Part shown: positions 1-31,092 of the stretch, piece after piece | Layout of the letters: the number at the start of each line of letters is the position of its first letter | How positions within the stretch are numbered: position 1 is the first letter of the stretch | DNA from: a virus | Reading direction: 5' to 3' (one strand) | IMG/VR virus record: IMGVR_UViG_3300033571_007760 | Location: 1 to 31,092 of that record | DNA: 31,092 bases | Position numbers and translations under genes: made by a program | The notes under the pieces: model-generated | The model's input: the letters and a program-made list of their open reading frames with translations, nothing else | Database searches by the model: none | What the model was told of the DNA's origin: nothing

Positions 1-195
1 ACTCAATCCGAATTTAATCCAGGCGGACAGAGTGGACTTGGTGGAACATTTGAAAATATACCACAAGAAAGTTTTCCTGATGTATCTCCTACTTCAACTC
101 CCGAACAAGTTGACGCAGCACTAAGAAACGCAGCAACAAGCACAAACTTTGATCCTAAAGTTATTGAAGATACTGTCTATAACGCTTACAGATAA
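1..195 (+). CDS. 3' end of an unidentified phage structural-region gene (partial)
   Basis: An open frame enters from the left edge and stops at TAA 193-195, leaving 64 visible codons. The visible tail is rich in Gly, Ser, Thr, Pro and Gln, followed by a short helix-like end with a terminal NAYR. No catalytic motif is visible and I do not recognise the family. It lies 12 bases upstream of a gp5-type spike protein that lacks the OB-fold and lysozyme domains of T4 gp5, so it could be the tail of a baseplate hub or tail-lysozyme gene. That is inferred from position only. The frame is open throughout and a second TAA follows directly. Confidence 0.6.
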   Translation, partial: TQSEFNPGGQSGLGGTFENIPQESFPDVSPTSTPEQVDAALRNAATSTNFDPKVIEDTVYNAYR

Positions 196-207
196 TAAGG
201 TATAAAA

Positions 208-1191
208 ATGGCAGATACACATGATGAACCAATGCCTGGCGGTAAAAAGTCCGTTTATCTCGGATGTCATACCATTACGCATGAGGCTGGTCATACAATT
301 GAAATTGATAACTCACCAAGCGATAGACGTATTCATCTCTATCATGCGTCTGGTACATATATTCGTATTGAGGACAATGGTGCTATTGTTATTCATGCTG
401 TTGGACCTACTAAAGAATATAACGAAAGCGGTCGAGATCAAAAGGTTACCGGCGATTTAAATATTACTGTAACAGGTAACGCAAAGCTAGTGTATGAAGG
501 TAACGTAACTCAAAACATCAAAGGTAATTACGAAGTTAATGTCGGCGGCGACTTCAAGATGAAGGCTGACGGTAAGAATCTTATGGAGTTTGGCGGCGAT
601 CAGCGTATTCAAGTTAACGGCAAGACATCTCATCGTACATCCAGAGATCGTGATGAGATTACAGGCGGTAACAAGACCGTAACAACAAACCGCGATCACT
701 ACGAGGGTATTGGCGGTGATATGAATGTTACATCATCACAAGACATGAGCTTGATGGCAGGTAACGATATAGCCATTACTGGTTATCGTCAAGTTGGTAT
801 TGCAGCCACTGAAGATATTCTATCACTCGCAGCTGGCAATCAGATTCAGACTGCTGCTAAAGAAGGAACAATCATTAAAGACAATAGCTGTGTTCAGATT
901 ACCAGCTTTGGCTCAAACCCATCGTTCATTTATAACGCAGGAACTGGTTCTGCCGCACTCGTAGGTAAAACTGGTGGAATTACACTTCTTAGTGGAGGTA
1001 ATATAGGAGCTAGAATTGAAGGTACATATACCGCACGTGCTAAAGGTAATGTTACAATTTCATCTTTAGCAAAAAATATTATTAAATCTTCTGGTGGAAC
1101 AGATATAGAAGCAACTACTGTTGCGGCTACTACAGGAGATACTCCAGATACAACTACACCAACTGTAACAATGCCACCATGGTTCACATAA
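208..1191 (+). CDS. 5: Baseplate central spike, gp5 C-terminal / VgrG-like beta-helix protein
   Basis: This 327-residue protein matches the beta-helical spike part of T4 gp5 and VgrG. Near residues 28-60 is the typical entry segment, with GHTIEIDNSP, RIHLYHASGTYI and RIEDNG. It is followed by short alternating hydrophobic/polar strands (ITVTGN, VTQNIKGNYEVNVGGDF, KTVTTNRDHYEGIGG) that continue to about residue 300, as in an intertwined three-stranded helix. T4 gp5 has 575 residues with an OB fold and a lysozyme domain before the helix. Both are absent here, so this is a spike-only protein, and cell-wall cutting must lie elsewhere, perhaps in the gene entering from the left. The spike would sit at the tip of the tail tube and pierce the outer membrane. 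The C-terminus is Thr/Pro-rich and shows no HxH metal site. ATG 208 follows an AAGG element. Confidence 0.82.
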   Translation: MADTHDEPMPGGKKSVYLGCHTITHEAGHTIEIDNSPSDRRIHLYHASGTYIRIEDNGAIVIHAVGPTKEYNESGRDQKVTGDLNITVTGNAKLVYEGNVTQNIKGNYEVNVGGDFKMKADGKNLMEFGGDQRIQVNGKTSHRTSRDRDEITGGNKTVTTNRDHYEGIGGDMNVTSSQDMSLMAGNDIAITGYRQVGIAATEDILSLAAGNQIQTAAKEGTIIKDNSCVQITSFGSNPSFIYNAGTGSAALVGKTGGITLLSGGNIGARIEGTYTARAKGNVTISSLAKNIIKSSGGTDIEATTVAATTGDTPDTTTPTVTMPPWFT

Positions 1192-1200
1192 GGTTGAATT

Positions 1201-2700
1201 ATGAACGATCAATTACAAATTGACCTAAAGATTAAACAAATTTATCCTGTTGCTATTGTAGGGCAGAAGTTTATCTTTGGTAACAAAGAATATACCTACA
1301 AAGGTACTGATATAATCTACGAGCAGATTGATGATCTCTCGCGAGACTTTGGTGATATCATGCATCTATCAAATTCTCGTGCTATGCTTATGAATCCGAC
1401 TGGATATAGACCTCAGCCGTTTATCCTTGATCCTAGTGTCAAAGCAGCTCTTACTGGTAATCTTGCAGGCGCAATTACTGGCGAGCTTGGTTCTATGTTA
1501 TCAAAGGAAATTGCTTCTGGTGCATTAGGAGATGGACTGTCTGGACAGGCTGGAGATATTCTTGGTGGTATTGCTGGTACAGCAGCCGGCGCTGCAATTG
1601 GTGGAGCACTAGGCGGAAGAGTTGGAGCAATTGCCGGCGGACTTAGTGGAGCGTTAACTAGCGGACTTGGTGGAGCACTTGGTGATCTTGCTGGTAACTT
1701 TATTCCGCCTGGATTGGACGGACCTATCTCTGCAGTAACTGGAGCGTTTAAACAGCTTACTAAAGCACTACCGATTGGAGGATCCGGCGCAGCAGACATT
1801 GTAAACAAAGTGCTTGTTGTCAAGACATTGCTTGGTGTAAATATTAAAGGTCCTGGTTCTCTTTTATTTGGTATTATTGGATCAAAACTTCTATCTGATA
1901 TTCCCGGACTTGATGCTCTAAACAATGTTGTCAATCTTCAAACACAAGTTGCTGGGCTAGCCGCGCTCGCAAGTAATCCAATTGCGTTTGCTGCTCAAGC
2001 TGCGCTTATGCAAACTCAGTTTCCAATGATAGATATGAATAAGCTAGCAGCAAAAATGATTGCTGGAGCAGCTATTGGTGCGCTTGGAGGTAGAGGATTC
2101 AATATTCGTTCAATGGTTCCTAATCTTGCGCTTGCTGCAGGTATAATGGCTCTTAAAGCACTACCTGGTGTTACTCCAACAAAAGATGCCGAAAAAATTA
2201 AAAGAGTTCCTAGAGCACCTAAGCCAGTCAAGCCTATTCAACTCAAAAATCTATTTGCTGAAGCGGCAGCAGGATCTTCTCTATCAACACTAACACAACC
2301 TCTATCTGCTTTTATGGGACTACTAGCAACAGTAGCTCCGCCGACCGCTCTTGTAGCCCCAAGTCCAAGAGCTACATCTATGGGAACACAAAAGTTGGTT
2401 AACAATGCCAACTCAGTAAATTGGGGTTCCGGTGGTTATGGCAGAAACACAGAACTTGAAAAGCAGGAAAGAAGAAGAGCAGAAGTATCAGCGCTAATTG
2501 AACGCCATACATCAGAATTGATGACATCAGTAGATTATAGCGTACTTACCAAGTATAGCTACCCGGATCTATTGAAAAAGTATCCTAGAATTACGCCAAC
2601 CATGACGGTTGTTGAAGCACTAGCCATTATTGAGGAGGATGATAAGATAGCGGCTGAAAGAGCGAAAGCAGCTAATACGACGAGTACTATGACCGGTTAA
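1201..2700 (+). CDS. Gly/Ala-rich baseplate-region protein with a glycine-zipper core
   Basis: This 499-residue protein is of unknown function and sits between the spike and gp25. Residues 1-80 look globular. Residues about 85-220 are dominated by Gly, Ala, Leu and Ile in GxxxG spacing (for example GGIAGTAAGAAIGGALGGR). Further hydrophobic Gly/Ala stretches follow at about 250-335, then a Pro/Lys-rich linker. The C-terminus (about 420-499) is charged and helical. Such glycine zippers usually pack helices in membranes or tight bundles, so a membrane-active or tail-lumen component is possible. This is inference from composition and position. ATG 1201 follows AAGGTTG with good spacing, and the gene begins 9 bases after the spike gene. 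Confidence 0.7.
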   Translation: MNDQLQIDLKIKQIYPVAIVGQKFIFGNKEYTYKGTDIIYEQIDDLSRDFGDIMHLSNSRAMLMNPTGYRPQPFILDPSVKAALTGNLAGAITGELGSMLSKEIASGALGDGLSGQAGDILGGIAGTAAGAAIGGALGGRVGAIAGGLSGALTSGLGGALGDLAGNFIPPGLDGPISAVTGAFKQLTKALPIGGSGAADIVNKVLVVKTLLGVNIKGPGSLLFGIIGSKLLSDIPGLDALNNVVNLQTQVAGLAALASNPIAFAAQAALMQTQFPMIDMNKLAAKMIAGAAIGALGGRGFNIRSMVPNLALAAGIMALKALPGVTPTKDAEKIKRVPRAPKPVKPIQLKNLFAEAAAGSSLSTLTQPLSAFMGLLATVAPPTALVAPSPRATSMGTQKLVNNANSVNWGSGGYGRNTELEKQERRRAEVSALIERHTSELMTSVDYSVLTKYSYPDLLKKYPRITPTMTVVEALAIIEEDDKIAAERAKAANTTSTMTG

Positions 2701-2752
2701 GACAATTAACATTATAGTGTGAAAACAAGAAGTTGTCAAGGGTTTTTTCCAT

Positions 2753-2760
2753 AATAAATA
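2753..2760 (+). promoter_or_regulatory. Candidate T4-type late promoter box (AATAAATA)
   Basis: AATAAATA differs at one position from the T4 late -10 box TATAAATA. It lies in one of the few real intergenic gaps (2701-2776), just before the AGGAAAAGGA ribosome site and ATG 2777 of the gp25 gene. The start site would be near 2766, giving a very short leader. T4-type late promoters have no -35 element, so only this box can be judged. Confidence 0.45.
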
Positions 2761-2776
2761 AGGAAAAGGAAAACAA

Positions 2777-3196
2777 ATGGCAAAAAGAACTCTACCAACT
2801 TCACTAAAGCAGATTACCTATCGTGACTTCGATATTCAGTTTCGTCGTCATCCATCGACTGGTAAGCTGCTTATTAAGAAAGACGACGATGCTGTCAAGC
2901 AGGCTCTCAAGACACTTATTCTAACAAACTTCTATGAGAAGCCTTTCTTTCCTAGATTTGGTGGCAATCTTCGTGCACGACTATTTGATAACTTTGATTC
3001 CATTACTGCGGAATTGTTTAAAAGTCAAATTGAAACCGCAATTAGAAACTTTGAACCGCGTGTTGCTCTTGATGCTGGTGGCATTATTATTCAACAACAA
3101 CCCGACAGAAATACCCTTATTGTAACGATTCGTTTTAAAAATGTCGTTACGCTTAACGATCTTACACTAGACGTAAACTTAAATAGGATTCGCTAA
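2777..3196 (+). CDS. 25: Baseplate wedge protein gp25
   Basis: At 139 residues it is close to T4 gp25 (132). gp25 is a baseplate wedge subunit with a lysozyme-like fold but no enzymatic role, and it joins the inner wedge to gp6 and gp53. The sequence has the expected order: an N-terminal strand pair (YRDFDIQFRRHP), a helical middle with LILTNFYEKPFFPRFGGNLR, the conserved NFEPRV segment near residues 90-95, and a C-terminal strand block (TLIVTIRFK). It follows AGGAAAAGGA at good spacing. Its stop shares one base with the start of gp6 (TAATG), so the two are probably translationally coupled, and gp25-gp6 order is typical of T4-like phages. Confidence 0.92.
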   Translation: MAKRTLPTSLKQITYRDFDIQFRRHPSTGKLLIKKDDDAVKQALKTLILTNFYEKPFFPRFGGNLRARLFDNFDSITAELFKSQIETAIRNFEPRVALDAGGIIIQQQPDRNTLIVTIRFKNVVTLNDLTLDVNLNRIR

Positions 3197-5088
3197 TGGC
3201 CACAACAACCGATCTTGTTGTTACAGGATTAGACTTTGACACAATTCGCGCTAATCTGCGAACCTATATTGCATCTAAGCCTGAGTTTTCAGACTACGAT
3301 TTCAATGACTCTGCTCTTGGTACGTTGTTGGACTTACTTGCATACAATACGTATTATAATGCGTTCTATGCAAATATGGCTACAAACGAAGGTTTTCTAG
3401 ATACAGCGCAACAATACGATAGTGTTGTATCGCTTGCTAAGTCTCTTGGTTATGTTCCTACAAGTGCTCGTGGTGCTTCTGCAAACATCCAACTTATCTT
3501 TACAAATAGTACTGCCAATACTTCATTTCGTTCGATTCGTATTGTAAAAAATACTCAATTTACAACTATTGTTAATGCTGTTACATATGCGTTTGTAACA
3601 CCACAAACATATACAATTACAGCAAATAGTACAAGCGGTTTTGCTGATTATATTCGTATTGTTGAGGGTACACCACTTTCACATCGCTATGTCTACAATA
3701 GAACATCAAATACATCTTTTGTTTTACCAAACGAAAACGTAGATACAACGAGTATCTCTGTAAACGTAACAACAAACGGCAATACACAAACATATATTAT
3801 GGCAGATGATATTACAACTATTACTGCCAATAGCAAAGTTTTCTTTGTCGATTTGGATCGTGACAAGAAGTATAAAGTATCGTTTGGTGATGGTATTATT
3901 GGCAATCAGCCGCTATCGTCAAGTATTGTTACTATTGACTATCGTGTATGTAACGGTATACTTCCAAATGGTGCTAATAATTTTACGCTTGTCAATACAA
4001 CAATTGACGGACAGACAGGAATTACAATTGTTCCAGTTGGTCGTGCTTCCGGTGGTGCATCAATTGAAGGTATTGAGTCTATTCGCACTAATGCTCCTCG
4101 TTTGTACGAAACACAAAATCGTAGTGTAACAAACGAAGATTATGCTCGTATTCTTCTACGCGATAATCCAGATATTCAAGCAATCAATACATGGGGTGGT
4201 GAAGAGAATGATCCACCAATCTATGGTAAAGTATTTGTTGCAGCCAAACCTAAAGTAGGTACGACATTTTCATTAAATCGTAAAAACGAAATTAGAAACA
4301 ATATTCGTAAGTACAATGTACAGTCAATTGATGTTGAGATTGTAGATCCAACATATCTTTATATTGTACCGTTCTTAAATGTAAGATATAATCCAACTAA
4401 AACATCGTTAACACCGGGTGAGCTTGCAGCTGCTGTTTCAAATCGTGTTATCTCTTTTGAGTCAGAGTATCTTTCAAACTTTTCACAGTCATTTAAGTAT
4501 TCACGATTCCTAGATTATATTGACGGAACAGACAGCTCTATCGAAACAACCGAATGTGATATTCGTTTACGTAAGACACTTGAGCCTTCTCTATCTTCGC
4601 CAAATAGCTATACAATTAATTTTAATAATGCTCTGGAAAAGTTAGGACCAGCCACATTGATTTCTGGTGTATCACGCCATCCAGGTTACGGTGGTGTTAC
4701 ATCTTCATCATTTGTTTATAGCGGACAAACTTCATACTTTGATGATAATGGATTTGGTACACTTAGAATTTACTATCCATCTGCTACAGGACAGCTTGGT
4801 AGAATTTATACCAATTATAATATAGGAACTATTGATTACGATCAAGGTATTGTTTATATAAACAGCTTTTTACCAACGTCTTACTCTGGTTCTACATTGT
4901 CAATTATTGCTGCACCGTTGAGTCCAAATATAACACCTGTGCGTAATCAAATTCTACTAATGTCTCAGTCAGTTGTCAATATAATTGATGATAAGAGCGG
5001 CAAAGTTGTAGCCACAGCTTCTAATGTTGAAACCATTGGTCAAACAGCCACAATTTTAACTCCTTCAGTAAAGTTGTATAACTTCTAA
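3196..5088 (+). CDS. 6: Baseplate wedge protein gp6 (gpJ-like)
   Basis: At 630 residues it is near T4 gp6 (660). gp6 dimers form the continuous inner ring of the baseplate. The family signature is clear near residues 40-95: a Leu-rich helix (LGTLLDLLAYNTYY), NMATNEGFLDTA and LAKSLGYVPTSARGA, as in the gp6/gpJ family. A central YKVSFGDGIIGNQP motif near 235-248 is also typical. The C-terminal part is beta-rich. The gene overlaps gp25 and the next gene by one base each (TAATG), placing it in a stoichiometrically coupled wedge operon. Confidence 0.93.
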   Translation: MATTTDLVVTGLDFDTIRANLRTYIASKPEFSDYDFNDSALGTLLDLLAYNTYYNAFYANMATNEGFLDTAQQYDSVVSLAKSLGYVPTSARGASANIQLIFTNSTANTSFRSIRIVKNTQFTTIVNAVTYAFVTPQTYTITANSTSGFADYIRIVEGTPLSHRYVYNRTSNTSFVLPNENVDTTSISVNVTTNGNTQTYIMADDITTITANSKVFFVDLDRDKKYKVSFGDGIIGNQPLSSSIVTIDYRVCNGILPNGANNFTLVNTTIDGQTGITIVPVGRASGGASIEGIESIRTNAPRLYETQNRSVTNEDYARILLRDNPDIQAINTWGGEENDPPIYGKVFVAAKPKVGTTFSLNRKNEIRNNIRKYNVQSIDVEIVDPTYLYIVPFLNVRYNPTKTSLTPGELAAAVSNRVISFESEYLSNFSQSFKYSRFLDYIDGTDSSIETTECDIRLRKTLEPSLSSPNSYTINFNNALEKLGPATLISGVSRHPGYGGVTSSSFVYSGQTSYFDDNGFGTLRIYYPSATGQLGRIYTNYNIGTIDYDQGIVYINSFLPTSYSGSTLSIIAAPLSPNITPVRNQILLMSQSVVNIIDDKSGKVVATASNVETIGQTATILTPSVKLYNF

Positions 5089-7844
5089 TGGCAATTGCAG
5101 GCGCAGAAGAAACCTTAAAGAAAATCTCTTCGCAGATTGAATCACAGTTTCCTGGATTCATTCGTGAGGAAGGGCCTCAATTTGTTGCCTTTCTTAAGGC
5201 ATACTTTGAGTATATGGATCAGTCTGGCAACGCTGTCAACGCCACTCGTACTATTCGTGACAATAAAGATATTGACAGAACAGTCGATTCATTTGTAGAA
5301 TACTTTAGAAGAGAGTTTATGGTCAATATACCATCTAGTGTATTGGCTGATAAGCGCTTACTAGCCAAACACATTCGTGAGTTCTATCGTACTCGTGGTT
5401 CTCAGGAATCTTTTCGCTTTCTTTTTCGTGCGCTATTCAATCAGGAAATAGACCTATACTATCCAGGAGACGATATCCTTCGCGCATCCGATGGTCGTTG
5501 GAAACGCGAAACACGACTTCGTATTGCTGCTCCCTTTTCGAAAAATCCTCGTAGTTTTGAAGGTCAAGTTATTCAAGGCGTAACATCTGGTGCAACTGCT
5601 TATGTACAAGATATTATCGGAACAACAGCACTTGGTCTTGAAGTTTATGATATTACAATTGAAAACGTAGTTGGATCTTTTGTTGATGGCGAGCGTGTTT
5701 TTAATACTAATGATACATCAAACTATGCAACAATTAACTCACAGGTAGGTTCTCTTACTGATGTTACCATTACAAATGGTGGTGCTTTTCACAATCTAAG
5801 CGATACTATTACCATTAGTGGATCTGGTTCTACAGAAGATGCAACAGCTGTTATTACTGAAGTAACTAACAAAAGCGGTGTTACAGTCACTCTTACTAAA
5901 ACAGGCTCTGGTTATACAAAAGAAAATACGACACTTATTGTTACAGGCGGTAACGGTAAAGATTTTGAAGTAGCTATTGATTCATGGAAAAAAGAAACAA
6001 TTGGTGGCCTTTCAATCAATACAGATTTGATTGGACCAATGAAAAATGTACGTCTTAATACACCATCATTCTTTGTAAGGCAGGGTACTAATACTTCACC
6101 TGTCGCTACAAAACTAACAGGTACAGTTTCTACATCAACAGTTTCAAATACAATTACAGGTAGCGGTACCAACTTTACTTCTCAGCTTGCCGTTGGTGAT
6201 ATTGTTCGTATTGCCGGCGTAGCAAATACTGCGCGTGTTCATTCTATTACAAATGCAACTTCATTTGTTTCTGTACATACACCATTTCAAAATGTATCTG
6301 GTGCAAATGGCTATATTGGCTTGGCTGCAGCAAATGTCTCAACTCGTCTTGTAACAGCTTTAAAGTTTTCAACTCAAGAGCTATATGCAATTAATGCTAT
6401 TGCTCTTATCAATCCTGGATATGGTTACGATACAACACTTCCAACAATTCGTATTGTAGATAGTGTAATTTCAGCATTGAATATCTCTGATGGTTACGGT
6501 AACATTTATGGCAATAATGCTGTTGTTACAGCAAGCAATGCTCCAGGCTCTATTAAAAAGCTGAGAATTATTACTCCTGGTTCCAACTTTGCTCGTTATG
6601 GTGAAGCACAACTTTATAATTCGTCACAAGCAAATAGCATTATCGAGGAAGCACAAGTCAGCTCAAATACATCAGGTAGTGCTCAAACAAAGTATCTTAT
6701 AAGACAAAAAACATTTTCTGGTGTTGGATCACCTAATCCATCAGGCATTATTCAATTTCCTGGTCGCTACATTGATACAAAAGGTTTCCTAAGCTGGAAC
6801 AATAGACTTCAAGACAACTACTACTATCAAGAGTTTTCTTATGTTGTTCGTGTATCAGAGCTTTTAAGTAAGTACAAAGAAATTGTAAAGTCTTTATTAC
6901 ATCCTGCAGGCACAAAGATGTTTGCAGACTATGTAATTACATCAAATGCAGCACAAATAACAACTATCAACGACGAAGCACCAATCTTTGCTCGTCGTGC
7001 TATTCGCGAAACAATTACATCAACAGCAGCTCAAAATGCATTTGCTGAATATACCAACGGTATTAATCTTACTGAAACAGTTACAGTAACTGTAGATCAG
7101 CTTGGATCATTTGTTGCTAATACTGCTAGAGCTGAGTCTATTACTGTAACTGTAGTTGATAATGCTACATATGTGGCTAATACATTCGATACTGCTGTCA
7201 CAACCGCAATTTCTACTGAAGCTTCTCAGTTAATCGCTAATGCATTTATTGTTTCATCTATAGCTTCAAGCGAAGCAACTACAGCTGGTATTGAATTTAG
7301 TGCTTTAGCTGTAGAAACATTTGAAGAAATTATTGGCGATTATGCCAATAATCAAGTAACACCTGTTGGTAATTCTCAGATTTTAATCTATGCAGGTCTG
7401 CAAGATGATCAAGTAAACTATACAACATTTGCTACAAACGCAGCAGAATCAGTATCGACTACAGCAATACACCAAGGTCAACGCTTTGCACAAATGTTGA
7501 ACGTATATGCTAAGGTGCCGTATGCTAACGCTGAGTCTGGCTCAGCTGATCTTGTACAGATTCAAACTTATGATCCATTGGCATCAGAAATCTTTGATGG
7601 CTCAGCAAGACTTGTTATAGGTACTCAAGGACCGTATGCATTTGCTAACGGTGCACTTACTGCCAATGCCGGTTCTATCAATGTTGGTGGTATCGGTACA
7701 AATCTCTACATTATTCCTGTTAGCGGATCGAATACAACAATCTTTAATGTTAATACAATTTACTCTAATACGTACTTTACTATTAGACAAAACTATATCC
7801 CAACTCAGGCAAATGTTCAGATTTACTATAGTACGGGTCCATAA
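5088..7844 (+). CDS. Large baseplate wedge protein, probable gp7 analogue
   Basis: This 918-residue structural protein lies directly after gp6. The N-terminal 150 residues form a helical domain seen at this locus in marine T4-like phages, with FPGFIREEGPQFVAFLKAYF (about 22-41), FRREFMVNIP and FYRTRGSQESFRFLFRALFN. The rest is beta-rich and contains repeat modules, including an SGATAYV-type turn near 165 and a GTVSTSTVSNTITGSGTNF module near 344-400. A Thr/Ala/Glu-rich coiled stretch occupies about 640-780. T4 gp7 has 1032 residues and follows gp6, so the gp7 call rests on position, size and the N-terminal domain, not on strong similarity to T4. It overlaps gp6 by one base and ends just before a perfect late promoter. 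Confidence 0.7.
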   Translation: MAIAGAEETLKKISSQIESQFPGFIREEGPQFVAFLKAYFEYMDQSGNAVNATRTIRDNKDIDRTVDSFVEYFRREFMVNIPSSVLADKRLLAKHIREFYRTRGSQESFRFLFRALFNQEIDLYYPGDDILRASDGRWKRETRLRIAAPFSKNPRSFEGQVIQGVTSGATAYVQDIIGTTALGLEVYDITIENVVGSFVDGERVFNTNDTSNYATINSQVGSLTDVTITNGGAFHNLSDTITISGSGSTEDATAVITEVTNKSGVTVTLTKTGSGYTKENTTLIVTGGNGKDFEVAIDSWKKETIGGLSINTDLIGPMKNVRLNTPSFFVRQGTNTSPVATKLTGTVSTSTVSNTITGSGTNFTSQLAVGDIVRIAGVANTARVHSITNATSFVSVHTPFQNVSGANGYIGLAAANVSTRLVTALKFSTQELYAINAIALINPGYGYDTTLPTIRIVDSVISALNISDGYGNIYGNNAVVTASNAPGSIKKLRIITPGSNFARYGEAQLYNSSQANSIIEEAQVSSNTSGSAQTKYLIRQKTFSGVGSPNPSGIIQFPGRYIDTKGFLSWNNRLQDNYYYQEFSYVVRVSELLSKYKEIVKSLLHPAGTKMFADYVITSNAAQITTINDEAPIFARRAIRETITSTAAQNAFAEYTNGINLTETVTVTVDQLGSFVANTARAESITVTVVDNATYVANTFDTAVTTAISTEASQLIANAFIVSSIASSEATTAGIEFSALAVETFEEIIGDYANNQVTPVGNSQILIYAGLQDDQVNYTTFATNAAESVSTTAIHQGQRFAQMLNVYAKVPYANAESGSADLVQIQTYDPLASEIFDGSARLVIGTQGPYAFANGALTANAGSINVGGIGTNLYIIPVSGSNTTIFNVNTIYSNTYFTIRQNYIPTQANVQIYYSTGP

Positions 7845-7848
7845 TAGA

Positions 7849-7856
7849 TATAAATA
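7849..7856 (+). promoter_or_regulatory. T4-type late promoter, perfect TATAAATA box
   Basis: TATAAATA matches the T4 late consensus at all eight positions and lies in the 29-base gap between the gp7-like gene and the next start (ATG 7874). Transcription would begin near 7862, placing AGGAAAG (7863-7869) at the very 5' end of the message as ribosome site. T4 late promoters need a sliding-clamp-coupled late sigma factor (gp55, gp33, gp45), which such a phage would carry elsewhere. Confidence 0.8.
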
Positions 7857-7873
7857 CGGCATAGGAAAGAATT

Positions 7874-8446
7874 ATGACAGAAGTTATCAAAACCATCGAA
7901 GCAATAGACGCTTCAATTATTAGAGGAGCAAAAGAAGTGGAATCAGTTAACGCAACTGGTAAGTACGTGGCTCAGTGCTTCGACGTACACGGTAATTTAA
8001 AGTGGGAAGAGCATTTTGATAATCTTGTAACTACACAAGGTAAAAATCATCTGCTGGACACTTATCTAGCAGGTTCAAGCTATACCGGCAAGGTATTCTT
8101 AGGACTTATTAGCTCGACAGGCTATTCTGCAGTAGCAGCTGGTGATACAGCCAATTCTCATGCTGGCTGGGCCGAGTTTTCTGGTTATTCACAGACAACA
8201 CGTGTACCGCCTACATTTAGTGCTGCATCAAGCGGATCTAAAGCAACATCAACTGCTGCAGTATTTTCTATTACATCAGCAAATACAGTTAAGGGTACAT
8301 TCCTTGTAGCCAATACTGGTACTGGTAGTGCAGCAACAAAGGGCGGCTATTCTGGTGTTCTTTACTCAGCTGGTTTATTTACTGGCGGCGACAAGACAAT
8401 TGCTTCGGGCGATATTGTTAACGTAACTTATACGGCTTCTGCATAA
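7874..8446 (+). CDS. Small phage structural protein of a widespread uncharacterised family
   Basis: This 190-residue protein resembles a family I know only as hypothetical or virion-associated in many tailed phages. It opens with a charged stretch and [20 protein letters not shown], then [50 protein letters not shown] and a Ser/Ala/Thr-rich strand half ending [11 protein letters not shown]. It looks like a single beta-rich domain with no signal peptide or catalytic motif. It is inserted between the gp7-like and gp8 genes and has the best late promoter in the window directly in front, which suggests high late expression, for example as a virion surface or fibre-attachment subunit. The role is inferred. 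The gp8 start follows after four bases. Confidence 0.75.
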
Positions 8447-8450
8447 TATA

Positions 8451-10286
8451 ATGGTTGCTTTTACACCTCGTCACTTTAGAATCCATAACGCAGAACAAAT
8501 TTTCGAGTCAGTAAGTGAAGCGAATCCAACTCGCTATTACTTCTTTATCGGAAAGAATTTTGCGTTTGCGAATGCTATGCCTATTACAGGCACAGTAAAA
8601 TTGACGAGTACAAGCAATACCATTGTAGGTCAAGGTACATACTTTAACAATCAACGTGAAATTAAAGTTGGTGATCGTATTGCGGTAACCGGACAGTACG
8701 CTTCAGGTAACTCAAATCCTCATATTATGAGAGTGCATCAAGTTTTAACTGGTCAGACAATGATTGTTACACCAAGACCTGTTTCTACTATTACAACTGG
8801 TGCCAATGCGTATGTGCGCAAAACATGGTCTGATGCTAATCCGCCAGCTCCTTCGGATACATATCAGGACATTTATTACGATATTTGGCGTAACATGATG
8901 TCTTTAAAACGAGTTCAAACATCAGATGTTACTCATGTTATTCCGCGCTATGATTGGGCAAACAATCTTCTATGGACTGAGTACAGCGATACGAATGTAA
9001 ACTTAGCAAATACAAGATTTTATTGCTATACAACAAATCACGATGTTTATAAGTGCATTGATAATAATCGTAATGCTAATTCTACTGTAATGCCAACAGG
9101 TACAGGTACTTCGATTATCAATACAGCAGATGGTTATCGTTGGAAATATATGTATACTATTGATGGCGGTGAAATTACAAAATTTCGTACTGCTGATTAT
9201 ATTCCGGTCAAGACACTTTCAGCTAATAATGGTAGTGCTCAATGGACAGTACAACAAAATGCAAAAGCATCAGGTAATGGTTCAATTTGGCATATTAAAA
9301 TTGAAGCTAATGGATATAACTATATCAGTACAACAAATACCTTTACATCTGTAACCAATACAACAATGATGCGTCTTAAAGCTTCTGCATCATCAATTGA
9401 TGGCGTATATACAGGATCAGGCTTATTCATTAGTGAAGGTTCTGCTTCTGGTCAGTATCGTAAGATTATTAAATATTGGGGATCAAATAATACAGTTGTT
9501 GTAAACTCTGCATTTACTGTAACACCAAATACATCGAGTCGTTACATTATCTCGCCGCTTGTAACTATTCGCGGTGATTCTGGTGGAACAACAACATCAC
9601 GTGCAACAGCTTATGTTGCCAATACATATGGCGGTCAGATTCGTAAAGTAAAAATGATTAATAATGGTCGTTCTTATTCGACCGCAAACGTAATAATTAG
9701 TGCCAATTCCTCTTATGGATTTGGTGCAGCTGCATATCCTATTATCTCACCGCTCAACGGACATGGTTCAAATCCTGTTGATGAATTGTACGGTACAGCC
9801 GTTATGATGAATATCAAAGTAACCGGCTCGGAATCAAATACATTTACTACAAATAACGATTTCCGTGTTATAGGTCTAATTGCTGATCCGCTTCTCGCTA
9901 ATGGTTCAATAGCCAACTCTTCAGTAATTGACCAAACAACACGTATTGGTGTTTCTCTTGTTGATGGCGACTTTACGGAAGATGAAATTATTACCGGAGC
10001 TGTAAGCGGAGCCAAAGCTCGTCTTGTGTATTTTGCTAATACTAATGCAGCAAGAACAAACGGAACTCTCAAAGTTGTTCGTATAACAACCAACGGAACT
10101 GGCGGCGGGTTTAATGTAGGTGAGCGTGTTACAGGATCTGAATCTGGTCGTACTGCCAACGTTGTTTCTATAACATCTGGTGCTTTAAAAAAGTTTACTG
10201 GTTACTTAATATATATGGAGAATAGAGAACCTGTTCTCCGCGATCCAGCACAGTCAGAAGATTATAAATTGACTATTACGTATTAA
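8451..10286 (+). CDS. 8: Baseplate wedge protein gp8 with extra beta modules
   Basis: Residues about 135-240 carry the gp8 core: YYDIWRNMMSLKRV, HVIPRYDW (163-169), FYCYTTNHDVYKCIDNN (190-206), MPTGTG and DGYRWKYMYTI (228-237). T4 gp8 has 334 residues and forms dimers in the intermediate wedge between gp7 and gp10. This protein has 611. The extra length is an inserted beta module at about 45-110 (GTVKLTSTSNTIVGQGTYF, GDRIAVTG) and a long beta-rich C-terminal half with repeated VSGAKARLV and GFNVGERVTGSESG turns. The same modules occur in the neighbouring large baseplate proteins. ATG 8451 has no strong ribosome site and lies four bases after the previous stop, suggesting coupling. Confidence 0.88.
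   Translation: MVAFTPRHFRIHNAEQIFESVSEANPTRYYFFIGKNFAFANAMPITGTVKLTSTSNTIVGQGTYFNNQREIKVGDRIAVTGQYASGNSNPHIMRVHQVLTGQTMIVTPRPVSTITTGANAYVRKTWSDANPPAPSDTYQDIYYDIWRNMMSLKRVQTSDVTHVIPRYDWANNLLWTEYSDTNVNLANTRFYCYTTNHDVYKCIDNNRNANSTVMPTGTGTSIINTADGYRWKYMYTIDGGEITKFRTADYIPVKTLSANNGSAQWTVQQNAKASGNGSIWHIKIEANGYNYISTTNTFTSVTNTTMMRLKASASSIDGVYTGSGLFISEGSASGQYRKIIKYWGSNNTVVVNSAFTVTPNTSSRYIISPLVTIRGDSGGTTTSRATAYVANTYGGQIRKVKMINNGRSYSTANVIISANSSYGFGAAAYPIISPLNGHGSNPVDELYGTAVMMNIKVTGSESNTFTTNNDFRVIGLIADPLLANGSIANSSVIDQTTRIGVSLVDGDFTEDEIITGAVSGAKARLVYFANTNAARTNGTLKVVRITTNGTGGGFNVGERVTGSESGRTANVVSITSGALKKFTGYLIYMENREPVLRDPAQSEDYKLTITY
10263..10270 (+). promoter_or_regulatory. Possible late promoter box (TATAAATT)
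   Basis: TATAAATT matches seven of eight positions of the T4 late box. It lies within the last codons of the gp8 gene, 28 bases before ATG 10298 of the giant baseplate protein, a distance suited to a short leader. AT-rich coding DNA yields such boxes by chance (identical ones occur inside genes at 22413 and 25411), so this is weak. Confidence 0.28.
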
Positions 10287-10297
10287 CGGAAGGTAAT

Positions 10298-13200
10298 ATG
10301 GTCAGCAACGCTAATGGATATACATCCACACTTTCTACTAACTTCAATGTAAGTCCTTATTACGACGACTTCAACGAAGAGAAGAATATTCATAGAATCC
10401 TTTTCCGTCCAGGACTTGCTGTTCAGGCACGTGAGCTGACACAGATGCAAACGATCATTCAAAATCAAATTGATCGTTTTGCTTCACATATTTTCCAAGA
10501 AGGTGCAACAGTAACCGGCTTTGAAATGAATCTTGATGTTTTTTATCATTATGTCAAGCTTCGTAATAACAATAGTACCGGTACTTCGATTAATGCTGCA
10601 GCTTTTCTAAACAAAACAGTTAAAGGTTCTGTTTCTGGTGTTCGTGCTCTTGTTGTTAATGTAAACGACGGTTCAGAAGCTAATACACCAAACTTCAAAA
10701 CACTTTTTGTTAAGTATATCTCAGCTAATACTACAAGTGGTTATCGTTACTTTGCTAATAATGAAATTCTTACAGATGTTGCTGGTAGTGGACTTGCAGC
10801 TAATACAATTACATCTACGCAAGGTGGTTCAACTGGTTATGGTCTTGCAGCTACTTTCAACTCAGGTATTATCTTTGCTAAGGATCACTTCATTCGTGTT
10901 CCTGCACAGACTGTTATTCTTTCAAAGTATAACGATAAGCCTTCTGTACGTGTTGGTTTTGATGTTGTCGAATCAATTATTACTGAAGTTGACGATACAA
11001 CACTTCTTGATCCAGCTTCAGGATCATATAACTACGCAGCTCCTGGTGCAGCTCGCTTAAAGCTAACAGTCAACTTAAAATCAATTCCACTTTCATCTAC
11101 TGTATCAAATACATTTGTTGAATTGATGCAGGTTAAAAATGGTATTGTTCAGTCGATTTCAAATCGTACACGCTATTCGCAGATTCGTGATTATATTGCA
11201 CAACGTACATACGACGAATCAGGTGACTATATTGTACAAGGCCTTGGTATTAAAATTTCTGAGCATCTAAAGCAAGCAAATAATCAAGGTATCTATACTT
11301 CAGGCGAAGGTGGAAACTCAAGCCTTCTTGTTGCTACTGTTGAGCCTGGTAAAGCTTATATCAAAGGCTACGACAATGAATTTATTGTTTCAAGTCGTGC
11401 ATCCTTCGAAAAGGCAACTGACTATGCTTCTGTTGAATCAGCTAAAGCTCTTGTTGATTACGGCAATTATGTCATCGTTGACAACGTAGTTGGACAATGG
11501 GATGTTAATCGTCAAGGAACAGTTTCTCTGCGTAGTCAGCAAGCTAACGCTGTTTCGCAGAAAACATTTTCGCTTACTACATTCCCAGGCTCGGAAATTG
11601 GTAGTGCTCGTGTACGCGGTATTGAATACTACAGCGGAACACCTGGTACTCCAAGTGCACAGTATAAGTTATATCTAACGGATATTAGAATGTCTGCTGG
11701 TTATAACTTCTCAGCTGTACAGTCAATCGGTTATAGCGCAGCTTCTGCAAACGGTAAAGCAGATATTTTGTCGTCAAACGGTACAAATACTGCAACATAC
11801 GATAACAACTTTGATCGTGCTATTTTCCGTCTGCCTGCTCGTGCAGTTCGTCGTTTAAGAGATACATCTGGTAATGTTAACAACGACTTCTCATTTTATA
11901 AGTCATTTGATATTTCATTTAACACTTCTGGTGTTGCAACGATCAATACAAGTGATGCTTCAGAAACATTTGACGGTGCAGGTATTCTAAGTGATGATGC
12001 AACTCGTACCGACTTCTATGTTGTCGCTCGTGGTACATCAAATACAGCTATTCTGACTGGTACTGTAACTGCAACAAGCGGATCAAATACAGTTAGCGGA
12101 ACTGGTACTAAGTTCTTGACACAGGTTAATCCTGGCGATCTTCTGCATGTTTCAAACAACACAGACTATATTGTAAGTCAGGTTGTTTCCGATACTTCAC
12201 TTAAAATTCTTTCTAATGCGACTGCTTCTAGAACTGGTGTTCGTGCATTCAAACGTTTTAAGCCTGGTATGGTTTTGGATCTTGGTGGTGTTGGTGAAAC
12301 TTCAAATGGCACTTCTCGTACAATTAACGTAGCCACAACAGTAGCAACTCTTGAGCTTAAAGAACGTTTAGGTACTGCCCTAACAGCTACCGCAGTTGTT
12401 AAGTTGAATAAGATTGACGGTGGAGAAGCTGAAAAAGCTGTTATTCGTAATCGTCTTGTTCAAATTAACGTTGGTGCCGGCGGTGGTACTTCTTATGTTG
12501 CTAATACAACTGGTCCATGGCCACTAGGTCTTGCTGACGGTTTCCGTCTTGTTTCTGTTCGTAAGAAAGTTGGAACATCATGGTCGTCAACAACTGAAGG
12601 TACTGATGTAACATCAAACTTTACACTCGATTCAGGTATGACCGACAACTATTACGGTCATGCTAAACTTGTTAAGAAGTCAACTAGTGCACTTTCTATT
12701 GCATCTGGCGATACATTGCTGGTTACATTTGACCACTTTACGCACTCATACTCAACTGGTGTTGGTTACTTTTCGGTAGATTCATATCCAGTAGATGATG
12801 CTACAGCTGGATCCGATACTTCGAAAATTTTTACTTATCAAATTCCAATATTTACTTCTCAAACGACTGGCGAAACATTTGATTTGCGTGATTGCATTGA
12901 TATTCGTCCTCGTTTAGCAGATAGTGCAAATAGTGTAACTGCTCTTACAAATATTTCAAAAAATCCAAAAGAAGGTACTTCATTCGATCTACCTGCTGGA
13001 GGTATTCACTTCTCACCAACAGGCGAAGATTTTACAACTGATCTTGATTACTATCTCAAGCGCACAGACATTGTAAGTATTTCTAAGGATGGTAAGGTAC
13101 AAGTAACTCGTGGTGTTCCATCTGATCGTCCAGCAACCCCACCAGCACCTGCTGATGCAATGGCTCTTGCTGTAGTTCAACTTGCTCCTTATCCATCGCT

Positions 13201-16200
13201 TCCTATAGAAATTGGTCGTCGTTATGATCGACCAGATTTGTCGAATAATGTTCGTAAAGTTCGCAATGAACGTTATACAATGCGTGATATTGGCACAATT
13301 CGTGATCGTATTGATCGTCTAGAATATTATACAGCGCTTAATCTACTTGAAAAAAATACAAAAGATTTGCTTGTTCCAGACGAAAACGGTCTTGATCGTT
13401 TCAAGAATGGTATTCTTGTTGATTCATTTACTGGTCACAATATTGGTAATGTTCACGACCAAGACTATAAAGTAGCGATTGATCCACAAGCTGGTGAAAT
13501 GCGTCCACGTTTTACGCTAGACAGTACTTCGCTATTCTATACATCAAACTCATCAAATGTTGTACGTACAAACGTAACTCCAGCTGGCGTATCTAAAGAT
13601 CAGACAATTACTCTGACTGCAACTCCAATATCTGCTGCATTTGTTGCCAATTCGACTGTAACATCTGGTGGTTCTTCTGCTACAGTTCGTCACAAAGTTG
13701 GTGCAAAACTTTATGTTGAAAATGCAACAGGTACTTTTGCTGCTGGTGCATCAATTTCTGATGGTACCACAACCGCAACAATTTCATCAGTTGCTGCAAT
13801 TAAAGCTGGTGATCTTGTAACACTTCCTTATACTCACAAGATTCTTATTCAGCAACCATACGCAACGACAACAAGAAACTGCGTTGGTACTGCTTTCCAG
13901 TGGCGCGGTAACGTAATTCTTGATCCAGATAGTGATATCTGGTATGATACTACACAACGTCCAGATACAAACATCAATATTGATTTAAATACAGACAACT
14001 GGATTTGGCTTGCAGATTCTTGGGCAACACAATGGAATGCATGGCAAACAACATTTGTTGGTACACCGATTCTAACTCAGCAGCGCGATGTTGATGTTGG
14101 TAATCAGTTTGAAGATGGAGATTTTATCTATCAGTCTTTCTATACAGAAAGCACCTTTGTTGCTCCTACAACCGAAGTTCGTACTGGTAACAAAGCTGTT
14201 GTTAATGTTCTTCAAACAAATGAAACTGTTGGTCAGTATGTAACTGACGTTAATATTCAACCGTTCATGCGTTCGCGTCCAATCTTCTTCCGCTTACTTG
14301 GAATGAAGACGTCTAGCCGTTTATATACATTCTTTGATGGTATTGATGTTAGTACATACATTACGCCACTAACAAAGGCTGAGTACGATTCTCGTCTAAA
14401 GACAGCTTCAGGCACTGCACTTCAGCCAGCAGCATCTGAAGGTAGTGCTCTAGAATCAGATTCTAATGGCGACGCTTATGGTATTTTCCGTCTTCCAAAT
14501 GACGATTCACTTCGTTTCCGTACAGGTACTAAGCGCATTCGTTTTGTAGATAATCCAACTAATAGCATTGTATTTGGTCAGTTTACAACATCTGCTGAAA
14601 CAGACTATACTGCTGAAGGTCTAAAAGCTGGTGTATCTGATCTAACTGTCTCAACTAAGCGTCCAGTTATAGCACAGCAGCTTGTTACGGAAATCCGTTC
14701 TGGTACACAGGTAACACAGGATCGCGTTGGTGGTCAGCGTGTGGTTGGTGTTGTTCCTGACAATGGTTGCGGTGGTTCTGACGATCCAATTGCTCAAACA
14801 ATGCTTATCTCTGCGCTGCTTACAAATCGTATTAGCACAACAGGTATGTACCTGACTAAGATTGACGTGTTTTTCGCTACTAAAGATTCAACACTTCCAA
14901 TTGTAGTTGAGCTTCGCGAAGTTGATCCAACAACTGGTGCAATTACGCCTAAAGTTGTTCCGTTCTCTCGTGTTGTAATTCCTTCAGCTGACGTGAACGT
15001 AAATCCAACATCACCAATTCCAACTCCTGTTATTTTCCCGTCTCCAGTTTATGTTGCTGAAGATAAGGAATATGCTGTTGTTCTACTTCCGGGTGGTGTA
15101 AATCCAAACTATAATGTTTGGACTGCAGTTCTCGGCGCGAACGATATTCTAACTGGTGGTCGTGTAACAGAACAACCTGCAACAGGCTTTATGTTTACTT
15201 CAGCCAATCAGCGTGTTTGGGTTCCAGTCGAAAACGAAGATTTGATGTTTACAGCATACTATGCTGAGTTTTCAAATGCTTCTCCAGGTAATCTTATTGT
15301 CAAGAATGAGCCACGCGACTACTTTACAATTTCTGATGCAACTGGCGGATTTTTGAAGGTGGGTGAAGTTCTCAATGGTGAAACAGTTCTCAAGGGAACG
15401 TTTGCTCCAGGTAGTGGCCTAACCGGTAACGTAGCATCAAGTAACTCGTTTGTTCAGGGTATGGTATCCGGAGCAACAGGTATTATTACCAAAGTTACAA
15501 CAAATGAAGTTCGTATTCGCAACGTATCTACAAGTGCCAAGTTTAAGGGTAAAGAAGCAGTTCGTTTCCGCTTAGGTGCAAGTGCAACAGCTTCACCTCT
15601 TGCTGGTAACTCAACTGGTGTAATTTACTCGGCTACAACACCAACTGGTCGTGTATCATACTACGATACAGTCAACTATGCAAATACACGACTGTATATT
15701 GCTAACGTAGCCTATTCAAATAGCGGTCCTGCATATGCAAACGCCGGTATCTTCAAAGTTGGTACTTATATAAGAGGTCAGACAAACGGATACGCAGCTA
15801 AGATTGTAACAAGCAATCACCTTGTGTTTGATAATATCAATCTGGTAACAGGTATGATTCTTCCATCAAATACGAATGTTTCTGCTTATGCTAAGTTTGC
15901 CACAAGTAATACAGCTCGTGATTCAGCATTTAATGAAATCAATATTAACAACAATACAGATCTTTCTGTTCCGAGATATATTTGGAACAAGAGTTCTGAA
16001 ACTATTCTGTCTACATTTACTACAAACAAGTCGGCAGAAATCAAGTACGAGCTCAACTGTGATAATATTGTAGCTTCACCAGCTATCGACCTTCGTCGTT
16101 TGACACTTGCTTCTACTCATAATCTAATTAGCTCTAATGCAGCTATTGGTTCTTCAGAAGATTGGGTCAAGTTTGGTGGTAACTCTGAAACTCGTTATAT

Positions 16201-16663
16201 CTCAAGAACAGTAACTCTTGCAGACGGTCAAGATGCTGAAGACCTTCGTGTTTATCTGTCAGCATACAAGCCAAGCGGATCAGATGTTAAAGTATATGCT
16301 AAACTTCTAAGCGGTTATGATAATGATCCATTTGGCGATACTCGTTGGATTCCAATGGAAAGAAATGCGGATCAAGGCTTTACTTCTCTAAGTAAGTATT
16401 CAAGTTCGGAAAATAAAAACGACTTTATTGAGTACGTTTACGATCTTCCAAACTTCCCAACAACCGCTATTCTTGACGGATCAGGCCGTGCTATCAATCA
16501 GTACGGTTCGAACAACGCAACTGGTATTTTTGAGTATAGAAACTCAGCAAAGGCAAGATACGAAAACTTTAAGTATTTTGCCATCAAAGTTGTATTGACT
16601 AATAACGCAAGTACAAATCCACCTCGCGTACGCGAATTGAGAGCAATTGCCTTGCAGGTATAA
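10298..16663 (+). CDS. Giant baseplate / tail-fibre network protein with DUF4815-type N-terminus
   Basis: At 2121 residues this is the largest gene here. Residues about 15-75 carry the DUF4815 signature of T4-like aquatic phages: FNVSPYYDDFNEEKN, HRILFRPGLAVQARELTQMQ and NQIDRFASHIFQEG. The rest is almost all beta structure, including a GTVTATSGSNTVSGTGTKF module at about 586-645, SGATGIITKV and SGGSSATVRH turns, and a conserved middle (about 920-1060) with DCIDIRPRLAD and TMRDIGTIRDRIDRLEYYTALNLLEKN. Marine phage counterparts are called structural proteins. The position after gp8 suggests a peripheral baseplate protein joining the wedge to the fibres (the T4 gp9/gp10 position), which is inference. 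The start follows GGAAGG at good spacing. Confidence 0.82.
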   Translation: MVSNANGYTSTLSTNFNVSPYYDDFNEEKNIHRILFRPGLAVQARELTQMQTIIQNQIDRFASHIFQEGATVTGFEMNLDVFYHYVKLRNNNSTGTSINAAAFLNKTVKGSVSGVRALVVNVNDGSEANTPNFKTLFVKYISANTTSGYRYFANNEILTDVAGSGLAANTITSTQGGSTGYGLAATFNSGIIFAKDHFIRVPAQTVILSKYNDKPSVRVGFDVVESIITEVDDTTLLDPASGSYNYAAPGAARLKLTVNLKSIPLSSTVSNTFVELMQVKNGIVQSISNRTRYSQIRDYIAQRTYDESGDYIVQGLGIKISEHLKQANNQGIYTSGEGGNSSLLVATVEPGKAYIKGYDNEFIVSSRASFEKATDYASVESAKALVDYGNYVIVDNVVGQWDVNRQGTVSLRSQQANAVSQKTFSLTTFPGSEIGSARVRGIEYYSGTPGTPSAQYKLYLTDIRMSAGYNFSAVQSIGYSAASANGKADILSSNGTNTATYDNNFDRAIFRLPARAVRRLRDTSGNVNNDFSFYKSFDISFNTSGVATINTSDASETFDGAGILSDDATRTDFYVVARGTSNTAILTGTVTATSGSNTVSGTGTKFLTQVNPGDLLHVSNNTDYIVSQVVSDTSLKILSNATASRTGVRAFKRFKPGMVLDLGGVGETSNGTSRTINVATTVATLELKERLGTALTATAVVKLNKIDGGEAEKAVIRNRLVQINVGAGGGTSYVANTTGPWPLGLADGFRLVSVRKKVGTSWSSTTEGTDVTSNFTLDSGMTDNYYGHAKLVKKSTSALSIASGDTLLVTFDHFTHSYSTGVGYFSVDSYPVDDATAGSDTSKIFTYQIPIFTSQTTGETFDLRDCIDIRPRLADSANSVTALTNISKNPKEGTSFDLPAGGIHFSPTGEDFTTDLDYYLKRTDIVSISKDGKVQVTRGVPSDRPATPPAPADAMALAVVQLAPYPSLPIEIGRRYDRPDLSNNVRKVRNERYTMRDIGTIRDRIDRLEYYTALNLLEKNTKDLLVPDENGLDRFKNGILVDSFTGHNIGNVHDQDYKVAIDPQAGEMRPRFTLDSTSLFYTSNSSNVVRTNVTPAGVSKDQTITLTATPISAAFVANSTVTSGGSSATVRHKVGAKLYVENATGTFAAGASISDGTTTATISSVAAIKAGDLVTLPYTHKILIQQPYATTTRNCVGTAFQWRGNVILDPDSDIWYDTTQRPDTNINIDLNTDNWIWLADSWATQWNAWQTTFVGTPILTQQRDVDVGNQFEDGDFIYQSFYTESTFVAPTTEVRTGNKAVVNVLQTNETVGQYVTDVNIQPFMRSRPIFFRLLGMKTSSRLYTFFDGIDVSTYITPLTKAEYDSRLKTASGTALQPAASEGSALESDSNGDAYGIFRLPNDDSLRFRTGTKRIRFVDNPTNSIVFGQFTTSAETDYTAEGLKAGVSDLTVSTKRPVIAQQLVTEIRSGTQVTQDRVGGQRVVGVVPDNGCGGSDDPIAQTMLISALLTNRISTTGMYLTKIDVFFATKDSTLPIVVELREVDPTTGAITPKVVPFSRVVIPSADVNVNPTSPIPTPVIFPSPVYVAEDKEYAVVLLPGGVNPNYNVWTAVLGANDILTGGRVTEQPATGFMFTSANQRVWVPVENEDLMFTAYYAEFSNASPGNLIVKNEPRDYFTISDATGGFLKVGEVLNGETVLKGTFAPGSGLTGNVASSNSFVQGMVSGATGIITKVTTNEVRIRNVSTSAKFKGKEAVRFRLGASATASPLAGNSTGVIYSATTPTGRVSYYDTVNYANTRLYIANVAYSNSGPAYANAGIFKVGTYIRGQTNGYAAKIVTSNHLVFDNINLVTGMILPSNTNVSAYAKFATSNTARDSAFNEININNNTDLSVPRYIWNKSSETILSTFTTNKSAEIKYELNCDNIVASPAIDLRRLTLASTHNLISSNAAIGSSEDWVKFGGNSETRYISRTVTLADGQDAEDLRVYLSAYKPSGSDVKVYAKLLSGYDNDPFGDTRWIPMERNADQGFTSLSKYSSSENKNDFIEYVYDLPNFPTTAILDGSGRAINQYGSNNATGIFEYRNSAKARYENFKYFAIKVVLTNNASTNPPRVRELRAIALQV

Positions 16664-16664
16664 T

Positions 16665-16880
16665 ATGAAATATGCCAAAATAAAAGAAGCGCCGAATTTT
16701 GTTAGAGATATGAGTAATCAAGCTATATTAAATAATGATAATTCGGCGCTAGAAGCTTATAGAAAGAAACGTGAAAAACAGCAGGAATTTAAGACTGCTG
16801 TCGATGATATAAATAATATGAAACAGGATATCAACGAACTCAAGACGCTTATGCAGCGCATTTTAGAGAAGATAGGATAA
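16665..16880 (+). CDS. Small coiled-coil protein conserved in marine T4-like phages
   Basis: This is a 71-residue protein. I choose ATG 16665 because the in-frame TTG at 16647 lies inside the preceding gene, whereas 16665 begins one base after that gene's stop. The N-terminus (KYAKIKEAPNFVRDMSNQAI) resembles small proteins found next to structural genes in other marine T4-like phages. The C-terminal half (about 30-71) is a Lys/Glu/Gln-rich heptad-like helix ending LKTLMQRILEKIG. It could be a scaffold, a chaperone or a minor structural component. It sits between the giant baseplate protein and the fibre gene and ends three bases before the fibre start. Confidence 0.7.
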   Translation: MKYAKIKEAPNFVRDMSNQAILNNDNSALEAYRKKREKQQEFKTAVDDINNMKQDINELKTLMQRILEKIG

Positions 16881-16883
16881 GCA

Positions 16884-17927
16884 ATGGCAGCTTTAGCTAA
16901 TGTCGCCCTTACTAATACATTCGATACGTGGCGTCTTCGTACGAATGCTTTGCTGACTCGTGTAAATCAGTTTACAATTAACGAGTCAGCGTTGTATGCA
17001 AATACGCTGACTGCTAACGTATCATTTACCTCTAAAGGTCTTGCTACTATGCAAGGTCGTGCTACTGTAGGAACTAATCTTACTGTATCAGGAAATACAA
17101 CTCTTGGTGCAGCTGGTAAAGTTGCTAACGTAAGTGGTTGGTTTGGCGTAAATGGTAGAGCAACTGTTTCTACCAATCTATTTGTTGCTGGTAATACAAC
17201 TATCGGTGGTGCTCTTAATATCAACGGCGGAATTAATCTTGGTGATGCTGCTACAGACCTTCTTACAGTAACTGGTCGAGCAACTATTGCTCAAAACTTA
17301 ACAGTTTCTGGTAATACAACTCTTGGTGCTTCCGGAAAGACTACTAACGCTACTGGTTGGTTTGGTGTTTTTGGTCGTCAATCAATCTCAACTAATTTGT
17401 TCGTTGGTGGTAATACAACAGTAACAGGACTACTTACTGCTTCAGGTCGTGCTACGGTCGGTACAAATCTTACTGTATCCGGTAATACAGTTATTGGTGC
17501 AGCCAATAAAACCGCAAACGTAACTGGCTGGTTTGGTGTAGCTGGCCGTGCTACAGTTTCTACAAATCTATTTGTTGGTGGTAATACAACACTCAACGGA
17601 ACAACAACCGATAAGTCAAACGCTCTTTCACAAACGCTTACAGATGGTGCTACAATCAATTGGGATACTGCTCTCGGTCGTGTAGCCACAGTAACTCTTG
17701 GTGGAAATCGTACTATTGCTGCTGCCACTAATCAGAAAGTTGGCACATATATTCTTCGTGTTGTTCAAGACGGAACTGGTGGCAGAACACTTACATGGAA
17801 TGGAAATTATAAGTGGACTGCTCAGACAGCTCCAGTTCTTTCAACAGCAATTGGTGCGGTAGACATTATTACATTCTTCTCTGACGGATCAAAAATGTAT
17901 GGATCATATCTTCCAGACATGAGATAA
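16884..17927 (+). CDS. Tail fibre protein with six tandem fibre repeats
   Basis: This 347-residue fibre has three parts. Residues 1-50 (ANVALTNTFDTWRLRTNALL) resemble the attachment domain that begins many aquatic phage fibres. Residues 58-237 hold six copies of a motif close to GRATVxTNLxVxGNTTL, starting near 58, 91, 131, 164, 188 and 221, with GWFGV linkers preceding copies two, four and six. Residues about 245-347 form a compact beta C-terminal domain (NWDTALGRVATVTLGGNRTI, RTLTWNGNYKW, FFSDGSKMYGSYLPDMR) that probably trimerises or binds the next component. It heads the receptor-recognition cassette and presumably carries the glycine-rich tips encoded next. ATG 16884 directly follows the coiled-coil gene. 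Confidence 0.85.
   Translation: MAALANVALTNTFDTWRLRTNALLTRVNQFTINESALYANTLTANVSFTSKGLATMQGRATVGTNLTVSGNTTLGAAGKVANVSGWFGVNGRATVSTNLFVAGNTTIGGALNINGGINLGDAATDLLTVTGRATIAQNLTVSGNTTLGASGKTTNATGWFGVFGRQSISTNLFVGGNTTVTGLLTASGRATVGTNLTVSGNTVIGAANKTANVTGWFGVAGRATVSTNLFVGGNTTLNGTTTDKSNALSQTLTDGATINWDTALGRVATVTLGGNRTIAAATNQKVGTYILRVVQDGTGGRTLTWNGNYKWTAQTAPVLSTAIGAVDIITFFSDGSKMYGSYLPDMR
17055..17594 (+). repeat. Fibre-internal tandem coding repeats
   Basis: Six in-frame copies of a unit encoding about GRATVGTNLTVSGNTTLG, alternating with GWFGV-encoding linkers. Nucleotide identity between copies is high in stretches such as GGTAATACAAC, so unequal crossover could change fibre length. The spacing and coding sense rule out a CRISPR array. 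Confidence 0.75.
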
Positions 17928-17934
17928 GGATAAT

Positions 17935-18909
17935 ATGTTTCTAGCATTTCTACCTAGACCAACTAAAGTTCTTAAAGTTACAAGTCCTGTAACCACAGGA
18001 TATAACTTGCGTACGGAAGCTGGTAGCCCAACATATCCTTTAAATGTAATAACACTTATTCAAACTACAGTAACATCGGATAAGGCCAATACTGCTGCAG
18101 TTGAAGTTGGAACTGGTTGGACAGCCGGAACATTTTTGTATATCAAAAATACAAGTACTGTAACAGGACGTAAAGGTATTACAGGAACCACAGGAACAAC
18201 AGGGACTGCTGGTGCAACAGGAAGTACAGGAACATCTGGTGCTGGCGGAACCGGTGGTAATGGTGGAAGCTCTGGTGCGGGAACCGCTGGTTCAGCAGGC
18301 TCTCCTGGCGGAACTGGCGGTACGGGAACAAACGGTGGTACAGGAAACGCCGGTGGAACTGGTGGAACTGGTGGAACTGCACTAAACGTACCAAATGTTA
18401 GTGGATTAATTACAGTAGTTGATAATGTTTCTGGATCTTTTATCGGCGGTGAAGGTGGAAACGGCGGCCTTGGAGGAACAGGCGGAGCTGGTGGTGATGG
18501 TGGTCCTGGCGGCTCAGGCGGAGGCGGAGGCGGCGGCGGCGGAGGATACTTCGCAGCAGGTAAGGGTGTAGGAAATCAAACTGGTGGTGGTGGAGGCGGT
18601 GGTGCCGGTTCTCCTGTAGGAAATGGAGGAACAGGAGCTAACGCTGGTTCTGCCGGTACATCAACAACTGGTGGTGCCGGCGGTAATGGTGCAGGATCTG
18701 CTGGTGCAGGCGGTACGGGTGGCAACTTAGGATTTGCTGGTTCTGCAGGAGCAACGGCAACAGCTGGCGGTGGTGCTGGTGGTGGATCCGGATCTACAGG
18801 AACTCAAGGTACCGGCGGATCAGGTGGTCTTGGCGGATCAGGTGGCCCAGCTGGATCTGGAGGTGCAGCGGTTAGCGGAAATAATTATATTTCAAGGTGG
18901 TACACTTAA
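17935..18909 (+). CDS. Glycine-rich fibre tip / adhesin with collagen-like segment
   Basis: This is a 324-residue protein. Residues 1-77 are non-repetitive (GYNLRTEAGSPTYPLNVITL, GWTAGTFLYIKNTSTVTG). Residues 78-116 read as 13 unbroken Gly-X-Y triplets (GRKGITGTTGTTGTAGATG...). Then come long Gly-rich tracts with GGTGG, GGNGG and poly-Gly, interrupted near 145-170 by a hydrophobic island (LNVPNVSGLITVVDNVSGSF). The end is NNYISRWYT. Gly-rich runs of this type form polyglycine-II sandwiches in the gp38 adhesins of T4-like phages, where intervening loops bind the receptor. A distal receptor-binding tip is therefore the best guess. The next Gly-rich gene starts on its stop codon (TAATG). Confidence 0.75.
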   Translation: MFLAFLPRPTKVLKVTSPVTTGYNLRTEAGSPTYPLNVITLIQTTVTSDKANTAAVEVGTGWTAGTFLYIKNTSTVTGRKGITGTTGTTGTAGATGSTGTSGAGGTGGNGGSSGAGTAGSAGSPGGTGGTGTNGGTGNAGGTGGTGGTALNVPNVSGLITVVDNVSGSFIGGEGGNGGLGGTGGAGGDGGPGGSGGGGGGGGGGYFAAGKGVGNQTGGGGGGGAGSPVGNGGTGANAGSAGTSTTGGAGGNGAGSAGAGGTGGNLGFAGSAGATATAGGGAGGGSGSTGTQGTGGSGGLGGSGGPAGSGGAAVSGNNYISRWYT

Positions 18910-19814
18910 TGGGTACAATTCAAAACGGCTCTTCAGGTTTTGCCGGCTCTACAGGTGCTCAGGGAGCAGCAGGAACTAGTGGTAGTACTCCTCCGACTGT
19001 AAGTTCTGTTGAATACCTAGTTGTCGCTGGTGGTGGCGGTGGTGGCGCTGCTTCTGCAGAAGGTGCTGGTGGTGGTGGTGGTGCTGGTGGTTATCGAACA
19101 GCGACTGGACTTTCTGTTAGCTCAGGATCTGCAATTACAGTAACCGTAGGCGCTGGTGGCGCTTTAGCAAACATGGGTTCTATTGACGGATACGATGGCA
19201 GTTCGTCTGTATTTGGATCAATCACTTCAGTAGGTGGCGGTGGTGGTGGATCTGCTCCTGTCGGCGGCGCAAACGCTGGTCGTTCTGGTGGTTCTGGTGG
19301 TGGTGGTGCAGGTAATTCAAATGGAGGAGTCGCAGCTTCCGGTGGCGCTGCAACTTCTGGACAAGGATATGCCGGTGGTTCTGGTAACGGAAATGATGCT
19401 GGTGGTGGCGGTGGTGGTGCAGGAGCTACTGGTAGTAACGGAACATACTCCAATCCAGACTCTTATGGTGGAGCAGGTGGAGCAGGTGTAGCTTCTTCGA
19501 TTACTGGATCATCAGTGACGTATGCTGGTGGTGGTGGCGGAGCTGGTGGAACTCGAGGTAGCGGTGGTTCGGGTGGTGGCGGCAATGGTTCAAATTTTTT
19601 AAGTGCAGGTAGCTCAGGAACCGCAAATCTCGGTGGCGGCGGTGGTGGTGGCGATGGCAGCTATGCTGGTGGCAACGGCGGTTCTGGTGTAGTAATCATC
19701 AGATACTCCGACTCTTATCCAGCAGCTACATCTACAACAGGATCGCCTACAGTAACTACTTCTGGCGGTTATCGTATCTACAAGTGGACTGGATCTGGTT
19801 CAATTACTTTCTAA
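18909..19814 (+). CDS. Second glycine-rich fibre tip / adhesin
   Basis: This is a 301-residue protein. I choose ATG 18909 (TAATG overlap with the previous stop) over the in-frame GTG at 18897. Residues 1-35 contain seven Gly-X-Y triplets (GSSGFAGSTGAQGAAGTSG). Next comes VEYLVVAGGGGGGAA, the opening of a glycine-rich domain common in phage tail proteins. Poly-Gly tracts follow, broken by presumed loops (GSIDGYDGSSSVFGSI, GTYSNPDSYGG, SITGSSVTYAGG). The end is a conserved cap: NGGSGVVIIRYSDSYPAATS and GGYRIYKWTGSGSITF. It is built like the preceding protein but not copied from it, so the two may form one tip complex or offer alternative receptor specificities. Confidence 0.78.
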   Translation: MGTIQNGSSGFAGSTGAQGAAGTSGSTPPTVSSVEYLVVAGGGGGGAASAEGAGGGGGAGGYRTATGLSVSSGSAITVTVGAGGALANMGSIDGYDGSSSVFGSITSVGGGGGGSAPVGGANAGRSGGSGGGGAGNSNGGVAASGGAATSGQGYAGGSGNGNDAGGGGGGAGATGSNGTYSNPDSYGGAGGAGVASSITGSSVTYAGGGGGAGGTRGSGGSGGGGNGSNFLSAGSSGTANLGGGGGGGDGSYAGGNGGSGVVIIRYSDSYPAATSTTGSPTVTTSGGYRIYKWTGSGSITF

Positions 19815-19856
19815 AAGGTAAGTGATGTGGTTAATATGTATGCAAAGGATTTTGGA

Positions 19857-20276
19857 ATGAATATTCAATACAAGATTGTGGAAGTATGGCCTAATGATCA
19901 TTTGATTGTGGCTAGATACTGGACTGACATTATTACTGAAGAAATGTTAAATAGTGATCCAAATAGTTCAAATCGTAAAGATGACGGATCACCTATTCGT
20001 TGTCGTACAGATGTTGCAATTAGTATTCCTATTCCAATTCCTGAGGAAAAAGAACTTAAGGAACTAATCCTTAAAAATGCTCCTATTGATTTTCTAAAAA
20101 CTTTAGAAAAAGTTCAAGATCCTACTATTGATACTTCTATGTCAAAACTTTTGGATTTGCAAGGTAAAACTTTTATGCAGGAAGATGCTGATAAGATTTT
20201 TGATCCGGAAAATCCTAGTAAAGAGCTTACAGAAGAAGAGATTGAAAAACTAATTGCTCTTGTTACAAATAAGTAA
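19857..20276 (+). CDS. Small fibre-cassette protein, possible tail-fibre chaperone
   Basis: From ATG 19857 the protein has 139 residues. This start has AAAGGA seven bases upstream. In-frame starts at GTG 19827 (AAAAGG eight bases upstream) and ATG 19836 are alternatives and would add 10 or 7 residues. The N-terminus (YKIVEVWPNDHLIVARYWTD, then DDGSPIRCRTDVAISIP) resembles small proteins found directly after fibre genes in many phages, some of them assembly chaperones. The C-terminal 60 residues are acidic and helical (KELTEEEIEKLIALV). Position after two adhesins supports a folding or assembly role, but this is inference. The next gene begins on the base after its stop. Confidence 0.65.
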   Translation: MNIQYKIVEVWPNDHLIVARYWTDIITEEMLNSDPNSSNRKDDGSPIRCRTDVAISIPIPIPEEKELKELILKNAPIDFLKTLEKVQDPTIDTSMSKLLDLQGKTFMQEDADKIFDPENPSKELTEEEIEKLIALVTNK

Positions 20277-21296
20277 ATGTATTTCTATTATGATAACGAT
20301 TTGAATGCTTACCCAACACTTGCTGAAGCTATAAAGTCGCAAAAGAAGTGTTGGTTATACTTTCACGATGATGCTTTTTCTAAAGTCAACTGGAAGATTG
20401 AACCAACTCTTCCATTAGACGAGTTGTATAAACGAAGAGCACTATATCTTCGTGAAAAGTATCAGTATCTTATTTTGTGCTATTCAGGTGGAACAGACTC
20501 AACAGCAATGCTTGAGACGTTCTACTATAACAATATTCATATTGATGAAATACTTGTTGTTGGTGCACTATCACAAGATCCACACTCTGGCTCCGATATA
20601 AATCACAATGGCGATTTGTATCACAATGCATTTCCACTATTGAACAAACTTAGTTTTCCCAATACTAAAATTACAATTAGCGACTATACCGAGTACTTTC
20701 GTAACGACAAAGTACACGAGTTTACACTATTTCAAAAGTATGGTAATGAATGGGCTAAGTATATCGGATCTTTGCAGAGTGTTCATAACATATTTTGGAG
20801 TGATTTAAGACGTATTCTTGGTATTAGAAACAACAAAGAAACAGCAGTTATACTTGGTCACGATAAAACAAGAGTAGAATATGATGAAAACGGAAAAGCT
20901 TTTACTAGATTTTCCAATCTAGCTTTTTGTGCTTATGGAAACAACTTTGATGATGAAAACTTTAGATTTGTTTTCTTTTATACAGCACCGGATCAAACAG
21001 CAGTTGATATTATCGCAAAACAAGCTCATGTTTTATATCGAACAGAACAGCTATGTAAATCTCTAAATAAACCTATACCAGAAACACACGATATCTACTA
21101 TCGTTACAAGAATCCTATTTCATTTATGTCAGAAAAAACTAAACTTTCTGTTTTAAGTCCAAGAGATACATTTATGATAAACAAAAAGGATTCTGAAATA
21201 TATAAGATGTATGTTGAAGGAATGAAAGTTCTCAAAGAATATATGCCATTAGATCGTAAACACTGCATATTTACAAGGCGTTATTATATTACATGA
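20277..21296 (+). CDS. PP-loop ATPase family protein (paralogue 1)
   Basis: This 339-residue protein contains the PP-loop SGGTDST at residues 70-76, the pyrophosphate-binding motif of N-type ATP pyrophosphatases (asparagine synthetase, QueC, TilS and ThiI families). These enzymes adenylate a carbonyl or carboxylate so a nucleophile such as N or S can add. It is preceded by LYKRRALYLREKYQYLILCY and followed by IHIDEILVVGAL. The same block occurs in the protein at 25008-26195, so the two are paralogues. Later segments (YIGSLQSVHNIFWSDLRRIL, AVILGHDKTRV) resemble an asparagine-synthase-like fold, but no CxxC or glutaminase domain is visible. The substrate is unknown. It opens the accessory operon directly after the fibre genes and overlaps the next gene by four bases (ATGA). 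Confidence 0.8.
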   Translation: MYFYYDNDLNAYPTLAEAIKSQKKCWLYFHDDAFSKVNWKIEPTLPLDELYKRRALYLREKYQYLILCYSGGTDSTAMLETFYYNNIHIDEILVVGALSQDPHSGSDINHNGDLYHNAFPLLNKLSFPNTKITISDYTEYFRNDKVHEFTLFQKYGNEWAKYIGSLQSVHNIFWSDLRRILGIRNNKETAVILGHDKTRVEYDENGKAFTRFSNLAFCAYGNNFDDENFRFVFFYTAPDQTAVDIIAKQAHVLYRTEQLCKSLNKPIPETHDIYYRYKNPISFMSEKTKLSVLSPRDTFMINKKDSEIYKMYVEGMKVLKEYMPLDRKHCIFTRRYYIT

Positions 21297-21760
21297 GCTA
21301 CGTTCTTGTGTTTCTTTTCTGGACTTTTACTGTGTATTGGCTACACAGGCTGGCTCATGTTTGGAAACCTATGCGCAAGTTTCACAACGATCATCATGCT
21401 CAGGTAACACAGCAAACGATTCAAGGGTTAAATTGGAAAAACGCTTTTCTTTGGTTTGATACATGGGAAAGTACAGTAGATCAGTGGTTAACTGAAGTCA
21501 TTCCTACACTTGTCATATCAGCAATTACAGGCCATTGGTGGTTGTTTGCTTTCTATTATATCTGGGCTGCGTTTATTCAAGAAGCTGTAGAGCATAACGA
21601 AAAGATCAATTTATATCCATTCATTACAAGCGGCAAATGGCATCTAATCCATCATGTCAATCCGACTAAGAACTATGGTGTGTTCTTTCCTATTTGGGAT
21701 ATTCTATTTGGAACGAAAGAAAATTTGAATGAGCACCCATCTAAATTGGTTCAAAAGTAA
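21293..21760 (+). CDS. Fatty-acid-hydroxylase / sterol-desaturase superfamily membrane protein
   Basis: A short (155-residue) di-iron membrane enzyme candidate. The histidine motifs of the superfamily are present: HRLAH (H18, H22), HNDHH (H31, H34, H35), EHNE (H101) and HLIHH (H117, H120, H121), matching HX3H, HX2HH and HX2HH. Hydrophobic segments at about 2-17 and 68-98 would hold it in the inner membrane. Usual members have about 200-300 residues, so this is a minimal form. Family members hydroxylate or desaturate lipids and carotenoids with O2, which makes a host or phage-made lipid-like substrate plausible. It is translationally coupled to both PP-loop genes (4-base overlap upstream, 32-base overlap downstream), suggesting joint action. 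Confidence 0.8.
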   Translation: MSYVLVFLFWTFTVYWLHRLAHVWKPMRKFHNDHHAQVTQQTIQGLNWKNAFLWFDTWESTVDQWLTEVIPTLVISAITGHWWLFAFYYIWAAFIQEAVEHNEKINLYPFITSGKWHLIHHVNPTKNYGVFFPIWDILFGTKENLNEHPSKLVQK

Positions 21761-22559
21761 TATTGCGGACCGTCTTAAAGATCCATCAACTGATCTTAAA
21801 TTAGAATTGAATCCATATCCATTTGAGATTATGGAGTTTCATGATGCTGCTAACTATACCGCAAAACTAATCTCACAAGCCCATAATAACATCTATATTG
21901 CACTTAGTGGGGGAGCAGATTCCGAATATACACTTAGAGCATTTCAACGTAATCATATCAATGTAACACCTATTATTGTGGTTACAGAAGGCAACAATGA
22001 AGAGTTGCAGTATGCTTATCGTGTATGTAAAGAGCTGGACATCAAACCAACTATACTTAATATTCCGGACGATCAATATCTTACTTGGTATTATAAAATT
22101 GTAAAAGATATAAGTGGTTTAGGTATTTACTGTATTCCGTCGATTGTTGCTTGTGAGTATGCTAAGGAGCATAGCGGTGTTTTAGTTATCGGCGAACATC
22201 TAATCGACACAGACAAACTTAGTAACAAGATTACACCAGGAGCTAACGAGTGGGATTTTTATAACGAGTGCTTTGTAGGTGAAGAGTGGACCATTCCGTT
22301 CTTTAACTATACTGTCGAACTAACCTACGCGATGATAGATCGTATCGAAGACGTACCGCTCAACATCTTTAAGTCAGCTCTTTATGGTACGGAGCTGCGA
22401 CCTATTATGGATTATAAATTTTCTGATAAATTTATGTCGGTAAGAAACATAATAAATAGGACAAGAAAACAAACACCCAATCCTCATGTAGACCTGGGTA
22501 GTAAAGAGGACTTCTTAAATGCCTTATACTCTAGAACAAATTTTTACAAAAACGGATGA
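21729..22559 (+). CDS. PP-loop ATPase, asparagine-synthase-like (divergent member)
   Basis: This 276-residue protein has the PP-loop SGGADSE at residues 60-66, following a strand NIYIAL, then YTLRAFQRNHINVTPIIVV. That order is typical of the ATP-pyrophosphatase fold. Further on are an EELQYAYRVCKELDIKPTIL helix and strand, and a C-terminal ELRPIMDYKFSDKF segment. It is more distant from the two other PP-loop proteins than they are from each other, and the block before the loop is different. The substrate is unknown, but amide or thioamide-type chemistry through acyl-adenylate is the family's reaction. The start overlaps the hydroxylase gene by 32 bases and the end overlaps the next gene by 41 bases, which are unusually long same-strand overlaps. 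Confidence 0.78.
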   Translation: MSTHLNWFKSNIADRLKDPSTDLKLELNPYPFEIMEFHDAANYTAKLISQAHNNIYIALSGGADSEYTLRAFQRNHINVTPIIVVTEGNNEELQYAYRVCKELDIKPTILNIPDDQYLTWYYKIVKDISGLGIYCIPSIVACEYAKEHSGVLVIGEHLIDTDKLSNKITPGANEWDFYNECFVGEEWTIPFFNYTVELTYAMIDRIEDVPLNIFKSALYGTELRPIMDYKFSDKFMSVRNIINRTRKQTPNPHVDLGSKEDFLNALYSRTNFYKNG

Positions 22560-22902
22560 GCAGGATTGGTCGAGAGTTATTGTCGGCGATATAAGTCGTT
22601 CTATGAACTCTGCACCAGATTCTAGAGATGAACAAGGTAGATCGTTATTTTCACAAGAAGATCGTACTGGAAAACAATCTTGGTTTTTAGATTTCAAAAA
22701 TCGTGTTGGATCAAACTTTATTGGTTGGGATAGAGAATATCGTGGCAACAATCAATTGGCACTTATCTTTTATCTAGATAACGAAAATACAGGACGCATT
22801 CTTCAAGAACTATGTGCTGAGCATAGAAATGCTTTACCTAATCAACCCTATCAAATGTCATATCGTTTAACTGATAACGAAGGAAACGAGATTACGTTGT
22901 GA
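22519..22902 (+). CDS. Unknown protein in the PP-loop / radical SAM operon
   Basis: A 127-residue soluble protein I do not recognise. It has no Cys pair, signal peptide or membrane segment. The middle is polar and charged (SRSMNSAPDSRDEQGRSLFS, DRTGKQSW). The second half looks alpha/beta, with LALIFYLDNENTGRILQELC and YQMSYRLTDNEGNEITL. ATG 22519 is supported by AGAGGA eight bases upstream but implies a 41-base overlap with the PP-loop gene. The next in-frame Met would be near 22603. Its stop is shared with the following gene (GTGA). By position it could be an accessory subunit, carrier or substrate of the neighbouring enzymes, which is inference. Confidence 0.6.
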   Translation: MPYTLEQIFTKTDEQDWSRVIVGDISRSMNSAPDSRDEQGRSLFSQEDRTGKQSWFLDFKNRVGSNFIGWDREYRGNNQLALIFYLDNENTGRILQELCAEHRNALPNQPYQMSYRLTDNEGNEITL

Positions 22903-23366
22903 AGTATATCAACTATCTAAATCATGTACCACAAGTTCCTGAAGAGCTGTTAGATCCAGTAGATACTATTATAGCAGCATCATGCGAAAAAATGTTAGTC
23001 AAAGATTTTGCTACATTTGAATATAAAACTGTCAATTCTGCTTTAGACAAATGGGTTCATGATACATTCAAAGTGAAATGTTATGCCAAGTATCAAGTTA
23101 TTCATCACGGCATTCCTATCCACAAAGACAGACCCGCATTTCCAGGTGATAGAAGAATGGCGTTCAACTATCTTCTACAGCTCGGTGGTAATAATGTAAA
23201 AACTACAGTCTATGCTGACGATAAAACTACAATTCTTCAGCAGGAAATTATTCCACTTAAAACATGGCACTCGCTTGTCGTAGAAGAGTGGCACGGAGTT
23301 GATGGTTTAACTCCAGGACTACCAAGAGTTGCTTTAACAGTAACACCTATTTTACCTCCTCCATGA
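22899..23366 (+). CDS. Small probable 2OG-Fe(II) oxygenase
   Basis: This 155-residue protein starts at GTG 22899, overlapping the previous stop (GTGA). It shows the facial triad pattern of the double-stranded beta-helix oxygenases: IHKD (H75, D77), a distal EEWHGV (H132), and R143 eleven residues later for 2-oxoglutarate binding. The strands between (RMAFNYLLQLGGNNVKTTVY, LKTWHSLVVEE) fit the same fold. It is shorter than most members, and I infer the family from motif spacing only, so a cupin without enzyme activity remains possible. It lies between the unknown protein and the radical SAM gene, with 4-base overlaps on both sides, so it belongs to the same translational unit. Confidence 0.6.
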   Translation: MKYINYLNHVPQVPEELLDPVDTIIAASCEKMLVKDFATFEYKTVNSALDKWVHDTFKVKCYAKYQVIHHGIPIHKDRPAFPGDRRMAFNYLLQLGGNNVKTTVYADDKTTILQQEIIPLKTWHSLVVEEWHGVDGLTPGLPRVALTVTPILPPP

Positions 23367-25024
23367 TAAACAAGATTATATTATTTGGTGAGTTTACCTC
23401 AAAAAATTTTGATGACTTCGGTAGCGATTTTCAGTTCGCTTACTGTAAGAATTTTGATATCACCAGACTTGGTAACGCTCTATACAAAGAGGGATTTGAA
23501 GTAAAACAAGTCCATCACTGTACATCGTTTAATAGAAGAGAACTAGAACATATTTTAGAAACTTTTTCACAAAATGAAAAGGTACTTATCTATATCTCCA
23601 GTGGATTTCTAACAACAGTCAATAGACAAGAATGTAATAGAAAAGATCCTGCTGTAGTTGGAGCAGAATTAGTAGATAAGCCTCGATATGAGATTGGTGA
23701 GTTTTGGGGCGAGCGTTCGTTTGAGTTTCTAAAAGATATTGGAATTTTAGCTATCAAGCACAAGTTTCCAGTTGTTATGGGAGGAACAGAAGTTATTCCT
23801 CATACATTTACTGATTGGGCAGAAGCACGAGCGCGCGGCTATGAAGTATTGGATATGTTTGTAAACTACTTTATTGTAGGTAAAGGACACGACTCTATAG
23901 TAAAGTTTGCTAGAGGTGAAAAGCTTAATCATTTTGAATTAGAGTACACCAGCGGTAAGAAAGCAAAGCTGGTCAATAACGGACCTATTCGTGATTGGGA
24001 CGATTACGCTTTTACGCCAACACCAGACCTTCAATTATCAGAAGGCGAAGCTGTATTCTCTCAGGTTGCAGGTGGATGTATTTTTAGCTGTAGCTTTTGT
24101 GTATTTGATTATCTCGGAAAGAAGCCCAATGAATATCTTCGTTCGTACGAAAGCCTAAAAAACGAAATTGTATATAATTGGGAACGATCACGTACCAGAA
24201 CATATCTGTTTACTGATCATATGATTAATGATAACTTGACAAAGTTAAAGTATCTTGCACGCATACGCGATGAAACAGGTATTGATGTTCGTTGGGGTTC
24301 TTATGCCAGACTTGATACAATCAAAAAGAAAGAAAATATTCAGCTGTTCAAAGATGCAGGAGCCGCTGGTGTTATATTTGGTATTGAGTCGTTGAAGAAA
24401 GATGTTGGTGCTTATATCGGTAAGAATACTGACGGAGATAAGATTAAAGAGTCACTTCATATTTTTCGTGATGGCATAGGTGATAGTTGTATTATTAGCG
24501 GTTCGTTTATTTGTGGTGCACCTACTGAGACAAAAGATGAGTTAAGAGAAACTTTTAACTGGTTAAATACAGAAGAAGGTCTTCATCTATTTGACCACCA
24601 CATTTGGACACCATTGTTTATCCAGTATGGTATCAATGACAAAAATGACATCAATAGAAAACGACCAAATCCATGGAAAGATTATACGTTTCCGAATAAA
24701 CAGTTGGAAATAAACGGTATCGGATGGACTAGTCCTTGGGGTACATACGAAGAGTTTCAAAGACTGTCTATCGAGTTCAATCAATATAACGATCTACAAA
24801 TAGAGATGAATGAAGATCAGGCAAAGACAGCCAAGCGCGGAGTCTTTGGTATGCCAGTTGTTAGTAATGTATTAGAAAACGGTGTTGAAGAATATGTACG
24901 AGCTTTAAGAGCACGAGAACCTCTTCATTATAATCGTCGTGAAGCATTTAAGTCTAAAACTAAAACATTGATTGAGAACTATAGAAAGAGTGTTCTTGGA
25001 AACTACTATGGTGAATTTGCCTGA
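23363..25024 (+). CDS. B12-binding-type radical SAM protein
   Basis: This 553-residue protein has two visible parts. Residues about 1-190 look like the Rossmann-type domain of cobalamin-dependent radical SAM enzymes (KVLIYISSGFL, FPVVMGGTEVIP, YFIVGKGHDSIVKFARGE). I see no DxHxxG, so base-off B12 ligation through that His is unlikely and B12 binding is uncertain. The radical SAM core follows, with the 4Fe-4S motif CIFSCSFC (C239, C243, C246; CX3CX2C) in a GGC context, RWGSYARLD, and GVIFGIESLKKDVG. The C-terminal 150 residues are family-specific. Family reactions include methylation, ring formation and C-S or C-C bond formation. ATG 23363 overlaps the previous stop by four bases. Confidence 0.86.
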   Translation: MINKIILFGEFTSKNFDDFGSDFQFAYCKNFDITRLGNALYKEGFEVKQVHHCTSFNRRELEHILETFSQNEKVLIYISSGFLTTVNRQECNRKDPAVVGAELVDKPRYEIGEFWGERSFEFLKDIGILAIKHKFPVVMGGTEVIPHTFTDWAEARARGYEVLDMFVNYFIVGKGHDSIVKFARGEKLNHFELEYTSGKKAKLVNNGPIRDWDDYAFTPTPDLQLSEGEAVFSQVAGGCIFSCSFCVFDYLGKKPNEYLRSYESLKNEIVYNWERSRTRTYLFTDHMINDNLTKLKYLARIRDETGIDVRWGSYARLDTIKKKENIQLFKDAGAAGVIFGIESLKKDVGAYIGKNTDGDKIKESLHIFRDGIGDSCIISGSFICGAPTETKDELRETFNWLNTEEGLHLFDHHIWTPLFIQYGINDKNDINRKRPNPWKDYTFPNKQLEINGIGWTSPWGTYEEFQRLSIEFNQYNDLQIEMNEDQAKTAKRGVFGMPVVSNVLENGVEEYVRALRAREPLHYNRREAFKSKTKTLIENYRKSVLGNYYGEFA

Positions 25025-26195
25025 AGTTAACGTACCACATTATTGGTACAATAATATGATGTTCAATTCTAGAGAAGCTGCTCTTGATGCAATGCTTCTC
25101 AACAATGATTTCAATTCCACAATGGAATTTAGACTTGGTGAATATGTTTACGACAAGATTGATTGGACGCAAAGAATAGAGTATAGTCTATCCACATTAT
25201 ATAAAATGCGTGCACAACAGATACGTGACAAGTACGCTTATCTAATTGTCAACTTTTCTGGTGGAAGTGACTCGACACAAATGCTCTATTCGTTTATCAA
25301 TAACAACATTTTTATTGATGAAATCTTGATGATTAACTACGAACGAATTGCTGACGGACTAAGTAAAGATGAATATATGAAAGATAAGGAATTGCAGCAG
25401 TTATTAGAATATAAATTAGCTGCTAAACCTATCCTCGAGTATGTTAAAAAGGTAAGCCCTAAAACAAAAATAAGTGTTGTTGATGCCAGTGATTTTGTTG
25501 TAGATCAGTTCACGTCTCTTTCCAAATATCATGTTGTTGTCGGAAGAGACAAAGATTTAGAATCTACATCACCAAGATTGTTTACTGCTCGTCCTCAAGT
25601 CTATTCTTACTATACAAATTTACATATTCTAGAAAAAGGTAAGCTTGATAAATCGACGTGTTTGGTTCGTGGATTTGAAAAGCCAATTATAATTATCAAC
25701 GATTTAAATGAAGTAGTTACACTTTTTAGCGATGTAGTTATGGTGTCTAGAAGAACGGATCAGTTTAGTATTGAAGATTTTTATTGGTCACCAGAATTAC
25801 CATATATTACCGTAAAGCAAAGTCAGCTAATCAAGAACGAGTTACAGACAAACAAAGAGTTTTATGAAAGGTTTTATTCAAGCAAACAAAAGATTCAGGC
25901 GCATACAGATGTTTTTACACATTCGCCTGCTTATATGATTGAAAGAGAGTTGAGTCGTATCATATACCCAGATTTCAATCTAAGAACTTTTGCTGCTCCA
26001 AAAACTATATGGATTCCTGGAGAAGTTAAGGCGCTCAAAAAGTTAGGTCTAACTACACATACAAATGATGTTGTAAAAGACAACGCAAATCATAAACTAA
26101 ACTATTACAAAAACATTGTAAACAAAAAACAGTTTCATGAAACACTTTATACTAAAGGATACTTTGTAGGAATGTTTCGACCAAAATGGAGTTAA
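25008..26195 (+). CDS. PP-loop ATPase family protein (paralogue 2)
   Basis: This protein has 395 residues from ATG 25008, chosen because TTGGAA sits seven bases upstream. The in-frame TTG at 24972 lies deeper in the radical SAM gene. SGGSDST at residues 84-90 is the PP-loop. The block around it (LYKMRAQQIRDKYAYLIVNF, then IFIDEILMINY) lines up with the protein at 20277-21296, so they share a recent ancestor. The remainder is longer and different (AKPILEYVKKVSPKTKISVV, VVMVSRRTDQFSIEDFYWSP), which may mean a different substrate. It overlaps the radical SAM gene by 17 bases, and the secreted-protein gene starts one base after its stop. Confidence 0.8.
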   Translation: MVNLPEVNVPHYWYNNMMFNSREAALDAMLLNNDFNSTMEFRLGEYVYDKIDWTQRIEYSLSTLYKMRAQQIRDKYAYLIVNFSGGSDSTQMLYSFINNNIFIDEILMINYERIADGLSKDEYMKDKELQQLLEYKLAAKPILEYVKKVSPKTKISVVDASDFVVDQFTSLSKYHVVVGRDKDLESTSPRLFTARPQVYSYYTNLHILEKGKLDKSTCLVRGFEKPIIIINDLNEVVTLFSDVVMVSRRTDQFSIEDFYWSPELPYITVKQSQLIKNELQTNKEFYERFYSSKQKIQAHTDVFTHSPAYMIERELSRIIYPDFNLRTFAAPKTIWIPGEVKALKKLGLTTHTNDVVKDNANHKLNYYKNIVNKKQFHETLYTKGYFVGMFRPKWS

Positions 26196-26196
26196 G

Positions 26197-27165
26197 ATGT
26201 TAAAAGTATTTTTAGTTGCTGTGGCTACTTTGATTTCTTCGGTAGCTTTTGCACAGAAGCAACAGATAGAAGTTATTAGTAGATTTGATGCACATATTAC
26301 TACTGCAGTAGTAGCAAACGAGCTTCTTCGTATTGTCAATAAGATGCAAGATCAATTTGAGTTTCGTATGAGTGCTGTGCCTGGTGCAGGAGGAGAACCA
26401 GCAGATCGAAGAGCAATAACGCTCGCGCGCTCCGGACAACCTACTCTTGTCTTAGGATCTTCGTCAACTTGGGCTTTTAATCGGTATGTATTTGGTAATA
26501 CATTCGATAGAGACAAAGATATTGTTCCTATTATCGGAATGGGCGGAATTCCATTTGCTGTACAAGTTAATCCAGATTTGGGTATTGATACTGTAGATCA
26601 GCTAGTTGATAGAATCCGAAATAAGAAAGAAGCATTTCATGCAACAACAAGTGCATCATCTGCCTCTAGACTTTTCGCTGATTTGTTTATCGACCACTAT
26701 AAGCTAAACAATGTTAAGCATATATCATATCGTCTTTCTTCTGATATGATTAGAGGAGTATTAGGTAAAGAAGCCGACTTTACAATCTACAACTATGCAG
26801 ACAGCGCTGCTTTGAAAGTTATTGCTGTTTCTTCTATAGATAGAAGTCCATTGTTTCCTAATGCACCTACAGGTAAAGAAATTGGATTTCCAGATTTTCG
26901 TTACAATACAATAGCAACTCTTTCTACACCTAAAGAGAGTTTGATACATTTTGCGAAAATTGCTCCAATCTTTATTGACGCTTGTAAAACAGTGGAGATG
27001 AAAACTATATTTGACAAAGCTAAAATGATGCAGTTTTGTTATAATACAGAAAAGTCAATGACTAGAATTAACGATGAAATTCAGTTACTAAAAAAATATG
27101 AAAATGTAATTTATACAAACTTAGGACCTAGTGTCCAAACAACTAGGGACTTACGAGTTCCTTGA
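26197..27165 (+). CDS. Secreted Bug/TctC-type substrate-binding protein
   Basis: This 322-residue protein has a Sec signal peptide (MLKVFLVAVATLISSVAFA, cut after residue 19). The mature part resembles the tripartite tricarboxylate transporter receptors (Bug/TctC): SAVPGAGGEPADRRA (59-73), LVLGSSSTWAFNRYVF, IPIIGMGG-like strand, GIDTVDQLVDRIR, HATTSASSASRLFADLF, HISYR, VLGKEADF, and SPLFPNAPTGKEIGFP. Such proteins bind small carboxylates in the periplasm and feed TctAB permeases. No permease gene is nearby, so it would work with host TctAB or have another role. It is the last gene of the accessory operon. Its 3' end overlaps the minus-strand oxygenase gene by 55 bases, and a terminator follows 26 bases after the stop. 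Confidence 0.85.
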   Translation: MLKVFLVAVATLISSVAFAQKQQIEVISRFDAHITTAVVANELLRIVNKMQDQFEFRMSAVPGAGGEPADRRAITLARSGQPTLVLGSSSTWAFNRYVFGNTFDRDKDIVPIIGMGGIPFAVQVNPDLGIDTVDQLVDRIRNKKEAFHATTSASSASRLFADLFIDHYKLNNVKHISYRLSSDMIRGVLGKEADFTIYNYADSAALKVIAVSSIDRSPLFPNAPTGKEIGFPDFRYNTIATLSTPKESLIHFAKIAPIFIDACKTVEMKTIFDKAKMMQFCYNTEKSMTRINDEIQLLKKYENVIYTNLGPSVQTTRDLRVP

Positions 27166-27719
27166 GTAATAGGTGTAACACGATGTAGTATAAAGGACGG
27201 AAACAAAACAATCTGTCCTTTTTTCAAATCGACTATTGTTGGTTCTGATTCTTTACCTGTATTAATCTGAAACTCTCCACCCTCAAAATCATCGTTTAGC
27301 AATAACGAGAGAGATAGCTTTCTTGGTTGAATGTCTTTATCTCTCTCGTTATTTCCGTATGCCATGTCCGAGTGCCAATCATATCGACCATCTTTGTCAT
27401 ACGTTGTATATTGAAAATATGCATAACCGTTTAAATTGAAATTGTAAAACTGTTGATTAGCACTATAGATAACATCGTTTAATCTATGGAAAATCCAAGA
27501 AGTATCTTCGTTAGGATGATGAAATTTTACATTTGAGTCACGAACATTTTTTACACTTTCATTATCAGAACTAAAGGTAGTACCCAGCTCTGTTCCCTGA
27601 CTGTCACAGTATTCAACAATACGATCAATCTCTTCAGAACTAAAAGCACCATTCCAAGTAACGTAAGAGTAAGATATGCGTGCTCTTTCTTCTGGATTAT
27701 TGTAAATCATATTATACAC
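27111..27719 (-). CDS. 2OG-Fe(II) oxygenase, PKHD / prolyl-4-hydroxylase type
   Basis: This 202-residue protein has the full 2OG-Fe(II) triad: WHSDMAYG (H116, D118), distal HRVTP (H179) and TRKSLVVW (R189). Before these come GYAYFQYTTYDKDGRYDWH, and between them KLSLSLLLNDDFEGGEFQI and LKKGQIVLFPSFILHRV, a typical PKHD-type hydroxylase layout. The N-terminus (ISYSYVTWNGAFSSEEIDRIVEYC) is the usual lead-in. Its length is near that of small family members, several of which occur in T4-like cyanophages. Protein or small-molecule hydroxylation is expected, but the target is unknown. It is downstream of, and overlaps by eight bases, another oxygenase gene on the same strand. The region encoding residues about 166-176 doubles as the plus-strand terminator. 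Confidence 0.9.
   Translation of the reverse strand: MYNMIYNNPEERARISYSYVTWNGAFSSEEIDRIVEYCDSQGTELGTTFSSDNESVKNVRDSNVKFHHPNEDTSWIFHRLNDVIYSANQQFYNFNLNGYAYFQYTTYDKDGRYDWHSDMAYGNNERDKDIQPRKLSLSLLLNDDFEGGEFQINTGKESEPTIVDLKKGQIVLFPSFILHRVTPITQGTRKSLVVWTLGPKFV
27192..27224 (+). terminator. Intrinsic terminator of the accessory operon, inside an antisense gene
   Basis: A 10-bp stem (27192-27201 with 27212-27221, one G-U pair) closes a 10-base A-rich loop, and a run of six T (27219-27224) covers its 3' edge. On the plus strand this is a good factor-independent terminator. It begins 26 bases after the stop of the Bug/TctC-like gene. The same bases code for part of the oxygenase on the minus strand, so one sequence meets two constraints. 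Confidence 0.8.
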
Positions 27720-28404
27720 TAAACCGTCTCCAGTTTTCTACAGGTTGAATGCCAAGAGGACTACCTGTTCTATCTTTATATGTTAAAATAATATCACCTG
27801 CTAAACAAACTCTCTGTTCATCCAATTTCTCAGGAGTTGGTGTTCCTTCATCTTGAAAATTGTCAGGGGTACCTAATGTATCGTGAACTAGATTTGCAGG
27901 AAATACAAATAAGTTTCCTTCTTTTGGTTTAAACTCCCAAGTTCCGGAGTTGAACTTATCCCATATACCATTTGTATTGTTCCATCTACAAGCTCCTGGA
28001 TATGGCTCATGTCTATGTTCATAATTGTAGAATCTAATTGGTCGATCAAAGTCTTTTGGTATATTAGGATAGTAAGTAAACGAGATATGAGCATCACCAT
28101 GAGCATGACGACCTGTCGATCCTTCTTTGCGAATATTCATCCAAGTTTTGGTAATATTGATATCGAAAAGATCAATATCTATATTAAGAGTTTGTAGGTA
28201 TTGCTCAACACATTTAACTGCAAACATGAAATAAGGAGCAAAGTTTTCCTCGTGGTGAATATTTACATGGGCCGTAAACTCGTTTGAATAGCCTTCAGGC
28301 GTCATATATTTGAAAATATGCTCATAGAAAATTGGCTTGAATTTATCATGATCCGGATACATGAATTCGGCAACAAGGGTAGGAAACAAAGCATGGGCAA
28401 TCAT
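27712..28404 (-). CDS. 2OG-Fe(II) oxygenase, TIGR02466-like family
   Basis: This 230-residue protein begins MIAHALFPTLVAEF, then has ITKTWMNIRKEGSTGRHAHGDAHISFTYYP near residues 84-112, as in the phage and marine-bacterial TIGR02466 / 2OG-FeII_Oxy_5 family. Likely iron ligands are H102 and D104 (with H100 close by) and the distal H174 in GNLFVFPANLVHDTL. R198 is a candidate 2-oxoglutarate ligand. The insertion between about 125 and 160 (YNYEHRHEPYPGACRW) is longer than I would expect and may shape the substrate site. AAGGA precedes the ATG, and a sigma70-like promoter lies just upstream. The downstream oxygenase overlaps it by eight bases, giving a two-gene minus-strand operon opposite to all other genes here. 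Confidence 0.85.
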   Translation of the reverse strand: MIAHALFPTLVAEFMYPDHDKFKPIFYEHIFKYMTPEGYSNEFTAHVNIHHEENFAPYFMFAVKCVEQYLQTLNIDIDLFDINITKTWMNIRKEGSTGRHAHGDAHISFTYYPNIPKDFDRPIRFYNYEHRHEPYPGACRWNNTNGIWDKFNSGTWEFKPKEGNLFVFPANLVHDTLGTPDNFQDEGTPTPEKLDEQRVCLAGDIILTYKDRTGSPLGIQPVENWRRFSV

Positions 28405-28429
28405 TACAATTCCTTATGAACTTAGACTT

Positions 28430-28459
28430 ATTATATAGTCAGATTAGATAAATAGTTAA
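28430..28459 (-). promoter_or_regulatory. Candidate sigma70-type promoter for the oxygenase pair
   Basis: Read on the minus strand, TTAACT (28459-28454) and a perfect TATAAT (28435-28430) are 18 bases apart. Transcription would start near 28423, about 20 bases before ATG 28404, leaving room for AAGGA. A host-sigma promoter would make the oxygenases early or middle genes, unlike the late structural genes. The -35 match is only four of six. Confidence 0.45.
28447..28454 (+). promoter_or_regulatory. Candidate late promoter for the curli-like locus (GATAAATA)
   Basis: GATAAATA differs from the T4 late box at one position and lies in the 73-base divergent gap, 23 bases before ATG 28478. Transcription would start near 28460, just ahead of GAAAGGGG. 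It touches the -35 element of the opposite candidate promoter, so the two units could be mutually exclusive or switched in time. Confidence 0.45.
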
Positions 28460-28477
28460 AAACTGAAAGGGGCTGGT

Positions 28478-28756
28478 ATGGATTTCTTTAAACTGGTTGC
28501 TGAAGTGGGCTTTCCTATTGCTTCTGCCATTGCGGGCGGATATTTTGTCTTTTTAACACTCAAGTTTATTCTAGCGGGTGTTATGTCAAGTGTCAAGGGT
28601 ATGAGCGGAATCATTACTGCCCTCGACAATCGTGTAAAGACTATGAATCACGATGTTATTCGTGTTGATACTTTAGTCTCAAACGCTCTTGGCGTAAAGC
28701 CAGATACAGATCGCATTGCCAGAGCCGATGGCAAAAATGACGCAAGGAGAGACTAA
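28478..28756 (+). CDS. Small membrane protein conserved in marine T4-like phages (paralogue A)
   Basis: This is a 92-residue protein. Residues about 8-37 form one hydrophobic segment (EVGFPIASAIAGGYFVFLTL, then KFILAGV). A helix follows (IITALDNRVKTMNHDVIRVD), and a charged tail ends with RIARADGKNDARRD. I recognise this layout from hypothetical proteins of marine T4-like phages. It is a paralogue of the next gene: both have GFPI, a single membrane span, and an LD/LDN-N-D-I/LIR helix. Size and single span would fit a holin or a membrane anchor. The location directly before csgF and csgG suggests a link with the secretion pore, which is inference. GAAAGGGG is the ribosome site. Confidence 0.75.
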   Translation: MDFFKLVAEVGFPIASAIAGGYFVFLTLKFILAGVMSSVKGMSGIITALDNRVKTMNHDVIRVDTLVSNALGVKPDTDRIARADGKNDARRD

Positions 28757-29067
28757 TGACAGGCGAAATTGTAAATCTAATCAACAAGTATGGCTTTCCT
28801 ATTGTTGCTGCCGGCGGTATGGGATATTTGATTTTCTACGTGTGGAAGTGGGCAACCCAAGAAATTAAGCCAGTTCTATCTGAAGCAAATACAGTTCTGA
28901 TCGCGTTGATTGATCGTATTCGTATGCTCGACAACGACCTTATTCGTTTGAATCAGAAGGTCAACGTAGTATTAACACTACGCGGACAAGAAATCGAGGA
29001 AATGAAAGATGCGCATCTTAACGGCGGTAATACTCCTGCTGATAAGCAGCCAAACGATAGCAAGTGA
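28756..29067 (+). CDS. Small membrane protein, paralogue B, overlapping csgF
   Basis: This 103-residue protein starts on the last base of the preceding stop (TAATG). Residues about 12-33 (YGFPIVAAGGMGYLIFYVWK) form the membrane span. Residues about 45-85 form a helix (LIALIDRIRMLDNDLIRLNQ) homologous to the one in the previous protein. The last 20 residues are polar (GGNTPADKQPNDSK) and are encoded by DNA that also encodes the signal peptide of CsgF in another frame. Two tandem copies imply duplication followed by specialisation, or a hetero-oligomer. Function is unknown, with holin-like or pore-anchoring roles possible. Confidence 0.75.
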   Translation: MTGEIVNLINKYGFPIVAAGGMGYLIFYVWKWATQEIKPVLSEANTVLIALIDRIRMLDNDLIRLNQKVNVVLTLRGQEIEEMKDAHLNGGNTPADKQPNDSK

Positions 29068-29449
29068 ACTAGTTCATCAATTTAGAAGTCCAGCGTTTAG
29101 TGGTATTGGTTATTCTGCTCACGTTTTGACTATAGAAAACTTAGAAGCAACTCGTAGACAAAAATTAGCAGATGATAAAAAAGCGGCTGCGTTAAAAGAA
29201 GCACAAGATGCAAAGAATACAAATCTTGCGAAGTTTCTAAACAATCTTGAGTCGCGTGTATATGCCACACTATCGCAGAAAATTGCTGAAGAGCTATTCA
29301 GTCAAAATGGTAATACAACTGGAACATTTGATGTAGCAGGTAATAATATTCAGTGGGCTAATACTGGTTCAACAATTACATTACGAATTACTGATCCTGC
29401 CGGTAAAGTAACAGAGATTGAAGTTCCTTATGGGAGTTTGGCATGGTAA
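29009..29449 (+). CDS. csgF: CsgF-like curli assembly factor
   Basis: This 146-residue protein (E. coli CsgF has 138) has a signal peptide MRILTAVILLLISSQTIA and a mature N-terminus SELVHQFRSPAFSGIG. E. coli CsgF has FQFRNPNFGG at the same place, the segment that inserts into the CsgG channel and forms its second constriction. An Ala/Lys-rich helix (about 45-75) replaces part of the usual neck. A further helix follows, then a C-terminal strand domain (ITLRITDPAGKVTEIEVP) that parallels the E. coli QLNVTDRKTGQTSTIQV strand. It acts at the outer surface with CsgG, coupling secretion to nucleation. The start overlaps the upstream gene by 59 bases, so the whole signal peptide is overprinted. The stop overlaps csgG by seven bases. 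Confidence 0.88.
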   Translation: MRILTAVILLLISSQTIASELVHQFRSPAFSGIGYSAHVLTIENLEATRRQKLADDKKAAALKEAQDAKNTNLAKFLNNLESRVYATLSQKIAEELFSQNGNTTGTFDVAGNNIQWANTGSTITLRITDPAGKVTEIEVPYGSLAW

Positions 29450-30252
29450 AGATTTTTGGTATGGTTTTTGCTAGTCTATTATTAGCTGGTTGTGTTCTTG
29501 AGTTTGATAACTCTCGCGAAAAAATTAATTCGTTGTCTGAACCAGCTGAGATTATAACTCGCAAACGTTCAAATGATTTGATGAATCTACCTCCGCTTGA
29601 CGGACCAAAGATTCCTATTGCTGTTTATCGTTTTCCTGACTTGACAGGTCAACGTAAACCTTCACAGAACTTTGCTAATCTAAGTTCTGCAGTAACACAA
29701 GGTGCTGAAGTATTTCTGTACAAGGCACTACAAGATGCTGGTAAAGGAAATTGGTTTCAGGTTATCGAACGTTCTGCACTTGAAAATTTAGTAAAAGAAC
29801 GACAGCTGATTCGTTCTCAACGAGAACTATACGAGAAGGATCAAGCTAAACCATTAACGCCACTTATTGTGGCTGGTATCATGCTCGACGGAGGAGTTGT
29901 CGGATATGATACAAATACAGGATCAGGTGGTATCGGTGCTAGATTACTCGGTATTGGTGCTCAACAAGAATATCGTAAAGACGAAGTCACAGTTGTATTG
30001 CGTTTGATTTCGGTAAATACAGGCGAAGTTCTATTGTCAACTGGTGCGTCTAAGACGGTTCTGAGTACGAGCGCGGGGGCGAACGTATTCAAGTTCATTG
30101 ATGTTGGAACTAAATCTGTGGAATTTGAAGCTGGAACAGCAGTCAATGAACCAACAACATACGCTGTAAGAATAGCAATAGAAGCAGCGGTGACTGATAT
30201 GGTAAAGGAGGGAGCTAAGAAAAAGCTCTGGAGTTTTAAAAAGAAAGGGTAA
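29443..30252 (+). CDS. csgG: CsgG outer-membrane curli secretion lipoprotein
   Basis: This 269-residue protein (E. coli 277) is a lipoprotein with lipobox LLAGC (Cys17). It keeps the CsgG landmarks: IAVYRFPDLTGQRKP (59-73), AVTQGAEVFLYKALQDA, GNWFQVIERSALENLVKERQ (102-121), PLIVAGIMLDGGVVGY, the GSGGIGARLLGIGAQQEYR hairpin region (160-178), VLRLISVNTGEVL and KFIDVGTKSVEFEAG. The constriction loop (about 71-84) reads RKPSQNFANLSSAV against KPYPASNFSTAV in E. coli, so the Tyr51 and Phe56 positions seem changed. CsgG forms a nine-subunit pore in the outer membrane that exports unfolded curlin. The substrate is probably the curlin-like protein encoded next. ATG 29443 lies inside the end of csgF. 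Confidence 0.94.
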   Translation: MVKIFGMVFASLLLAGCVLEFDNSREKINSLSEPAEIITRKRSNDLMNLPPLDGPKIPIAVYRFPDLTGQRKPSQNFANLSSAVTQGAEVFLYKALQDAGKGNWFQVIERSALENLVKERQLIRSQRELYEKDQAKPLTPLIVAGIMLDGGVVGYDTNTGSGGIGARLLGIGAQQEYRKDEVTVVLRLISVNTGEVLLSTGASKTVLSTSAGANVFKFIDVGTKSVEFEAGTAVNEPTTYAVRIAIEAAVTDMVKEGAKKKLWSFKKKG

Positions 30253-30258
30253 CAACCG

Positions 30259-30936
30259 ATGAAACTTCCAAGTTTGGCAATGTTGTCATTCTTGGTCATG
30301 GTTGGAAATGCAAACGCGCAACAGAATAGTGTGTATGTGGAGCAGATAGGTTCGGGATCGACAATTAATTTCACACAAACTGGCGTAGGAAATGCGATTG
30401 GTAACTCAACAACGAAAGCGATAGTAAACGGTAACAACAACGACGTAACCGTAGATCAGATCGGTAATTCTAATATTGCTTCGCTTAATGTGCAAGGTGA
30501 TAGTGCTACAATCTTATCTACTACAACAGGTGATAATAACAGCGTAACAATTAGTTGCGGCGCAGCAGGCGATTGCACAGGTTCAAACATTACGAATACG
30601 ATCACAGGTGACGGAAACCAAGTTTCTACTACATCTGATGGTCTGATTGATTCAACTGTTACAATCAACTCTGATAACAATACTGTCACGATCAACAATA
30701 CATCAACAGCTGTTTCTGGTGCTAAGTCTAATATCGACATTAGCTCTGGTGGCGGTAACTCTGTAACACTCACACAAGCGGGTGCTGCTGGAGCTAACGG
30801 TCACGATGCTACAATCGCTATTGTAGGTGCCACGAACACAGTCGATGTGAAGCAAGGTGGAAGCAATGACTCTAAAGTCAATGCTACAATCACTGGCTCT
30901 GGTAACGCTCTGTCTATTAAGTCCAACCTACAGTAA
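30259..30936 (+). CDS. Curlin-like secreted repeat protein
   Basis: This is a 225-residue protein with signal peptide MKLPSLAMLSFLVMVGNANA, cut before QQN. The mature part has curlin-type strand-turn units with Asn, Gln and Gly at fixed points, for example NSVYVEQIGSGSTINFTQTG (23-42) and NNDVTVDQIGNSNIASLNVQ (60-79), which fit the V-x-Q-x-G-x-x-N-x-A pattern. Later units are degenerate and Thr/Ser/Asn-rich (NNTVTINNTST, GNSVTLTQAG, NTVDVKQGG). Two Cys (C100, C106) are unusual for curlins. It is most likely the amyloid-like subunit exported through the adjacent CsgG. CsgA has about 150 residues, so this is longer. The next gene starts inside its 3' end. Confidence 0.82.
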   Translation: MKLPSLAMLSFLVMVGNANAQQNSVYVEQIGSGSTINFTQTGVGNAIGNSTTKAIVNGNNNDVTVDQIGNSNIASLNVQGDSATILSTTTGDNNSVTISCGAAGDCTGSNITNTITGDGNQVSTTSDGLIDSTVTINSDNNTVTINNTSTAVSGAKSNIDISSGGGNSVTLTQAGAAGANGHDATIAIVGATNTVDVKQGGSNDSKVNATITGSGNALSIKSNLQ

Positions 30937-31092
30937 TGCGTCGGTCGGAACTGTAACAGAGCAAACTGGACCAACTGAGATCAAACGTCAAACGAACGTG
31001 ATTCCCAGCGCCAAAGATACTGGTGTTGAGATGCAGGATACTATTACAACTGCGAATGGTCGCGCTGGTATCACGTTCAAAGACGACACGAA
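30866..31092 (+). CDS. Secreted FecR-domain protein (5' part, runs off the window)
   Basis: An open frame begins at ATG 30866, inside the end of the curlin gene (71-base overlap), with AAGGTGGA upstream, and is still open at the window edge (75 codons). ATG 30881 is an alternative start. The first 25 residues (MTLKSMLQSLALVTLCLLSP, then TYSNA) are a signal peptide with a Lys. The mature part, SVGTVTEQTGPTEIKRQ, then GVEMQDTITTANGRAGITFKDDT, fits the start of a FecR domain (G-x-V, i-R, G-x-x-x-x-x-D-x-I-x-T, a-x-x-F-x-D). FecR-like domains occur in periplasmic and surface proteins. A role in curlin assembly is suggested by position only. Confidence 0.75.
   Translation, partial: MTLKSMLQSLALVTLCLLSPTYSNASVGTVTEQTGPTEIKRQTNVIPSAKDTGVEMQDTITTANGRAGITFKDDT

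Follow-up and report, generated by a model that had tools for sequence, protein, structure and literature searches.

The closest described relatives of the enzymes discussed here are asparagine synthetase B, beta-lactam synthetase and carbapenam synthetase, whose PP-loop and synthetase fold, with a remnant of the preceding domain, recur in models of two proteins of this locus, PP1 and PP2. The locus differs from these systems in having no glutaminase domain, in carrying three PP-loop genes in a single operon and in showing no significant sequence similarity to AsnB. Solute receptors of the TctC (Bug) family provide a second point of comparison, as a PF03401 match above the cut-off is found here too and TctA is also present in some relatives; unlike the known receptors, however, this TctC is phage-borne, usually stands beside a PP-loop ligase, and has no TctAB with it in the DNA analysed. 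Bacterial natural-product tailoring clusters likewise pair adenylating ligases with Rieske, 2OG, di-iron and radical SAM enzymes, carbamoyltransferases and methyltransferases, whereas the present kit is carried by phages and no carrier protein, NRPS/PKS or RiPP precursor was identified in it.

Auxiliary genes of phages are usually described as lone borrowed host genes, and 2OG oxygenases are common among those of cyanophages, pelagiphages and SUP05 phages. Here, by contrast, an entire ligase–oxygenase–transporter kit recurs, conserved as a whole and with interchangeable parts. A literature search found no paper describing a phage system of this composition, in agreement with the preliminary description of this DNA, whose author knew of none.

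Layout of the island

The window, by which we mean the whole stretch of DNA that was analysed, is a complete IMG/VR record of 31,092 bases, yet a fragment of a phage genome. The source phage is T4-like, with a gp6 nearest to those of Methylophilales phage Melnitz and pelagiphage HTVC008M (approximately 35% identity); a megablast comparison of the whole window with isolate phages gave no match. The island, at 20277–28404, contains ten ORFs, including three for PP-loop proteins, three for 2OG-type oxygenases, and those for FAH, a radical SAM enzyme, TctC and D:

20277–21296, plus strand: PP1, predicted PP-loop ligase (SGGTDS); AF2 model, VIA-align, invariant PP-loop residues
21293–21760, plus strand: FAH, FA_hydroxylase-family membrane di-iron enzyme, 155 aa; PF04116, 8e-17
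21729–22559, plus strand: PP2, second predicted PP-loop ligase (SGGADS), same fold class as PP1; AF2 model, VIA-align
22519–22902, plus strand: D, small recurring protein, 127 aa; no Pfam match, HHalign to u13 and u6
22899–23366, plus strand: E, putative 2OG-type oxygenase; HxD...H...R pattern, no Pfam match
23363–25024, plus strand: radical SAM enzyme, nearest to B12-type subfamilies; PF04055, 3.8e-14
25008–26195, plus strand: PP3, third predicted PP-loop ligase (SGGSDS), PP1 paralogue; ORF open from TTG 24972
26197–27165, plus strand: TctC/Bug-type solute receptor of tripartite tricarboxylate transporters; PF03401, 4.2e-12
27111–27719, minus strand: I, 2OG-Fe(II) oxygenase; PF13640, 7.8e-15, phrog_61, 2.5e-35
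27712–28404, minus strand: J, 2OG-Fe(II) oxygenase of the PF13759 type; PF13759, 5.3e-9, phrog_81, 2.6e-24

The ORFs, strands and overlaps reported in the preliminary description are all present, the plus-strand genes overlapping by 4, 32, 41, 4 and 4 bases, and by 17 provided that PP3 starts at ATG 25008 rather than TTG 24972. All of the Pfam matches listed exceed the cut-offs, those of I and J being to two 2OG families; Pfam searches of PP1, PP3, D and E returned nothing above cut-off, and that of PP2 weak PP-loop matches only. Late-promoter motifs (TATAAATA) occur at a frequency no higher than chance. What had been called a secreted binding protein can now be named a TctC/Bug solute receptor, secretion being suggested by an N-terminus that resembles a signal peptide as judged by eye. 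Among the three proposed 2OG oxygenases, I and J are borne out by Pfam matches and metal ligands, and E is a candidate on its HxD...H...R pattern. The placement between receptor-binding and curli genes holds in the window but not for some relatives, whose islands lie away from adhesin genes (L052, L055, L057, L066, L069 and L091).

Predicted folds and active sites

The PP-loop, 8-His, HxD...H...R and CX3CX2C patterns read from the letters are genuine, their residues being conserved across homologues; loss of active sites, which had been named as a sign of unrelated accessory genes, is thus not what is seen. SGGxDS is kept in 54 of 55 PP1 and 103 of 107 PP2 homologues, S[GS]GxDS in 105 of 107 PP3 homologues, and the PP-loop residues of PP1 show no variation in 32 homologues.

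Structure prediction, suggested earlier for all the proteins, was carried out for PP1 and PP2, and both models, which are confident, point to the asparagine-synthetase/beta-lactam-synthetase fold. The PP1 model (AF2; pLDDT 93, pTM 0.91) finds its best VIA-align match in AsnB 1ct9 (Z 11.5, rmsd 6.1, 275 aligned), a moderate likeness, and the PP2 model (pLDDT 95.3) aligns with human ASNS 9b6c (Z 14.5, rmsd 3.6, 243 aligned), while other PP-loop families (LarE, NadE) score lower (Z up to 7.8 for PP1 and 11.7 for PP2). The glutaminase domain with its catalytic Cys is absent, both proteins being too short and the models aligning only from AsnB residue ~119 or 143 onwards. Neither PP1 nor PP2 gave a significant sequence alignment with E. 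coli AsnB; since this comparison is uninformative, it is the fold evidence that bears the assignment to a ligase class. Profile comparison of PP1 with PP3 (HHalign; probability 100, E 8e-55) indicates that PP3 is a PP1 paralogue, and the synthetase fold is assigned to it by homology. In the PP1–PP2 profile alignment, VIGEH of PP2 is aligned to ILGHDK of PP1, and we infer that this pair is the counterpart of the AsnB GEGSDE loop. Because the glutaminase domain is missing, the PP-loop proteins are best described as probably working like asparagine synthetase, with adenylation of a carboxylate as the predicted activity, rather than as true asparagine synthetases. Two contigs, L110 and L117, carry distant relatives of PP2 beside FolE/QueD/QueE-like genes, and these were set aside; a guess that they are QueC failed for the one in L117, which matches Asn_synthase (PF00733, above the family cut-off).

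Nine His residues of FAH are invariant across 25 sequences. The ligands of I are H116 (38/38), D118 (37/38), H179 (38/38) and R189 (37/38); those of J follow an HxH...H pattern, with H100, H102, H174 and R198 kept in 34 of 34 homologues, and H75, D77, H124, H132 and R143 of E are conserved in all four sequences. The profile of D is linked by HHalign to the small proteins u13 (probability 97.7) and u6 (probability 91.7), which recur in the islands of relatives, and D belongs to a divergent, recurring small-protein family. In the radical SAM enzyme, the cysteines of CX3CX2C (239/243/246) are invariant in three enzymes of this type. Its best NCBIfam matches are to B12-type families, far below the cut-offs and mostly covering the SAM core, and its match to the TIGR04479 PhpK family (1e-21) is also far under the family cut-off. 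Hundreds of its relatives occur elsewhere, in many phages outside the island; the gene is optional island cargo, and with a family so widespread in phages it was ruled out as the gene defining the system.

Recurrence of the module and its transport genes

None of PP1, FAH, the radical SAM enzyme, PP3 and TctC has a match among 50,697 isolate phage records, and it is because of this absence that the chemistry has so far gone unstudied. A pattern-seeded scan of GTDB genomes, which uses exact peptide patterns and so leaves absence from bacteria unproven, returned no PP1; FAH gave a single match in such a scan, on one short MAG contig that may be a misbinned phage. Searches of IMG/VR with PP1, PP2 and FAH recovered 79 distinct loci with the layout PP1-[oxygenase]-PP2-[PP3-TctC or other ligase], a number that counts related phage loci and not independent events. 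PP2 is present in 46, FAH (itself a search seed) in 34 and PP3 in 30 of the 53 loci with PP1, and the genes usually run in the order adhesin, Z, PP1, oxygenase, PP2, [small protein], PP3, TctC, I, J. A conserved multi-enzyme phage module, with PP1-[oxygenase]-PP2 and PP3-TctC as its core, is therefore supported, and it is present in dozens of distinct IMG/VR loci.

Scattering of these genes in related phages was the other outcome that would have spoken for an unrelated collection; in records of 100–168 kb, however, the PP-loop matches fall at a single site, save in the core-type G006 and the distantly related G010 (two sites). The multi-step pathway of the preliminary description thus survives as a conserved module, and not as one fixed nine-gene route, because the radical SAM gene is optional and some components are also found by themselves: PP1 is found without FAH and PP2 (L005, L012, L020, L025), and PP3-TctC pairs exist without PP1, FAH or PP2. 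Ligases from other superfamilies (Amidoligase_2, ATP-grasp) are also found inside islands; these assignments, like those of Rieske, FA_desaturase, TctA and ABC importer genes, are from Pfam.

The slot beside PP2 is occupied by FAH or by a Rieske oxygenase, and almost never by both. FAH borders PP2 for 42 of 46 FAH genes and the Rieske oxygenase does so in 11 of 15 cases; among loci with PP2, 45 have FAH only, 13 Rieske only, one both and 13 neither (Fisher p 1.6e-6). A radical SAM gene sits between PP1 and PP2 in L078. Such swapping of parts between enzyme superfamilies suggests that the chemical product, and not any single gene, is what selection acts on.

PP3 adjoins TctC in 38 of 48 homologues, and the PP3, PPQueC and PP30 ligases together border TctC in 48 of 58 cases, compared with a mean of 20.8 and a maximum of 32 in 2000 within-island shuffles. 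As an independent test, loci fetched with the radical SAM enzyme alone contain TTT genes in 8 of 10 cases with PP3 and in none of 53 without it (p 1.2e-8); the link is looser in the PP3-seeded set, where a TTT gene lies no more than two genes away for just 27 of the 50 copies of PP3. TctA is encoded in the relative L035 (4.8e-125), no TctA- or TctB-sized candidate was noticed among the ORFs of the window, which is a fragment, and a full NMT1-type ABC importer stands beside PP1 and a 2OG-like gene in L114 (13362–15573), with L115 and L116 alike. The linkage of PP3 to TTT genes favours a small carboxylate that is imported. The TctC of the window, with no transporter genes beside it, could serve another role.

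Several minor observations concern these contigs. Putative TctC genes stand beside TctA in L177, L189 and L195. Near the module, L052 (13608–16555) and L055 (4307–5479, 10859–13929) have AMP-binding-enzyme-like genes in pairs and a tryptophan-halogenase-like gene. A Gram-negative porin gene (Porin_4, 9.9e-21) is present on the island-bearing contig L069 (11564–12469); together with the TctC genes it presumably hints at a host among the Burkholderiales. The presence of tctA on SUP05 viral contigs has been reported previously, with its role unknown (PMC4164917).

A proposed pathway and its alternatives

Recurrent linkage, conserved motifs, the fold class of PP1 and PP2, the exclusion between oxygenases and the linkage of PP3 to transporters are the observations from which we infer, with a probability of about 0.5, a modular small-molecule pathway in uncultured T4-like and jumbo phages, comprising capture of a carboxylate, ATP-dependent ligation and hydroxylation. 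In the chemistry, order of steps and class of substrate that we envisage, the phage TctC would act in the periplasm, binding an organic acid and handing it to a TctAB transporter, which would be that of the host for the window phage, with a phage-encoded TctA in some relatives. PP3 would adenylate the carboxylate with ATP and join it to ammonia or another amine, as is done by asparagine-synthetase relatives that lack the glutaminase, beta-lactam synthetase among them; PP1 and PP2 would carry out further ligations; FAH, or the Rieske oxygenase in relatives, and the 2OG oxygenases would hydroxylate the scaffold, and the radical SAM enzyme might add an optional alkylation or rearrangement. Since parts occur alone, some island genes may stand outside this route. 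What the data support is a chemical kit of mix-and-match parts, selected for linked function. More tentatively, and at clearly less than even odds, these phages may own an interchangeable natural-product-like pathway in which a specific imported carboxylate, glutaminase-less asparagine-synthetase-type ligases and swappable oxygenases yield, while infection proceeds, a metabolite or surface compound specific to the phage. The module is small and its parts are named, so that its expression in a laboratory strain could reveal the product directly.

The main rival, although we think it rather doubtful, is modification of the host envelope, in which hydroxylation and amidation of a membrane lipid, of lipid A or of a lipid headgroup would alter the surface of the infected cell, for example to shut out other phages. 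FA_hydroxylase is a family of membrane lipid enzymes, and bacterial lipid hydroxylases are known both in it (OlsE) and among 2OG-type enzymes (OlsC/LpxO). The short contig L051 (1–6172), binned as a Nitrososphaerales archaeon and possibly a misbinned phage, carries FAH, PP2 and a TctC fragment; it also encodes an FA_desaturase (7.3e-22), another desaturase-like protein and a GNAT, as might be expected of lipid chemistry. The substitution of Rieske oxygenases for FAH in PP2 loci argues against an envelope target, however, as do the linkage to TctC, TctA and ABC importers, which suggests an imported solute, and the lack of any constant glycosyltransferase or acyltransferase in the islands.

Post-translational modification of an adhesin or tail fibre of the phage itself, with the glycine-rich or collagen-like repeats encoded just upstream as targets, is improbable. 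Glycine-rich adhesin genes and gene Z precede the island in most T4-like relatives, Gly_rich_2 is found at 18897–19814 of the window, and 2OG enzymes can hydroxylate such repeats; yet the module also occurs in the six loci away from adhesin genes noted above, and this reading gives no role to the complete importers or to a TctC receptor that is secreted. Equally improbable is a hot spot in which unrelated accessory genes have gathered and serve no common function. The cargo is variable (amidoligase, methyltransferase, carbamoyltransferase, ATP-grasp and twitch radical SAM genes), and the common occurrence of radical SAM relatives elsewhere in phages is in keeping with this, but the exclusion between FAH and Rieske oxygenases, the adjacency of FAH to PP2 and of PP3 to TctC, and the independent test of PP3 with TTT genes are not, and distance correlations are mostly higher within the module than with a neck gene (for example 0.65 for PP1–PP2 versus 0.17–0.19). 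A DNA base modification pathway, suggested by QueC-type PP-loop enzymes and by the FolE/QueD/QueE-like neighbours of some distant PP2 relatives, is very improbable, as the window island (within a fragment) has no nucleotide enzyme, neither a membrane hydroxylase nor a secreted receptor fits such a pathway, and the L117 relative is of the Asn_synthase type by Pfam and not QueC. DNA and tail-protein targets therefore both look unlikely.

Downstream of the island, at 29009–30936 of the window, genes for CsgF, CsgG and a curlin-repeat protein (PF07012, 2.1e-6, over the cut-off) lie side by side. Phage Melnitz was reported to have csgF and csgG and to lack csgA and csgB (PMC9004378), whereas a curlin-repeat gene is present here, and this group of phages may therefore encode its own amyloid subunit. 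In L022, a FecR-domain gene and a second curlin-repeat gene (87 aa) are located at 18638–20009, downstream of the phage curli genes.
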